A stretch of 64,000 nucleotides of DNA from Trichothermofontia sichuanensis B231 (GTDB lineage: Bacteria > Cyanobacteriota > Cyanobacteriia > B231): contig NZ_CP110848.1 of the NCBI RefSeq assembly GCF_026240635.1, forward strand, positions 3,925,741-3,989,740, in the 5' to 3' direction. Positions within the stretch are counted from its first letter, which is position 1; each line of letters opens with the position of its first letter. The notes below the pieces were generated by a model that saw only the letters and a program-made list of their open reading frames with translations, was not told the origin of the DNA and did not search any database. The position numbers and the translations under genes are program-made. Below, piece by piece: positions 1 to 64,000 of this stretch.

Positions 1-638
1 TTGACGGTAAGCCCACAGCGCCAGCGGGGGATCGTGTGGCCATACTGCAAACTGATCGGCACCACATGAATACCCGCGGCTGCTCCCGCTTCTCGTTGGA
101 GGGCTGCGGCTTGCAGGGCCAGACGCGCTAACCCTGGTTTGAGCGGGTGCACTTGGCCATCCCGGAAAATCCCCCCTTCCGGGAAGATCACCAGCATGTC
201 CTGTTGTTGCAGAATTTCAATTCCATGCCGTAAACTGCTCACCCCTGGATTCCGAGTATTGACGGGGAAACCGCCCGTTTGCCGAATAAACCAGCCCTGT
301 ACCCCTCGCACCTCATCGGCAGTCACCATAAAGCGTAGGTTTCGCCCGGTAGTGGCTCGGCCTACTGCATAGGGCACCACCAATCCGTCCCACCGCGATC
401 GATGGGTTGGGGCTAGAATCACAGGACCATGCAGGGGGATATTTTCAATCCCGATGACCTCAATCTTGCCGAAGTAGGCGGGTAAGACCACATGCCGTCC
501 TAACGCGTAGAGCATGGGGAACAACCAGGGCGAAACGTGGGCTGACTGCCCGCCGTCCTTGGCGTATCGATGGGTGGGTGCATGCGGGGCAAAGGGCAGC
601 ACCCGGTTGGACTCAGGAGTATGCAGTTGCGTCGTCAT
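1..638 (-). CDS. PlsC-like 1-acyl-glycerol-3-phosphate acyltransferase family protein (3' end outside window)
   Basis: The frame reads leftwards from an ATG at 638 and runs off the window, giving about 212 residues. It carries the two hallmark acyltransferase blocks: THRSRWD near residue 79 (the catalytic HX4D motif) and FPEGG near residue 151 (acceptor-phosphate binding). Enzymes of this family move an acyl chain onto a glycerophosphate-type acceptor at the inner face of the membrane, mostly in phospholipid synthesis. The N-terminus of about 40 residues has no obvious signal peptide. Cyanobacteria carry several paralogues, so the exact substrate cannot be assigned. No same-strand partner is visible upstream. 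Confidence 0.85.
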   Translation of the reverse strand, partial: MTTQLHTPESNRVLPFAPHAPTHRYAKDGGQSAHVSPWLFPMLYALGRHVVLPAYFGKIEVIGIENIPLHGPVILAPTHRSRWDGLVVPYAVGRATTGRNLRFMVTADEVRGVQGWFIRQTGGFPVNTRNPGVSSLRHGIEILQQQDMLVIFPEGGIFRDGQVHPLKPGLARLALQAAALQREAGAAAGIHVVPISLQYGHTIPRWRCGLTV

Positions 639-1045
639 GGGGATCGCTATTGGTCTCACACATTCAGCCATTCCCCGGCCACCTCCCCCCGTTTCAGGCA
701 TAGGGCTTCAGGCAGGGCCGGATAGAATGGGTTAACAACTCTCAGCCTAAAGCGCTCCCCAGCGATCGGACCTACCCCCTGGACACTTTTCGGACTGGCT
801 CAATCCAACTCCCCCGGAGAGGTTGACTGCCCTGAGTTCACGTCGAGTGGGGTCGATGCAGCCTGGCTTGACTGCGCAAACCACTCCTGTCTCTTTGCCT
901 GAGAAACCGGCATAAGAGCGAATTTGTAAAGTAAACCTTAAGGGGCAACTGTGGCTACTGCATCCGCTTTTATAGTACTGATGATCTGAGTTCAAGCCGC
1001 ATCACCATGAGCTGCCTGCCATAAGTTGCCCAAGCCCAGCGTTAA
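639..1045. other. Spacer without a recognisable gene
   Basis: About 400 bases between the acyltransferase start and the transposase scrap. Short open frames exist on both strands, but their translations have biased, non-protein-like composition and match nothing I know. No tRNA, strong hairpin or repeat of the families found elsewhere in the window is visible. Confidence 0.5.
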
Positions 1046-1249
1046 CCCTATCCCAGTGACTTGAGTGATGCCGAGTGGGCGGTACTGGTCCCGCTCTTAT
1101 CGGTACCGAAAGGTTTTGGTCATCCCCGGACGGTCGATCGTGATGCGTTGATTCAGTTTATTTTTCTTGCTAATGCTCGTAATGATTTTTCAGTCGTAAT
1201 CTCAGTATTGATTGGGGAAGCGGTTGCGATCATTGGGGAAGATTTTTAG
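1046..1249 (+). pseudogene. IS5-type transposase N-terminal remnant
   Basis: The frame reads PYPSDLSDAEWAVLVPLL and then KGFGHPRTVDRDAL. This is the start of the DUF4096 head found in IS5/IS1182-like transposases, which typically begin with YPSDLTDAEW and GRPR. An in-frame stop sits just before the first proline where the start codon should be, and similarity fades after about residue 40. The frame ends at a TAG at 1249 with no DDE catalytic region. It is a dead fragment of an old insertion. I see no terminal repeats around it. Confidence 0.6.
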
Positions 1250-1371
1250 GGAAGGATAGCTGTTTTTCTGTCTGCCATTCTAACGGATCGGTTGTTTGAC
1301 CGTTAGCGATCGCAATGGCTACAGGACAGTTTTACGATCGCGTGTTATCGTAGCGCACGTGTGAGAGGAAA

Positions 1372-1728
1372 TCAAGTCAGCTTTGCCGCCTCAGTCTTAT
1401 GCTTTTTGTGGAGTTCCCGCTTCAGTGCCAAAAACAGATCATAAAGTATCCAAGGATCTCGGTTCTTAATCTCAAACTCTGGCCATGAGAGGTTAGTGAT
1501 GACATCGGGATCGACTTCCAAGACGCGTGCACTTAAGGACTGACAGAAACCGTCATAGTACTTTTGCCAGTGGCGACACAGGGCCAAGAGATCCTCGGCA
1601 GCGGGTAAACTGCCTGTTCCCAGCCACAGGAGAGAGCGATCACATCCCCACAGTTGAGCATCAATATGAGCCAGACCCGTTGCCAGGGTTCCCTTACCTA
1701 ATTTAAGTGATACCCGTTGATAGGCCAC
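1372..1728 (-). CDS. Orphan N-terminal module resembling cyanobacterial CHAT-domain proteins
   Basis: A 118-residue protein. Its first two-thirds (LKLGKG..., AQLWG..., LGTGSLPAAEDLLAL, HWQKYYDGFCQSL, VITNLSWPEFE) resembles the opening segment that precedes the caspase-like CHAT peptidase in many cyanobacterial proteins, where TGSLPAAPEL-type and NVSYAEF-type motifs occur. No His-Cys peptidase domain follows. After about residue 90 the sequence changes character and stops at a Lys-rich tail. It is either a small stand-alone protein or the 5' remnant of a larger CHAT gene. The family resemblance is from memory and not certain, and no function can be assigned. Confidence 0.5.
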   Translation of the reverse strand: MAYQRVSLKLGKGTLATGLAHIDAQLWGCDRSLLWLGTGSLPAAEDLLALCRHWQKYYDGFCQSLSARVLEVDPDVITNLSWPEFEIKNRDPWILYDLFLALKRELHKKHKTEAAKLT

Positions 1729-1939
1729 GGCGATCGTCCTGAGTCGCTCTCTCCAGATCTTACTTCACCGATCCAGTAAACCGAAACAGTGAAACTGAAA
1801 CAATTATTGGCAACAGCCCCTCCTAGTTCTGGCGGCGGCGAGATGGAGTCTCCCGATCGGGCGGTCTGAATCCCAGTACCCGCTCGTCGTCTCCGGGCAA
1901 AGCCATCTTTACCCTCCCATGCTCCTCGATCGCAAAAAC

Positions 1940-2049
1940 GGCTCTCCAGAGTTTATGGTGGGGGTGCGTAGCGCCCCACCATAAACTCAGCGTCTCCGAC
2001 GTTTATTTGTAGTTGCTGATACTGTTTACCCCAGAATCCCAGAACAGCC
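1940..2049 (+). repeat. MITE-like element family A, copy A1, with 8-bp flanking duplication
   Basis: A 110-bp unit beginning GGCTCTCCAGAG and ending CCAGAACAGCC. It has the internal hairpin built on GAGTTTATGGTGGGG and its complement. It is flanked by the identical octamer GCAAAAAC at 1932-1939 and 2050-2057, the expected footprint of target-site duplication. It lies just upstream of the rpsD promoter region and contains no coding potential. Confidence 0.8.
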
Positions 2050-2070
2050 GCAAAAACAAAACCGAATTAA

Positions 2071-2102
2071 TTGCCAAGGCGGGGGAATTCGTGGTGTATA
2101 CT
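2071..2102 (+). promoter_or_regulatory. Candidate rpsD promoter
   Basis: A good -10 hexamer TATACT lies at 2097-2102, about 50 nt before the rpsD start. TTGCCA at 2071-2076 resembles a -35 box, but the spacing (20 nt) is longer than optimal. The MITE copy A1 ends only 22 nt upstream of that box, so the insertion may have replaced upstream sequence. Confidence 0.35.
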
Positions 2103-2151
2103 AGAACGTCTGTGTAGATATTGCAGTCGGTATATTTAAAGAGGAATCCGC

Positions 2152-2760
2152 ATGTCACGCTACCGAGGTCCCCGCCTCCGCATCGTGCGCCGTCTCGGAG
2201 AACTACCTGGTCTCACCCGTAAGTCCCCGCGGCGTGCCTATCCCCCCGGTCAACACGGCCAAACGCGCAAGAAAAAGTCTGAATATGCCATCCGGCTGGA
2301 AGAAAAGCAGAAGCTGCGCTACAACTACGGCTTATCGGAGCGGCAACTGTTGCGCTATGTACGCAAGGCCCGACGAGCAACGGGGTCTACGGGGTTAGTG
2401 TTGCTGCAACTGCTGGAAATGCGGCTGGACAACACAGTATTCCGTTTGGGTATGGCTCCAACGATTCCTTCAGCGCGCCAACTGGTCAACCACGGCCATG
2501 TCTGTGTCAATGGACACGTGGTGGATATTCCCAGCTATAACTGCAAACCAGGGGATGTGATTACGGTGCGCGATCGCGACGCTTCCCGCAAGTTAGTCCA
2601 ACAAAATTTGGAATATCCCGGTTTGTCCAATCTTCCCAGTCACCTGGAATTTGACAAGAACACGATGGTAGGGAAGGTCAACAGCGTGATTGAGCGGGAA
2701 TGGGTGGCCTTAACGATTAATGAACTGCTGGTGGTTGAGTACTACTCACGCAAGGGCTAA
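2152..2760 (+). CDS. rpsD: 30S ribosomal protein S4
   Basis: Full-length, 202 residues, the normal size for bacterial and plastid-type S4. The N-terminus [20 protein letters not shown] is the cyanobacterial/plastid form, followed by the basic segment rich in [18 protein letters not shown]. The S4 RNA-binding fold is visible around residues 90-150 ([30 protein letters not shown]). S4 nucleates assembly of the 30S body by binding the 5' domain of 16S rRNA. A GAGGA Shine-Dalgarno sequence precedes the ATG. The gene stands alone and converges on ftsW. Confidence 0.97.
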
Positions 2761-2951
2761 GCCGTTGCTCCATCCTTAAATACATTGGGACATTCAGTCA
2801 TGGGTATCCGTGGGGGATCGGGTTCAATAGAACTTTCTCCCCCTGGGTGCTAGGTTTCCTCCGGGCGTGTTCAACGACAGGTAGCGCACAGCCCCAGAGG
2901 CTGGGACCAGTCAACCGTGTCGCAGCAGGGGAAGCGGCTCACCGCCGCAAT

Positions 2952-4265
2952 TTAGGTCAGCGATCGCGCCCGACGGCGGCGGCGCGCTGTGCCCCGTTCA
3001 CGCGGGGGGGATGGAGAAAATGCAGACTCAGGTGTCCAGCGATCGCGGCGGTTGCTCCCTGTTAGGTTCCGACTGTCTGAGGCTGCTAGTAAGCGTTCAG
3101 CCACCTTCCGGCGATGTTCTCCCAGAGAGACCACCTCGGCCTCACTCCCCTCACGGGCCACCCGAATCAAGAGACCCGCCAGTAACAAGCTGGCAATCAT
3201 GGAGTTGCCCCCATAGCTGAACATGGGGAAAGGCAGCCCCGTTGTCGGCAAAGCTCCTGTAGCCACCCCAATATTCAGCAGCGACTGTCCAATTAAAAAG
3301 ATCATGGCTCCCATCGCCACTAACTGATGCACAGGCCGCTGGGCCTTCATGGCAATCCGCAACGCCAGTGTTGCATAGGCGGCCAGAAACAGGATCAACA
3401 AGATCCCGCCGATTAGACCAAACTCTTCAGCAAAAACGGCAAAAATGAAGTCCGTATACTGGATAGGCAAATAAAATAATTTTTGCTGCGAGAGACCAAA
3501 CCCTGACCCCCACGGTCCCCCAGAACCGATCGCCAGTAGACTTTGGACCAACTGATAGCTATCCCCACGAGGATCTGCCCACGGATCCAGAAACGACAAC
3601 ACCCGCCGCCGCTGATACTCGCGCGTGGCAATACTGAGCACCCCCAAACAGCCCCCCGCCAGTGCCGCCATTCCCAGTTGCAGATAAGGTAAGCCCGCAG
3701 CCAGCGCCAATAACCACAGGGTAATCCCACACAGAGCCGTTGTACTCAGGTTCGGTTGCAGGAGAATGCCCATCAAGACCAGGGCAAATACCCCTAACCA
3801 GAGCAGGCGCGTCTGCCAACTTAATCGTCCCCATTGGCTGAAAATGCGTGCCCCTTGCAACACCAAAAATGGTTTCAATAATTCTGACGGCTGAATCGGC
3901 ACCCCCCCAATCACCAGCCAGCGGGTAGCCCCATTGATCGTAGTGCCCAACCCCGGTAGCAGGGTGAGAAAGAGCAAGCCCATCAAGCTAAATAAGCACC
4001 AATGGGCAATGCCTTGGACGTAGCGCAGCGGTGAATGCACAATCAGGCTAAACCCCACGAGGCCAATCACGACCCAAATCAGTTGCCGCTTGACGTAGTA
4101 CAGGCCATCGCCAAAATCGGCATCGGCGATCGGATAGGAAGCCGAATAAAGCACGATCAGCCCTAACCCCAGCCACATAAAGGTTAGCCAGCGCAGGATA
4201 CGGGCTTCGAGTGCCCATTCCTTAACGGAAGGGTCGAAGAAGGGGATAAAACGGTGTAGATCCAC
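2952..4265 (-). CDS. ftsW: Cell-division peptidoglycan polymerase FtsW (SEDS family)
   Basis: A 437-residue polytopic membrane protein with about ten hydrophobic spans. SEDS signatures are present: QPSELLKPF near residue 125, YQLVQSLLAIGSGG near 240 and the C-terminal LPTTGLPFPMFSYGG near 340. SEDS proteins polymerise lipid II into glycan strands together with a class b PBP; in the divisome this is FtsW with FtsI. The last 65 residues form a hydrophilic, Arg-rich tail ending in RRRRRARS, probably cytoplasmic and longer than in E. coli. RodA is the alternative assignment. The VVSLGEHRRK region after the last span resembles cyanobacterial FtsW. No wall-gene partner is adjacent; mraY lies 2.4 kb away on the other strand. 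Confidence 0.88.
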   Translation of the reverse strand: MDLHRFIPFFDPSVKEWALEARILRWLTFMWLGLGLIVLYSASYPIADADFGDGLYYVKRQLIWVVIGLVGFSLIVHSPLRYVQGIAHWCLFSLMGLLFLTLLPGLGTTINGATRWLVIGGVPIQPSELLKPFLVLQGARIFSQWGRLSWQTRLLWLGVFALVLMGILLQPNLSTTALCGITLWLLALAAGLPYLQLGMAALAGGCLGVLSIATREYQRRRVLSFLDPWADPRGDSYQLVQSLLAIGSGGPWGSGFGLSQQKLFYLPIQYTDFIFAVFAEEFGLIGGILLILFLAAYATLALRIAMKAQRPVHQLVAMGAMIFLIGQSLLNIGVATGALPTTGLPFPMFSYGGNSMIASLLLAGLLIRVAREGSEAEVVSLGEHRRKVAERLLAASDSRNLTGSNRRDRWTPESAFSPSPPRERGTARRRRRARSLT

Positions 4266-4382
4266 GATCGGGTTGGGATGAGAATAGGGAACGATCGTCG
4301 GTCTGGGCAGCGAGACGATCGCGACAAGTATACCGATCTCGTTGGCACTCGTCAGCTTTCGACCAGATTTATTCTAACATTT

Positions 4383-4494
4383 GGCTCTTCTGAGTTTATG
4401 GTGGGGGCGCGTAGCGCCCCCACCATAAACTCAGCATTTGCGATCGTTTATTTGTAGCTGCTGATACTGCTTACCCCAAAATCCCAGAAGAACC
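4383..4494 (+). repeat. MITE-like element family A, copy A2
   Basis: A canonical 112-bp copy beginning GGCTCTTCTGAG and ending CCCAGAAGAACC. It has a perfect 20-bp-arm hairpin formed by TGAGTTTATGGTGGGGGCGC, a GTA loop and the complement. It is almost identical to copies A5 and A7. It lies in the upstream spacer of ftsW. Confidence 0.8.
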
Positions 4495-4531
4495 CTAAAT
4501 TTCAACTTCTGCTTCAACTTCTGCTCGCTGA

Positions 4532-4677
4532 TTGGCTGACAAAACTCAATTGCTCTGACCCCAACCCCTGTCCCAGGGCAGACGAGGTGCTCATCGAGTC
4601 AGGATTTGGGGTTAAAGCCCCTTCGCCCCCCGTGGGAGAAGGGATTGAGGGATGAGGGGCAAAGATTGGTCAGTCAA
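4532..4677 (+). repeat. MITE-like repeat family F, copy F1
   Basis: A 146-bp stretch bounded by TTGGCTGACAAAA on the left and TTGGTCAGTCAA on the right, which are imperfect inverted complements. The interior holds CCCCAACCCCTGTCCCAG and GGGAGAAGGGATTGAGGG. A half-copy is at about 9178-9252 and a shorter two-ended copy at 33096-33173. There is no coding potential. A 12-bp direct repeat TTCAACTTCTGC (twice) abuts it on the left. Confidence 0.6.
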
Positions 4678-4778
4678 CCCAGTTCTGTCCGTATCGCCGA
4701 CCGCGATCGAGAGCATTGAGAGTTGGGAGGCATCCAAATTTGCCATCTGCGCTAGGGGCTGCAACAGCACTGGTCCAA

Positions 4779-4865
4779 CGGAGAGGGGGGGATTCGAACC
4801 CCCGTTAGGTGTGACCCTAAAACAGATTTCGAGTCTGCCGCATTCAACCGCTCTGCCACCTCTCC
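4779..4865 (-). tRNA. tRNA-Ser (anticodon CGA)
   Basis: The reverse complement gives the acceptor strand GGAGAGG, a D-arm (GCAGAGCGGTTGAATGCGGC), anticodon stem CAGACT and loop with CGA, then the long class II variable arm of serine tRNAs (TTTTAGGGTCACACCTAA region). The T-arm GGGGGTTCGAATCCCCC, the closing CCTCTCC and a G discriminator at 4779 complete it. It decodes UCG. The 3' CCA is not encoded. Confidence 0.95.
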
Positions 4866-4979
4866 AGTCTTGATTATGGCACGACCCTGTACCGGATCTG
4901 CAATGGCATCCAGTTTAGTTCCAACTAGCGAAGCTATCCCGGCTGTTTTCTGCCATAATCTCTCGATATTGTTGATATT

Positions 4980-5399
4980 TTGTCTGCTTTTTGCGGTGTT
5001 TTGGAGAACCCAGCCTTGCTAGAGTACTTGACCCTGCCCGATCTACCCCCGGTTGCACCCTATTCCCATGCAGTGCGGGCTGGGGACTTCCTGTTTGTCA
5101 CCGGTCAACTGGCGGAAGATCCGGCTACTGGGGAGATTGTGCGAGGGCCAATCGCGGCCCAGACCCGGCAGGTGATGGACAACCTGAAGCGGGTTTTGGC
5201 GTACGCAGGGACGGGATTCGATCGTGTGGTCATGGCCCGGATTTTCATTACCGATCTGCGGGACTATGAGACCGTCAACCAGATCTATGCATCCTATTTT
5301 GAGCCTCGCCGCTTGCCCTGTCGCACAACCGTGGGGGTACTGGGGCTAGCGGGTGTAGGTGATGTGGAAATTGATTTGATTGTTTACTGTGGCGAGTGA
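4980..5399 (+). CDS. RidA/YjgF/UK114 family enamine/imine deaminase
   Basis: 139 residues including a short N-terminal extension; the family core starts near LTLPDLPPVAPYSHAV. Diagnostic segments are FLFVTGQLAEDPATGEI, the conserved arginine in PCRTTVGV that binds carboxylate substrates, and the C-terminal VEIDLIVY. RidA proteins hydrolyse reactive 2-aminoacrylate-type intermediates released by PLP enzymes and so protect them. A start downstream of the assigned one is possible because the first 20 residues are not conserved. cutA begins only 11 nt after the stop, so the two probably form one transcript. Confidence 0.85.
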   Translation: MSAFCGVLENPALLEYLTLPDLPPVAPYSHAVRAGDFLFVTGQLAEDPATGEIVRGPIAAQTRQVMDNLKRVLAYAGTGFDRVVMARIFITDLRDYETVNQIYASYFEPRRLPCRTTVGVLGLAGVGDVEIDLIVYCGE

Positions 5400-5410
5400 G
5401 GTGAGGCAAG

Positions 5411-5761
5411 ATGACAACTGCCCCGGCCCCCCCATTTGGACTTGTGTTCGTGACTGCACCCACCCAGGAACAGGCCCAGGCGATCGCCCAGGCATTGGTG
5501 AACGCTCAACTGGCAGCCTGTGTGAGCCTCATGCCCATTGCGTCTATTTACACCTGGCAAGGGAAGGTACAGCAGGAAACCGAATGGCAACTAGTCATTA
5601 AAACCGATCTGCGCTTATTTGATCGCCTTGCTGCCGAAGTTCAGGCAATGCATTCCTATGAAGTACCGGAAATTATTGCGGTCCCGATCGTTGCCGGGGC
5701 AGCCCCCTATCTCCAGTGGTTAGCCGCCAATACCCAGGAAGCCCTTGCCTCACCAGGTTGA
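5411..5761 (+). CDS. cutA: Divalent-cation tolerance protein CutA
   Basis: 116 residues, the typical CutA1 length. Family motifs include VFVTAPTQEQAQAIAQALV, LAACVSLMPIASIYTWQGKV, EWQLVIKTDL and the very conserved HSYEVPEIIAVPI. CutA forms a trimeric ferredoxin-like fold related to P-II. It was linked to copper tolerance in E. coli, but its biochemical role remains unsettled. It follows the RidA gene on the same strand with an 11-nt gap. Confidence 0.93.
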   Translation: MTTAPAPPFGLVFVTAPTQEQAQAIAQALVNAQLAACVSLMPIASIYTWQGKVQQETEWQLVIKTDLRLFDRLAAEVQAMHSYEVPEIIAVPIVAGAAPYLQWLAANTQEALASPG

Positions 5762-5900
5762 GACCGTTGGCTGGTAACATCTCGCGGTACTGTCTGGGGA
5801 CCAAGCGTGGTCCATTTCATACGGATATCGTTCGGCGATCGACGTAAAGTTTCCCATCGCAGTCTTGACATTTGACCAGTCACCCAATTAGCGATCGCAC

Positions 5901-6114
5901 GGCTCTCCTGAGTTTATGGTGAGGGTGCTATGCGCCCTCACCATAAACTCGGCATTTGAGATCGTTTATTCGTATAGTCATTACAATTTAGGCTGAAACA
6001 ACACTCTCACCCCCCTCCCCTTGGGAGAGGGGAGGGGGAGTGAAAAACTGTATCGTTGTTACTTGGATTGACCATAGTTGCTTATACTATTTACCCCAAA
6101 GTTTCTGAAGAGCC
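5901..6114 (+). repeat. MITE-like element family A, copy A3, split by a family B element
   Basis: Starts GGCTCTCCTGAG and ends CTGAAGAGCC. The left 73 bp (hairpin plus ATCGTTTATTCG) and the right 38 bp (GTTGCTTATACTATTTACCCC onward) together reconstitute a normal A unit. They are separated by copy B1, bordered by TA on both sides. GATCGCAC before and GATCGCCG after share 6 of 8 bases, a possible eroded target duplication. Confidence 0.8.
5975..6074 (+). repeat. MITE-like element family B, copy B1, nested inside A3
   Basis: A 100-bp unit from TAGTCATTACAATTTAGG to TTGGATTGACCA, with flanking TA at 5973-5974 and 6075-6076. The ends are imperfect inverted repeats. The centre has CTCCCCTTGGGAGAGGGGAG, a hairpin core. 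Removing it with one TA restores the family A sequence across the junction. Confidence 0.8.
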
Positions 6115-6221
6115 GATCGCCGTATGCGATTCGGCGGGGGTACCCGCTGGGGGGTTAAACTGGAACTGGGCGGGTCTGTGGGGGAAAATTTACCCCCAGT
6201 CGCCCAACATAGCTGCAACTT

Positions 6222-6263
6222 CATCAGCAATTTCTCATCAGCAATTTCTCATCAGCAATTTCT
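6222..6263 (+). repeat. Three 14-bp tandem repeats just upstream of the DUF3134 gene
   Basis: CATCAGCAATTTCT is repeated three times without a gap, ending 4-19 nt before the candidate start codons at 6268 and 6283. It lies in the leader of the next gene. Confidence 0.85.
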
Positions 6264-6282
6264 ATTGATGACTCCTACTCCT

Positions 6283-6519
6283 ATGCACAATCCTTCATTG
6301 CGTCAAGAAGCCCGTAACCAGCCAGCTCCAGTCATTCCGATGCTCCACGATGCCTCAATTCTGAACTGGCTAGAAGAGACCGGACGGCTATTAGCCCGTG
6401 ATCCTAAGGACGATCGCAACTATTTGGAAGAAGAAGAGGAAATCTCCGAACTGATGGGAGGCGATGATTCTGGCTACGATGACGAGGATGATCTAGACGA
6501 TATGGACTTAGATGAGTAG
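6283..6519 (+). CDS. DUF3134 family protein (small acidic cyanobacterial protein)
   Basis: The product is MHNPSLRQEARNQPAPVIPM, then ILNWLEETGRLLARD, and an intensely acidic tail (EEEEEISELMGGDD to the end). This matches the cyanobacteria-specific DUF3134 layout of about 75-80 residues. The start at 6283 is preferred because family members begin MHNPSLR; an ATG at 6268 would add five residues. The same frame is open upstream through the tandem repeats, but that part is not protein-like. The function is unknown. Confidence 0.8.
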   Translation: MHNPSLRQEARNQPAPVIPMLHDASILNWLEETGRLLARDPKDDRNYLEEEEEISELMGGDDSGYDDEDDLDDMDLDE

Positions 6520-6637
6520 ACTCTAGGCACCTGGAGGCAGTGTCCGGGGTAAGGGTTGCCTTTAATGGCTTCCTGGTGAACAATTGTTACGAACTATCCA
6601 GTTCATGGTTGTGGTGAGTGAGTGAGTCGAGGTTTTT

Positions 6638-7747
6638 GTGGACGCTAAGTTATTTCCATCGAGAGCGTTAGTCTCCTCTGGCCTGGGTCTATCGTGCCTG
6701 CTGGCGGTGGTGCTAGGGCTAGCGGCGCTAGTCCTTGATACGCTGGCAGGACGAAGCATCTGCCAACTGGGTTCCTTAACGATTCCGCTGCTACTGAGTG
6801 CGGGATTGACGATTGTGGCGGGGGCGTGGGTTGTGCCCTTACTTCAAGCACTTAAAACCGGCCAGATTATCCGGGAAGAGGGTCCCAAAGCCCATTTTAA
6901 GAAAGCTGGTACCCCGACAATGGGGGGAATTTTTATCTTACCTGTGGGGTTGGGTGTGGCCTTACTGGCAACGGGCTTTGCCCCCCAGGTCTGGGTCCTT
7001 TGCCTATTGACCCTTGCCTTTGGCATGATCGGCTGGATTGATGACTGGCAGGTGCTCCAGCGCCGATCAAACCGAGGCATTTCCCCGCGAACCAAGCTTT
7101 TGCTACAGATTGCGATCGCAAGTCTCTTTTGCCTCTGGTTATTGGCCACGCAACCAGCGACTGTGACCACGATCGCCCTCCCTCTGGGCCTCACTCTCCC
7201 CTTGGGCAGCCTGTTTTGGATCGTTGCCGGTTTTGTGCTAGTAGCAGAGAGCAACGCGACTAACCTGACAGATGGCCTGGATGGATTAGCGGCTGGAACA
7301 GGGGCGATCGCGCTACTGGGCATGGGTGCCCTGATCGGGCCAACGACCCCGGATCTGATGGTCTTTTGTGCGGCCTTGAGTGGGGCGTATCTGGGCTTTT
7401 TGGCCCATAACCGTAATCCCGCCAGTGTGTTTATGGGGGATACCGGTTCCCTGGCTTTGGGGGGCGCATTGGCCGGTGTGGCCCTACTGAGCCAGAATCT
7501 GTGGGGACTGCTCATTATTGGCGGTCTATTCGTGGCTGAAGCGCTCTCCGTCGTGCTTCAGGTGAGTTACTACAAGGCAACCAAGGGACCCAATGGCATT
7601 GGCAAGCGGTTGTTTAAGATGGCTCCCCTGCATCACCATCTCGAGTTAACCGGCTGGTCTGAACTGCAAGTGGTGCTGTTATGTTATGTCGCCAGTGGTC
7701 TGCTGGCTCTCCTGGGGTTGTGTGTACGCGCAAGCGCGATCGTCTAG
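6638..7747 (+). CDS. mraY: Phospho-N-acetylmuramoyl-pentapeptide transferase MraY
   Basis: 369 residues with a GTG start and about ten transmembrane spans. It forms lipid I by moving phospho-MurNAc-pentapeptide from UDP to undecaprenyl phosphate at the inner membrane. Family motifs seen are GPKAHFKKAGTPTMGG near residue 84, the Asp pair in GWIDDWQ near 130, ATNLTDGLDGLAAG near 208, VFMGDTGSLALGG near 265 and APLHHHLELTGW near 330. No mur genes are adjacent, which is usual in cyanobacteria where the mra cluster is dispersed. It converges on the next gene with a 1-nt gap. Confidence 0.96.
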   Translation: MDAKLFPSRALVSSGLGLSCLLAVVLGLAALVLDTLAGRSICQLGSLTIPLLLSAGLTIVAGAWVVPLLQALKTGQIIREEGPKAHFKKAGTPTMGGIFILPVGLGVALLATGFAPQVWVLCLLTLAFGMIGWIDDWQVLQRRSNRGISPRTKLLLQIAIASLFCLWLLATQPATVTTIALPLGLTLPLGSLFWIVAGFVLVAESNATNLTDGLDGLAAGTGAIALLGMGALIGPTTPDLMVFCAALSGAYLGFLAHNRNPASVFMGDTGSLALGGALAGVALLSQNLWGLLIIGGLFVAEALSVVLQVSYYKATKGPNGIGKRLFKMAPLHHHLELTGWSELQVVLLCYVASGLLALLGLCVRASAIV

Positions 7748-7748
7748 A

Positions 7749-8921
7749 TCAGACCGGTGGTAGGGCCACACCTGCCGGTAGGGAGGTTCGCCCTTGGGGT
7801 TGATAGGCCCCGGCCCAAGCGGCTACGAGCGGGGCCATTTGTTGGAGGACCGCCGGCCTGCCGCTGATCTCCCCTGCGCCTGCGGCAGGGGCTTGAGAGG
7901 CTTCTGGGGAGACATTGCATGGCCACAGATGGGCTGGGAGCAGGGCCAGCGGTAAACCCTGTCCCCCCTGATAACTACCTGCTAGGGCACCTGTCAGAGC
8001 CGCAATCCCAGAGGCAGCCGGCAGGAGATCGGGCTGGCGTTGGGTTGCCTGGAGCGATCGCACCACGGCACTGCGAAAATCCCCAGGGGCGCTGAGGCAA
8101 CAGTACAGCGCTAGGGCAACCTGACCTTCAATCCCTGTTCCCCTCCGCTCAAGTATTAAAGGCAGAACAGTCGCTAGTCCGGCTCCTTGGGTCAGTCCCT
8201 GTTGCACCCCTTGGAGACACTGCACTATCCCCGTCTCCATCGGGGCAGCATGCCTCACCGGTGGCCGATCGTGAAGTTCCTGAGTCTCCTCCTGCTCCTG
8301 GGTGTCCGCCATCTGGATTGTGGGTGTCAGGGTCGCTAGCTGCATCAACAGGTCGGGGATCAGCGTCATCGGCTCTAGCGTCCTGCGACAACTGTGGGCT
8401 AAAGCGAGAGCCAAGACTTGCCAAGCGGTGGTAATACCGTCTAGCCCTGGTGTGTTCTGCCGGCGTTGCTGTAGGGATAGGGTGCTTGCTTGGGGTAAGC
8501 CTGTGCTTAAGGTTAAGACCACCCGCTCACACAGCGTTGCGGCTGACTGCACGAGGTAAGGGGGGGTATCGTGGTAAAAGAGGGCCACCGGCAAGAGCGC
8601 TAGCAGGATTTCCGCATCTGTGGGGAGCCTGACTACCGGGCGATCGCCGCCTGTCTGCGCAGGGGCATTATCCGTCGGCTGATCCCCCACTAGCCAGTGT
8701 TCGGGACTCACCTGCCCGTGGTGAATTAAATCCTGGGCACAGCGATCGGCCAGCTGCCAGCCGATCGGGGATAAGGGCTGATCTTGCCAAGGTGTTGGTG
8801 TCCATTGGGCTAACCAGAGATGGGGAGGAGAGTGCTTTGAAAACCAGTGACCCAGGTTAGCAGCTTGCCAAGCACCGGTGATCGCGCCCTGACAGCACTG
8901 GAGAAAGGAAGAACGAAGCAT
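7749..8921 (-). CDS. ADP-ribosylglycohydrolase-fold protein, apparently without the metal site
   Basis: 390 residues. The N-terminus (CQGAITGAWQAANLG) and C-terminus (GIAALTGALAGSYQGGQGLP, after ALALYCCLSAPGDFRSAVV) match the first and last helices of the DraG/ADP-ribosylglycohydrolase fold as found in cyanobacterial relatives. The Asp-rich magnesium-binding motifs of active enzymes (GDxDTxAA near the C-terminus and TDDT near the N-terminus) are not present. At the C-terminal place the sequence reads LPAASGIAAL. A low-complexity stretch rich in Q and E interrupts the middle. It is probably a non-catalytic or diverged member. Confidence 0.6.
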   Translation of the reverse strand: MLRSSFLQCCQGAITGAWQAANLGHWFSKHSPPHLWLAQWTPTPWQDQPLSPIGWQLADRCAQDLIHHGQVSPEHWLVGDQPTDNAPAQTGGDRPVVRLPTDAEILLALLPVALFYHDTPPYLVQSAATLCERVVLTLSTGLPQASTLSLQQRRQNTPGLDGITTAWQVLALALAHSCRRTLEPMTLIPDLLMQLATLTPTIQMADTQEQEETQELHDRPPVRHAAPMETGIVQCLQGVQQGLTQGAGLATVLPLILERRGTGIEGQVALALYCCLSAPGDFRSAVVRSLQATQRQPDLLPAASGIAALTGALAGSYQGGQGLPLALLPAHLWPCNVSPEASQAPAAGAGEISGRPAVLQQMAPLVAAWAGAYQPQGRTSLPAGVALPPV

Positions 8922-9064
8922 GGCAAATTGGAGAAAATTTTATGAGGGAAGTCTAGCGAAGAAATGAGTGAGTAACCGCGCTCATTAAACTGAGCTATCG
9001 CCGTCTGCGCCGCGTCTGCAAGCCAGATCAGTCCCCTTTCTCCCACTAGGGGCGAAGGGACCTA

Positions 9065-9167
9065 TAGTCATTACAATTTAGGTTGAAATAGTTCCCTCAC
9101 CCCCAGCCTCTCTCCCAGAGCGGGAGAGAGGAGTGAAAAACTGTCTCCTTCTTATTTGGATTGACCA
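9065..9167 (+). repeat. MITE-like element family B, copy B2
   Basis: 103 bp from TAGTCATTACAATTTAGG to TTGGATTGACCA, between TA dinucleotides. The central palindrome is CTCTCCCAGAGCGGGAGAGAG. It sits in the spacer upstream of the amidase. Confidence 0.75.
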
Positions 9168-9177
9168 TAAACTGCAA

Positions 9178-9252
9178 ACCCTGCCTCGATGCGCACCTCG
9201 CCCATGCTGGGACAGGGGTTGGGGTGAGGGGGCTGCGAGTTTTGTCAGTCAA
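9178..9252 (-). repeat. Half-copy of repeat family F (F3)
   Basis: Read on the minus strand it starts TTGACTGACAAAACTCG and continues with CCCCAACCCCTGTCCCAG and GAGGTGCGCATCGAG, tracking the left half of F1 at 4532. No second end is recognisable, so it looks truncated. Confidence 0.5.
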
Positions 9253-9426
9253 TCAGGGGGGTAAAGTTTGGTAGGGCTGCTCCGAAAGTGCTCAAGAGTC
9301 CGCTATAGTGTGGTACGAATTTGATCGAGGTCTATCGGCCATAAGTCCTAGGCAAAGACAATTCGTATCGTCCAAATACAGTTCCAGTAGGATCCAAATT
9401 CATTAAACCAGGGATGCCAAGCGCAA

Positions 9427-10299
9427 ATGGTAGGACGGATTTTTATATCAGCCGGTCACGGTGGCTTTGAGGGCAGCCAGCGCGATCCGGGAGCGATCGC
9501 CGGTAACACCACCGAAGCCAGAGAAATGATGCTGGTGCGCGATGAAATTGTTAGAGTCCTCCAACCGCGCGGCTATGCCGTCTTTTCAGTGCCAGATGTC
9601 CTGAGCTTGCGGGGGACAATCGAGTGGATTAACGCGCGATCGGATAGCCGTGATATTGCTCTGGAAATCCATGCTGACGCCTTCAATGATCCAACGGTGC
9701 GGGGGGCTACCTGTTTCTATATCGCGAATAACGAAGTCAGGCGACAACATGCCCAGATTATCCTCACTGCCTACTTGCGTCGGGTGCCCCAAGTTCCCAG
9801 CCGTGGCGTTAAGCCAGATACGGCCACGGCGGTTGGTCGCTTAGCCTTTTGCCGCGATGTGCTTCCTCCCTCACTGCTATTAGAGTTGGGGTTCCTAACC
9901 AATCCCCAGGATCGCTTCATCATCCAAAATCAACGTGCCAGCATCGCTCTAGGGGTGGCCGAAGGCTTAGCAACCTGGTTACAAGCCGTTACTGGAACGA
10001 CGCCGCCCCCGCTACCCCCACCGCCCCCGCCACCGCCCCCACCGCCCCCACCGCCACCGCCCCCCCCAGCCGGCAACGCGATTAATATTCGGATCAACGG
10101 CCAACTCCAACCCGAACAGGGCGTCATTATCAGCAACAATTCCTTTGTGCCGATTAGCATCCTGCCTCGCTTGGGGATTGTGTTGTATAACTTTCAGGGC
10201 AGCGGCTTTGTGCGGGCGGTCGATTTAGAAGGCGGTGGTAACAATATTGCTGTCGGTTGGAATGCAACAAGTCGAACGGTTCTGTTCCTGACGCGCTAG
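9427..10299 (+). CDS. N-acetylmuramoyl-L-alanine amidase (Amidase_3) with polyproline hinge
   Basis: 290 residues. Residues 3-190 form an Amidase_3 domain that cleaves the lactyl amide between MurNAc and the stem peptide. The zinc ligands are H11 in SAGHGG, E30 and H82 in LEIHADAF, and a glutamate in LLLELGFLTN serves catalysis. A run of about 25 residues that is almost all proline (roughly 196-220) follows. A C-terminal module of about 75 residues (INGQLQ, NNSFVPISILPRLGI, VDLEGGGN) resembles the copper-amine-oxidase-N-like beta domain of wall enzymes. No signal peptide is evident, so export, if any, is by another route or the start is mis-set. Confidence 0.88.
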   Translation: MVGRIFISAGHGGFEGSQRDPGAIAGNTTEAREMMLVRDEIVRVLQPRGYAVFSVPDVLSLRGTIEWINARSDSRDIALEIHADAFNDPTVRGATCFYIANNEVRRQHAQIILTAYLRRVPQVPSRGVKPDTATAVGRLAFCRDVLPPSLLLELGFLTNPQDRFIIQNQRASIALGVAEGLATWLQAVTGTTPPPLPPPPPPPPPPPPPPPPPPAGNAINIRINGQLQPEQGVIISNNSFVPISILPRLGIVLYNFQGSGFVRAVDLEGGGNNIAVGWNATSRTVLFLTR

Positions 10300-11459
10300 C
10301 CGATGCCTTCGATCGCCGGATGAAAGTAGAAGGCCAGCCCTAGAACGGCATAGGCTGCCAGCAGCAAGATCCCTTCGAGCCAGTTGGATTTACCATCGGC
10401 GCTAATCGAGTTGGTAATCAACACGGCTACCGCCACCGCCACCAGCTCAAACGGGTTAAAGTCCAAATCCATTGGCTGGCCCATGAACCAGCCAGCCAGA
10501 ACCAGGACCGGGGCAACAAACAGGGCAATTTGAAGGCTAGACCCCACAGCCACACTCAGGGAGAGATCCATTTTATTTTTCATGGCAACAGTGACTGCTG
10601 TCGCATGTTCCGCGGCATTGCCAATAATTGGCAACAGGATCACCCCTGTAAAGAGGGCTGTCAGCCCTAGCTGACTAGTGGCAGTTTCCAGGCTATCCAC
10701 CAAGAGTTCGGACTCGATCGCGACCAACACTGTGGCCGCAACCAATACCCCAATCCATAGCATTAGGTTGGGGGCCGGTTCAGCTGTTGCCGTGTGTGGA
10801 TGCGGGGGATGGGCGGCAGCAGGAGTCGTTGCCGCTGGAGTTGCCGTTGCCCCTGAACCCTCATCCGCCTCAGTGCTGGCAATCCCGACCTCATAGAGGT
10901 AGGCATGGGTCTTCATCGAAAACAGCAGGCTGAGGCCATAAACCACAATCAGGACCCCGGCGACCGCGATCGACAGGTGTTGAATTGTCTGGTCATCAAT
11001 GCCACTGGAGGTATAGTCCACTGCCGAAGGCAACAGGATGGCAATCACGGCCAAGTTCATCGAGGACGCATTGACCCGCGCAATCACGGGTTGAAATGTC
11101 TGTTCTTTATAGCGCAACCCACCGAGTAACATGGCTAACCCCATCACCAGCAGCAGGTTGCCAATGATCGAGCCAGTAATACTGGCTTTAACGACACTGA
11201 CGAGACCCGCTCGCAGGGCGATTAGGGCAATGATCAATTCTGTGGCGTTGCCAAAGGTCGCATTGAGTAAACCCCCAAACGTGGGACCGGCCACAATCGC
11301 AATCTCCTCTGTAGCCGTTCCCATCCAGGCTGCTAGGGGCAAAATGGCTAATCCTGCTGTGACAAAAACCGTCAACTCCCCCCACTCCAGGAAGTGGGCA
11401 GCGACGGAAATCGGTACAAATATCAATAAACCGGAGAGAATCGTTTGCTTTGTCCACAT
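10296..11459 (-). CDS. Calcium/proton (cation/H+) antiporter, CaCA superfamily Cax type
   Basis: About 387 residues from the ATG at 11459 (MWTKQTILSGLLIFVP); the frame is open further upstream but that sequence is not family-like and overlaps the divergent gene. Two homologous halves of about five membrane spans each carry the alpha repeats: GLLNATFGNATELIIALIAL near residue 60 and LPIIGNAAEHATAVTVA near 270, both with the acidic GNA(T/A)E motif that binds Ca2+. A hydrophilic loop rich in Ala, Pro, Thr and His separates the halves. It probably exports Ca2+ in exchange for protons. The stop overlaps the amidase stop by 4 bp (convergent). Confidence 0.92.
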   Translation of the reverse strand: MWTKQTILSGLLIFVPISVAAHFLEWGELTVFVTAGLAILPLAAWMGTATEEIAIVAGPTFGGLLNATFGNATELIIALIALRAGLVSVVKASITGSIIGNLLLVMGLAMLLGGLRYKEQTFQPVIARVNASSMNLAVIAILLPSAVDYTSSGIDDQTIQHLSIAVAGVLIVVYGLSLLFSMKTHAYLYEVGIASTEADEGSGATATPAATTPAAAHPPHPHTATAEPAPNLMLWIGVLVAATVLVAIESELLVDSLETATSQLGLTALFTGVILLPIIGNAAEHATAVTVAMKNKMDLSLSVAVGSSLQIALFVAPVLVLAGWFMGQPMDLDFNPFELVAVAVAVLITNSISADGKSNWLEGILLLAAYAVLGLAFYFHPAIEGIG

Positions 11460-11646
11460 CGGTGCAAGGACCTTTGCCAGAGGCAGTAGGGATATCCTCA
11501 AAGTTCCCAGCTTAATCTGCCCTAGGGGCGATCGCAATAGGGGACTGGGCAACCGCGGAGCGACGGTGCATTGTGTCCCGCCGGCGCTCCCTCCTTCTCC
11601 CTTGGGAGTGCTAGGCTGCCAATGGGTATGGTTAGGAGACTGGCAA

Positions 11647-12234
11647 ATGTTGGGCAAAACGGCCTTGTTAGAAATGCTGGCAGGTAAGAATCGGGGGTTA
11701 CTGGCCTCGGAGCTGGACAAGCAAGCGATCCTGGCCGCGATCGCACAACTAGAGGATCGCAATCCCACCCCGCGACCGACGGCAGCGGCTGACCTGCTAG
11801 CGGGGGATTGGCGGTTGCTTTACACCACGAGTCAGGAACTGCTGGGCATCGATCGGGTACCACTGGCGCAGTTGGGCCAAATTTACCAGTGCATTCGGGT
11901 TCAAGAAGCGCAAATTTTTAACATTGCAGAGGTTAAGGGACCCCCGTTATTGGATGGTCTGGTCAGTGTGCAGGCAACCTTTACCCCCGTTTCCGAGCGT
12001 CGGGTCAATGTTCGATTTGAACGGTTTATTGTCGGTCTTCAGCGCCTGATTAATTACCAATCGCCAGCCGAGTTTATTAACCAGATTCAGGCGGGAAAGC
12101 GGTTTGCCGCGATCGACTTTTTAATTGATCCCAAGAAGGAACAACGGGGATGGTTAGAAATTACCTACCTTGACGAGGATATGCGCATTGGTCGCGGCAA
12201 TGAGGGGAATGTCTTTGTCCTGACCAAAGTTTGA
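11647..12234 (+). CDS. PAP/fibrillin family protein (plastid lipid-associated protein homologue)
   Basis: 195 residues from the ATG at 11647 (MLGKTALLEMLAGKNRG); the upstream in-frame extension is antisense to the antiporter and rejected. Fibrillin landmarks are LLAGDWRLLYTTSQELLG, FNIAEVKG and the C-terminal WLEITYLDEDMRIGRGNEGNVFVL. In plants and cyanobacteria these lipocalin-like proteins associate with thylakoid lipids and quinones and are tied to photoprotection. It is divergent from the Ca2+/H+ antiporter, with starts about 190 bp apart. Confidence 0.9.
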   Translation: MLGKTALLEMLAGKNRGLLASELDKQAILAAIAQLEDRNPTPRPTAAADLLAGDWRLLYTTSQELLGIDRVPLAQLGQIYQCIRVQEAQIFNIAEVKGPPLLDGLVSVQATFTPVSERRVNVRFERFIVGLQRLINYQSPAEFINQIQAGKRFAAIDFLIDPKKEQRGWLEITYLDEDMRIGRGNEGNVFVLTKV

Positions 12235-12293
12235 GCGTGTCCGCTGGTGTCCCGAATAGAGAGGAGACTGACATTGTCACCGCCCGTCACCCC

Positions 12294-12965
12294 CTACCCA
12301 TCTTGATCCCACACCTGCCACCGATCGCGCACCACCTGCTGAATCGCGATCGTGATCGCATCGACATCCGCACTCGCATCAATCCGCACCACGCGATCGG
12401 GATTGGCTTGCCACAGTGCCTGAAACCCTTGGCGAACCCGATCGTGGAAATCCCGATGGGCTTGCTCCATGCGATCGGGGTTGCCCCGGTGTTGGCTCCG
12501 CGCCCGCGCCCGGTCATAGTCGAGATCCAGCCAGAGTGTCAGATCGCTCGTAAGTCCCGCTGTTGCGATCGCATTCACCTGGGCAATCAAATCTAGATCC
12601 AGGCCCCGGCCATAGCCCTGATAGGCTACCGTCGAATCTGTATAGCGATCGCAGAGTATCACTTCCCCCTGCTGCAAACGCGGTTTCAAGTCTACTGCCA
12701 CATGCTGAGCGCGATCGGCAGCATACAGTAACAACTCCGCGCGATCGGCGATCGGTTCCTGGGTCGAGTGCTTAGCCTCCAGCAAACAGCGACGGAGATA
12801 CTGGCCCAACCGCGTTGCCCCTGGCTCGTAGGTGCAATAGATCCCCTGGCCTGGGCGGAGTAGACCGCTCGTCGGTAGCCATGCCTGAAGCCGTTGGAGT
12901 TGGGTCGTTTTGCCTACCCCGTCAATGCCCTCCAACACGATCAGTTTCCCCCTGCCCATACCCAC
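12294..12965 (-). CDS. tmk: Thymidylate kinase
   Basis: 223 residues. The P-loop GIDGVGKTTQ lies near residues 13-22. The dTMP kinase DR(Y/F) block appears as ILCDRYTDSTVAYQGYGRG, followed by LTLWLDLDYDRARAR with the lid region after it. It phosphorylates dTMP to dTDP for DNA synthesis. The gene body is unusually rich in CGATCG sites. It stands alone and converges on the fibrillin gene. Confidence 0.95.
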   Translation of the reverse strand: MGMGRGKLIVLEGIDGVGKTTQLQRLQAWLPTSGLLRPGQGIYCTYEPGATRLGQYLRRCLLEAKHSTQEPIADRAELLLYAADRAQHVAVDLKPRLQQGEVILCDRYTDSTVAYQGYGRGLDLDLIAQVNAIATAGLTSDLTLWLDLDYDRARARSQHRGNPDRMEQAHRDFHDRVRQGFQALWQANPDRVVRIDASADVDAITIAIQQVVRDRWQVWDQDG

Positions 12966-13144
12966 TCCCCCAATGGATGTGATCTGGCGTTCCAGCGATT
13001 ATAATAATTCCCCAAGTCTCATCCGGATTCCCGCTTCGTCTGTGGGAAACTAATCAATGCCCAGGTTCGATATCATAGGTTCAATCCCATAAATACGTTG
13101 CATTAAGTTGCATTCGTTGCAGTGCTGCATCCCCGGAGTGTTAT

Positions 13145-13492
13145 ATGGCTCGTTATACTGGTCTCTTTACCGTCGCAACCCCGGTTGACAACCTCCGGAA
13201 CTTACTGATCGAAGTGCTGGAGTCCTGTAATTTTGATGTCATCTATGATACCGGTGACTACATGATGGCGCGGGAGATCCCAGGTCAGGTTGCCTTTGCC
13301 AAGTTGGTAACCGTTGAAGTGTTGATTGATAAGACCACGGCCACGGATGACGGCGTCCGGATGAAGTTTGTGGCTAAGAATGAAGAACTTCCCCTCCAGG
13401 TCAATAACCATTGTCGTCAAATGTTTGATATGGTCAACAAGGCCATGACCCAAAATAACCATTGGGAGTTGCTGGAGAGCGTGACGGGTTAG
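13145..13492 (+). CDS. Conserved small cyanobacterial protein, function unknown
   Basis: 115 residues, soluble, with alternating hydrophobic pattern and no membrane span. Distinctive parts are MARYTGLFTVATPVDNL, LESCNFDVIYDTGDYMMARE and the Asn/Met-rich C-terminus. Codon use and clean composition argue for a real gene, and I believe it is conserved in cyanobacteria, but I know no function. The next gene starts about 115 nt downstream on the same strand. Confidence 0.75.
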   Translation: MARYTGLFTVATPVDNLRNLLIEVLESCNFDVIYDTGDYMMAREIPGQVAFAKLVTVEVLIDKTTATDDGVRMKFVAKNEELPLQVNNHCRQMFDMVNKAMTQNNHWELLESVTG

Positions 13493-13608
13493 GGGTCCCC
13501 TAGCTGCCTGTGCCATGCTCCTGTGAAGACGCAGGGGGAATACTGCGCGCTGACCTCAGCCTATCGCTACAATGGCAAGAACATCTTGAGACAGCGATCG
13601 GAGTGATT

Positions 13609-13914
13609 ATGGCGGGACACAAATTAAACGAAGCCGAACTGCAACAGGCGATCGCCAACCTACCGGGTTGGGTGATTCGTGAGGATAAATTACACCGAGA
13701 GTATGCGTTTCCCTCCTTTACCACAGCAATGGCCTGGATGGTGGCTGCCGGGATTGAGGCTGAAAAAATGAACCACCACCCCGAATGGTTTAATGTCTAC
13801 AACCGGGTGCGGGTGGATCTGGTCACCCACGATTTAGGTCAGGCCATTAGCAGCCTGGATGTGGAACTGGCCCAAAAAATGGAGCAATTGGCCCAGCCCT
13901 GGTTATCGGCCTAG
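13609..13914 (+). CDS. Pterin-4a-carbinolamine dehydratase (4a-hydroxytetrahydrobiopterin dehydratase)
   Basis: 101 residues from the ATG at 13609 (MAGHKLNEAELQQAI); an in-frame start at 13510 adds an unconserved tail and is less likely. The family active-site block NHHPEWFNVYN (residues about 61-71) and VTHDLGQAIS are intact. The enzyme dehydrates the 4a-carbinolamine formed by pterin-dependent hydroxylases; in bacteria it may also serve other pterin or molybdopterin roles. No phenylalanine hydroxylase is adjacent. The stop overlaps the 3' end of the convergent Uma2 gene by 4 bp. Confidence 0.92.
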   Translation: MAGHKLNEAELQQAIANLPGWVIREDKLHREYAFPSFTTAMAWMVAAGIEAEKMNHHPEWFNVYNRVRVDLVTHDLGQAISSLDVELAQKMEQLAQPWLSA

Positions 13915-14612
13915 CTGTCTGGCTCAATCCCTAAGGCTCTTAACTGTGCCGCTAGGCGATCGGCCCGTGCTTGCGCCTGTTGCACTTGCGCTTGCGCCTG
14001 CTCGGCCTGGATTTGTGCTTGGGCAGCGGCTTCCTCTGGCGTAGGCACTAAGTCGCCGTTGGCCTGGAAATAACGGAGCTTACCCTGATTAACCCCCAGG
14101 TATAACCCTAAGATCTGACTCCAACGCCGTCCCTGCTCATCAGGGGGAATGGGTTCATAGTGGTGATTGACTAACTGGAAGCCTTCAAACTCCAGGGTAT
14201 CTGGCGAAAACCAAAAATATTCCGGGGTGCGGAAGCGGTCCTGGTATAGGGTTTTCTTGAGCGTCCGGTCTTTTTGGGCAGTAGCGTCAGATAAGAGTTC
14301 GATAATCAGGTCTGGGTATTGGCCCCCTTCCTCCCAAACAACCCACGATCGCCGAGGGCGCTTTGCTGTTCGTTTAACTAGGAAAAAGTCGGGGCCACGA
14401 AAGTCCTTGTTTTTAAGCTGTTCGCGGCTGAAGTAGATAGTGAGGTTCGCGCCAATAAAGAAGTCGGTGCGTTCACGCCAGAGCCATTCGAGGCAAGCAA
14501 CCAGCAGAGCTAGTTGGGCATAGTGCAGGGAACTTTCCATTTCTGGCTCATTGCTCTCTAATTGGGTGGCATCTGGCATGAGATCTGCCAGTTGTTGTGC
14601 TGTTAGCGACAT
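13911..14612 (-). CDS. Uma2 family (DUF820) putative restriction-fold endonuclease
   Basis: 233 residues. The PD-(D/E)XK-type core is seen as DFRGPDFFLV (residue about 72), then PDLIIELLSDATAQKD and KTLYQDRFRTPEYFWF. This order is typical of the very large cyanobacterial Uma2 family. The C-terminal 50 residues are an Ala/Gln coiled coil built on QAQ repeats, also common in this family. The cellular role is unknown; family members are multi-copy in cyanobacteria. A single-gene unit. Confidence 0.88.
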   Translation of the reverse strand: MSLTAQQLADLMPDATQLESNEPEMESSLHYAQLALLVACLEWLWRERTDFFIGANLTIYFSREQLKNKDFRGPDFFLVKRTAKRPRRSWVVWEEGGQYPDLIIELLSDATAQKDRTLKKTLYQDRFRTPEYFWFSPDTLEFEGFQLVNHHYEPIPPDEQGRRWSQILGLYLGVNQGKLRYFQANGDLVPTPEEAAAQAQIQAEQAQAQVQQAQARADRLAAQLRALGIEPDS

Positions 14613-14768
14613 GGCTCTGTACCCCCGATTCCCCCCAGTACCAGACTCCTTCTATTGTATGGCGATAGGGTATGGTTGTATGGCGATAGAGTAGGGCGAC
14701 CGTGATGAGCGATAAAAGTAATCCGGGCTGTTGGCCAGTCTGCCTGCTGAGGTGGGAAGTGCTGGTTA

Positions 14769-14867
14769 TAGTTATTTCAGATTAGAAAGAGATGTCTAAG
14801 CCCCTCTCTCCCTGTGGGAGAGAAGTTGGGGGTGAGGGGGCTGTTTCAGTCTCAATTGAAATGACTA
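14769..14867 (+). repeat. Family C repeat (variant of B), copy C1
   Basis: 99 bp from TAGTTATTTCAGATTAG to GAAATGACTA, bordered by TA on both sides. The right third (GTTGGGGGTGAGGGGGCTGTTTCAG) is shared with inverted B copies, but the left end differs, so the unit is a B-like variant. A second copy is at 38950-39041. Confidence 0.65.
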
Positions 14868-14890
14868 TAATCTCTAAATCACCTAATCCA

Positions 14891-15687
14891 TCAGTTGGGG
14901 TCTGGAGGGTCTTCTGGCTGGGCTAACGCCGCCGCTAACAGCGCGGCTGTATCTGTGACAAAGCCAAAACACTGGCTGACGTTATACAGCGTTGCCTGCA
15001 TACAATAATCGGGGGATGTGGTGGCTGTGCCATCCCGGCGCAAAATGCAGTCGTAGCCCAGAAAACTGGCATCCTGGAGCGTGGCTATCACGCACTGATC
15101 GGCATTCACCCCAGCAAAAAAGAGGGTTGTCCTGCTCAGGTTACGTAAAATGCTATCCAGAGGTGTATTCCAAAAGCCACTCATGCGGTACTTATCTACG
15201 CGAATATCCGCTGGATCGGGTGTCAACGCGTCAATGACAGCGGCAGCCCAACTCCCTGCGGTGAGGACAGGAGCCTGATTCGTGGGCAGGGGATCACCCA
15301 GCCCTACCCCTGTACCTGTAGGATTGTAGACATGGCGCAGGGCGGGACTGATATTGAGCAAATCGGGGCGATTGCCCCAGTTTACCCATATAATCGGAAC
15401 CTGCTGTTGCCGCAGCACCGGCAAGATTGAGCGCAAAGGAGCGATCGCCGCCCAACTAGGACTCACATCCACTCCAATGTGGGCCACCAACCGGCAGGAT
15501 GGCAAAAGTCATTTTGCATATCAATGACCAATAGCGCCGCCTTATTGAGATCTAAGCGCAGGGTTTTTGTGGCCGTGGGGAGGACGATCGGGCGCGGCGC
15601 GATCGGAGGACGGCTAAGATCAGCCTGGGTGGCATCAACCATCCAGGCATTGGGCGGAATACCCAGCGTATGCAAGGGTTGGTTCAT
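14891..15687 (-). pseudogene. Isochorismatase-family cysteine hydrolase with a frameshift
   Basis: Two frames together make one isochorismatase-like protein of about 265 residues. The 5' part from the ATG at 15687 (MNQPLHTLGIPPNAW) reaches LLVIDMQNDFCHPAGW, with the catalytic Asp, then runs into a stop. The 3' part resumes as LVAHIGVDVSPSWAAIAPL and holds FFAGVNADQCVIATLQDA with the catalytic Cys. One base is missing around 15484-15492. The enzyme class hydrolyses nicotinamide, ureido- or isochorismate-type substrates; the substrate here is unknown. It is a recent inactivation or a sequencing error, since both halves are otherwise well kept. Confidence 0.8.
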
Positions 15688-15756
15688 TGCTAGTGCTGTA
15701 GTAGTTAATTCGACGATTTGCCAAGCTACTGAGAACTGAAGATCGAGCAACTATTA

Positions 15757-15859
15757 TAGTCATTACAATTTAGGCTGAAACAGCCCCCTCACCCCCAGCC
15801 CCTCTCCCGCTCTGGGAGAGGGGAGTCAAAAACTCTATCGTTCTTATTTGGATCGACCA
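15757..15859 (+). repeat. MITE-like element family B, copy B3
   Basis: 103 bp, TAGTCATTACAATTTAGG to TTGGATCGACCA, flanked by TA. The central hairpin is CCCTCTCCCGCTCTGGGAGAGGG. It lies upstream of the isochorismatase gene. Confidence 0.78.
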
Positions 15860-15924
15860 TAAGCAACGATTACTAGAGTAGGCGGAGAATTTGGCTAAAA
15901 CCTTTCTCTTTCCTCTCTTCATCT

Positions 15925-16042
15925 CTCCTCACGTGAGGGGCAAAGATCGGTCAGTCAAGCCGGAGAAGCGGATTTTTCTTCCTTCCCACCTCACTTCTCA
16001 CTTCTCACTTCTCATGTAAAGGGCAAAGATGGGGCTGTCAAC
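15925..16042 (+). repeat. Family F end fragments and a 7-bp tandem repeat
   Basis: GAGGGGCAAAGATCGGTCAGTCAA matches the right end of F1, and a second, weaker end (GGGCAAAGATGGGGCTGTCAA) lies 60 bp on. Between them ACTTCTC is repeated three times. No gene is present. Confidence 0.5.
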
Positions 16043-16066
16043 CAGGGTTGAGAGGTTACCTTGTCC

Positions 16067-17254
16067 CTACGATCGTGGATCAATCCGTTCCAGTAACTTA
16101 TGCTTAATTTGTTGATCAAACACCTGCCATTTTAAGTCAGCATAGGTGGAATCCTCCTGATTCCCTGTCAGAAAGCCAAGGGGGATCTCAAAGCCGCCCG
16201 CTAGGGAACGTCCGCCGCCAAAGTAACGCCCCTGGCTATCCTGCCCCAGCGCCTCCTTGAGAAACTCATCCGGATCAAACGTCAGCTTTGTTGTGCGGAG
16301 GGAACCAACGACCATTTCTAGCCCCTTGGCCTCATCACGGGCAATGCCATAGACAACCGCCGTATGCACATTTTCCTCGGTAACCAGGAAATCCGCTGCT
16401 TGGGGAATCGCATCTCGGTTTTCGTAGCGCAGATAACCCACCCCAGCAATCGACACATTATTGTGAATCAAGCGATTACGCAACGATCGCTCGATGATAT
16501 CCATCACCGACTTCGAGCGGGCAGCTTGTAAGATAGCACTGAGTAACTGCGGATCATAGTAGCGGCTGAGATAAGCCGCTGCCAGAAATTCCTCCTCCTG
16601 GGCTTGTTGCAGCGCGTTCGTATCCGATCGTAACCCATGCATCAAAGCCGTTGCACATTTCACATGTTGGGTAATGCTGGGATCCAAGTTTAGTAAACCC
16701 GCTTGGATATACTGGGTTAAAATCGTTGCCGTTGCCCGAATATGGGGACGAATATCCACAAACTCGGCCCCAAAATGGGGTTGGCCACTATGGTGATCAA
16801 TCACCACAATAACTGGAAGATCAGCACTATGCAGTAGGCAGGTCAGGTGACTCGTTGTTCCCTGGTTATCGATAAAGACAACCCCTTGATAAACTGACAA
16901 ATCCTTATTTTGGGCGATCGACAGGGGCCAGCGCTGCACAGGTAAATCCGTCAGCTTCACCAGGGCAATGTTTTCCTGGTGGCTGAGCATTCCCGCGTAA
17001 ACAATATCGCACTGGATCTCATACTGCTGCGCCATTAACTTATAGGCCCACGCCCCCGACAGTGCATCTGGATCAGGAAAATCTTGCAGAATCACTAATT
17101 GACGATCGCCTTGGTGCCGTTCCAAGCACTGCCGCAACGCCGCCACTTTCAGATCCGCCAGCCGGGGTTGGAGGGCAGCCGCTTTGGCCCCCGTTCGGGT
17201 TACGGGATGTTCAAGGACAGGATAATCATCAATGGCAGACATGGCAGCTATCAA
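16067..17254 (-). CDS. DHH-family phosphoesterase (NrnA/RecJ-like)
   Basis: 395 residues; the true start may be the internal ATG giving MSAIDDYPVLEH. DHH subfamily motifs occur in order: DFPDPDALSGAWAY (residue about 58), VVFIDNQGTTSH (about 125), VIDHHSGQPHFG (about 150), and the DHHA1-like C-terminal QGRYFGGGRSLAGGFEIPLG with the Gly-rich substrate loop. Relatives hydrolyse short oligoribonucleotides, pAp or cyclic dinucleotide products using Mn2+. Which of these applies here cannot be told from sequence alone. A single gene on this strand, downstream of the HNH gene. Confidence 0.85.
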   Translation of the reverse strand: MIAAMSAIDDYPVLEHPVTRTGAKAAALQPRLADLKVAALRQCLERHQGDRQLVILQDFPDPDALSGAWAYKLMAQQYEIQCDIVYAGMLSHQENIALVKLTDLPVQRWPLSIAQNKDLSVYQGVVFIDNQGTTSHLTCLLHSADLPVIVVIDHHSGQPHFGAEFVDIRPHIRATATILTQYIQAGLLNLDPSITQHVKCATALMHGLRSDTNALQQAQEEEFLAAAYLSRYYDPQLLSAILQAARSKSVMDIIERSLRNRLIHNNVSIAGVGYLRYENRDAIPQAADFLVTEENVHTAVVYGIARDEAKGLEMVVGSLRTTKLTFDPDEFLKEALGQDSQGRYFGGGRSLAGGFEIPLGFLTGNQEDSTYADLKWQVFDQQIKHKLLERIDPRS

Positions 17255-17337
17255 TCATAAGGGTCAGTCGTGGGTCTCGTGGGGTAGGCAGCTTGCCGGT
17301 TACCTAGCCGGATGGCCATACACAATCTGTGATGGGA

Positions 17338-17664
17338 TTATTGAGGTTCTATCTCCTTCCCAACGCCGGTACAGCGGCTTCCCACCTGCCGCTTGACGCG
17401 TGCAAGGATTGCCTCCTTGTCCTGCCAACAGGCCGGGTCCATGCCCCCTGCCTGACCCCTCTCTCGGATCAGCCAGTGGGTAAAGCCGCTTGGCGAGGTT
17501 TTGGCAAGGGGACAATCTGTACACCCCCCATTACTTGGGATAACCCGGACACGTCTATGGGGCCAATCGACACCACGGGTGAATGTCTCTGTCCTAATTC
17601 TTACAGAAATTCTTGCTCCCCAACAGTGAGGAAAACCGGGTAGCCAGAGTAAGGGTTGGCTCAA
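17338..17664 (-). CDS. Possible small Cys-containing protein downstream of the HNH gene
   Basis: A 108-residue frame whose TTG start overlaps the HNH stop (TTGA). The C-terminal half (GCTDCPLAKTS, HWLIRERGQAGGMDPACW, DKEAILARVKRQVG) looks protein-like, with plausible codon use. The first 45 residues look less so. I recognise no family. It fills the roughly 400-base spacer before the DHH gene. It may be spurious, or a shorter protein may start internally. Confidence 0.3.
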   Translation of the reverse strand: MSQPLLWLPGFPHCWGARISVRIRTETFTRGVDWPHRRVRVIPSNGGCTDCPLAKTSPSGFTHWLIRERGQAGGMDPACWQDKEAILARVKRQVGSRCTGVGKEIEPQ

Positions 17665-18158
17665 ATCCCAATCACATACTTACGCCATTCCTGATGTACC
17701 CCACTCTTTAATTGCTTAATAATTTCAAAATACAAGCCACTGTGGGGTTTCCGAGGCGTTGTCCGCAGGGGCATGTTTGCTTCCCTAGGTGTGCGATTGC
17801 CCTTCTTGACGTTGCACCGCACACAGGCCGTCACGATATTTTCCCAGCTATCTCCTCCCCCCCGCGATCGCGGTATCACATGATCCAGCGTGAGTTCATC
17901 ACCCGTATACCCACAATACTGGCAGCTATGGCCATCCCGATGGAGAATATTACGCCGCGTCAGGGGAATCTCCTTATACGGAACCCGAACATAGTGGAGA
18001 AGCCGGATCACGGTTGGCAACGGTAATTCCGGGTATAAATACTTACCATTGTGCTCTACCTGCTCCGCCTTGCCTTTGATGACAAGGATAACCGCCCGTC
18101 GCCAACTCGTAATGTTGAGTGGCTCATAGGAGGCGTTTAACACCAGGACTTTTCCCAT
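17661..18158 (-). CDS. HNH endonuclease
   Basis: 165 residues. The HNH core is CQYCGYTGDELTLDHVIPRS, then WENIVTACVRCNVKKGNRTP, with two CxxC zinc pairs and the catalytic LDHVIPRSRGG His. The N-terminus MGKVLVLNASYEPLNITSW is the stereotyped start of a widespread bacterial/cyanobacterial HNH family. These proteins are stand-alone and not part of an intron here. The role is unknown. It lies downstream of queF on the same strand with a spacer of about 90 nt. Confidence 0.93.
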   Translation of the reverse strand: MGKVLVLNASYEPLNITSWRRAVILVIKGKAEQVEHNGKYLYPELPLPTVIRLLHYVRVPYKEIPLTRRNILHRDGHSCQYCGYTGDELTLDHVIPRSRGGGDSWENIVTACVRCNVKKGNRTPREANMPLRTTPRKPHSGLYFEIIKQLKSGVHQEWRKYVIGI

Positions 18159-18248
18159 GCGTCATCAAAGCGGGAGGGTTTAACGCATGGTAACATGTCC
18201 CGCCAAATTTTTGGGGAGACAACCCTGGTAGCACTGGCCAACCTTGGC

Positions 18249-18710
18249 TTAAGGTGTAGGATCTCCCTTGCAATGTTTGGCTTCAATGACCGTATGGACG
18301 TTGCCACGGGGAGCGAAATCCCCTTTGATCGTAGCTTCCAGCGGATCACATGCGGCCACTACATCATCCAGAATCTGGTTAACCGCTTCTTCGTGGGAGA
18401 TATAGCGATCGCGGTAGGAGTTGATATACAGCTTGAGTGCCTTAAGCTCCACTACCCGTTCATGGGGGATGTAGGTGAGGTCGATCGTGGCAAAGTCAGG
18501 ATAGCCGGAAAAGGGACATTTACAGGTAAACTCCGGCAGGGTGATATGGATAGTATAGGGACGACCAACCCGTGGGTTGGGGAATGTGATCAGCTTGCCT
18601 TCCAAAATCCGGCGTTCCCCGTATTTGAGCGGGGACTCGGTATCTGGGGGCTGGCTTTCTGGGGCAGGGTTTTCCAGGGCAAGATTGGGGTTCTGACGAG
18701 ACAAGCTCAT
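18249..18710 (-). CDS. queF: NADPH-dependent 7-cyano-7-deazaguanine (preQ0) reductase
   Basis: 153 residues, the short (unimodular) QueF type. The catalytic Cys is in FTCKCPFSGYPDFATIDLTY (residue about 62), followed by the NADPH-binding stretch ELKALKLYINSYRDRYISHE. The C-terminus has GNVHTVIEA. It reduces the nitrile of preQ0 to preQ1 in queuosine synthesis. The first 28 residues are a Pro/Glu-rich extension of low conservation. No preQ1 riboswitch is recognisable in the roughly 170-bp leader shared with the divergent gene. Confidence 0.95.
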   Translation of the reverse strand: MSLSRQNPNLALENPAPESQPPDTESPLKYGERRILEGKLITFPNPRVGRPYTIHITLPEFTCKCPFSGYPDFATIDLTYIPHERVVELKALKLYINSYRDRYISHEEAVNQILDDVVAACDPLEATIKGDFAPRGNVHTVIEAKHCKGDPTP

Positions 18711-18882
18711 GTTTCTGGGATATCCTTTGGTCTACATTGGCAACCAGCATCTGCCCAGTGCGAGTCATAGAGGTGTTTTATGATGCCTTGAACAACGCTG
18801 GCGGAGGGGTCTGACCGATAGCTCAGGCCAACTCAGTGACAGTGATGTGTCTGGGAGTGAGTAAGAGACGGAGCAGCGAACC

Positions 18883-19485
18883 ATGACTTCTGAACTGAAC
18901 ATGAGACCAAGTACCCGTCCTGCCCCGCCGCCGGGGCGGTCGGCGACGCGATCGAAAACGGGCCATCAACCAGCCAGTCATCAGGTTCCATCGGTCCCGA
19001 TCACAGTCTATCGAGAACTGGCGACAGAACTGCAAATGACCCATGCCCAGCTAGACTCCCTCAGTTTGCAAAATCGTCATTTGGCCCAACAGAACCAGCA
19101 ACTGCGCGAGGAAATTAGCCACATTGTCCAATCGGCTCTGCAACTTCAGCAGCTTGTTGATTCGTTCCAACCCGGCAGTTTTGCGATCTCTGATCCCTTG
19201 GAGTCGGACCCTTCCCACACGCCTGCGCCCCCCCCGACTGGCCCACCGGGTGAACGTCCAGGCCCCGCCGGGTCACCTGCCAGCTTTCAGGAGGCGACGG
19301 GCATGGTTCCTCCTGCCCCCCGCTTCACCGAGCAGCCGGAATTCCCTCGCTCTGTCCGGATGCGTCCCCCGCGATCGCACGATATGGGCGGCCTATGGTT
19401 AACTGTGATGATTTTCATCATCATTGTGACGGCCTTCAGTGCGGGATTTTTTATTATGCGTCCGTTCCTTAACTCTGATCCGTAG
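18883..19485 (+). CDS. Cyanobacterial coiled-coil protein with C-terminal membrane anchor
   Basis: 200 residues in three parts: a Pro/Arg-rich N-terminus, a coiled coil (VPITVYRELATELQMTHAQL through HIVQSALQLQQLVDSF, residues about 38-95), a Pro-rich linker, and one transmembrane span (LWLTVMIFIIIVTAFSAGFF) five or so residues from the end. This is the layout of a tail-anchored scaffold protein. The coiled-coil segment resembles hypothetical proteins conserved across cyanobacteria. No enzyme motif is present and the function is unknown. It diverges from queF. Confidence 0.75.
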   Translation: MTSELNMRPSTRPAPPPGRSATRSKTGHQPASHQVPSVPITVYRELATELQMTHAQLDSLSLQNRHLAQQNQQLREEISHIVQSALQLQQLVDSFQPGSFAISDPLESDPSHTPAPPPTGPPGERPGPAGSPASFQEATGMVPPAPRFTEQPEFPRSVRMRPPRSHDMGGLWLTVMIFIIIVTAFSAGFFIMRPFLNSDP

Positions 19486-19487
19486 TC

Positions 19488-19523
19488 AGCAGTTAGGCCA
19501 GCGGTTAGGCCAGCAGTTAGGCA
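19488..19523 (+). repeat. Three short tandem repeats downstream of the coiled-coil gene
   Basis: CAGCAGTTAGGC-type units occur three times in succession, immediately after the stop codon and before a strong hairpin. Confidence 0.6.
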
Positions 19524-19553
19524 GATGGCAGAGTGGATACCCACTCTGCCATC
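19524..19553 (+). terminator. Strong hairpin, possible terminator
   Basis: GATGGCAGAGTGG and its exact complement form a 13-bp stem with a 4-nt loop. It lies 38 nt after the coiled-coil gene. No clear U-tract follows, so intrinsic termination is likely but not certain. Confidence 0.55.
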
Positions 19554-19594
19554 GGGATCGCCTGATTCAGTAGTCAAGGCTTAGTCAGGGCTTA

Positions 19595-19697
19595 TGGTCA
19601 ATCCAAATAAGAACGATACAGTTTTTCACTCCCCTCTCCCGCGCTGGGAAAGGGGCTGGGGGTGAGGGTGCTGTTTCAGCCTAAATTGCAACGACTA
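19595..19697 (-). repeat. MITE-like element family B, copy B4 (inverted)
   Basis: 103 bp reading TGGTCAATCCAAATAAG on the left and GCAACGACTA on the right, between TA dinucleotides. It sits upstream of glnB. Confidence 0.75.
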
Positions 19698-19897
19698 TAG
19701 TCAAAGGTTTACAGCGGATCGCCTCACAGGAATCTCCAGGGATTTCCGGCGCCGTGAACCGTGGCCAGCACCAACCGGGCAAGTAACCTTGTGTGTGAGG
19801 GCCTGTGGCCAGATAACCAGGGAACAAAGTTTGCTTGGGATTCGGATGGGTTGAGCCTGCCTGGCGCGTTGGATTGTTAGCTGCCTGACCGTAAACG

Positions 19898-19911
19898 GTA
19901 GCCTACGTTAC
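19898..19911 (+). promoter_or_regulatory. Candidate NtcA box upstream of glnB
   Basis: GTAGCCTACGTTAC fits the NtcA consensus GTA-N8-TAC exactly and lies about 70 nt before the glnB start codon. NtcA activates nitrogen-responsive genes, including glnB, in cyanobacteria. No convincing -10 box is visible at the usual spacing, which lowers confidence. Confidence 0.55.
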
Positions 19912-19967
19912 ACAATGATCCAGGGAGTCGATGTTAGGAGTTGGGAGTTGTAACGAGCTAACCCTGA

Positions 19968-20318
<351 letters not shown>

Positions 20319-20471
20319 CGATCGCCCGTCTTCCTGGCATTTAATGATGCTAACCCTCCGGAAGCTATCCTGATGGGCAGGGTTCTGCTTGGGAGCGCGT
20401 TGATTCAGACCCAGTTGCTTTAGCTCAGGATGCCTGTGCGTTTGACAGGGTACGGTTATTAACCTTGCTAT

Positions 20472-21767
20472 TCATCCGATTGGACGAGGTGCAAAGGGTA
20501 ACTCGCGTTCGCAGGCGGGTGGCGGGTACCCGTCATCACGCCTCATCGTGCTCGTTGTCGGTTGACAGCGGTTCGCCAGGTGGTCAAAGTCAACGGTCGC
20601 CCCCCCCAGCGCAAGGGCTGTATAACCGCCAAAGGAGTGTCCGACTACTGCCACCTGTTGTAGGTTCAGACGCGCTCCCAGTTCAGTCCGATTGTAATGA
20701 TCCAATTGATCCAGTAGGAAGCTGACATCCAGGGGTCGATCAAGAAATTCACTCACCTGAAAGACTTCCCGTGCTTTCCAGGCCATCACTGCCTGCTTTT
20801 GGGCCTCATTGCTACCAATATGTTCGGGCAGGGCGACCGCAAACCCATAGGACGCTAGATGCTGGGCAAATTCCCGAAAGTGGGTGCGACTGGACCCCAA
20901 ACCGTGGGAAATGATCACCACTGGAACGGCTGTTAACTGGCTCAGCGTTTGGGGCAAGTAGAGATCCGCAGGATAGGTCCGTTGGCGGCGGGAGTCTTCT
21001 AGTTGTAAGGGTTGAAACACGACGGGATAGGGACCTGGTTGTCGCAAATCCATCAGTCTATCTACCGATCGAGCCGCTGCGGTAGCAGCGGTGGTGGCGG
21101 ACATCTGTTGCATTGCCCGTACAAACGCTTCGGTTTGATGCACGAATCGCGCACTGTGTCGATAAATCCTTAGAACTCGGTTGAGATCCAAGCGCACAGC
21201 ATGGGTTGGGAAATGACGCAAAAAGTTTAGTAGCGAAATCCCTTCTGGCTCTCCTGCGGCTAAAACCAATGCCGATCGCAGCGCTTGGGCACCATTCAAA
21301 CCGGCACTGGTCTGCACGATTTGCCCGGTTCGCTGGAGCATCATTTCTCCCATCGGGTCTTGGAGCAGTTGGGAGAGGACGCTAGCACTGATCGGCTTAT
21401 GTTGGCCCAAGGCTTGGCGGAGATCCTCCCGCGCTTGCGGCTTGAGGAAACGGATAAAAGGACGCAGGTCAGGGTCCACCGTACCCGCTTTAACGAATTG
21501 CTCCAGGGAACTGATGGGGAGCGATCGGGCAAAAGGACCCAAGGTAACGTTAACCTGTTCTGCGGCCCGTGCGGGCAGAACCGTGAGCAGGCCCGTCAGA
21601 AGGCCGATCGCGACGTAGGGCCACGCTCGCGGGAGCGGGCGATCGGCAAGTAGGCAGGTACCGGCAAACCCAGGGCCATTAGACGAACGAGCATTACGTG
21701 CAATTACACGCTGAGGAGAAACATCCTCCTGAGACAGAGACCGTTGAGGGGAGAGGGAAGGCAGCAT
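20472..21767 (-). CDS. Alpha/beta hydrolase with DUF1400-type N-terminus, C-terminally truncated
   Basis: 431 residues. A signal/membrane segment near residues 48-70 (VAIGLLTGLLTVLPARAA) is followed by a helical region like the DUF1400 domain that precedes a hydrolase in cyanobacteria. The hydrolase core begins near 260: VVIISHGLGSSRTHF (oxyanion) and VAVVGHSFGGYTAL (nucleophile elbow, Ser). Soon after, at DFDHLANRCQ, the sequence turns into an unrelated tail and stops. The acid and His of the catalytic triad are therefore missing. Full relatives are longer by about 100-150 residues, so this is probably a non-functional remnant. Confidence 0.7.
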   Translation of the reverse strand: MLPSLSPQRSLSQEDVSPQRVIARNARSSNGPGFAGTCLLADRPLPRAWPYVAIGLLTGLLTVLPARAAEQVNVTLGPFARSLPISSLEQFVKAGTVDPDLRPFIRFLKPQAREDLRQALGQHKPISASVLSQLLQDPMGEMMLQRTGQIVQTSAGLNGAQALRSALVLAAGEPEGISLLNFLRHFPTHAVRLDLNRVLRIYRHSARFVHQTEAFVRAMQQMSATTAATAAARSVDRLMDLRQPGPYPVVFQPLQLEDSRRQRTYPADLYLPQTLSQLTAVPVVIISHGLGSSRTHFREFAQHLASYGFAVALPEHIGSNEAQKQAVMAWKAREVFQVSEFLDRPLDVSFLLDQLDHYNRTELGARLNLQQVAVVGHSFGGYTALALGGATVDFDHLANRCQPTTSTMRRDDGYPPPACERELPFAPRPIG

Positions 21768-22245
21768 TATGAGAAATCCGTGTTGAGAAATCGGTCGTCT
21801 TGGCTGATAGGGATCAGGCTAATAGATGTTCCCAGTACGCAGCCATTCCCCCTCCTAAAGCGATCGCCCAAGTAGCCTAAGTAAAAAGGCCAGCGTGACA
21901 CTGACCTTCCCAGAAACTCAATTCTAAAATCGTCGTTCTCCGTATCCCCAGACTATTTGCAGCCACAGGCACGGAAAAACCCTAAAACGGTCATCCCCAT
22001 GATGGCCGCTCGAAAGACCCCTTACCTAGGGGCACGCTTCTATTGTAATGAAAGGCACAGACTTTTTGTCATAAAACTTTACGTTACATCGGGCATTTAG
22101 AGATAACCGTTACTGATGGGTAGAGCGGACTGTGGATCGGACAGAGACACAGAGACAAGGTGTTGCGGAGGGGGTGTCTTGGCCTGCCTGGGGGGTGTCT
22201 TGCCTGCCCCAGCTCAGACACACGGATCGGTCGGTCATCTGATCG
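21768..22245. other. Spacer of about 480 bases without a recognisable gene
   Basis: Lies between the hydrolase start and the rhomboid 3' end, both on the minus strand. Open frames here have biased composition and overlap the rhomboid gene antisense. AAGGCCAGCGTGACACTGACCTT near 21889-21911 forms a weak imperfect hairpin. No repeat of families A-F is present. Confidence 0.4.
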
Positions 22246-22839
22246 CTACGATCGCCGACGCGACGATCGTGGACTCAACACATAGGCAGCAATGCCGCCG
22301 CCCACCAAGCCGAACAGGTGTCCCTGCCAGGAAACCCCATAGCTGAGGGGCAAAATCCCCCAGAGCATCCCCCCGTAGAGCAGGATAACGATGATGGAAA
22401 AGGCGATTGCGGGGATACTGCGATCGAAATACCCCCGCAGGATTAAATAGCCCAGATACCCAAACACCAAACCACTCGCGCCAATATGGATAGAGGTCGG
22501 TGAACCAGTTAACCAAGTCCCCAGGCCACTGACCATCCAGGTGATCAGAGTTACAGGCCAAAAATCGCGGGTTTCCCGCCACATGACTAGCCAACCCAGA
22601 GTCAGAAATGGCAAAGTATTCGAGATCAGATGCAGCAAGCTGCCATGCAAAAAAGGTGCAAAGATAATTCCCCGCAATCCCATCACGCTATGGGGCCGGA
22701 TACCCCACAGGGCAAGGCGACCGCCGAAAAAGATCCCATTAACGAAAAAAATTAGCCACATAAGGCCCACAAAGCTACCCAAGATCACGGCCTGTGTCTT
22801 GAGTTCCTGTATGAGAGCCTGCGTTTCATCTCGCGTCAT
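22246..22839 (-). CDS. Rhomboid family intramembrane serine protease
   Basis: 197 residues, about six membrane spans. The catalytic serine is in IGASGLVFGYLGYL (GxSG motif, residue about 119) and the catalytic His in WQGHLFGLVGGGIAAY (about 173). An earlier HGSLLHLISNTLPFLTLG matches the H-x-N region of TM2. Rhomboids cut single-pass membrane proteins within the bilayer; the substrate is unknown. It is near the family's small, six-span size. Confidence 0.92.
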   Translation of the reverse strand: MTRDETQALIQELKTQAVILGSFVGLMWLIFFVNGIFFGGRLALWGIRPHSVMGLRGIIFAPFLHGSLLHLISNTLPFLTLGWLVMWRETRDFWPVTLITWMVSGLGTWLTGSPTSIHIGASGLVFGYLGYLILRGYFDRSIPAIAFSIIVILLYGGMLWGILPLSYGVSWQGHLFGLVGGGIAAYVLSPRSSRRRS

Positions 22840-22909
22840 GATTAATTACCAAGCATCGACAGGGGGTGAGGGAGGCGCCAGATCAAAGTGACGGTCGATG
22901 TCCTCAAGC

Positions 22910-22960
22910 TACAAGGGTAAGGGTCGCACCAGTCGGATGCACCCATCCTACCCATGTAAA
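22910..22960 (-). repeat. Fragment of repeat family G
   Basis: The minus strand reads TTTTACATGGGTAGGATGGG and then TGCATCCGAC, which matches the left portion of the longer repeats at 30993-31175 and 41205-41400. It is a short solo fragment in the rhomboid upstream spacer. Confidence 0.5.
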
Positions 22961-23019
22961 AATACGCATTTTTTTATGACTGTGCAAGAGGGACTGGACT
23001 ATTGGCAAGCAATAAGAAA

Positions 23020-23366
23020 TCACAAGTGTTGAATCTTAAGATTTTCTTTTCTAAAAATAGACACACTAATCCTGTGGTAAGCTGGTTTTGTCAACAAAAG
23101 ACTAATTTTTGGAATCAGTGAGTATAACTGATATTTTCACACATAAAAGCCTGTAAATATCGGAGCTTATCTAATACTTTGTCGCCAAATTTTTGCGGAT
23201 CGTCACTAATTGCGAAATCACATAAGCTACCAAGCACGTATAAATCTGTATCGCAATCCCGTTTGCATTCTTAGTAATTAGTCGCTCTAGTTTCAGAATC
23301 ACAAAAGGCGAAAACCCGTGCCTTAACTTGCTCCTTACCCGTACCAATCAAAAAGTTGCCATTCTC
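23020..23366 (-). pseudogene. IS4-type transposase relic (3' end), disrupted
   Basis: Read on the minus strand it gives NGNFLIGTGKEQVKARVFAF, then in a shifted frame ITKNANGIAIQIYTC and VAYVISQL, then FGDKVLDKLRYLQAFMCENI. This is the C-terminal part of an IS4-family DDE transposase, and it closes with the IS end CACAAGTGTTGAATC at 23021. It is broken by at least two frameshifts, a stop in place of Trp and an internal deletion. The same relic, in a different state of decay, lies inverted at 30299-30953. AT-rich compared with neighbours. Confidence 0.75.
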
Positions 23367-23425
23367 GGCTCTCCTGAGTTTATGGTGGGGGTGCTATGCG
23401 CCCCCACCATAAACTCAGGAGAGCC
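23367..23425 (+). repeat. Short perfect-palindrome derivative of family A, copy A4
   Basis: 59 bp in which the GGCTCTCCTGAG end is present on both sides. The two 25-bp arms are exact complements and enclose a 9-nt centre (TGCTATGCG). The normal right half of family A is absent. It abuts the IS4 relic on the left and the small glycine-rich gene on the right. Confidence 0.8.
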
Positions 23426-23437
23426 GGTGCTGCAATT

Positions 23438-23584
23438 ATGGGTACTTTAGCGACGATCGGTGGAACAGTTGGTGGAGGTGCCCTCGCGGGTACTGCGGTA
23501 GTTGCCCTAGCTCCTGTTGCTGCTGCCGGAGCAATTGGCTATGGGGTTTACAAGCTTTTGGGTGGTAAGCGGAAACGTAAATAG
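23438..23584 (+). CDS. Small glycine-zipper membrane peptide
   Basis: 48 residues from the ATG at 23438 (MGTLATIGGTVGGG). It is a single hydrophobic Gly/Ala-rich helix of about 33 residues with a basic tail GGKRKRK. A longer frame starts at 23396 inside palindrome A4 and would add 14 residues encoded by the repeat. Glycine-zipper helices of this type insert in membranes or end larger proteins. No family is certain, and it may be the remnant 3' end of a gene cut by the repeat. A clear terminator follows. Confidence 0.5.
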   Translation: MGTLATIGGTVGGGALAGTAVVALAPVAAAGAIGYGVYKLLGGKRKRK

Positions 23585-23593
23585 CAACAGAAA

Positions 23594-23625
23594 GCCCCTA
23601 CCTTGACGGTAGGGGCAGAGCGTTT
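23594..23625. terminator. Hairpin terminator between the small peptide and mfd
   Basis: GCCCCTACC and its complement form a 9-bp GC-rich stem with a 5-nt loop, followed by AGAGCGTTTTA on the plus strand. The minus strand continues with TTTCTGTTG, so it could also serve the convergent mfd transcript. Confidence 0.75.
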
Positions 23626-23669
23626 TACTTAGACCAGCGGAGAGTTTTACTTACCTAGGCAAATCATTG

Positions 23670-26600
23670 CTAAACCACCACTGCCAACTCTGGTAATGCT
23701 CCCTGCATCTTTCCTAACCAATCCGAAAGATTCTCTAACTGCTGATTCGCACTCAGCACCCCCAGCCCCCGCACTGTCACCTTCCCTGGACTGTAGATAA
23801 ATCGCGTTTGTAAATGGCTCGGTAAATTGTCCTTCAACAATTTCCAAGCCGGTTCCGCCATCGGCGTTTCCAACACCACATGTTGCTTCCCTTCCGGCCT
23901 AATGCGCGCAAACCCCAACTTCTTGGCTACCTGCTTTAACTCCATCACCCGTAATAATTGCTGCGCTGGCGTTGGAATGGGGCCATAGCGATCGTTCCAT
24001 TCTGCTGCAATTTGGGTTAACTCTTCCCGTGAACTCGCTGCCGCTACTCGCCGATAGGCGCTCATCTTTTGATCCAAATCCGGAATATATTCGGTCGGAA
24101 TAAATGCGGTCAGATTCAGATCAATTTGCGTATCATCCACGGTCGGGATCTTCTGACCGCGAATTTCTGCGATCGCTTCTTCCAACATCTCCATATACAA
24201 ATCAAACCCAATTGCTTCCATCTGCCCCGACTGCTCCGCGCCGAGCAAATTACCCACGCCGCGAATTTCCATATCCCGCATCGCCAACTGATAGCCAGAC
24301 CCTAACTGGGTGAACTCTTGTAGTGCCCGCAGTCGTTGACGGGCCGCATCCGAGAGCGTTTCTTGCCGGGGATAAAATAACCAGGCATGGGCTTGAATCC
24401 CCGATCGCCCCACCCGACCGCGCAATTGATACAACTGCGACAACCCAAACCGGTGGGCATCCTCCACCAAAATCGTATTCACACGGGGAATATCCAGGCC
24501 CGATTCAATAATCGTTGTACAGACCAGAACATCGGCATCGCCATTACTAAACGTGAGCATCGTTGCTTCTAATTCCCCTTCTGCCAATTGCCCGTGGGCG
24601 ATCGCAATGCGCACACCCGGCAGCATTTCCCGCAACTGTGCACTGCGCTCCTCGATGCCCTCCACCCGCGGCACCACATAAAATACCTGACCGCCGCGAT
24701 CGAGTTCCTGACGAATGGCAGAGCGCACCACCTCCGCATCATAGGCCGCCAGATGGGTTTTAATCGGTCGTCGGGCCGGGGGCGGCGTCGTAATCAAACT
24801 CATTTCGCGAATGCCCGACAGGGCCATATAGAGCGTGCGGGGAATGGGCGTGGCGCTGAGGGTAAGGACATCCACCTGGGTTTTCAGGGTTTTAATTTTT
24901 TCCTTTTGATTCACCCCAAACCGCTGTTCTTCATCCACTACCAGCAGGCCCAAATCCCGAAATTTGACGCCCTTACCTAATAGCTGATGAGTACCCACAA
25001 CAACATCTAATTCCCCCGTTACCAGCCGTCGCAAAATGTCCTTGCGTTCCTCCGCCGTGCGGAACCGATTGAGCAAGCCTACCTGAATTGGATAGGGGGC
25101 AAACCGTTCCTTAAGTGTGTGGTAATGCTGTTGGGTGAGGATCGTCGTCGGGGCCAGGAGCGCCACCTGCTTACCCGCCGTGACCGCCTTGAAAATCGCC
25201 CGTACCGCCACCTCCGTTTTGCCAAACCCCACATCGCCACACACCAGCCGATCCATTGGCCGACTGCTTTCCATATCCCGCTTGATATCCTGGGTTGCCT
25301 TCAACTGATCGGGCGTGGGTTGGTAGGGGAAGGAGTCTTCCAATTCCGCTTGCCAAGGGGTATCACTGGGAAAGGCAAACCCGGTCTGCTGCGATCGCTG
25401 GGCGTATAACTGGAGCAAATCTACAGCCAATTTTTTGACCGACTTGCGCACCTTATTTTTAGTTTTCTCCCAAGCGTTCCCGGACATTTTATTCAATTCC
25501 GGTGGGCGATCGCCAAGGCGTCGAAAGCGAGACAGTGACCCTAATTGATCAGCCGCAACTCGCAGCAAGCCATCGGCATATTGCAATACCAGATAATCAC
25601 GGGTTTCGCGATCGATGGTCAGGCTTTCCAACTTAATAAAACGCCCAATGCCATGCTGACGATGGACGACATAATCCCCCGGTTGCAGCTTGTTGGGATC
25701 AACCTGCTTTGACGCCGCCTGTCGCCGTTTGCGCACATAGCTGAGCGTAGCGAGGGAATGCTGACCAAAGAATTCACGATCGGTGATCACGACCAATCGA
25801 AAAGTTGGTAAAACAAAGCCTTCTAATTCCGCTAAACCAGAATACTTAAGCGCGACGGGGATGCGTTGGCTCTGGAGTTTTTCAATCGCAGGATAATCGC
25901 GGGGATTGGGAATAAATTGGGCGGGACAATCGTGTTCCTGTAACAGGGCTACCGATCGCGACGGTTGCGCCGAAATCAGCCAGACACCAAAGCCGCGATC
26001 ACGCTCCTGACGTACGATTTCTGCTAACTTACCAAACTGGTGGGGCATCACCGGAACCGGGCGGCTGGCAAGGTTGAGGGTATAGGGACCCGTGGCGTTA
26101 TTTTCTTCAGCCAGTTCCGCGAGATCCAGGCGATCGAAGCGAGCAAGCTGTTCTAAACAGGCCGCAAACGATCGATGCACGGGTGTTAAATTTACATTCT
26201 CCGACGACGCCAGCGTTGCTGATACTTGCTGATAATGCTCTTCAGTTTGTTCAAACCAGCGATCGCTGTGTGCCCGACACTGTTCCGGTTCATCTAACGC
26301 AATCAACGTGTTCGCAGGCAAATAATCCAATAGGGAGGCTGGTTGGGGAAACGCCAAGCCTAAATAGCGATAAAGCCCTATAGAGGCATTTTTTTCAGGA
26401 TCAATAATGGCAACATTGCGATCAATTTCATTAAACTCGCCCTCACCCAACGCCGCACGGATCATCGGGCTGAAATTAGTTGGCGTTAGCAAGACTTGGG
26501 GGATGTCATCGAGCGATCGCTGCACCGCCGGATCAAATTCGCGAATCTTATCCAGTTCATCGCCAAACCATTCCAACCGCACGGGCAGTTCGGCAGAGAC

Positions 26601-27170
26601 CGGAAAAATGTCGACAATATCACCGCGCCGACTCCATTGGCCTTCCGTTTCCACCAGCAGGACACGCTCATACCCCAGGCGGGTAAGCGTATCGCCCAGG
26701 GTTTTCAGATCCAGTTCGGTGCCGCGTTTGAGGGTGAGGCAGTGGGCCGCGAGGGTGGCGACGGGAGGTAGTAAGGGTTGCAGGGCGCGTTCAGTGGTGA
26801 CGATCGCCCTGGGGGTGGGAGCGCTGGCGTCGCTTTGCACCAGATCAGCCAGGACTTGCAGTTGGCCCCAGGTGAGTTCGCCTTCGGGGTCGAAGCTTTC
26901 GTAGGGAGAGGCTTCAGAGGTGGGGTAGAAATGAACGGTGGGCCAGTTCATGGCTTCCAGTTGGGCTGTCCAGCGTCCGGCTTCTTCCAGGGTGGCGGTA
27001 ATCACCAGCAGGGAGCGGTTCTGGGCCTGGGCGATCGCGGCGGTAACCAGTCCCTTGGCAAGGCGAGAGGCTCCCGTGAGGCGGAGGTGGGCGCTGGCGC
27101 TGAGTTTGCTGAGGAGGTCCTGGGTCAGGGGCGATCGGCTCAGTCCCCGGACAATGGTGGAAAAGGTCAT
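23670..27170 (-). CDS. mfd: Transcription-repair coupling factor
   Basis: 1166 residues, full length. Order of parts: an N-terminal UvrB-like region (about 1-470), the RNA-polymerase interaction domain containing [13 protein letters not shown] (about 500-560), a RecG-like translocase with Walker [16 protein letters not shown] (about 660) and [12 protein letters not shown] (about 765), helicase motif VI in [11 protein letters not shown], and a C-terminal TRCF domain. Mfd removes RNA polymerase stalled at lesions and recruits UvrA. Monocistronic; uvrC lies 19 kb away. Confidence 0.98.
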
Positions 27171-27421
27171 AACGGCAATCGATTCGGATCTGGAGGAAGT
27201 CCGCAGCAGGGCTGCTCTTCCTAGGGTACTGCAAGGGTCGCTTCTGACGCTGAATACTCAGTGGACAGTCATCTCTACAATGGCGGATTGTTGGTTAGCG
27301 TCGTGTCTACGAGGCTCGATACGATCCTTAACCTTGTTGGGGCGAACTACGTTTTGCCCAACTTACCCAATTAAGTGTCAGTAGGCTAAAATCAGAGTGC
27401 TAAGACATTTAGGATTGTGGT

Positions 27422-27715
27422 GTGAGAATTGAAGAAATTATCTGGCTAGACATAATTATAGAGAAGTTAGCTGTTAAGCATTGGGTTGAACCTGATGAAG
27501 TGGAAGAGGTACTTCGCAACCAACCTAAATTTCGATTTTTAGAAAAGGGTGATCATAAAGAAAAGGATGTGTATTTAGCGTTAGAAAAAACGATGCAGGT
27601 CGTTATTTAGCAGTTTTGTTTATTTATGTTTATTTATAAATCTTCAAATCAAGCTCTGATTTTGAGCACAAGAGACATGGCAACTAAGGAGAAAAAACTG
27701 TATCAAAGAAAGTAA
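27422..27715 (+). pseudogene. BrnT-like toxin gene broken by two frameshifts
   Basis: The first frame gives MRIEEIIWLDIIIEKLAVKH, VEPDEVEEVL and FRFLEKGD, then stops after 62 codons. A one-base shift near 27590 recovers AGRYLAVLFIY, and removing a 10-bp tandem duplication (GTTTATTTAT) recovers KSSNQALILSTRDMATKEKK to a TAA at 27715. The repaired protein of about 95 residues is like small BrnT-type RNase toxins of cyanobacteria. The reading of both defects is direct; the family name is from memory. Confidence 0.65.
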
Positions 27716-27716
27716 T

Positions 27717-27815
27717 TCCAGAAAGCTACCTCAATTTAGTTCTAATCAGGAACTTATCGAGTTCTTTGAGAGCAATGACATGGGCGAATATGAAAATGAT
27801 CTTCTTTCGTGTTAA
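27717..27815 (+). pseudogene. Antitoxin remnant paired with the BrnT-like pseudogene
   Basis: The frame SRKLPQFSSNQELIEFFESN, then DMGEYENDLLSC, ends at 27815. It has the look of CopG/BrnA-type antitoxin N-termini (KLPxFxSxxE...). It lacks a start codon and is cut short. Its position directly after the toxin remnant and in the same orientation supports a decayed toxin-antitoxin pair. Confidence 0.45.
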
Positions 27816-27862
27816 AGGAGCGATTAGGCATAAAAATCCTGATGTAATTGAGTATACGACCT

Positions 27863-28195
27863 ATGACAATGGCGATCGCAGTTGAAAATGTACCCTTAAC
27901 AGCTGACGCTCAAGGGGTTATCCGAGTTGCAAATACTCGCGTCACCTTAGATACGGTTATGGCTGCTTTTCTGGAAGGGTGTACACCAGAAGAAATTGGG
28001 GAGCAGTATCCCTCTCTACCCCTCCCGGAGATTTATTTAGCGATCGGCTATTACCTGAAGCACCGCGATGAAGTGAATGCCTACCTTGCAGAACGTCAAC
28101 GGCAAGCAGAGGAAAACCGACAAGCGGTTGAACAGCGGTTTAATCCAGTGGGAATCCGCCAGCGCTTGTTAGCGAGGCGAAACCGAGACGTTTAA
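27863..28195 (+). CDS. DUF433 antitoxin-type protein
   Basis: 110 residues from the ATG at 27863 (MTMAIAVENVPLTAD); a TTG at 27848 would add five. DUF433 features: GVIRVANTRVTLDTVMAAF, EGCTPEEIGEQYPSLPLPEI, YLAIGYYLKHRDEVNAYL. DUF433 proteins carry a helix-turn-helix-like fold and are commonly encoded just before a DUF5615 PIN-like toxin, as here (6-nt gap). It is intact, whereas its partner is truncated. Confidence 0.88.
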   Translation: MTMAIAVENVPLTADAQGVIRVANTRVTLDTVMAAFLEGCTPEEIGEQYPSLPLPEIYLAIGYYLKHRDEVNAYLAERQRQAEENRQAVEQRFNPVGIRQRLLARRNRDV

Positions 28196-28201
28196 AGCAA
28201 T

Positions 28202-28408
28202 ATGATTCGGTTTCTTGCGGATGAAAATTTTAATCGGCAGATTATCCGGGGCATTCTACGCCAAAATTCACAGGTGGACATTGTATGTGCTCAAGATGTC
28301 GGGTTGTCAGGCGTTGATGATCCCAGTGTTTTAGCTTGGGCAGCGGCAGCAAATCGTATTGGGTTCTTCTGGGATTTTGGGGTAAACAGTATCAGCAGCT
28401 ACAAATAA
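28202..28408 (+). pseudogene. DUF5615 PIN-like toxin, cut off by MITE copy A5
   Basis: MIRFLADENFNRQIIRGILR, then VDIVCAQDVGLSGVDDPSVL and AWAAAANRI are a normal start of a DUF5615 Mut7-C/PIN-like nuclease, with the acidic residues of the DENF motif. From residue 54 the frame enters the inverted repeat A5 (28362-28473) and ends there at residue 68. The second half with further acidic residues is missing and is not found after the element. The antitoxin gene upstream is intact. Confidence 0.85.
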
Positions 28409-28473
28409 ACGATCGCAAATGCTGAGTTTATGGTGGGGGCGCGTAGCGCCCCCACCATAAACTCAGAAGAGCC
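28362..28473 (-). repeat. MITE-like element family A, copy A5 (inverted), inside a toxin gene
   Basis: 112 bp, beginning GGTTCTTCTGGGATTTTGGGG and ending CTCAGAAGAGCC. It is nearly identical to the reverse complement of A2. It interrupts the DUF5615 gene, and the toxin 3' half is not found on its right flank. Confidence 0.85.
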
Positions 28474-28671
28474 GATATTCCAACAAACCATGAAATCATC
28501 ATAAATGAGCATGATAACTCTATAGAAATTCTAGATCCTAATGATTTTAAGTTTGTTCAATGTGTTAGACAGGGTGGTGTTGGTGGCAGGGGAATTTGTC
28601 CCCAAGTTATTCAATTTGAAGATCAACATAATCCTGTTGCCTTAAGAAACGCCAGAGGGAGAAGTATTCTA

Positions 28672-28800
28672 ATGAGCCAAGTTGATTATGCTGCCATGTC
28701 AGACCAAGAACTAAAACGATACTTTCTGGAAAACCGGAACGACGAGTCTGCATTTCAAGCCTATTTACAACGACGCAGACAGCAATCCCGGCTCTCCTGA
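28672..28800 (+). CDS. Short DUF6887-like protein fragment ending in MITE A6
   Basis: 42 residues: MSQVDYAAMSDQELKRYFLE, NRNDESAFQAYLQRRRQQSR. The pattern MSxxELKRYxLExRxDExAFxAY is like the small cyanobacterial DUF6887 proteins. The stop codon is the TGA at the start of element A6, so the natural C-terminus is missing. The same frame is also open upstream back to A5 (from about 28474), reading INEHDNSIEILDPNDFKF-type sequence I do not recognise. Confidence 0.4.
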   Translation: MSQVDYAAMSDQELKRYFLENRNDESAFQAYLQRRRQQSRLS

Positions 28801-28901
28801 GTTTATGGTGGGGGCGCTACGCGCCCCCACCATAAACTCAACGTTTCCGATCGTTTATTTGTAGTTGCTGATACTGTTTACCCCAAAATCCCAGAAGAGC
28901 C
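28790..28901 (+). repeat. MITE-like element family A, copy A6
   Basis: 112 bp, GGCTCTCCTGAG to CCCAGAAGAGCC, with the hairpin centre GCGCTACGCGC. It terminates the DUF6887-like frame. The next 130 bp hold nothing recognisable. Confidence 0.82.
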
Positions 28902-29033
28902 GGTTTGACTCTGATTGAGAACAAAGGGGAGCCAAATAGAAACAAATAGAAAGCTGTTGAGAACCGGATAGTCATCCGTGGCGAGGTGGCCCAGGTGCTT
29001 TTTGACGATCTGAGGAAAGTTTGATATCATGAT

Positions 29034-29123
29034 ACTAATATTATTTTGTTGTTTATAGCCTCTAGTTTAAACGATTAGGGGCTATTTTTTTTAAACATAT
29101 TTGCTATCATTCAACGCTTATGG
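29034..29123 (-). mobile_element. Left-end fragment of the IS4-type element, inverted
   Basis: The minus strand reads CCATAAGCGTTGAATGATAG and then the palindrome TAGCCCCTAATCG...CTAGAGGCTA. It mirrors the left end of the IS relic at 30218-30304 in opposite orientation. No transposase sequence is attached. Confidence 0.65.
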
Positions 29124-29164
29124 GTTGAACGTTTAAGGTTATCTGCGGCGGGTGATTGGGAACG

Positions 29165-29306
29165 TTATACCCACAAGCGATCGCCCCCCGGTTGTCCAGG
29201 TTTGCCCAAAGTGAAGCAACCCCAGATAGTGAGCTTTGTTGATCAGTCCCAGGCACTTAAGAGCGATCGCCTAGGGGGCAATGCTTAAGAGGCGATCGGG
29301 GTATAA
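29165..29306 (+). repeat. 142-bp repeat family D, copy D1
   Basis: Starts TTATACCCACAAGCGATCGC and ends GGCGATCGGGGTATAA; the ends are inverted complements over TTATACCC and CGATCGCC. It is nearly identical to D2 at 30038-30179 in the same orientation. The pair brackets the SMI1/KNR4 gene. No coding potential. Confidence 0.8.
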
Positions 29307-29379
29307 CAAATCATTGCACCCGACCAACCCAAAGTGACTGGTGCTGGCGAATCGGCTAGAATGGCAGGTGAATTCAGCC

Positions 29380-29986
29380 GTTGGGCGCTTGAACTCCTTC
29401 CAATAACGTAAACAAGAAAACATGGCACTAGATATAGCTGAATCTTGGGAACAATTTCGGCAAGTCTTGGCAGTGTATTGTGAGACGCATCTGGTTCTAA
29501 ATCCACCGTGTTCTACTGAGCAAATTCATGAAGTAGAGACACGACTTAGCTTTGAGCTTCCTTCTTCCTTGAAAGTGCTGTTGTCAATGAACGATGGCCA
29601 GCGCGTTAACAGTAACGGAGTCAAGAAAGCAATTTTCAAAAGCGTTTCAGGTTGGGATGTTTACGAAAGGCATATTTTTCTAGGAATTCGGGACATTGAA
29701 ACTGCATATAGGACGTTCATTGATGACAGCGTCTTAAGATCTGAATTTGGCGTCAATGAAATTCCTTTCGCTGTTGCCGGAAGTCCAACAAGGTATAGGG
29801 AAGCATTCTGCCTGAATCGTTCAATCGGTGTTGTAAGTCTAATATGGACAGAGTATACAGACCCTTTCAATCCTGCCAAATGGCAGGTTGATAAATTCAC
29901 TCGATCGCAGTCCTTAGCAGAGTTTATTCAAAAGCAAATCGAGTTTTATCGTTAGGGAGCAAAAGCTGTTATAAACTGCGCCTAAC
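29380..29986 (+). other. Possible integron-type gene cassette boundaries around the SMI1 gene
   Basis: GTTGGGC at 29380-29386 fits the attC R' core (GTTRRRY) and lies 42 bp before the SMI1 start. GCCTAAC at 29980-29986 fits the complementary R'' and lies 25 bp after the stop. It is followed by CAGCCACCGC...GCGCGGCTG, a hairpin like the inner part of an attC. The expected right half of that attC is absent because D2 begins there. This cassette-like spacing is suggestive, not proof. Confidence 0.35.
29422..29955 (+). CDS. SMI1/KNR4 (SUKH) family protein
   Basis: 177 residues. The SUKH core is seen as CSTEQIHEVETRLSFELPSS, then LKVLLSMNDGQ (residue about 45-60), FLGIRDIETAYRTF and the C-terminal SLAEFIQKQIEFYR. 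Bacterial SUKH proteins are commonly immunity proteins against contact-dependent or polymorphic toxins, and are frequent cargo in mobile gene arrays. No toxin gene is adjacent. Codon use is more AT-rich than in neighbouring housekeeping genes, consistent with transfer. Flanked by direct repeats D1 and D2. Confidence 0.8.
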   Translation: MALDIAESWEQFRQVLAVYCETHLVLNPPCSTEQIHEVETRLSFELPSSLKVLLSMNDGQRVNSNGVKKAIFKSVSGWDVYERHIFLGIRDIETAYRTFIDDSVLRSEFGVNEIPFAVAGSPTRYREAFCLNRSIGVVSLIWTEYTDPFNPAKWQVDKFTRSQSLAEFIQKQIEFYR

Positions 29987-30037
29987 CCGTGCATCCAGCC
30001 ACCGCAGGCAGCGTCGGCGCGGCTGAAGCGCCTGCCA

Positions 30038-30179
30038 TTATACCCACAAGCGATCGCCCCCCGGTTGTCCAGGTTTGCCCAAAGTGAAGCAACCCCAGAT
30101 AGTGAGCCTTGTTGATCAGTCCCAGGCACTTAAGAGCGATCGCCTAGGGGGCAATGCTTAGGAGGCGATCGGGGTATAA
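30038..30179 (+). repeat. 142-bp repeat family D, copy D2
   Basis: TTATACCCACAAGCGATCGC to GGCGATCGGGGTATAA, differing from D1 at a few positions. Similarity with D1 continues for about 10 bp on the right (AAATCATTG) but not on the left. Confidence 0.8.
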
Positions 30180-30298
30180 TAAATCATTGTTGCTTTTGAC
30201 AAGCTGTATATGGAAATCCAGAAGTGTTGAATGATAGAAAATATGTTTAAAAATAGCCCCTAATCGTGTAAACTAGAGGCTATAAACAACAAAATAAT

Positions 30299-30882
30299 AT
30301 TAGTGGTTTAGATTTAATGACAAATACGCCAGGGGGTATTGTCATCCACTTTGGTCAAGGTCATGACAGTAAATATGGGGATGAAACGCTCGATGCAGTG
30401 CCTGATAGATGCAGTGCCTGATAATGGTATCGGGGTAATGGATCGGGGCTTTTTTAGCCTAGCTCGAATTCGCGATTTACTGAAGCAAGTAAATCGCTAC
30501 TTTATCGTCAGGACAAGAATAATGTTAGTCTCCAGATGCTAGAGAATGGCAAGTTTTTGATTGGTACGGGTAAGGAGCAAGTTGAAGCACGGCTTGTCGC
30601 CTTTTGTGATTTAGAATCGCAAACAGAATATCGTTTGGCAACAGGCTCTTCTGAGTTTATGGTGGGGGCGCGTAGCGCCCCCACCATAAACTCAGCATTT
30701 GCGATCGTTTATTTGTAGCTGCTGATACTGCTTACCCCAAAATCCCAGAAGAACCGCTGCAATTAGTGACGATTCCGCAAGCATTTGGCGACGAAGTATT
30801 AGATAGGCTGCGATATTTACAGACTTTTATGTGTGAAAATATCAGTTATAGCCACTGGTTCCAAAAGTTAGTCTTTTGTTGA
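30299..30882 (+). pseudogene. IS4-family transposase remnant interrupted by MITE A7
   Basis: Readable pieces in order: ISGLDLMTNTPGGIVIHFGQ, GHDSKYGDE; a 16-bp tandem duplication (GATGCAGTGCCTGATA) that shifts frame; NGIGVMDRGFFSLARIRDLL (second catalytic Asp region); a one-base shift; KNNVSLQMLENGKFLIGTGK; ARLVAFCDLESQTEYRLAT; then MITE A7; then LQLVTIPQAFGDEVLDRLRY, FMCENISYSHWFQKLVFC and a stop at 30882. The YREK-bearing segment that should lie where A7 is has been lost. Clearly inactive. Confidence 0.8.
30644..30755 (+). repeat. MITE-like element family A, copy A7, inside the transposase remnant
   Basis: 112 bp, GGCTCTTCTGAG to CCCAGAAGAACC, essentially identical to A2. It lies at a point where roughly 80 codons of the transposase are missing. 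Confidence 0.85.
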
Positions 30883-30992
30883 CAAAACCAGCTTACTACA
30901 GGATTAGTGTGTCTATTTTTAGAAAAGAAAATCTTAAGATTCAACACTTGTGGATCGAGGGGTTAGATGTCAACATTAAAATGAATTTGTAA

Positions 30993-31175
30993 ATACAGTC
31001 TTTACCTCAATCATAAACTACAGTTTTACATGGGTAAGATGGGTGCAGCCCGCGGGTGCGGCCCTCACCCTAAATCCCTCTCCCAGAGCGGGAGAGGGAC
31101 TTGAAAATTCAGCTCCCCTTCTCCCCATTTGGGAGAAGGGGGTAGCGGATGAGGGCTGCCGGTCGGATCGAGATC
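30993..31175 (+). repeat. Intergenic repeat family G, copy G1
   Basis: CCTCAATCATAAACTACAGTTTTACATGGGTAAGATGGGTGC leads into an inverted arrangement GCCCTCACCC...CTCTCCCAGAGCGGGAGAGGG...GATGAGGGC. The left 70 bp recur at 41205-41395 (split by copy B5) and partly at 22910-22960. No gene. Confidence 0.55.
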
Positions 31176-31248
31176 CAAACCTTAACTGTGTACTGAGTAA
31201 ATTAGGTAAAGGCTGTACTTAGCTGAGTTGGTAGTGGAGGCTAATGGT

Positions 31249-31755
31249 ATGGCGGTAGAGACAAGGGTGTATTTGGTGCGGCATGGCATTGCGGAAGAGC
31301 GATCGCCCGCGCAGACGGATGAGACACGGGCACTGACCCCAGAAGGCGAGAAAAAGACGCGCAAGGTGGCTGAACGGCTGCGATCGCTCAATCTTCATTT
31401 TGATTTAATCTTGACCAGCCCGCTCGTGCGGGCACAGCAAACCGCCCGTATTCTCCAGGACTGTGAGCTTGGGAAACAGGTTGAAATTGCTAACGAATTG
31501 GCCCCGGCTGGCCAGTTAGAGCGCTGGCTAGACTGGCTGTTGGGCTGGCAGGTGGAACAGCCCCGAGCCAATTTGGCGATCGTCGGTCATCAGCCCAATT
31601 TGGGGGATTGGGCCGAACAGTTGGTGTGGGGAACTGTGCGGGGACGGCTAGTTGTAAAAAAGGCCGGAGTCATTGGCATCACTGTACCAGAGGCGATGAA
31701 CGCGATCGGCAACAGTGAACTCTTCTGGTTAACGTCACCCAGGCTACTGCTCTAA
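31249..31755 (+). CDS. SixA-like phosphohistidine phosphatase
   Basis: 168 residues from the ATG at 31249 (MAVETRVYLVRHGIAEERSP); an earlier start at 31228 adds seven residues. Histidine-phosphatase superfamily motifs: LVRHGIAEER with the catalytic RHG, LILTSPLVRAQQTARIL, and LAIVGHQPNLGDW with the second catalytic His. SixA removes phosphate from histidine phosphotransfer domains or PTS proteins; the cyanobacterial substrate is unknown. Monocistronic; gltA starts 116 nt downstream. Confidence 0.88.
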   Translation: MAVETRVYLVRHGIAEERSPAQTDETRALTPEGEKKTRKVAERLRSLNLHFDLILTSPLVRAQQTARILQDCELGKQVEIANELAPAGQLERWLDWLLGWQVEQPRANLAIVGHQPNLGDWAEQLVWGTVRGRLVVKKAGVIGITVPEAMNAIGNSELFWLTSPRLLL

Positions 31756-31871
31756 ATGAGTTTGGTGCTAGAGTCTTTAGCGATGGCCCGATTGTTGGTC
31801 GCGTTCTCGCCGTGTCTTGTTGGAGAACCGTCCTAATTGGTAGTCAGTCTGTTCTCTTGGAGTAAGACGCT

Positions 31872-33050
31872 ATGGTTGGCGAATTCAAACCCGGTTTGGA
31901 AGGTGTACCTGCGGCTCTGTCGAGCATTAGCTATGTGGATGGCCGCGAAGGGATTTTAGAGTATCGGGGGATTCGCATTGAGGAATTGGCCAAATATAGC
32001 ACCTTCCTGGAGACGGCCTATCTGCTGATCTGGGGAGTACTACCCACCCAAGAGGAACTCGCTGCCTTTGAACACGAAATTCGTTACCATCGTCGGATTA
32101 AATACCGCATCCGGGACATGATGAAATGCTTCCCGGAAAGTGGCCACCCGATGGATGCCCTGCAAGCCTCAGCCGCCGCCCTGGGTCTCTTCTACTCCCG
32201 CCGGGATCTACAAAATCCAGAGTATATCCGAGGTGCAGTGGTGCGCCTGCTGGCCAAAATCCCAACAATGGTTGCGGCGTTCCAACTCATCCGCAAAGGG
32301 AATGATCCCGTGTCTCCCCGCGACGACCTCGATTATTCGGCTAACTTCCTCTATATGCTCAGCGAGAAGGAACCCGATCCCCTAGCGGCTCGTGTGTTTG
32401 ATATTTGCCTAACCCTACACGCTGAACATACCATCAACGCTTCTACTTTCTCGGCAATGGTGACGGCCTCTACCCTCACCGATCCCTATGCTGTCATTGC
32501 TTCAGCGGTGGGGACGCTGGGTGGTCCCTTGCATGGGGGAGCCAATGAGGAAGTGATTACCATGCTGGAGGAAATCGGCTCGGTGGAGAATGTGCCCGCC
32601 TATCTGGAGAAATGCCTACAGACAAAATCCAAAATTATGGGCTTCGGGCACCGGGTCTATAAGGTTAAAGATCCCCGTGCCACCATCCTGCAACAGTTAG
32701 CTGAGCAACTGTTCGAGAAGTTTGGCCGGGATGAATACTATGACATTGCCATTGCGCTGGAAAAAGCAGTTGAGGCAGAACTGGGTCACAAGGGTATCCA
32801 CCCCAATGTTGATTTTTACTCCGGGCTGGTCTATCGCAAGTTGGGCATTCCCACGGACCTGTTCACCCCCATTTTTGCGATTTCGCGGGTGGCGGGTTGG
32901 CTGGCCCACTGGAAAGAGCAACTGGCGGAAAACCGCATCTACCGTCCCACCCAAATCTATACCGGCCAACGCAATGCTCCCTATATCGAAATAGATAAGC
33001 GCACGGCTGCTGATACGGAAGCGTTGATTGCTGCGGGGGCAGCCTCATAG
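31872..33050 (+). CDS. gltA: Citrate synthase
   Basis: 392 residues, the short (type I, Gram-positive/cyanobacterial) class. It condenses oxaloacetate and acetyl-CoA. Catalytic landmarks are LTLHAEHTINASTF (His), GGPLHGGANEEVITML (His), IMGFGHRVYKVKDPRA, and the Asp in HPNVDFYSGLVYRKLGIP. The start is supported by GGAG eleven bases upstream. Cyanobacteria use the enzyme to feed 2-oxoglutarate into nitrogen assimilation. Single-gene unit. Confidence 0.97.
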   Translation: MVGEFKPGLEGVPAALSSISYVDGREGILEYRGIRIEELAKYSTFLETAYLLIWGVLPTQEELAAFEHEIRYHRRIKYRIRDMMKCFPESGHPMDALQASAAALGLFYSRRDLQNPEYIRGAVVRLLAKIPTMVAAFQLIRKGNDPVSPRDDLDYSANFLYMLSEKEPDPLAARVFDICLTLHAEHTINASTFSAMVTASTLTDPYAVIASAVGTLGGPLHGGANEEVITMLEEIGSVENVPAYLEKCLQTKSKIMGFGHRVYKVKDPRATILQQLAEQLFEKFGRDEYYDIAIALEKAVEAELGHKGIHPNVDFYSGLVYRKLGIPTDLFTPIFAISRVAGWLAHWKEQLAENRIYRPTQIYTGQRNAPYIEIDKRTAADTEALIAAGAAS

Positions 33051-33095
33051 TTTTAATAGTTTTATAGTTGGGCTAGTAGTTGGGCTAGGGCCTAG

Positions 33096-33173
33096 TTGAC
33101 TGACAAATCTTTTCCCCTCATCCCTAAATCCCTTCGCCCACAAGGGGCTAAGGGACTTTGTTTTGTCAGTCAA
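33096..33173 (+). repeat. MITE-like repeat family F, copy F2
   Basis: 78 bp bounded by TTGACTGACAAA and its complement TTTTGTCAGTCAA. The right end supplies the stop codon (TGA, minus strand) of the glycosyltransferase gene. Confidence 0.65.
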
Positions 33174-35857
33174 TCAGGGGCTAGGGCCGATCGTACCTGC
33201 CCGATGCGCCAGACTTTCCCCTGGAGCAGGGCCGCTACCCCATCCAGTAATTGCAACTCCGGTAAATCCGGAGCCAGGGTTAACCCCGGTTGGATAGCGG
33301 TGGCGGCGGCTCGTGCCCGGAAGTCGTACAGGTTGACAAAGGCTAGATACCCGTAGACATAGGGATTCATGGGGTCCAGGCGAATCACGCGATCGAGGGC
33401 GGCGATCGCGTCATCGGTCTGCCGTTGCAGTACTCGCGCTAGTACCAGGGTATAGGCTAGGGCTAAATTATCTGGCTCCTGAACCAAGCGGTACTCCAAA
33501 CTCTGGGCTGCCTGGGCCACATAATCCTGGATGGGATCGTATTGGTTAATGCGACTGATCTCCGTCATCATCGCTTCCAGGGCTGGGGTTCCCTGGGGGA
33601 GTGCTTGGGCGAGCGATCGCAGTTGGGTGACCAGATCCAACTCTGGGGCAGGCAGGGGCACTGCATCCGGTGTGATTGCGATCGTGGCAGCAGGGAGTGC
33701 GATCGCCGCTGTTTCCCCTGTTTGGCGATCGAGATAGGTCGCCGTCAGCCGATAGCGACCGGGGGGCAGATCCGCCGGGGGGAGCATGGCCGTGCGCTCA
33801 ATAATCCGGTAGCGACCCGTTGGGCTAGGCATGGCCGCCGGGGGTTGGGGCAGCAGGGTGCCAAAGCCGATCGCGTGATCGTGAAGCCAGTAGGGAGGAG
33901 AGAGAAGTGAGAAAAGAGGGGCATGAGGGGGGGTGTCGGTGGCTTGCGCGAGCATCGCTTGAGCCGAGGGAGAGCTATTGCGCCTGCCCGCCGGGTCTGA
34001 ATTAACCGGATCAACCCATTCCCAACTGAGCAACAGGAGGCCCGATCGTAGTTTTTCCCAGGGACCTGACCAGCGATAGGTCACCGGGATCGGATAACCG
34101 GGTGGTGCTTGGGCGGGCACAATCACCCGATTCAGCCGAATTTGATCTTCCTGGATATCAGGGTATCTCTGGGTTTCTGGCTTAACCGTCACCATCGGTT
34201 CAAGCCGGTGGTGCAGGGTCAACTGGCTCCCATCCGGCAAATCCCAGGTTCGCACTGGTTGAAATGCCCCCCCCTGTTCTACCGCCTGCACTGTTGCCGC
34301 TTGCGCTGCCTGTCGCCGCCCCAGGGACCCCTGATCCCCCGTTTTCGTTACAAACCAGTCCAGCGATCGCACATCCTGCGGCACCTGGTCCAGTTGCACA
34401 CCCACCTGGCGTCCATAGACCTGGAAATCCTGCAACGCGCCGAAAAAATTGAGATTGTGTTGATTCACCGTCGGCGTTGATGGCAGCACCCCCAGGGTCA
34501 GCCGCAACCCCGGCGCTGTCGCCGTCATTGTGCTAATCACCGCCGGATGGGGCCAGGGTTTCCCCCGCTCGGCCAACCGCTGGCCATAGGGACTCAGCCA
34601 AGCCGCCAGCGGTGTCAGCCCCGCGATCGCGAACGTATTCCCCACCAGCGCGATCGTCGCCAGTCCAACTGTCCCCCAACGCACCCACCTTCCCCAGCGT
34701 CCTGACCAGGCCAGCAACCCCATCGCCAACCACAGGGACAGCACCGGCAAATAGGCCAACGTATAGCGCGAATCCTTATTCATATTCAGCGACGCCAGCA
34801 CATAGCCCCCCACCAGAAACACCAGTACCCAACGATGGGGAGCCACCCCCCCCTTCGTGCCTTCGTGCCTTCGTGCCTGGGTGCTATTTCCCCTCCAGCG
34901 CTTCCCATACCCCAGCAGCCAACCCACGATCGCCGCCAGCAACACCACCCAGGACACCTGATACGGCAACACCTCCCCATAAAACGTCCAGGCCCCCAGC
35001 GTATGCAGCGGCGGATCACCCTCAATCATGGCCGCCCCTACCGTCGCCCGCTTCCCCGCCGTAATGATCGTGAACCAATTCGTCCGATACCAGGGAAAGG
35101 CAATCAGCCAAACCATCAATCCCGCTAACCCTAATTGCCCCCATTTTGCCCATGCCCGTCGCTGCCACAGCCCCCCCTTCGTCCAGGCGATCGGCACCAG
35201 CAAAAAAAACAACGCCGTCTGCTTGACCAGCAACGCCAACCCCAAACTCACCCCAAACGCGATCGCCCACCCCCACGGGATTAGGGTTTGAATATTAAAG
35301 GTTGACTTTTGACCCTTAACCTGGCTCATTCGCCATGCCGTCAGGCAAAAAAAACTGACCGTCACTAGCACCACCAGCGGATAATCCGTGAGAAAGTCCA
35401 GCCGCACCCTATAGAGTCCCGGCAACAGGAGGCATAGCCCCGCCGCCCAGAGGCCCACCCGTGGCGTCAACAGCAGCACTCCCAGGCCATAGACCGATCC
35501 CAACATCAAAAAAGTCCCCACCAGATTCAGCAACGTCGCCTGGTCGATCCCCCGACCGAACAGGTTAAAAAAAGGGGCCGTGGCGATATAGGTCAGGGGG
35601 GGCACCTTTCCCGACAGCAACCAGAACTGCCGCCACCAGTCCGGGTCCAACCAGTGGGGAGCTTGCAACGCTCGCCAGTAGTTGAGAGCACCCGTGAGAT
35701 AGTCCGCCGGGTCCCACGCCGGCACCGATTGATCCAAGGCAAACCAGAGACGATCGTATCCAGCCGCTACCAACCCCAACAGCCCCAGAATTACCAGATG
35801 CCGCCAGATTAGGCCAGTATGGGGAGGGGGTTGCGCCGGAGATGGGTGCGTAGCCAA
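33170..35857 (-). CDS. GT39/ArnT-like membrane glycosyltransferase with C-terminal TPR region
   Basis: 895 residues. About eleven membrane spans occupy residues 15-430; the N-terminal loop holds the acidic pair after the first span (VPAWDPADYLTGAL), typical of polyprenyl-phosphate-sugar-dependent GT-C enzymes. A soluble region of about 300 residues follows, and the last 130 residues form TPR-like helices (LALAYTLVLARVLQRQTDDA, IRLDPMNPYVYGYLAFVN). It probably transfers a sugar from a lipid carrier outside the plasma membrane; donor and acceptor are unknown. An 8-bp tandem repeat expansion sits in a cytoplasmic or periplasmic loop near residue 330. Confidence 0.8.
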   Translation of the reverse strand: MATHPSPAQPPPHTGLIWRHLVILGLLGLVAAGYDRLWFALDQSVPAWDPADYLTGALNYWRALQAPHWLDPDWWRQFWLLSGKVPPLTYIATAPFFNLFGRGIDQATLLNLVGTFLMLGSVYGLGVLLLTPRVGLWAAGLCLLLPGLYRVRLDFLTDYPLVVLVTVSFFCLTAWRMSQVKGQKSTFNIQTLIPWGWAIAFGVSLGLALLVKQTALFFLLVPIAWTKGGLWQRRAWAKWGQLGLAGLMVWLIAFPWYRTNWFTIITAGKRATVGAAMIEGDPPLHTLGAWTFYGEVLPYQVSWVVLLAAIVGWLLGYGKRWRGNSTQARRHEGTKGGVAPHRWVLVFLVGGYVLASLNMNKDSRYTLAYLPVLSLWLAMGLLAWSGRWGRWVRWGTVGLATIALVGNTFAIAGLTPLAAWLSPYGQRLAERGKPWPHPAVISTMTATAPGLRLTLGVLPSTPTVNQHNLNFFGALQDFQVYGRQVGVQLDQVPQDVRSLDWFVTKTGDQGSLGRRQAAQAATVQAVEQGGAFQPVRTWDLPDGSQLTLHHRLEPMVTVKPETQRYPDIQEDQIRLNRVIVPAQAPPGYPIPVTYRWSGPWEKLRSGLLLLSWEWVDPVNSDPAGRRNSSPSAQAMLAQATDTPPHAPLFSLLSPPYWLHDHAIGFGTLLPQPPAAMPSPTGRYRIIERTAMLPPADLPPGRYRLTATYLDRQTGETAAIALPAATIAITPDAVPLPAPELDLVTQLRSLAQALPQGTPALEAMMTEISRINQYDPIQDYVAQAAQSLEYRLVQEPDNLALAYTLVLARVLQRQTDDAIAALDRVIRLDPMNPYVYGYLAFVNLYDFRARAAATAIQPGLTLAPDLPELQLLDGVAALLQGKVWRIGQVRSALAPD
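34853..34884 (-). repeat. 8-bp tandem repeat inside the glycosyltransferase gene
   Basis: CTTCGTGC occurs three times and is followed by CTGGGTGC. On the coding strand it reads GCACGAAG units that encode ARRHEGTKG. The unit is not a multiple of three, so gain or loss of one copy would shift the frame. Confidence 0.8.
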
Positions 35858-36072
35858 TTGATGAACCTCTGGGTGCCGTTACTTGCAGATTATCTTGCCC
35901 TAAATTGGGCAACGACGGCGGGTACCCTGGCACCCTCAGGTAGGGGTGTAGGGTTACAAGGGTAGCAAGTTCGCCTATGGGTCAAGTCCTTCCCTCAGTC
36001 ATCCCGCATCCCATCGTAGACTGGGGGTGGAAATCAGAACACGATCGCCCTGTGTTCTGGAAGGAGACGCCC

Positions 36073-37890
36073 TTGAACTTGCCCAGATCACAATCCCCTG
36101 CGGTTGCACCCTGCCGATTGTCGCTGGATAATCCCTTCGACGTCATCATTGTTGGCGGGGGGGCAGCCGGCCTCTATGCTGCCCTTTGTTTACCCTCACA
36201 GCTACGGGTAGCCCTGATTGCCAAGGAACCCCTACCGATTTCAGCGAGCGACTGGGCGCAGGGTGGCATTGCCGCCGTGATGGCACCCGATGACTCCTTT
36301 GACCTACACATCGCCGACACCCTTCAGGCCGGTGCCGGGCTGTGTGACGAGCCAGCCGTGCGCTTTCTGGTCGAACAGGCTCCCCGCTGTATCCAGACAT
36401 TGATCGAGTTAGGGGTTGCCTTCGATCGCAACGAGGGACAGCTGGCCATGACCCTAGAAGCAGCCCATTCCCGGCGACGGGTACTTCATGCCGCCGATAC
36501 AACCGGGCGAGCCGTGGTGAGCATCCTAGCGACCCACGTACTGAATCGGCCCAATGTTCAGGTCATCTCGCCAGGGTTTGTGTTAGATCTCTGGCTAACG
36601 CCCGAGCGATCGCGCTGTCAGGGAGTCTGTCTGCTTTGGCAAGATCACCTCCATTGGCTCCAGGCAACGGCGGTCATCCTGGCAACCGGCGGGGGGGGAC
36701 AAGTGTTTGTCCAAACCACGAATCCCGCTTCCGCGACGGGGGATGGGGTCGCGATCGCGTGGCGAGCGGGTGCCATTTTGCGGAATTTGGAATTTGTCCA
36801 ATTTCACCCCACAGCACTGACGAAAGCAGGGGCACCCCGTTTTTTGATTAGCGAAGCCGTTCGGGGAGAAGGTGCCCATCTCATCGATAAGACCGGCGAG
36901 CGCTTTGTCTTTCGCTACCATCCTGCTGGCGAACTCGCCCCCCGTGATGTCGTGAGTCGGGCCATTTTTCAACACCTACAGGAACAATGGGCACAACCCA
37001 GCAGGGAATCCCCCCCCCACGTTTGGCTGGACCTACGCCCGATCGCGCCCGATCGCCTTCAACATCGCTTTCCCAACATTATCCAGGTCTGTCAATCCTG
37101 GGGCATTGATGTGTTCCGGGAACCGATTCCTGTTGCCCCTGCGGCCCACTACTGGATGGGTGGTGTGGCCACGGATCTGGACTGCCGAACCTCTATCCCA
37201 GGCTTGTATGCGATCGGGGAGGTGGCCAACACGGGTGTACACGGAGCCAATCGGCTAGCGAGTAACTCATTACTGGAATGTATTGTGTTTGCTGATCGCC
37301 TACGGGAGTGGCAGCAGGAAAAAGGGAAAAGGGAAAAGGAAAAAAGTGGGGTGGGTATTGCACCTGTTAATAACGCTGGGGCAGCTACCCAAACGCCTTC
37401 TGCCGCCTCTTTTCTCTCTTCTCTTGCCTCTGATTGCCCCCTCCTCACCCACTTCCGCCAACAAATCCCCCAACTGGTGTGGCAAAGTGCCGGCATCTGT
37501 CGCGATCGCGCCCCCCTAGTAACCGCGATTGAACAGGTTATTCAGTGGCGGACACAGTATCAGCAGTTGGCCATGAGTCAGGCGTTGGGCAGACTACAAC
37601 CAGCGGAATCTGTCGCCCTAGCGGTGGGAGCAGGGGAAGTGGTCCGGCTATGGGCCGAAGTGGGTAATCTGCTGGATGTGGCTTATCTGTTACTCAAAAG
37701 CGCTCTGTTTCGCACCGAAAGTCGGGGGGGACACTATCGGGTTGATTTTCCTAAAACAGATCCGAGCTGGCAGGTCCATACGATCATCCAAGGGCAACAG
37801 TGGTCTACAGCCCCGGTTCTGAGCGCGAATCAGGTTGGCGAAACGTCACCGTCGGCGAATCGAGTACCGCCACAATTTCCTGGGGAGTAA
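36073..37890 (+). CDS. nadB: L-aspartate oxidase
   Basis: 605 residues from a TTG at 36073 (LNLPRSQSPAV), chosen because AAGGAG lies seven bases upstream; an ATG at 35977 would add 32 residues. It oxidises aspartate to iminoaspartate for NAD synthesis. The FAD fold is DVIIVGGGAAGLYAALCLP, with the succinate-dehydrogenase-like blocks SDWAQGGIAAVM, RVLHAADTTGRAV, VFVQTTNPASATGDG, FVQFHPTAL, RGEGAHLI and HGANRLASNSLLECIVFADR. Between this and the helical C-terminal domain is an unusual low-complexity stretch (EKGKREKEKSG..., Ser/Ala-rich, about 40 residues). The 3' end overlaps the convergent gene by 86 bp. Confidence 0.94.
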   Translation: MNLPRSQSPAVAPCRLSLDNPFDVIIVGGGAAGLYAALCLPSQLRVALIAKEPLPISASDWAQGGIAAVMAPDDSFDLHIADTLQAGAGLCDEPAVRFLVEQAPRCIQTLIELGVAFDRNEGQLAMTLEAAHSRRRVLHAADTTGRAVVSILATHVLNRPNVQVISPGFVLDLWLTPERSRCQGVCLLWQDHLHWLQATAVILATGGGGQVFVQTTNPASATGDGVAIAWRAGAILRNLEFVQFHPTALTKAGAPRFLISEAVRGEGAHLIDKTGERFVFRYHPAGELAPRDVVSRAIFQHLQEQWAQPSRESPPHVWLDLRPIAPDRLQHRFPNIIQVCQSWGIDVFREPIPVAPAAHYWMGGVATDLDCRTSIPGLYAIGEVANTGVHGANRLASNSLLECIVFADRLREWQQEKGKREKEKSGVGIAPVNNAGAATQTPSAASFLSSLASDCPLLTHFRQQIPQLVWQSAGICRDRAPLVTAIEQVIQWRTQYQQLAMSQALGRLQPAESVALAVGAGEVVRLWAEVGNLLDVAYLLLKSALFRTESRGGHYRVDFPKTDPSWQVHTIIQGQQWSTAPVLSANQVGETSPSANRVPPQFPGE

Positions 37891-38851
37891 GTTGGGAGGG
37901 GGTATTCCAACCCGAACCCCCGACGGTACGCCGTCCTCCCCACCCTTCCGCATCCCGACGCTTGGCCTGCTCAGCCAGCGTCAACCGCTCAAAAAGACCA
38001 GCCGTAAAGTCGAGCTGGACTTTACCAGGATGGCGCGGCAGACAACCAAGGGTATATTGGTTCCCCCCCACTTTATGGTCCCGCAGGAGCAACGTTTCCG
38101 GACGGAGGGCGTTAAGTGGGCGCAGGCTTGCGATCGCCTGATAAAAAGAGCGCGGATCAATCGGATAAGCACTATTGCGCACATCACACACGGCAAACTC
38201 ACCCGTCGCAGTGGGAATGAACTGGACCCGGCCTTCCTTGAGGAGATAACGAGCATTGGCCGCGATCGTGTCCCAGTAGCGATCGGCTTCCCCCTGTTCC
38301 CCCGGCCAAGGACGTTGCCCAAGGGCAGCGGCGATCAGAGCCTGGGTCCCCTGAGCAAAGGCGGCAGAGGTATACTGCTCCCACTGGGCCAGATTCCAAG
38401 TTTTGCGATCAGGGGGTAGCCCCAGGCTACCGACCAGATTAGCCGCGCTAAATTTCAGGGCAGCTCCAGCTTTAGCCGCGAATTCGGCCCAAGCGGACAG
38501 GTCATCCGGCACCATCAGGTGATCACAATCCCAGGCAATCGCCCGCAGGCGATCGTGCACATCCCCTTGCAAGATGGCAGCGGGCAGTTGCACCCAAGCA
38601 GCGGCACAGCAGGCATCGGCATCAACCTGGGTGGTGACAAAGCAGGGCGGCTGATCGGTTGCATAGGTTTGCAGCAAGCTGGGTTCGCGGCGGGGCATTT
38701 CATCAATTTGAATATCGGCCCCATTGGGACGGTGATGATCCCAGTGCAGATCAGTCGATCGCGGCTCCCAACCAGGAACCGTCCCATCCACCATGATGAT
38801 CTGGTGGTCAGTGGGAATATGGGTGTGGTCAGTGGTGACAAGGTAACGCAT
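37805..38851 (-). CDS. Conserved protein with DHH-like motifs, function unknown
   Basis: About 348 residues from the ATG at 38851 (MRYLVTTDHTHIPTDHQ). Near the N-terminus are DLHWDHHRPNGADIQIDEMP and, forty residues on, VTTQVDADACCAAAWVQLPA, which recall the DHH and DxDA metal motifs of DHH phosphoesterases, though in a different order and without the DHHA1 domain. I think it is a cyanobacterial conserved family. The function is not known to me. The C-terminal 28 codons overlap nadB in antisense. Confidence 0.65.
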   Translation of the reverse strand: MRYLVTTDHTHIPTDHQIIMVDGTVPGWEPRSTDLHWDHHRPNGADIQIDEMPRREPSLLQTYATDQPPCFVTTQVDADACCAAAWVQLPAAILQGDVHDRLRAIAWDCDHLMVPDDLSAWAEFAAKAGAALKFSAANLVGSLGLPPDRKTWNLAQWEQYTSAAFAQGTQALIAAALGQRPWPGEQGEADRYWDTIAANARYLLKEGRVQFIPTATGEFAVCDVRNSAYPIDPRSFYQAIASLRPLNALRPETLLLRDHKVGGNQYTLGCLPRHPGKVQLDFTAGLFERLTLAEQAKRRDAEGWGGRRTVGGSGWNTPSQLTPQEIVAVLDSPTVTFRQPDSRSEPGL

Positions 38852-38949
38852 AGGGACGGTCACATCGCGTCTGCGCGGGAGAAGGGCAAGTAGCTATTCA
38901 TATTTATTTATTCTCTTCTTTTTTTATTTTCTTTTATTTCTCCAAGATA

Positions 38950-39041
38950 TAGTTATTTCAGATTAGAAAGAGATGTCTAAGCCCCTCTCCCCCTGTAGGA
39001 GAGGGGTTGGGGGTGAGGGGGCTGTTTCAGTCTCATAACTA
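38950..39041 (+). repeat. Family C repeat, copy C2
   Basis: 92 bp from TAGTTATTTCAGATTAG to CATAACTA, flanked by TA, with the inner CCCCTCTCCCCCTGTAGGAGAGGGG hairpin. It is a shorter sister of C1 and lies in the spacer upstream of the DHH-like gene. The remaining spacer to 39188 holds nothing recognisable. Confidence 0.65.
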
Positions 39042-39188
39042 TAAGCCATTCAGATGCCTTGCTGGGCAAACTGCGTCGTTCCTATAGCATCTCCCCTAGA
39101 GCATAGCCCAGACCGGCTCCGCCGCCGAACCACAGTATTCTCTGGCAGCCAACTGGATCGCTGCTGAGGCTGCCCAGCCTACTATCCC

Positions 39189-39911
39189 CTACCGGGGGCA
39201 AGCCCGGACATAGGCTTGGGTCAGGGGTTCAATGCCGGTAATGGCTGTGCCGACGACGATCGCCGTCGCCCCCAGGGCAAATGCTTGCTGGGCTTGTGCC
39301 GGGGTGCTAATGCCCCCTTCACAAATCACAGGTATCGACAGCGTTTGCACCAGTACCCGCAGGAGATCAAATCCAGGCGGGGTTTGGTCCTGGGTTTGGG
39401 CCGTGTAACCGTAGAGTGTCGTTCCCACCAGATCCACCCCGGCCTCAACCGCCGCCACCGCTGCCGCTAAGCTGTCCACATCAGCCATGACTAACTTACC
39501 CAGTTGCTCATGAATATGGGTGGTCAGCGATCGCACCGTTTCGCCATTGGGACGGGGGCGCAGGGTGGCATCAATGGCAATGATGTCGGCACCGGCAGCG
39601 GCGATCGCCTGGGCATGATGAAACTGGGGGGTAATATACACATCAAATCCAGGCAGTGACTGCTTCCACAGACCAATGATGGGGATTTCAGGTAACCGCC
39701 ATCGCACCTGACGCACATGCTCTGGTGTATCGATGCGTACCCCCACGGCCCCTTGACGCACCGCTGCTTGGGCCATCGCGGCAATCACGCGGGCATCATG
39801 CAGGGGAGAATCTACGGGTGCCTGACAGGAAACAATCAGACCGTGGTGCAAGGCGGCAGCGAGAGCACCGTGTGGCAAACGCGCCGTTGACGATGGCAGG
39901 AGATCAGACAT
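39189..39911 (-). CDS. nanE: Putative N-acetylmannosamine-6-phosphate 2-epimerase
   Basis: 240 residues, a TIM-barrel of the NanE family. Motifs: GLIVSCQAPVDSPLHD at the start, GAVGVRIDTPEHVRQVR, IIGLWKQ, the catalytic Lys region ADIIAIDATLRPRP, ADVDSLAAAVAAVEAG, DLVGTTLYGYT and VICEGGISTP with GATAIVVGTAITG for phosphate binding. It converts ManNAc-6-P to GlcNAc-6-P. No nanA, nanK or sialic-acid transporter is next to it, so its role here may be amino-sugar salvage. Direct repeats lie just upstream. Confidence 0.9.
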   Translation of the reverse strand: MSDLLPSSTARLPHGALAAALHHGLIVSCQAPVDSPLHDARVIAAMAQAAVRQGAVGVRIDTPEHVRQVRWRLPEIPIIGLWKQSLPGFDVYITPQFHHAQAIAAAGADIIAIDATLRPRPNGETVRSLTTHIHEQLGKLVMADVDSLAAAVAAVEAGVDLVGTTLYGYTAQTQDQTPPGFDLLRVLVQTLSIPVICEGGISTPAQAQQAFALGATAIVVGTAITGIEPLTQAYVRACPR

Positions 39912-39928
39912 ACCGGGTCGTTAAAAAT

Positions 39929-39960
39929 TGAGTTAACGTAACAATGAGTTAACGTAACAA
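39929..39960. repeat. Two exact 16-bp direct repeats upstream of nanE
   Basis: TGAGTTAACGTAACAA is repeated back to back, 18 nt before the nanE start codon. Each unit carries the palindrome GTTAAC. It could be a paired operator or simply slippage; no regulator is encoded nearby. Confidence 0.6.
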
Positions 39961-40090
39961 AAGGTAGCGGGAGGGCTAAAGAAAGTCTGAGAATGTCACA
40001 ATCGGTAGCAACGCTAGCAGGCAGACAGGGACGAGAACCGGTAAGAACGCCAATACGATTCTTTAAGGATGCTAAGGATGCTAGGGTGGG

Positions 40091-41149
40091 ATGATGGAAA
40101 GCCTAGAGCCATACTATCGCGTACTGGGATTGGAACCGGGAGCCTCCGCGGAGGAAGTTAACGAGGCCTATAAAGATTTGGTGTTCATCTGGCATCCCGA
40201 TCGCCTGCCCAAGGATAATCCCCGCCTGCAACAAAAGGCCCACGCCAAGTTGAAGGAGATTAACCAGGCACGGGATAAATTGCGATCGCACCAGACGAGC
40301 AAGGCTAGCAGCCAAAATCGTCAGCATGGTCGTTCGCACAGCGTCTCCAAAGGGGAATCAGCCCATACGGCATCTAGCCATAGTCCCCAGGGACAGCGAT
40401 CGGCGTCGGCTCAACCGCGTAAGCAGTATCACTCAACCTACACAGGCAACTACTACAACTCCTACCGCCAAACCACCTGGCAGCAACCGCCACGCCCCCC
40501 AGCCGGTACCAACCCCTCTGGTGCAGCCGCCAGTTCCTCGCAGCCAGACCCACAGGCGCCGCATGGACGGGCTAATGCATCAACCTATGGCCCATCAACC
40601 AACGCCTCCCCTCATGCGTCTAGTACGTCCCCCAATGGGGGAGTGAGCACAGGAACCTCTGCCAAGGGTCCCTCACCCCCGAATGCCCCTCCCCAGGGGG
40701 GCAATGGGCAGGAACACCGATCACCTACCCCCGGTTACGAGGCTCGTCAAGCAGCGCCGCCCCGTCCGCGATCGCGGCCCCAACCCCCCGATCTGAGTGG
40801 GGCCGACCTTCAGGGGGTTGATTGGCGCGAAAAGTATCTGGAGGGGCGCAACCTCAGTCATGCTAATCTTAGTCACGCCAACCTCAGTGATGCCTTTCTG
40901 CATCGCATTAATCTGAGTGGTGCCAACTTGTTCCAGGCCAACCTCTTCCGGGCTAACTTACTAGAAGCTGATTTGAGCCAGGCCAATCTGCAAGAGGCTA
41001 ACCTGATTGGGGCTGACTTGAGTGGCGCTGATCTACGGGGAGCTAACTTCAGAGGCGCCAAGGTGGGGGTGTCGGGACGGCTGATGGTGAAGCTGACGGG
41101 GGCCAAATTACAAGGAGCCATCCTTCCGGATGGGTCAGTGCATGGTTAA
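40091..41149 (+). CDS. DnaJ-domain protein with C-terminal pentapeptide repeats
   Basis: 352 residues. Residues 4-65 are a J domain (YYRVLGLEPGASAEEVNEAY, IWHPDRLPKDNP with the HPD needed to stimulate DnaK). Residues 70-225 are low complexity, rich in Ser, Pro, Gln and Asn. Residues 228-345 are pentapeptide repeats (A(D/N)LxG/xx pattern), e.g. DLSGADLQG, NLSHANLSHANLSDAF, ADLSGADLRGANFRGA. The fusion suggests a co-chaperone whose right-handed quadrilateral helix presents or recruits a client. No dnaK is adjacent. Confidence 0.9.
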   Translation: MMESLEPYYRVLGLEPGASAEEVNEAYKDLVFIWHPDRLPKDNPRLQQKAHAKLKEINQARDKLRSHQTSKASSQNRQHGRSHSVSKGESAHTASSHSPQGQRSASAQPRKQYHSTYTGNYYNSYRQTTWQQPPRPPAGTNPSGAAASSSQPDPQAPHGRANASTYGPSTNASPHASSTSPNGGVSTGTSAKGPSPPNAPPQGGNGQEHRSPTPGYEARQAAPPRPRSRPQPPDLSGADLQGVDWREKYLEGRNLSHANLSHANLSDAFLHRINLSGANLFQANLFRANLLEADLSQANLQEANLIGADLSGADLRGANFRGAKVGVSGRLMVKLTGAKLQGAILPDGSVHG

Positions 41150-41174
41150 CCATTGAGCCGTTAACCATTGAGCC
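41145..41174 (+). repeat. 15-bp tandem duplication at the 3' end of the DnaJ-type gene
   Basis: GTTAACCATTGAGCC occurs twice in a row, the first copy containing the stop codon. Confidence 0.7.
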
Positions 41175-41204
41175 AATGATTATGTGAATGATTAAGTTAC
41201 AACC

Positions 41205-41400
41205 CTTGCCTTAATCATAAAGAGCCGTTTTACAGGGGTATCGTCAATCCAAATAAGAACAATACAGTTTTTGACTCCCCTCTCCCGTCCTGGGAGAGGG
41301 GTTGGGGGTGAGGGTGCCGTTTCAGCCTAAATTGTAATGACTATAAGATGGGTGTCTCCCACGGGTGCGACCCTATCCCATCCCCCGCCAACGGGGAGCC
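41205..41400 (+). repeat. Repeat family G, copy G2, split by family B
   Basis: CCTTAATCATAAAGAGCCGTTTTACAGGGGTA on the left and AGATGGGTGTCTCCCACGGG on the right correspond to contiguous sequence in G1. Copy B5 lies between them at a TA. Confidence 0.65.
41241..41343 (-). repeat. MITE-like element family B, copy B5 (inverted), inserted in repeat G2
   Basis: 103 bp from TCGTCAATCCAAATAAG to GTAATGACTA, with TA at 41239-41240 and 41344-41345. Comparison with G1 shows that one TA was the target. Confidence 0.8.
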
Positions 41401-41462
41401 GGGGGGTTAGGAGCAGGGGGGGCGTGATCGTGGGTAATGATTGAGTCGTGGGAATGATGGAG

Positions 41463-42719
41463 TTATTCAATCCCCAATTCTTTCTTGAGGGTTTCCGCTA
41501 ACAAATCATCTGCCTCTAACCGTTCCGGATTACCGGGGCCTACATATTCTTCAACCAGGGTCAACAATTCTGCCTCACTGAAGGGTTTACTGAGGTAGTT
41601 CGTGGCCCCCGCCATACGGGCTTTGATGCGATCGATTAACCCTTCTTTGCCCGTCAGCATGACGATCGGGATATGTTTAAATGCAGTTGAACTTCGCAGC
41701 ATCGTACACAGTTCATAGCCATCCAGTTCCGGCATGGCAATGTCACACAGGATGAGATCAGGTTTAAGTTGGAAGACCAGACTGAGGGCACGCAGGGGGC
41801 TGGCAATAGCCGTTGCTTCATAACCCCGCTTACTGAGGATTTGTTCCACTGCTTTGCCCACTGCCACCCCATCGTCGATATAGAGAATCCGGGGCACCTT
41901 ATCCGAGGGGGGTAGGGCGAGCGGGGAGGGTCCCCCCTTGAGATCGGCAGTGGTGGGGTAGACCAGTTGGATCGACCCCTGGAGCACATAGGGATAAATC
42001 GCCCGTGCCACGGCCAGAATATCGCGGTTGAGATAGCGAGCCATCTGGCGAATGGAGGTGTGCCCATCCATCCAACGGCCTAAGGTGCTGTACAAATTCG
42101 CGGGTAAAACCTCATCCAGTGACTGGCCATCCGCAGGGACGGGACATTGGGTGGGGAACTGGATGTGGGGATAGAATTGCTTCCACTCCTGCACCTGAGT
42201 CATCGTTTCCCGCACAAGGGAACCCACTTCCAACGTGGTCAACTGGGGTGAGAGGGGCGCACCCAATTCAAACACAAAGGTTCCCTGGTGGAGACTCAGT
42301 AGATCAAACAAGGTCTCCCGTATGAGGCCCCGAACAATTTTGCGGGCCTGATCAGGCGTCAGGATGCGGTGTTCGAGTAAGGCCCACAGGTAGTCATATT
42401 CCGGAACGTGGTTGGGTGCGCCAGCAGGGACCTTGATATCGCTGGGGATTTCGGTGATATTGTAGGCCCGCAAATAATCTTGCAGACGGGTCAGCATTTC
42501 GTCCGGGTGGGTGGCATAGACAGCATGACCATTGTTGAAAAAGACAAACCACGATCGCTGGACTTGGCCCCGGCCAGCCAGGAAATTGGCATGGGAACCC
42601 CCATCCGTACTCCAGGGGGGAAGAGTGAGTGTTTCAACATACAACTCACCCGTGCGTTGCCCTAACTCAATGAGTTGCAGGATGCTGCGGATGTCAATCT
42701 CGTTAAGGTGTCCCTGCAT
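41463..42719 (-). CDS. PatA-like response regulator (DUF4388 plus receiver domain)
   Basis: 418 residues. Residues 1-230 are a PatA/DUF4388-type region (MQGHLNEIDIRSILQLIELG, RTGELYVETL, then HVPEYDYLWALLEHRILTPD). Residues 290-405 are a CheY-like receiver: ILYIDDGVAVGKAV with the acidic pair, PDLILCDIAMPELDGYEL with the phospho-accepting Asp, VMLTGKEG and NYLSKPF with the conserved Lys. Relatives in cyanobacteria (PatA, PixG, PilG-class) act in heterocyst patterning or type IV pilus phototaxis. No chemotaxis operon is next to it, so its pathway is unresolved. Confidence 0.88.
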   Translation of the reverse strand: MQGHLNEIDIRSILQLIELGQRTGELYVETLTLPPWSTDGGSHANFLAGRGQVQRSWFVFFNNGHAVYATHPDEMLTRLQDYLRAYNITEIPSDIKVPAGAPNHVPEYDYLWALLEHRILTPDQARKIVRGLIRETLFDLLSLHQGTFVFELGAPLSPQLTTLEVGSLVRETMTQVQEWKQFYPHIQFPTQCPVPADGQSLDEVLPANLYSTLGRWMDGHTSIRQMARYLNRDILAVARAIYPYVLQGSIQLVYPTTADLKGGPSPLALPPSDKVPRILYIDDGVAVGKAVEQILSKRGYEATAIASPLRALSLVFQLKPDLILCDIAMPELDGYELCTMLRSSTAFKHIPIVMLTGKEGLIDRIKARMAGATNYLSKPFSEAELLTLVEEYVGPGNPERLEADDLLAETLKKELGIE

Positions 42720-43007
42720 GCAGTTTGTGCATTTCTGCGAATGCCGTCTAATCCTATCTAGCTTAGCTTACCCAATGTCTTCGGTCTTGGTTACGGCTAA
42801 TCCAATTCTATCCGGCTTCTCTACCTGGTCTCCTGATACACTGCCAAAACACTTGCCACCTGCATGTCCCTGCTGCCGTTGCTTCACCTGTCTGAATGAC
42901 CCCATTTGATCCACCAGACGAACCAAACCGATCCGCCAAACCGATCCCCAAAATAGGCTAAGCTGACAGATCGGTAGTTTGCCCCAATTTTCTCTCGATT
43001 CACCCCT

Positions 43008-44111
43008 ATGAGCCAGCCCTATCGCATTACCCTTCTGCCTGGAGACGGCATTGGTCCAGAAATTATGGCGGTTGCCGTGGCGGTTCTCCAGTGTGTGGCG
43101 GCACAGGAGGGACTACAGTTTGAGTTTCAAGAGGCCCTCGTCGGGGGAGCGGCGATCGATGCGACGGGGGAACCCCTACCTGCCGCTACCCTGGAACAAT
43201 GTCGCCAGAGTGATGCCGTCTTGCTAGCGGCGATCGGCGGTTATAAGTGGGATACCCTCCCCCGCCCCCAGCGTCCAGAAACGGGCTTATTGGCCCTACG
43301 GGCCGGGATGGAACTCTTTGCGAATTTGCGTCCGGCAACCATTCTGCCCCAACTGATTGATGCCTCCTCCTTGAAGCCGGAGGTGGTAGCAGGGGTCGAT
43401 ATCATGGTGGTGCGGGAACTGACTGGGGGGATTTATTTCGGCCAACCCAAGGGGATTTTTGCCACGGAGACTGGTGAGAAACGGGGGGTCAATACAATGG
43501 CCTACACTGAATCGGAAATCGATCGCATTGGCCGGGTAGCGTTTGAAACTGCCCGCAAACGCCGGGGAAAGCTGTGCTCGGTCGATAAGGCGAATGTCCT
43601 AGAGGTCTCGCAACTCTGGCGCGATCGCATCACAGCCCTTGCCAGCGAATACCCCGATGTGGAATTAACTCACTTATATGTGGACAATGCGGCGATGCAA
43701 CTGGTGCGCTGGCCGAAGCAATTTGACACCATTGTGACGGGTAACCTCTTCGGTGACATTCTCTCCGATGTGGCCGCCATGCTGACCGGCAGTATTGGGA
43801 TGTTGCCGTCGGCCAGCCTAGGGGCATCTGGCCCAGGATTGTTTGAACCGGTGCATGGCTCCGCCCCAGATATTGCGGGTCAAGATAAGGCGAATCCCCT
43901 GGCTCAAGTCTTGAGTGCCGCGATGATGTTGCGCTATGGTCTGAATCAACCCCAAGCCGCCCAACGCATTGAACAGGCCGTATTAACCGTGCTGGATCAA
44001 GGGCTGCGCACGGCGGATCTGGCTCCCCCCGGTGCACCGGTTGTGGGTTGTCGGGCAATGGGCGAGGCCTTGCTGCAAGCCCTAGCCAGCGATGCGCCAG
44101 CCCAGACATGA
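43008..44111 (+). CDS. leuB: 3-isopropylmalate dehydrogenase
   Basis: 367 residues. Oxidative decarboxylation of 3-isopropylmalate in leucine synthesis. Family blocks: [47 protein letters not shown], the catalytic Tyr and Lys in [13 protein letters not shown] and [16 protein letters not shown], then [39 protein letters not shown] and [19 protein letters not shown] (NAD binding). leuA, leuC and leuD are not nearby. Confidence 0.96.
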
Positions 44112-44207
44112 CGCAAACCTCTGTCCATCGCCGATAGCCCAGCCAAGAGAGTGCCCCTAGGTGCAACTCACCCGTAGGGGATTCCGGTTATCGCACAGTC
44201 AGAGATA

Positions 44208-44310
44208 TGGTCAATCCAAATAAGAACGATACAGTTTTTCACTCCCCTCTCCCGCTCTGGGAGAGGGGCTGGGGGTGAGGGGGCTGTTTCAGCCTAAATT
44301 GCAATGACTA
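44208..44310 (-). repeat. MITE-like element family B, copy B6 (inverted)
   Basis: 103 bp from TGGTCAATCCAAATAAG to GCAATGACTA, bordered by TA. It separates two imperfect copies of a sequence of about 33 bp (TGCCCCTAGGTGCAACTCAC and TGCCCCCAGGTACAACCCGG, each leading to TAGGGGATTC) on either side. Confidence 0.75.
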
Positions 44311-44381
44311 TAAAAATCCCTAACCGGTGCCCCCAGGTACAACCCGGCCCTAGGGGATTCAGGGCGATGGGATGGCCCGCA

Positions 44382-46019
<1,638 letters not shown>

Positions 46020-46134
46020 TTACCAAGTGCGATGTAAGAATAGGGCTACTGAATACCAGAAGCCAGTTCCAGCGCCTATCCCCTATTGTCGGACATTGGC
46101 CTCACTTTCTAACGTGATCCCCACTGCATCGCCT

Positions 46135-48189
46135 CTATTCAGGCGATGCGGGATGAAAGTAATCGTAAATCGCTTGGGCAAGGCGTGGGCCAATACCAGG
46201 AACTGCGGCTAATTGGGTCGGGTTGGCTGCGCGAATATAATCGATCGAGTGAAAATGGGCCAACAATTGTTTCTGGCGATAAAATCCTAGGCCGGGAATG
46301 TCATCTAGGCGCGATCGGCGCAGGCGATCGCTGCGTTGCTGACGATGGAAACTGACGGCAAAGCGATGGGCCTCGTCCCGTAAGCGGCGCAGGAGTTGCA
46401 CGCCCGGTTGATCGGGATGGGTTGTCAGGGGTAAGGATTCTCCGGGTAAAAAAATCTCCTCCCGTTGCTTGGCTAAACTGACAACCCGCAGGTCATCCAG
46501 TAAATTCAATTCCCGCAGCACCGCCACTACTGCCGATAACTGTCCTTTACCCCCATCGATCATCACCAGATCCGGTAAATCCGCCTGGGCTTGACCAGAC
46601 AACAGCGAGACAACCCGTCCTGAGTGGCCCGATGCGCCAGCGCGACGCGAACCCGACCAGGATGGCTCCGCCCGGTTGGCATACTTGCGAAACCGCCGCC
46701 GGATCACTTCAGCGAGGCTGGCAAAGTCATCGGAGTGGCCAGCCTTAACGTTCGGATCGCGGATTTTGTAATGGCGATAGTGTTGTTTGGCGGGTAGCCC
46801 ATTGATAAAGACAACCTGGGAGGCAACGGCATCTGCACCCTGAAGGTGGGAAATGTCATACCCTTCGATGCGGTGGGGTAAGCTGGGCAGGTCTAGGACT
46901 TCAGCGAGATCCTGGAGTGCTTGCAGGGTACGATCGTGGGTCTTTTGGGTCCGTTCTAACTCATAGGCAGCGTTGCGTTCGACCATTTCAAGCAGTTCGG
47001 CTTTGGTTTGTCGCTGGGGGGCGACGATCGTGACTTTGCGCCCTTTGCGCTCACTGAGGTAGGCCGCCAGGAGATCCGTTTCCGGCAGTTCGTGCTGGAC
47101 CAGGATTTCAGCCGGAATTTCAACGGGATCGACAGTTTGGTAGTGTTCTTCCAACACCCGTTGCAGGATCATGCCGGCTTCTGGCGAGACCGTCTGACCT
47201 GGGTTGGCATCGCCTGGTGGGTAAGGGGGTGCCGGGATCTCGATCCCACCCGATGCGGTGTCCTGAGGGGTAACACTAACGGGAGCCGCCGGGACTTCAG
47301 CCACAAAGCCGAGGCGACCGACTAAGCGTCCGGCGCGAATTTGGAAAAGTTGAATGCAGGCATACTCCCCATTGCTCGCCAGGGCGATCGCATCGCGGGA
47401 GACAGTATCATCGGGCAGGGCGACTTTTTGCTCAGCGTTAAGGGATTTCAGGGCAGCGATCTGATCCCGTAGTTTAGCGGCCAGTTCAAAGTTAAGCGCT
47501 TCGGCAGCCTGCTCCATCTGCTGGGTCAGGCTATCCACGAGTTCCGACGATCGCCCCTGGAACACCATCGCCACCTTTTGTACGGTTTTGCGGTACTCCT
47601 CCGGCGAAATCAACTGCTGGCAAACACCAGGACAACGCCCGATATCGTAGTTCAAGCAGGGCCGATCCTTAAACAGGGGTTGGGGCCGTTGCCGCAGGGG
47701 GAAAATGCGCTTAACCAGGTGGAGGGTACTGCGCAGGGTGTGGGTATCAACGTAGGGGCCATAGTAGCGATCGCGGGCATGATCGAGCCGCCGTTTGCGG
47801 GTAATAAAAATGCGGGGATAGTCTTCAGACCAGGTAATGCAGAGATAGGGATACTTTTTATCGTCTTTGAGCAGCACGTTGAAGTGGGGTTGGTGCTGCT
47901 TGACCAGGTTGGCTTCAAGGGCCAGGGCTTCGGCTTCCGTGTCGGTGACAATAAATTCAATTTCGACAACCTGGCGCACCATTAACTCGATGCGGGGGGA
48001 GTGGCGTTGGAGTTCCCGGAAGTAGGACCGGACCCGTGTACGCAGTTTTTTAGACTTGCCAATGTACAGGATACGATCGTCGCGATCGCGCATGAGATAA
48101 ACGCCTGGTTCAGCCGGAATTTCCCGCAGGCGGGCCTCCAGACGGCTAGGATCTTGGATGAGAACCGTGGCGGGAGGCGTCATCGTCAT
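46135..48189 (-). CDS. uvrC: Excinuclease ABC subunit C
   Basis: 684 residues. N-terminal GIY-YIG nuclease ([20 protein letters not shown]) for the 3' incision, a cysteine cluster ([13 protein letters not shown]), a UVR/UvrB-contact motif near residue 220, the RNase-H-like 5' nuclease ([33 protein letters not shown]), and tandem helix-hairpin-helix motifs ([30 protein letters not shown]). An insert of about 30 residues rich in Ser, Gly and Arg precedes VMIDGGKG. Acts with UvrA and UvrB in nucleotide excision repair. Follows the DUF4351 gene by 18 bp. Confidence 0.97.
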
Positions 48190-48207
48190 CGGTCATCAAT
48201 CAGCAAC

Positions 48208-48510
48208 CTAGGAAATCCGTCGCAACCACCCTTCGAGATCAGCCAGGACTTCAAAGTCCAACAAGGCCTCCCCCAACGCTTCCAACTGCTCTAGGGATAG
48301 ACCCTCGATGCGCGCTCGCGCTGAGGTGGGTAACTCTCCTAACCGCCGTTGGAGAAGACGCAGGATGAGCGATCGTTCGCCTTCCTTGCGCCCTTCCTGT
48401 AGACCTTCCTCTCTGGCCTCCTGGTAGAAGCGAGTTTGTCGGGCTTCGGTCGCAATTTTGAGCATTTGATAAATCTCCTCGCGGCTCAGTTGGGGGAACT
48501 TGTATACCAT
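48208..48510 (-). CDS. DUF4351 C-terminal module, orphan fragment of an Rpn/PD-(D/E)XK protein
   Basis: 100 residues. A charged helix (REEIYQMLKIATEARQTRFY, EEGLQEGRKEGERS) is followed by the DUF4351 helical unit (LILRLLQRRLGELP, ARIEGLSLEQLEALGEALLD). In cyanobacteria DUF4351 normally ends a nuclease of about 280-300 residues of the Rpn (recombination-promoting) type; here the nuclease part is absent, so it is probably a leftover 3' end that kept its frame. It sits between pyrR (4-nt gap) and uvrC. Confidence 0.75.
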   Translation of the reverse strand: MVYKFPQLSREEIYQMLKIATEARQTRFYQEAREEGLQEGRKEGERSLILRLLQRRLGELPTSARARIEGLSLEQLEALGEALLDFEVLADLEGWLRRIS

Positions 48511-48514
48511 GATG

Positions 48515-49060
48515 TTAATTCTCAGGCCGAGGGATCAGATCAACTCCATCTCGACTATCAATATCCTGCAAATAGACTTTGACCTTCTCTTCCTTAGCCG
48601 TCGGTAACTGGCGACCCGTGAAGTCGGGCTGGATAGGTAATTCACGATGCCCCCGATCGACCAACACCGCCAAACGAATCACACTGGGACGGCCATAGTC
48701 GGTAATTGCATTCAGGGCGGCCCGAATGGTTCGTCCCTTATAAATTACATCATCCACCAGCACCACCAATTTATGGGTTAAATCAACGGGGAGATCCGTC
48801 CTAGCCGGGGTACGCAAACTAATTTGGTCTAGATCATCCCGATAAAACGTGATATCAAGGGCACCCACAGGCACAGCTATATGCTCTAATACCTCAATTT
48901 GGCGAGCCAACATCTGGGCCAAGGGAACGCCCCGTGTGTAAATCCCTACCAGGACCAACTGGGACAGATCACCTGCCTTTTCAATAATCTCCGAGGCTAT
49001 CCGGTTTACGGTGCGGCGCAGTTCCTCAGCAGAGAGAATCTCGACAACTTCATGGGCCAT
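48515..49060 (-). CDS. pyrR: Bifunctional pyr operon regulator / uracil phosphoribosyltransferase PyrR
   Basis: 181 residues from the ATG at 49060 ([20 protein letters not shown]); an upstream start would overlap cobD and is unconserved. The PRPP-binding loop is [20 protein letters not shown], with [12 protein letters not shown] and DITFYRDDL typical of PyrR. In Bacillus it attenuates pyr mRNA on UMP binding; in cyanobacteria the regulatory role is not established. It begins 2 nt after the cobD stop, implying co-transcription. Confidence 0.93.
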
Positions 49061-49062
49061 GA

Positions 49063-50097
49063 TTAACTTCGCGATGACACGATCGGGACTGCCATCAGAT
49101 AAACCAGCAGCAGCCCCAACCAAATTAAAAAGCAAAACCGGGTCAGTTGCAGTGCCCGATCGACGATCGCGGGCGTAATCGGTTGAATGGGATCTCCTAA
49201 ATCCGGCTTGCGTTTGACCGTTCCTCCATATATATTAATACCCCCCAGTTGTACCCCTAGGATCGCGGCATAGGCACATTCACTCCACCCAGAGTTAGGA
49301 CTCGGATCAGCCGGCGCATCCCGTTGACAAATTGACCAGAGGTGTTTAGGATTGCCGGACAAAATCGCCAAGGTCAAAACCGTCAAACGACAGGGAAGCC
49401 AAGTCAAGCTATCTTCGAGACGGGCACTAAACCAACCCAAATCGGTGTAGGGCAGATCGCGATAGCCTACCATCGAATCCAGCGTACTGGCCGCTTTATA
49501 GGCCATAGCCAAAGGCACAGGCCCGATCGCCGGCAGCATCGCCCCTAAACCAGCATAAAAAAGGGGGGCTAACACCCCATCAGTCGCATTTTCCGCGACG
49601 GTTTCTAAAACCGCTCGTAGAATTTCTGACTCACTGAGGTGGCTGGTCTCCCGGCCCACATAGCGACTTAAATGCTCGCGGGCCAACGCCAGTTCCCCTG
49701 CCATCAGGGGCTGCAAAACCTCTTGAGCCGCTCGCCTTAAACTCCGGCCAGCGAAACAACTTGCCAACAAAACAATCGCACCGATTTGCCCCAACCAGGG
49801 ATGAATGAGCGCTAAGCTGCCTAGCAGCCAGCCACTGATCAGCGCACTCCCAATCACTAACCCCAATGCTAACCCAACCCCCGCAAGACGATAGGAAACC
49901 CCCAAGGGTTTTGTGCACGATCGCGCCAGGCAGAAGCACGTATAGCGATGGATGATCCATCCCATCCACTGCACGGGATGGGGCCATGACCGCGGATCAG
50001 CGATCGCATAGTCTAGGAAGGCTGCTAACCCCAGAATCATGGCCATATCAACCTTGGTACCCGCCATCGCTAACCACCCTACCAGACCCGCTAGCAA
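49063..50097 (-). CDS. cobD: Adenosylcobinamide-phosphate synthase (CobD/CbiB)
   Basis: 344 residues, about five membrane spans. It attaches aminopropanol (phosphate) to adenosylcobyric acid in cobamide synthesis. Family landmarks: [89 protein letters not shown]. Named cobD in Pseudomonas nomenclature, cbiB in Salmonella. First gene of a tight minus-strand run with pyrR, DUF4351 and uvrC. Confidence 0.94.
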
Positions 50098-50123
50098 GCA
50101 TCACTCACTCAATGATGACTGGT

Positions 50124-50573
50124 TTAAACGATAAAGTTAGTTTCCTCCCCTTGGGCAGCCTGCCAACTACGGGCATCATAGTAAAGATCTTCAAGGGAAA
50201 TGCTATACAATGCTTCCTTCAGTTTTTGATGCAGACGCTGCCAGAGGGTCACTGTTACCCAGTCACCGGCTTGCGTGCTGGTCGGCGTAAAACCGGCAAG
50301 GGGTTCTAGAGTCTCACCCACTGCTTCCAGAATTTGCCCAACCGAAATTTGGGCTGGAGGACGGGCCAGTTGATAGCCACCTTGCACTCCCCGCAGTGAT
50401 CGAACAATGCCAACCCGGCGCAACTCAATTAACAGCTTTTCCAAATAGGGAGCTGGAATCTCTTGCCGTTGGGCGATCATTTTTACCGACACGGGGCCAT
50501 AGTCCGGTTGCAGGCTTAAATCCAGTAACGCCTTCACACTATAGTGACCACGGGTTGTTAATTTCATCGCCAA
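50124..50573 (-). CDS. Rrf2 family transcriptional regulator without Fe-S cysteines
   Basis: 149 residues. Rrf2 winged helix: MKLTTRGHYSVKALLDLSLQ, then IPAPYLEKLLIELRRVGIVR and SLRGVQGGYQLARPP (wing), dimer helix ISVGQILEAVGE. There is no cysteine anywhere, so it cannot ligate a cluster as IscR or NsrR do. Cyanobacterial Rrf2 proteins of this kind are little studied. It lies upstream of cobD on the same strand, 26 nt away, and could control or belong to that operon. Confidence 0.9.
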   Translation of the reverse strand: MAMKLTTRGHYSVKALLDLSLQPDYGPVSVKMIAQRQEIPAPYLEKLLIELRRVGIVRSLRGVQGGYQLARPPAQISVGQILEAVGETLEPLAGFTPTSTQAGDWVTVTLWQRLHQKLKEALYSISLEDLYYDARSWQAAQGEETNFIV

Positions 50574-50924
50574 TATCCAGCAACGCCTTACCGCATTCTA
50601 GGGGCAAAGATTACCTGCACAGACCCCTTGCTTTCTTCGATATTCTACTGACCATTCCCGATGACAGCCTTGCCCTGACAACACCTTCCCTGCCAAACAC
50701 TCGGTCCCCTGCAGTAAGGATACCCAATCTTTTTCACTCAACCCGCTCAACGTCCAGGCAATCTGATAGAAATTTGACAAGAAATGGTACTTTTACGTAA
50801 AAAAACAGAACCTTAGTGTACTATGATGGAAATACAAGGCTAACTGTGAGTTGGATGCCCAGACAGAGGGGCCAAGCAGTTAGACGAGTGTATATCCTTT
50901 CATGATGCTTTGAGTTTTGTATTA
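50574..50924. other. Divergent spacer between the Rrf2 and cyAbrB genes
   Basis: About 350 bases, AT-rich near 50780-50830. TTGACA at 50774-50779 and TATGAT at 50822-50827 resemble promoter hexamers but are not correctly spaced with each other, so I do not call a promoter. No ORF or repeat of families A-F. Confidence 0.4.
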
Positions 50925-51317
50925 ATGGCTAAGAAGAAGAAGACGGAACAACCCTTGACTGGAGAGGAACTGCTAGCTCGCGTAAAGGATCTTGATCACC
51001 TGAGCAAGGAGGAAAAAGCGAGGGCTTGCGGTTACTACACCCAAACCAAGAACGGTATCGAGCGTGTCAACATGATGAAATTCCTCAATGCCTTACTCGA
51101 GGCGGAGGGATTGGATCTCGAAAGCAAGCAAAATGGCAATGGCCGGGGGGGGCGGAGTGCCAGCTACCGGATTACGGTACAGGCCAATGGCAACTTGCTG
51201 ATTGGGGCTGCCTACACCAAACAAATGGGATTAAAACCAGGGGATGAATTCGAAATTTCCCTCGGTCGCAAGCACATCCATCTCAAACAAGTCGGTAGTT
51301 CGGACGCGGAAGATTAG
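50925..51317 (+). CDS. cyAbrB family transcriptional regulator
   Basis: 130 residues from the ATG at 50925 (MAKKKKTEQPLTGEELLARV); a TTG-type start at 50910 adds five. The cyanobacterial AbrB form has an N-terminal conserved region (DHLSKEEKARACGYYTQTKN, RVNMMKFLNALLEAEGL) and a C-terminal AbrB-like fold (SYRITVQANGNLLIGAAYT, GLKPGDEFEISLGRKHIHL). cyAbrB proteins bind DNA broadly and set carbon/nitrogen balance; the two paralogues (cyAbrB1 and cyAbrB2) cannot be told apart here. Monocistronic. Confidence 0.93.
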   Translation: MAKKKKTEQPLTGEELLARVKDLDHLSKEEKARACGYYTQTKNGIERVNMMKFLNALLEAEGLDLESKQNGNGRGGRSASYRITVQANGNLLIGAAYTKQMGLKPGDEFEISLGRKHIHLKQVGSSDAED

Positions 51318-51617
51318 GCTACCAACGATCCCTGTTATCACCCAATGGCAGGTGATCGAAACACCAGTGTAGGGTAGGCATCTTGCCTGCCACGCAGGGT
51401 GCTGAGAAGGCTATTCCCGGTTGAAGGGATGCTCAAGTGGATTTTGAAGACCCATTGGATGGGGCTACTCCTAACGGACAAGGAGGCATTATTGATGCGG
51501 GCCGATCGGGGGTGACTGATATTCATTCTGCCCTAACCAACCTCTGGACTATCGATAGCGGCTGTTTTTTGTTATTGATTAAGAGGGAAATTGGGGCTGA
51601 GGAATGCCAGTATAGCT
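51318..51617. other. Spacer of about 300 bases between cyAbrB and RDD genes
   Basis: Contains the imperfect inverted sequence GGTAGGCATCTTGCCTGCC and no convincing gene; a 69-codon frame starting at 51437 has no family resemblance and runs into the RDD gene out of frame. Confidence 0.4.
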
Positions 51618-52151
51618 ATGCCACGTTATCGCGATCGCCTACCTAGAGTTCCGCCTGGACGCCGGGGGGGCGCACTGGCTATTGACTTTCTCTGCGTGTG
51701 GTTTCTGAGCAGTTTTGCGGGGGCATTCTGGCAGATACCGGCCTATGTTTGCCTATGGTTGGTTGTGCGCGTCTTTTGGGTATTTCGCAACCAGGGGCAG
51801 AGTTTAGGGCGCTGGGCGTTGGATATGAAGGTGGTGAATGAGCGTTATGGCCGAGTTCCGAGTTTGTTAGCTCTGGCCAAACGGGAAGCAATCCTGGGAG
51901 CCTGTACGCTCTTGCTGGTGGTGAGTGTCAATAACTTGATCCGTCCGACAGGGGTACTTAACGGTGTCGTGCTACTGGCTGTGATTCCTCTGTTGGCAGA
52001 TGTGGCACTGGCCTTTGGCGATGTCGAGAAGCGGCAAGCCTTCCACGATCGCCTAGCCGGGACGATCGTCGTACAAACCCGGCGGGGCTACTCTCTGGAC
52101 TTAAAACTCAAACGGTTGGTTGCTCAATTTCGCCAACGTGTGCGAAGATAG
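51618..52151 (+). CDS. RDD family membrane protein
   Basis: 177 residues from the ATG at 51618 (MPRYRDRLPRVPPGRRGGAL). RDD hallmarks: RRGGALAIDFLCVWFLSSFA, the GQSLGRWALDMKVV block after the second span, and a final hydrophobic helix followed by KRQAFHDRLAGTIVV. Three or four membrane spans in all. RDD proteins are of mostly unknown role; some are ion exchangers. It precedes rpmG and rpsR on the same strand. Confidence 0.88.
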   Translation: MPRYRDRLPRVPPGRRGGALAIDFLCVWFLSSFAGAFWQIPAYVCLWLVVRVFWVFRNQGQSLGRWALDMKVVNERYGRVPSLLALAKREAILGACTLLLVVSVNNLIRPTGVLNGVVLLAVIPLLADVALAFGDVEKRQAFHDRLAGTIVVQTRRGYSLDLKLKRLVAQFRQRVRR

Positions 52152-52186
52152 AAGACTGTGTCAGTTTGAGCTAGAGTCCGGGTATC

Positions 52187-52381
52187 ATGGCTAAGAACAA
52201 GGGAGTTCGGATTGTAATTAATCTGGAGTGTACGGAATGTCGGACGAATCCCGACAAACGGTCGCCGGGGGTGTCTCGCTATACGACGATGAAGAATCGC
52301 CGCAACACCACAGCGCGGTTGGAACTGAAAAAGTTTTGCCCCCACTGCAATAAGCACACCGTCCACAAAGAGATTAAGTAA
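52187..52381 (+). CDS. rpmG: 50S ribosomal protein L33
   Basis: 64 residues. [20 protein letters not shown] has the plastid/cyanobacterial start, with the zinc-type CxxC pair and a second [14 protein letters not shown] near the C-terminus, so it is a C+ (zinc-binding) form. rpsR follows 145 nt downstream, the usual cyanobacterial rpmG-rpsR pairing. Confidence 0.97.
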
Positions 52382-52526
52382 CCGAAGATGCCGTAGACCA
52401 GGAACCGAGTTGCTGCGGTGCTCGTGTGACCGGTGATTGGTCGTCAGTTGCTAGCGCTGCCTGGGGTGTGCTTAATGGTTTACGTTCAGGTGTTATCTTA
52501 AACAGTTGCCTTAACAGTGTGAAATT

Positions 52527-52745
52527 ATGACCTCTTATTTCCGTCGTCGGGTGTCGCCGATCAAGCCAGATGAGCCGATCGATTATAAAGATATCGATTT
52601 GTTGCGTAAGTTTATTACCGAGCGGGGTAAGATTTTGCCCCGTCGCATTACCGGGTTGACGGCAAAGCAGCAACGTCAATTGACCATCGCCATCAAGCGG
52701 GCGCGGCTATTGGCGCTTTTACCTTTTATCAATAAGGAAGGTTAG
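52527..52745 (+). CDS. rpsR: 30S ribosomal protein S18
   Basis: 72 residues. [40 protein letters not shown] and [20 protein letters not shown] are characteristic of S18, which binds with S6 to the platform of the 30S subunit. Paired with rpmG. Confidence 0.97.
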
Positions 52746-52923
52746 CAGCAAGGCTAGATGTAGATTAGGATTCTGGTCCCCACAGTGCCTGTGGAAGCAA
52801 GCGGGCAGGGGGATTTCTAGCAATTGTCTAAGAAATGCCATCTGTTAGATAGCGCTGCACGGGGGCAAGGTAGATTTGTCCCTGTTTTGTTATGTGTCTG
52901 GGCCACTGGAGTGATACCTGGAT

Positions 52924-54213
52924 GTGGAGCACTATTGGTTGATCAACGCTAGCATTCCGGTTTCGCTCCTGCGCAATGTCCCAGATGCCTGGTTGCAGGC
53001 AGCTAATGCGGAGCACTTGGTGCGGCTCCATGTCCAGATTCAGGGGGAGACGATCGCGGCGGTAACGCCCATCCTGCCTACGGATGGCTTAGCCCAGATT
53101 GATTTGCGGGGAGGTCAACTGTGGCCCTGTTTTGTTGATTTGCATACGCACTTGGATAAGGGGCATATTTGGCCCCGGGCCATGAATCCGGATGGCACCT
53201 TTGGTCAGGCGATCGCCACAGTCCAGACAGATGCTCAAGCCCATTGGCGGGCGGAGGATCTCTATCGCCGGATGGACTTTGGGCTTCAGTGTAGCTATGC
53301 CCACGGTACCCAGGCGATACGGACCCATTTAGATTCCTGGGGAGAGCAAGCCACCGTCAGTTGGGCTGTGTTTCAGCAGTTACGGGCTGAGTGGGCCGAT
53401 CGCATCACCCTCCAGGCCGTGTCGTTGGTTTCCCTCGATAAGTACGCCGGTGTGGAGGGGGAAATGCTCGCGGATTTGGTGGCCACAGCGGGGGGAATTT
53501 TGGGTGGGGTTGCCTATCCCCATCCCGATTTGGCCGCCCAGATTGATCGGCTGTTGGCGCTAGCCAGCGAGCGGGGGTTGGATTTAGATTTCCATGTGGA
53601 TGAGACGGAGGATACAGCGGCGATCGCCCTATCCCTGGTTGCCAAGGCTGCTTTACGCCATCACTTTTCAGGCCAAATTGTGTGTGGGCACTGCTGTAGT
53701 TTGGCCATGCAGCCGCCGGCGCAGGTGCAGGCGACGATCGCCGACGTGCAGGCGGCGGGGATTGGGATTGTCAGTTTGCCCCAATGTAATCTCTATCTTC
53801 AGGGGCGATTGCCGGGACAAACACCGCGTTGGCGGGGGGTTACATTAATCCATGAGTTGGCCCAGGCGGGCATACCCGTTGCCTTAGCCAGTGACAACTG
53901 CCGTGACCCGTTCCATGCGTTTGGGGATCACGATGTCCTGGAGGTATTCTCCCAGGCGGTGAAAATTGCCCATCTGGATCACCCGATTGCTGCCTGGTGT
54001 CCCAGTGTAACGGCCATCCCGGCCCAGTTGATGGGACTGGCACACCGGGGACAGATTGGGGTGGGACTACCGGCTGATTTGATTGGCTTTAAGGGACGGG
54101 GGTTTAGTGAGTTGCTAGCGCGATCGCAGCACGATCGGCTAGTGATTCGGGCTGGAAAGCGGATCGCTACCGCATTGCCAGACTACTCAGTGCTGGATGA
54201 TTTAATGGCTTGA
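52924..54213 (+). CDS. Cytosine-deaminase-type amidohydrolase
   Basis: 429 residues, GTG start. Amidohydrolase metal motif FVDLHTHLDKGHIW (HxH, residue about 74), a third His in LDLDFHVDETEDTAA (about 224), VCGHCCSLAMQP (His about 258) and the catalytic Asp in ALASDNCRDPFHAFGDHDVL. This order and spacing fits cytosine deaminase/CodA. Substrates of related enzymes include cytosine, isoguanine and creatinine, so specificity is inferred. No pyrimidine permease is adjacent. Confidence 0.86.
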   Translation: MEHYWLINASIPVSLLRNVPDAWLQAANAEHLVRLHVQIQGETIAAVTPILPTDGLAQIDLRGGQLWPCFVDLHTHLDKGHIWPRAMNPDGTFGQAIATVQTDAQAHWRAEDLYRRMDFGLQCSYAHGTQAIRTHLDSWGEQATVSWAVFQQLRAEWADRITLQAVSLVSLDKYAGVEGEMLADLVATAGGILGGVAYPHPDLAAQIDRLLALASERGLDLDFHVDETEDTAAIALSLVAKAALRHHFSGQIVCGHCCSLAMQPPAQVQATIADVQAAGIGIVSLPQCNLYLQGRLPGQTPRWRGVTLIHELAQAGIPVALASDNCRDPFHAFGDHDVLEVFSQAVKIAHLDHPIAAWCPSVTAIPAQLMGLAHRGQIGVGLPADLIGFKGRGFSELLARSQHDRLVIRAGKRIATALPDYSVLDDLMA

Positions 54214-54264
54214 GCCAAGTTGCAAACCGTCCCAAACAGATGAGGCGAGTTGGGCCAATTTTGA

Positions 54265-55236
54265 TCAGGACGACTCTCCCTCGGATTGTGGGGTGGAAAC
54301 ACTCTGCCCCCCTTCGGGAGCCTCGCTGCGTTCGCGCCACCAAGCTAACAGTGTACTGGCGATGAAAATACTAGAATATGCCCCCGCAATAAAGCCAATA
54401 ATTAGGGCTAAGGCAAAAAACTTGAGGGTTGCTCCCCCAAACAGAAGAATAGCCAGCAGCGGTAAGGTGGTCGTCAAAGTGGTATTGATCGATCGCGCCA
54501 GGGTTTGATTTACAGAGGCATCCACAATAGCGTCAATCTTACCGGTTGGGTTTTGTTTAATCGTCTCCCGCACCCGATCGTAGATCACCACCGTATCATT
54601 CACCGAGAACCCGACGATCGTCAGCAAGGCCACAATAAACAAACTATCGACTTCTACCCCTGCCGTTAACCCTAAAATCGCAAACACCCCCGCCGTGACC
54701 AAGACATCATGGAAAAGGGCGACGATCGCAAAAAACGCATAGTCAAACTGGAACCGCAGGGTTAGATAGGCAATAATCCCGGCGAAGGCCACAATCAGGG
54801 CCATCAGCCCTGACACTAACAATTGCCGACCAATCACCGGACCCACCGTATCAATTTGCGTCCGCAGCGGATCAAACGGCCCCAGTTCCGCATCCAGGGC
54901 CGACTGGAGGGCCGTGCGTTGATCCACCGTCAGGGTCGTTGTACGAATCGAAACCCCCTGACGTTCAGCCCCCAGCAGTTGCACATTTCCAGCCGATAAC
55001 CCCTGAGCAGCAACCACCTGGCGCACCTTCGCCAGATCGATCGGTTGTTGACAGGTATTGGGCTGCGTACAGTCTCGCTCTAGTTGTAGCCGGGTGCCAC
55101 CCACAAAATCCAGGCTGGGCCGCAGGGGTGCCCCAAACTGCTGCCAGGAAATCGCCATTGCAATCAAGCCACTGAGGATGACAGCTAGGGAGATCATCCA
55201 CCAGAACCGTCGCTGTTGAATAACGTGCAGTTTCAT
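54265..55236 (-). CDS. secF: Protein-export membrane protein SecF
   Basis: 323 residues with six membrane spans. It forms with SecD the proton-driven RND-type complex that helps complete Sec translocation. Seen: [19 protein letters not shown] (span 1), [13 protein letters not shown] (the FxGG motif of SecF), [48 protein letters not shown] and [20 protein letters not shown]. Lies 61 nt after secD. Confidence 0.97.
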
Positions 55237-55297
55237 CGGAATTATGGACTAGGGCATTTACTGAGGCTGATTGGGGGTCAAGGGAAGCTGGCGCTCA

Positions 55298-56692
55298 TCA
55301 AGACTTGGGTAAATTTGGACAAAACAGTTCGGGCTTGCGCAATTCAGGGAGACTAATCGCTGTAAGCAAGAAGGTCCGGCTACAGGTCAGGGCGGTAAAC
55401 ATACTCACCCCCACCCCTAGTGCCAGCGTCAGGGCAAAGCCACGCACCAAGCCCGATCCCAACCAGAACAACGCGGCACAGGCGATCAGGGTGGTCACGT
55501 TACTGTCGAGAATACTGGAAAAGGCGCGGTAAAAACCAGATTCCACCGATCGATACAGGGTTTTCCCGGCCCGCAATTCCTCACGGGTCCGCTCAAAAAT
55601 CAGCACATTCGCATCCACTGCCATGCCAATACTCAAAATAAACCCGGCAATTCCCGGCAGGGTTAGGGTCACCCCCAGCAGCTTAAAGGCGGCAAAGGTG
55701 AATAGGGCATACAGCACCAGGGCCAGATCCGCGATCGCACCCGGTAAGCGGTAATAGGCCACCATAAAAATCAACACCAGAATCAGGCCCCCTACTCCGG
55801 CATAGATACTGCTCTGGACACTATCGCGCCCCAGGGTGGCCCCCACCGTGCGGTTTTCCACCACCTCAACCGGCAGGGGCAGGGCACCGCCGCGCAACTG
55901 AATCCCCAGTTCATTTGCCCGCTGGGCGTCGAAGTTACCGGTAATCACCGCACTGCCCCCCGTAATGCCAGTTTCGGCAAACTCAGGTCCCACCACGGGT
56001 GCGGTTAGCAGCACATTATCCAGAAATACCCCTAGGGTGCGTCCGGTCCCGGCAAGCTCCTTGGTCAGGTCAGCAAAGATTTCACCGCCTTTGGCGTCAA
56101 AGCGGAGGACCACTTCCCAGCCCCCAGCCTGGGTGGGTTGAGGACCGGCATCCCGCAGATATTTTCCGGTTAAGGGGGTGGGTTGGGCCGGTTCAAAGAG
56201 GGCTTGAATGGCGGCATTACTCCGTTCCAGGGCCGCCTGGTTGGCCGCGATCGCCGCCTCATCACCACTGGTGCGTAGTTGTTCCTGTTGGGCCAGTAAC
56301 CCTTGCCGCACAGCCAACTCCGCCTGTAACTGGGCATCGGTCCCCAGACGTTGTTTGCGAAACTCTAGTTGAGCTGTACCCCCCAGAACCCGCTCTGCCT
56401 GTTGCGGATCACTGACGCCCGGTAACTGTACCGAGATCTGATCAGTGCCCACGGTCTGAACGATCGGCTCCGAAACCCCCAGGCCATTCACCCGATTTTC
56501 CAACACTGCTTTAACGGCTGCCAGTTCCCGTTCGCCCACCTGGGTAATCTCTTCGCTGGGTTTAACCTGGATCAGCAGTTGCGCGCCCCCCTGGAGATCT
56601 AACCCCAAGCGGGTGGGAAAGCGCACAATCACTAATAGGGCTGCGATCGTTAACAAGGTCACGAAGATGAGCATCAAACGTTGCTTTTGCAT
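55298..56692 (-). CDS. secD: Protein-export membrane protein SecD
   Basis: 464 residues, six spans. The first span is followed by RLGLDLQGGAQLLIQVKP (DLxGG motif); periplasmic P1 region from residue about 35 to 270; then SDPQ/RVLGGTAQLEFR, VVENRTVGATLGRDSVQSS and the membrane half LPGIAGFILSIGMAVDANVL, FERTREELRAGKT, FYRAFSSILDSNVTTLIACA. Shorter than E. coli SecD but normal for cyanobacteria. In one run with pdhB (upstream) and secF (downstream). Confidence 0.97.
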   Translation of the reverse strand: MQKQRLMLIFVTLLTIAALLVIVRFPTRLGLDLQGGAQLLIQVKPSEEITQVGERELAAVKAVLENRVNGLGVSEPIVQTVGTDQISVQLPGVSDPQQAERVLGGTAQLEFRKQRLGTDAQLQAELAVRQGLLAQQEQLRTSGDEAAIAANQAALERSNAAIQALFEPAQPTPLTGKYLRDAGPQPTQAGGWEVVLRFDAKGGEIFADLTKELAGTGRTLGVFLDNVLLTAPVVGPEFAETGITGGSAVITGNFDAQRANELGIQLRGGALPLPVEVVENRTVGATLGRDSVQSSIYAGVGGLILVLIFMVAYYRLPGAIADLALVLYALFTFAAFKLLGVTLTLPGIAGFILSIGMAVDANVLIFERTREELRAGKTLYRSVESGFYRAFSSILDSNVTTLIACAALFWLGSGLVRGFALTLALGVGVSMFTALTCSRTFLLTAISLPELRKPELFCPNLPKS

Positions 56693-56801
56693 GGACAGGT
56701 CCTAGCGCGATCAACGGTGCGGTGATAAGGGCAGGCAAGAGGTCTCCCCCAACCCAACTGCCTCAAGACTGAGTTGCATGGAAATAAGACGCTGGCGGGG
56801 C

Positions 56802-57785
56802 TTAAATTTGCATAGCGACCATCTTTTTAACCGCTTCGACAATTTGGGCTGGTTGCACGATCGTCAAACTTTCTAACCGTCCATTGTACGGGGTGGGGAT
56901 ATCCTGGGACGATAGCCGCAGGACAGGAGCATCCAATTCATCAAAGACCTGTTCATAAATTTGGGCCATGACTTCAGCCGCAATTCCCCCAGTTTTCATA
57001 CATTCTTCGACGATGATGACGCGATGGGTTTTGCGAATTGAAGCCGCGATCGTGGTCATATCGATCGGCTTGAGGGAGATCAAGTCAATCACTTCTGGAT
57101 CGTAACCTTCCTGCGCCAGGGTTTTGGCCGCTTGCATAGCGTGGTGACGCATCCGCGAGTAGGTGAGGATCGTCACCTGGCTACCGGGCCGGACGATTTC
57201 AGCCCGATCGAGGGGTAGCAGGTATTCTTCTTCCGGTAGATGTTCCTTGAGGTTGTAGAGCAGTACGTGTTCAAAAAAGAGAACCGGATTGTCATCCCGG
57301 ATCGCCGCCTTGAGCAGGCCCTTGGCATTGTAGGGCGTGGAGCAGGCAACAATTTTCAAGCCGGGTACAGCCTGGAAATAGGCTTCTAGCCGTTGGGAGT
57401 GTTCTGCCCCCAACTGGCGGCCAACCCCCCCTGGCCCGCGGATGACCATTGGGATTTTAAAGTTACCCCCGGAGGTATAGCGCAGCATCCCGGCATTATT
57501 GGCAATCTGGTTAAAGGCCAACAGCAGGAACCCCATGTTCATCCCTTCGATAATCGGTCGCAGGCCGGTCATCGCCGCCCCCACCGCCATCCCAGTAAAA
57601 CTGTTCTCAGCGATCGGGGTATCCAGCAGACGCAGCTCGCCATATTTCTTATAGAGATCCTTGGTGACTTTGTAGGAGCCGCCATAGTGCCCAACATCTT
57701 CGCCTAGGACAAAGACAGTCGGATCATGAGCCATTTCCTCATCAATTGCTGCCCGCAGGGCATTGAACATGAGCACTTCTGCCAT
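56802..57785 (-). CDS. pdhB: Pyruvate dehydrogenase E1 component, beta subunit
   Basis: 327 residues. E1-beta motifs: [20 protein letters not shown] (thiamine-site Glu), [72 protein letters not shown] and [19 protein letters not shown]. Makes acetyl-CoA with the alpha subunit, E2 and E3. The alpha gene is not in the window. It sits upstream of secD with a gap of 109 bp; pairing of pdhB with secDF is common in cyanobacteria. Confidence 0.95.
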
Positions 57786-58042
57786 CTAAACCTCGATCGT
57801 TGCCACTAGAGTTTGCTGACGGAGAGGGGCGACGCTGTTCTGTGACGCCCAAGGGTGCTGATCACCGTTAATCCAGACAATACTGCTAACGGGACAGAAC
57901 ACAAAGTAAGATTTTAGCCTACGGACGGTCAGCGACGGTCAGCCTTTGCCCGTATTTACCTTGATTCAGTAAACGTGATTCAGTAAACGGTGATTGTTGT
58001 AGCCCGATCGCAGGGAAAGATAGCTCAATACGGTAGACCCTA
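57786..58042. repeat. Spacer with short tandem duplications upstream of pdhB
   Basis: GATTCAGTAAACG is repeated at 57963-57975 and 57977-57989, and CGACGGTCAGC-type units are doubled near 57923-57943. These lie about 150-200 bp ahead of the pdhB start. No gene. Confidence 0.6.
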
Positions 58043-58333
58043 GTGGATTATGCCAAGGTTATCCTGAACACCCCATTACGAACCCCGTCGCATGGGCAGG
58101 GAGGGTTAGGACAGTATTTATTGTCATTTGTAAATTATTTCATATATTTCTATGGGCTTGCCGGGGTTGCCTATCAGGCATTTGCGGGGAGTGGTAGCAT
58201 CGGAATTATAGTCGCAATCTTATGGGATCAGTTAGCCAAGCGAACCTCTGATATTCAGAGCCTACTCCCCTATCGCTTGCCCAGGCACAGAGAAAAATTT
58301 AGGAAGCAGGAAACAAATTTTGTCAGCTCATAA
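58043..58333 (+). CDS. Possible small membrane protein, unrecognised
   Basis: A 96-codon frame with GTG start. Residues 25-60 hold two hydrophobic stretches (YLLSFVNYFIYFYGLAGVAY, SIGIIVAILW), followed by a basic tail. No family comes to mind. It lies divergent from pdhB and upstream of the chemoreceptor. Composition is plausible but it could be chance; no clear ribosome-binding site. Confidence 0.3.
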   Translation: MDYAKVILNTPLRTPSHGQGGLGQYLLSFVNYFIYFYGLAGVAYQAFAGSGSIGIIVAILWDQLAKRTSDIQSLLPYRLPRHREKFRKQETNFVSS

Positions 58334-58571
58334 GGCAAGGTTATTAATGCCATACTGTTGATAGTTTTGAATTGTTTTAAAAGTAGGTTAAGCCTATTTT
58401 TAGGATCTAGAGGTATTATTTTTCCTAGTAGAGGGTGTATCTAAAGTCCTGACCTATCTAAGGAGATGAGTTGCCAAATTTAATCAGAGTGGGATAATCA
58501 GTTAAAACGAGTCTCATCGAGCAGATTGCACTTCATATCACACAATAGGATTGAACAAAAGAGGATTGAAT

Positions 58572-60044
58572 ATGTCACCGTCATGGCAGTCTCAACTTAA
58601 CAAGATGAGTACCAAGCTATACCTGGGTTTTGCAACTCCTGCGGTCGCGTTATTGGGTATTGGTGCATTCTCCCTGTATTCGTTTTATCGGATGGATCAT
58701 CAGGTGGGCACGATTTATGACGATCGGGTAATCCCCTTACAGCAATTAAAGGTTATTGCCGATCACTATGGTTTTTCGGTGATTGATTCAGTCAATAAAG
58801 CCCATGCTGGCATTATTACCACTGAAGAAGCCCAACAAATTATTGATCAGGGTACCCGTGAAATCGCTACAACCTGGGCAGAGTACCGTCAAACTCGTTT
58901 CACAGAAGAAGAAGAGCAACTGGCGCAGGAAGCGGAAGCGCTATTTGTCGCAGTCAACGCAAAACTAGAGGAAATCCGGGCGGCGCTGGCAACCGGCGAT
59001 CCGAAGCAACTCGATCGCTATGATGGGCCACTGTATACGACTCTCGATCCCCTGGTCAACAAAATTCAAGAATTAAGCACATTGCAGATCGAGGTAGCCA
59101 AACGGGAGCGGCTGGCGGCAGCAGAAATTTATCAGTGGACGCGGACGGTTTTTATCATTATCTTGACCCTAGCCCTGTTACTCGCTTCCCCGATCGGCTA
59201 TTTCATCAGTCGTGCTGTTACTGCCACGCTCAAGGACACGATCAATAAGGTAGCTAAGGCCACAATGGAAATTGCCAGTGCAGCAGAGCAGCATGAACGG
59301 GTTGCGGCCCAACAGGCGGCATCGGTCCAGCAGACAACCACCACAATGGATGAGCTAAACGCCTTCGCCCAGAGTAGTGCGCAGCAGGCGGAATCAGTAG
59401 CACGGCAAGCCCAGGAATCCCGAAACCTAGCAGATAAGGGAACCGAAGCAGCCCAACAAACGCTCAACAGCATCTATTATCTCAAGGATAAGGTAGCCGC
59501 GATCGCCCAACAAATTCTCCGGTTGAGTGAGCAGGCGCAGCAAATTGGCACGATTTCCAGCCTTGTCAGTGACTTGGCCAATCAGACCAATATGTTAGCC
59601 CTCAATGCAGCTGTCGAAGCAGTGCGGGCAGGGGAACAGGGCAAGGGCTTTGGGATCGTAGCGACGGAGATTCGGAAGCTCGCCGATCAAAGCAAACAGT
59701 CGAGTGAACGCATTAACCTACTAGTTGCTGATATTCAAACGGCGATTAACAGTACCGTGGTAGCCACGGAGGCAGGCACACAAACCGTTGATGCGAGCGT
59801 GGCCACTGTGCAAGCCAGTTCGGATGCCTTTGCCCAGGTAGCCCAGGCAACCGATCAGGTGGTCTTAAGCGGTCAGCAAATTGCCCTGAGTGCTGAGCAA
59901 CAGGTTAAAGCGATTCGCGAAGTTTTAGATGCCATGCACGCCATCAACCGCGCTGCTTCTGAGACAACCAGCAGTATTAAACAGACCCGCTTGGGCACCC
60001 AACAGCTTAATGAAATCGTGGCGCATTTACAAGCTATGGTTTAA
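58572..60044 (+). CDS. Methyl-accepting chemotaxis protein (four-helix-bundle sensor)
   Basis: About 490 residues from the ATG at 58572 ([15 protein letters not shown]); a TTG at 58551 adds seven. A first span near 20-40, a helical sensor region of about 150 residues (4HB-MCP type), a second span ([20 protein letters not shown]), a very short or absent HAMP, and a long cytoplasmic coiled coil. The signalling tip [40 protein letters not shown] is canonical. It would signal to a CheA kinase not encoded here; in cyanobacteria this often means phototaxis or pilus control. Confidence 0.93.
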
Positions 60045-60084
60045 GCCAGGCTTCAAGCACCCCTACAAGCACCGATTTAAACCG

Positions 60085-61215
60085 TCAGGATTCCCATAAG
60101 CGCCGTCGGCTAGGCCCCTTGAGCCGTTCATGGGCATCCCGCAGCAACCTAGGAATATCCAGATGTTCAGGACAGCGGGGTAAACACTCGCCGCAATCGG
60201 TACAGCGATCGCCCCGCCGTCCAGGAAACCAGTGTCCCGCATTTTCAAACATGCGATACCGATACTGGCTAAAAGCTGTCATCTCGTAAGCAACAGCCAG
60301 ATTCCGCAGCCGCAACACCTCCGGAATGTGGATTGCTTCTGGACAGGGCAGGCATTGATAGCATTGGGCACAGCGATCGGTGCCCAATACTTGTTTTTGA
60401 TGCTGCTCTAGGCGAGCGGCAATTGCACTTTCTTGAGGCGACAACGGTTCCGTGCGCTCGGCCATAGCTAGGGCTGCGTTCAATTCTTCAGGATGAGCCG
60501 CCCCTAAACTCAGGGTCGTAATCCGGGGATCACTCAACAGAAACCGATAGTTAAAAGCCAGCGGCGATAGGGGTTGACACAGTTCCGTAAGTAAGGATGA
60601 GGGAGCATACAGTTGTCCCCCCTTATCCACCGGTGAAATAATCAAGACCCCGATATCCTGTTGCGCTGCCCAAGCGATTGCCGGTTCATGGCGTTGGAAA
60701 AAGTAGTAGTAGTGAAGATTAACAAACTCAAATAACTGAGTTCCTAGAGCCGCCAAAATCAGCTCTAGTGACCCGTGTGTTGAAAAGCCCAAATGGTGAA
60801 TTTTTCTTTGCTCTATGGCTGCCTGGAGGACCTGTAGACAACCTTGGGATTGGGTGATCCAGTCCAGATGTTCCCCGGTATTGATGCCATGAATCGCCAG
60901 ACAATCAACATAGTCCGTTTGCAACCGCCTTAGGGAATCTTCAATCCCTTGTTGTAATGTATTAGCATCAGAAGTGGGGAGGACTTTTGTGGTCAAGTAA
61001 ATCTGCGATCGCGGGATATTTAATTCTCGCAAAGCCTGCCCCAGATAGATTTCACTTTGGCCATAGCTAGGTGCGGTCTCAATATGGTTGATTCCAGCCG
61101 CGATCGCTGCCTCAATCGTTTGTTTAGCAAGCCTTTCAGAACCCAGGTACCGCATCGTTCCCAAAGAGAACACCGAAAGTTCGAGGTTGGTTTTACCAAA
61201 TCGTCGATAATGCAC
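60085..61215 (-). CDS. Aldo/keto reductase with C-terminal 4Fe-4S domain
   Basis: 376 residues. Residues 1-260 are the aldo/keto reductase barrel: INHIETAPSYGQSEIYLGQA (Tyr of the tetrad), YLTTKVLP (Lys) and LAIHGINTGEHL (His). The C-terminus has two cysteine groups, CAQCYQCLPCPEAIHIP and CTDCGECLPRCPEHLDIPRL, as in 4Fe-4S-binding AKRs of bacteria. The substrate and electron partner are unknown. Monocistronic, divergent from gyrA with a 300-bp spacer. Confidence 0.92.
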   Translation of the reverse strand: MHYRRFGKTNLELSVFSLGTMRYLGSERLAKQTIEAAIAAGINHIETAPSYGQSEIYLGQALRELNIPRSQIYLTTKVLPTSDANTLQQGIEDSLRRLQTDYVDCLAIHGINTGEHLDWITQSQGCLQVLQAAIEQRKIHHLGFSTHGSLELILAALGTQLFEFVNLHYYYFFQRHEPAIAWAAQQDIGVLIISPVDKGGQLYAPSSLLTELCQPLSPLAFNYRFLLSDPRITTLSLGAAHPEELNAALAMAERTEPLSPQESAIAARLEQHQKQVLGTDRCAQCYQCLPCPEAIHIPEVLRLRNLAVAYEMTAFSQYRYRMFENAGHWFPGRRGDRCTDCGECLPRCPEHLDIPRLLRDAHERLKGPSRRRLWES

Positions 61216-61518
61216 AGAATTACCTGGTAATCATCTTGAGGTTGAAGAGACTATTATGTTCTGGTGAGCGTGAGTACAAACCAGTAAAGCACAAGGATAC
61301 TAAAGTTTCACCAAGTACTTTGTACATCTTCGTGCTCGTTGTGCCTTTGTGGTTGATCAAAAACTTCGATTGATATCACAATCATCCTTACTCACAGGAA
61401 CCCATAAACCCTGCCAACAACCAGCAGAAAAAGGCCAAATATGTTAAGATTATAACAATTGTTTGTAATTACTTGCCCAGCAACGGCAAATCATTCATTT
61501 TTCGGAGTTTTCCCCCGT

Positions 61519-64000
61519 ATGAGTACAGCCCCAGACCGGATCGTCCCAACCGACTTGCGGAATGAGATGTCCCGATCGTATCTGGAATACGCCATGAGCG
61601 TAATTGTGGGGCGGGCACTCCCCGATGCCAGAGATGGATTAAAACCAGTGCATCGCCGCATCCTCTACGCCATGCACGAGTTGGGTCTGATGCCCGATCG
61701 TCCCTTCCGCAAATGCGCCCGGGTTGTTGGGGAAGTGTTGGGGAAATACCACCCCCACGGCGATACCGCCGTTTACGACGCCCTAGTCCGCATGGCTCAG
61801 GACTTTTCCATGCGCCATCCCCTAATCGACGGCCACGGCAACTTCGGCTCCGTGGACAATGACCCGCCCGCCGCCATGCGGTATACGGAATGTCGCCTCC
61901 AGGCGATTACCCGCGATGGCTTGCTTGAGGATATTGAATCGGAAACCGTTGACTTTATCGACAACTTCGACGGCTCGCAGCAGGAACCCCTGGTGCTGCC
62001 CGCCCGTATTCCCCAACTCTTGCTCAACGGCTCCTCCGGCATTGCCGTGGGGATGGCTACCAACATCCCCCCCCACAATTTAGGCGAACTGGTCGATGGT
62101 TTGATCGCCCTGATCCACAATCCCGCCATCAGCGACCAGGAACTCATACGCTATATTCCCGGACCCGACTTCCCCACGGGCGGGCAAATTCTTGGGACTG
62201 CTGGGATTCGCGAAGCCTACCTCACGGGACGCGGTTCAATTACCATGCGGGGGGTAGCCACGATCGAAACCCTAGAGGTACGGGGTCGTCCCGATCGCGA
62301 CGCCATTATTATTACCGAACTGCCCTACCAAACCAACAAGGCGGCCTTGATTGAGCGCATCGCCGAAATGGTGAACGAGAAACGCCTGGAAGGGATTTCC
62401 GATATTCGCGATGAGAGCGATCGCGATGGGATGCGGATTGTAATTGAACTCAAACGGGATGCCTATGCGCGGGTAGTGCTGAATAATCTTTACAAGCAAA
62501 CACCCCTCCAGTCCAACTTCAGCGTCAATATGTTGGCCCTGGTCAATGGTGAACCCCAAACCCTATCCCTCAAACAGCTCCTGGAAGTCTTCCTGGAATT
62601 CCGGGTAGAAACCATTACCCGCCGTACCCGCTACGAACTGCGCAAGGCAGAGGAACGGGATCACTTGTTGCAGGGGTTACTCATTGCCCTGGGTAATTTG
62701 GATCAGGTGATTGCCCTGATTCGCCATGCCGCCGATGCCCCCACCGCCCGCCAGGAACTCATGGATTCCTATGGTCTGAGCGAAGCCCAATCCGACGCAA
62801 TCCTGCAAATGCAATTACGGCGTCTGACCGCCTTGGAAGCCGAAAAAATCCAACAGGAACATGAAGAACTACAAGCACGTATTGCTGATTTACAAGACAT
62901 TCTGGCCCGACGCGATCGCATCTTAGCAATGATTGAAGCCGAAGTCTTGCAACTCAAGCAGGCCTACGGTAATCCTCGCCGGACCGTGATTGAACACGTG
63001 GATGGTGAGCTAGGGGATACTGACCTGATTGCCAACGAAAAGGCAATTATCCTCCTCACCGAACAGGGTTATATTAAACGGATGCCAGTGAATACCTTTG
63101 ATCCCCAAAGTCGGGATGGTCGCGGCAAAGCGGGAACCCGTATGAAGGAAGATGATGGGGTTGAACATTTTCTCAGTTGCTGCGATCACGACAGCGTGTT
63201 GTTCTTCTCAGAACGAGGTATTGTCTACTGCCTGCGGGCCTACCAAATTCCCACCGGATCGCGCACCTCACGCGGGGTTCCCATTGTCCAATTGCTCCCG
63301 ATTTCCCACGATGAAAAAATAACTTCGATCGTCTCCGTTTCTGAATTTACGGAGGATGAATACTTGGTTATGCTCACCCAGAAGGGGTATATCAAGAAAA
63401 CCGAGCTAGCCGCCTTTAGCAATATTCGCGCCAACGGGCTAATTGCCATTTCCCTGGAAGAGGGAGATCAATTACGTTGGGTACGCCGCGCCCGTCCAGA
63501 AGACAGCATCATCATCGGCTCCTCCCAGGGCATGGCGATTCACTTCCAGGTCAACCATGAACAATTGCGTCCCCTGGGGCGGGCCACACGGGGGGTGCGA
63601 TCGATGACCCTCCGCGAAGGGGATGAACTGGTTGGGATGGATATCCTACCCAGTAGTGTGGTAGCCGCGATCGCCCAGAGTGATGAGTCAGAAACCGAAG
63701 AAGCCGAATTAGAGGAACTAACCGGGGCTGAGGATCAAAATCTGTGGGTGCTGGTGATTACGGCCAATGGCTACGGTAAACGGGTGCCCGTCTCTCAATT
63801 CCGTCTACAAAATCGGGCGGGCAAGGGTACGATCGCCACCAAGTTCAAATCCCACCTGAGCCACGATGCCATGGTCGCCCTGCGATCGGTCACGGCAAAC
63901 GATGAACTGATGATCATCACAAGCCGCGGAATTATTATTCGGCAGGCGGTGAATGCGATTTCAATCCAATCCCGTGCGGCAACTGGGGTACGGGTACAGC
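61519..64000 (+). CDS. gyrA: DNA gyrase subunit A (3' end outside window)
   Basis: 827 codons from the ATG at 61519, running off the window. N-terminal breakage-reunion domain: [60 protein letters not shown], and the active-site tyrosine in [11 protein letters not shown]. The coiled-coil arm lies near residues 370-480, and from about 510 six-bladed C-terminal domain repeats begin, including the GyrA box region [15 protein letters not shown]. An intact gene as far as seen. GGAG precedes the start. Confidence 0.97.

What the first reader, a model, noticed from the sequence alone, without database searches (positions are those of the whole stretch)
5901..6122. Nested miniature elements: B1 inserted into A3 at a TA
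The two halves of A3 join into a normal family A sequence if B1 and one TA are removed. This gives a relative age (A before B), defines B's exact ends (TAGTCATTAC...TTGACCA) and shows a TA target duplication. TA duplication is known for IS630/Tc1-mariner-type elements and their MITEs.
Basis: seen in the sequence. Interest (0 to 1): 0.65.

Follow-up and report, generated by a model that had tools for sequence, protein, structure and literature searches.

The report
One tiny transposon inside another
In this cyanobacterial chromosome a 100-base mobile element (B) has jumped into an older copy of a different mobile element (A) and duplicated a TA; it is real and well resolved, but it is an ordinary kind of event, and other sites show the two families landing in each other in both orders.

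Summary
Removing B1 (5975-6074) and one TA from window 5901-6114 gives a 112-bp family A element, identical to the A consensus at 99/112 positions without gaps. A3 keeps its own decayed 8-bp target duplication (GATCGCAC/GATCGCCG). So A3 landed first, and B1 then entered at a TA.

The refutation test was run. A::B combinations do recur, but in differently diverged A hosts, each with its own 8-bp duplication, at two or more TAs. One (L147) has B in the opposite orientation at the same TA as A3. The nested Bs are not one lineage. They are repeated independent insertions, not a composite family.

Two corrections. First, "A before B" holds only for this locus: L041 shows A inserted into B, and most A copies are younger than B copies (24/42 have an identical twin, against 0/66 for B). 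Second, parents can be proposed. A's ends match a broken ISL3 relic. B's ends resemble those of a broken 908-bp IS630 relic, not those of the resident IS630 group (TACAGCC ends).

B is abundant (about 320-400 left ends in 4.4 Mb) and absent as a repeat family from 290 other genomes of its class. Known kind, new families.

The parts
5893..5900 (.). left copy of A3's 8-bp target duplication (GATCGCAC)
   Evidence: 6/8 match to 6115-6122; 26 of 42 full-length A copies in the sample have an exact 8-bp duplication and none an exact one of 9 or 10 bp
5901..5974 (+). A3, left part (family A MITE; includes the TA that was the target of B1)
   Evidence: nhmmer match to A model positions 1-74; the empty A3 is 99/112 identical to the A consensus
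5973..5974 (.). TA, left copy of B1's target duplication
   Evidence: 66/66 full B copies scored are bounded by TA
5975..6074 (+). B1, family B MITE, 100 bp, ends TAGTCATTAC...TTGACCA, GC-rich hairpin in the middle
   Evidence: 94/107 aligned positions match the B consensus incl. TAs; hairpin z-score -3.46 as single-stranded DNA
6075..6076 (.). TA, right copy of B1's target duplication
6075..6114 (+). A3, right part (ends AGAGCC)
   Evidence: nhmmer A model positions 72-112 at 6074-6114
6115..6122 (.). right copy of A3's 8-bp target duplication (GATCGCCG), two mismatches

Best explanation
Two unrelated families of short non-autonomous transposable elements are nested here. First, a family A element (112 bp, ends GGCTCTTCTG, 8-bp target duplication) inserted between a cutA-like gene and the next gene; its ends match an ISL3-type insertion sequence, whose transposase most likely moved it in trans. 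Later, a family B element (100 bp, ends TAGTCA/TGGTCA) was cut and joined into a TA within A3 by a Tc1/mariner-IS630-type transposase, and repair of the 2-bp stagger duplicated the TA. Shown: the empty-site match, both target duplications, the genome-wide rule for each family, repeated independent B-in-A insertions and the reverse A-in-B insertion. Inferred: which transposases did it. Both proposed parents are now broken relics in this genome.
For: Empty-site reconstruction 99/112, gapless. TA at both ends of 66/66 scored full B copies and 8-bp duplications in A, 26/42 exact. Seven other A copies carry B, each A with its own 8-bp duplication (7-8 of 8 match; L145 read by eye): L144, L145 and L147 at the same TA as A3, L146 at what appears to be the same TA in an internally deleted A, L138, L139 and L140 at a second TA; L147 has B reversed. 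Apart from the pair L138/L145 and the very diverged B1 itself, each nested B is closest to a B outside these hosts; L138 and L139, same site and same A subfamily, share only 89%. A in B with duplication AACGATAC at L041. An ISL3 relic (L137 989-1873) has ends matching A's right end at 28/34 and 32/34 positions, and an ISL3 transposase fragment. An IS630 relic (L219 1407-2314) has a PF01710 match at E=1.4e-43 and a TA-bounded right end matching the alternative B right end (B2) at 17/19 and BL at 15/19; its left end is more diverged, 12/19. ISY100 of a cyanobacterium works with 30 bp of each end and duplicates TA (PMC2170065).
Against: No intact transposase with B ends or A ends was found in the assembly, so mobilisation in trans is inferred. 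B's match to the IS630 relic is confined to the terminal 19-29 bp. No near relative was found in the genomes and collections searched, so an orthologous empty site could not be shown.
Confidence: 0.93

Rival explanations
1. A3::B1 is one member of a composite A+B family that moves as a unit with A's ends.
For: The A::B arrangement recurs: at least eight A copies in the genome hold a B, with seven of the eight Bs in the same relative orientation. A's ends are intact in most of them, so unit mobilisation is physically possible; L146 with an exact duplication AATGGGTA would fit. The Bs in L138 and L145 are each other's closest relatives (96.3%).
Against: B sits at two or more different TAs; L147 has B reversed at the A3 site; host A copies belong to different subfamilies (L138 and L139 differ strongly from A3 in the right half); L138 and L145 have B at different TAs; the two same-site same-subfamily cases L138/L139 have Bs only 89% alike, each closer to other Bs.
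Confidence: 0.04
2. B is moved by the resident IS630 group (copies at 97-99% identity, ends TACAGCCTTTCCC) and not by the relic type.
For: It is the only recent, multi-copy IS630 group seen in the genome, and it is also bounded by TA.
Against: Its ends do not match B (5-7 mismatches in 19, the background level). They match instead a third repeat family C (TACAGCCTTTACC...), seen for example in L125 and around L098.
Confidence: 0.1
3. The arrangement arose by homologous recombination or gene conversion between repeats, not by insertion.
For: Many dispersed copies exist, and B-left/B2-right combinations suggest that halves have been exchanged elsewhere.
Against: A clean 2-bp duplication at the breakpoints, restoration of an uninterrupted A, and the same signature in independent hosts are signatures of transposition, not of recombination.
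Confidence: 0.02

Closest known systems
IS630/Tc1-mariner elements and their MITEs (ISY100 of Synechocystis as the studied example)
   Same: TA target, TA duplicated, short imperfect inverted ends, no coding capacity in the miniature form; ISY100 mini-transposons with 30 bp of each end are mobile (PMC2170065)
   Different: B's ends are not those of the resident IS630 group; the only IS630 with related ends is a broken relic; about 320-400 left ends in a 4.4-Mb genome exceeds the 147 MITEs reported in Anabaena sp. 90 (PMC3542288)
ISL3 family and its MITEs
   Same: ends beginning GGCTCTTC and an 8-bp duplication (my own knowledge of the family); A's right end matches the ends of an ISL3 relic in this genome at 28-32 of 34
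   Different: A's left arm is a separate hairpin of about 45 bp, and only the outer 10-12 bp of that end resemble ISL3's
Small dispersed repeats and other MITEs of cyanobacteria, including Nezha (recalled, not tested) and the type II MITEs of Anabaena sp. 90
   Same: short, many copies, hairpin-rich, often intergenic
   Different: no sequence comparison with Nezha, the SDR families or the Anabaena MITEs was made

Membership tests
MITE of the IS630/Tc1-mariner type (family B) | insertion at TA with TA duplicated | tested here: met
   66/66 full copies scored; empty sites in A hosts
MITE of the IS630/Tc1-mariner type (family B) | terminal inverted repeats | tested here: met
   left TATAGTCATTGCAATTTAG and right TATGGTCAATCCAAATAAG agree at 14/19; imperfect
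MITE of the IS630/Tc1-mariner type (family B) | no transposase gene, short | tested here: met
   100-103 bp between the TAs; too short to code for a transposase
MITE of the IS630/Tc1-mariner type (family B) | ends shared with an IS630 that could act in trans | tested here: inconclusive
   only a decayed relic with related ends, right end 17/19 to B2 and 14-15/19 to BR/BL, left end 12/19 (L219)
MITE of the ISL3 type (family A) | 8-bp target duplication | tested here: met
   26/42 exact; 30/42 match at 6 or more of 8, against 2.4% for randomly paired flanks
MITE of the ISL3 type (family A) | ends shared with an ISL3 element | tested here: met
   28/34 and 32/34 with the two ends of the relic L137 989-1873; transposase fragment E=1.2e-19 to PF01610
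IS1595-type MITE (family A, considered) | IS1595 transposase in the genome | tested here: not met
   PF12762 has no match
both families | transposition observed with a purified or expressed transposase | not testable with these tools
   needs the bench

The most novel reading that the evidence does not exclude
Family B is a modular miniature-element system. One left end and a GC-rich hairpin core are combined with alternative right ends (BR, B2), so that halves are exchanged within the core. The same core motif occurs in 15 of 19 other genomes of the class, usually with other ends, and could be a shared functional core.
Probability: 0.25. Interest if true: 0.45.

Novelty: new member of a known kind. 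Interest (0 to 1): 0.28.

Why it matters
Nested copies give exact element ends, target rules and relative dates without any experiment. Here nesting in both directions shows that two (with C, three) transposition systems were active in overlapping periods in one cyanobacterial genome, and that a single nesting cannot be read as the order of families. The proposed parents are both broken, so these hundreds of copies may be fossils whose mobilising enzymes have been lost.

Tried and rejected
An IS1595-type parent for A was rejected: no PF12762 match. The resident TACAGCC-ended IS630 group as B's parent is disfavoured: its ends are at background distance from B's. A long BL...BR pair in L125 (9271-10535) is two separate copies around an ordinary gene. 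An IS630-like gene fragment in L213 lies between two B-type copies, but these are separate complete elements (BL-BR and BL-B2), and a C-type end (TACAGCCTTTACC) lies next to the gene. No close relative was found to show an orthologous empty site: the relatives offered are all of other families, and the genome-contig scan returned only distant genera, at 49-65% protein identity, with the window's own genome possibly left out. One match at one mismatch to B's left end in another genome (L150) showed no B-like element around it. Paper searches for nested MITEs with TA targets in cyanobacteria gave nothing on this element.

Full report
Setting. The window is part of a 4.44-Mb single-contig genome (window = G000:C1:3925741-3989740). 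The GCGATCGC-rich sequence and the cyanobacterial protein matches place it among the cyanobacteria. The relatives held are all from other families of the same class.

The observation. A3 spans 5901-6114. B1 lies in it at 5975-6074, with TA on each side. Removing 102 bp restores a 112-bp element that aligns with the A consensus without gaps at 99/112 positions; no other excision of 60-139 bp does better. A3 has its own 8-bp duplication, GATCGCAC/GATCGCCG, decayed at two positions.

The rules hold beyond this locus. In a sample of 1.264 Mb, all 66 full-length B copies that could be scored with flanks are bounded by TA, and sequence conservation ends there (the model includes the TAs, so copies that lost one may be under-counted). 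Family A has 8-bp duplications: 26/42 exact, and 30/42 with at least 6 of 8 matching, against 2.4% for random pairs. B's left end occurs 320-397 times in the genome depending on the mismatches allowed, with no match to the reversed control in this genome. In 290 other genomes of the class there is one match at one mismatch, with no B element around it.

Composite or nested. Searches with the right-hand junctions and the sample found seven more A copies with a B inside: L144, L145 and L147 at the same TA as A3; L146, an internally deleted A with a decayed right TA, apparently at the same TA; and L138, L139 and L140 at a TA about 17 bp further on. Each A has its own 8-bp duplication (7-8 of 8 match; that of L145 was read by eye). 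In L147 the B is reversed. The Bs in L138 and L139, which share a site and an A subfamily, are 89% alike and closer to other Bs; L138 and L145 are each other's closest (96.3%) but sit at different TAs. L095 and L098 are further, less clean cases. Independent insertion explains all of this; a composite family does not. Because two of the searches looked for these two junctions, the apparent preference for these two TAs is partly ascertainment.

Order of the families. L041 is the reverse case: an A of the young type inside a B, with the exact duplication AACGATAC. Among full-length copies, 24/42 A have an identical twin in the sample and 0/66 B do; median nearest-neighbour identity is 100% for A and 95% for B. 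A3 itself is an old A (88% to the consensus used). So A3 preceded B1, but family A as a whole did not precede family B; their activities overlapped and A's last burst is the younger.

Who moved them. A: an ISL3 transposase fragment (PF01610 E=1.2e-19; NCBIfam ISL3 4.1e-26) lies in an 885-bp relic whose two ends match A's right end at 28/34 and 32/34 positions. B: the genome's main IS630 group has TACAGCC ends and appears to be the partner of a third family, C. The only IS630 found with B-like ends is a decayed 908-bp element at L219 1407-2314, TA-bounded, with ends TATAGCTAATTCAATTAG and TATAGTTATTGCAGATAAGAATGAGA. Its right end matches the alternative B right end (B2) at 17/19, its left end only at 12/19, and its N-terminal frame is an IS630 helix-turn-helix at E=1.4e-43. 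Several other IS630 elements of the class also have ends beginning TATAG. That B was moved by this type is likely but not shown. The mechanism is taken from ISY100 (PMC2170065).

Structure. B carries a 10-bp GC-rich hairpin in its centre (z -2.45 for the consensus, -3.46 for B1) and A a 21-bp one in its left arm (z -7.60) as single-stranded DNA. In the sample, 84 elements have left end BL with right end BR and 16 have BL with B2. B's core alone matches sequences in 15 of 19 other genomes of the class (16 of 20 with its own), usually without B's ends.

Verdict. A correct, well-read nested insertion of ordinary kind. The added value is the test of the composite alternative, the correction of the age claim, and the proposed broken parents.

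Noticed in passing
window 14763-14869 and 38948-39035; L130 8957-9059; sample-wide: B-left ends are joined to two alternative right ends (BR in 84 elements, B2 in 16), as if halves were exchanged in the shared hairpin core.
   Followed up: partly
L125 9230-9500; L098 1240-1262; L061 997-2027: A third TA-bounded repeat family C (TACAGCCTTTACC ends) matches the ends of the resident IS630 group; one B-type element sits inside a C copy in L125.
   Followed up: partly
window 23367-23418: A4 is only the left hairpin of family A, a 52-bp near-perfect palindrome with GGCTCTCC at both ends; a solo half-element.
   Followed up: no
L014 and L022, at the B match: B ends appear doubled (TATGGTCAATCCAAATAATGGTCAATCCAAATAAG in L014), perhaps from an insertion beside another B end or imprecise excision.
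   Followed up: no
L078 12700-12840: A family A copy inserted into an older family A copy.
   Followed up: no
L213 1238-2030: An IS630-like helix-turn-helix gene fragment lies between two complete B-type elements.
   Followed up: partly
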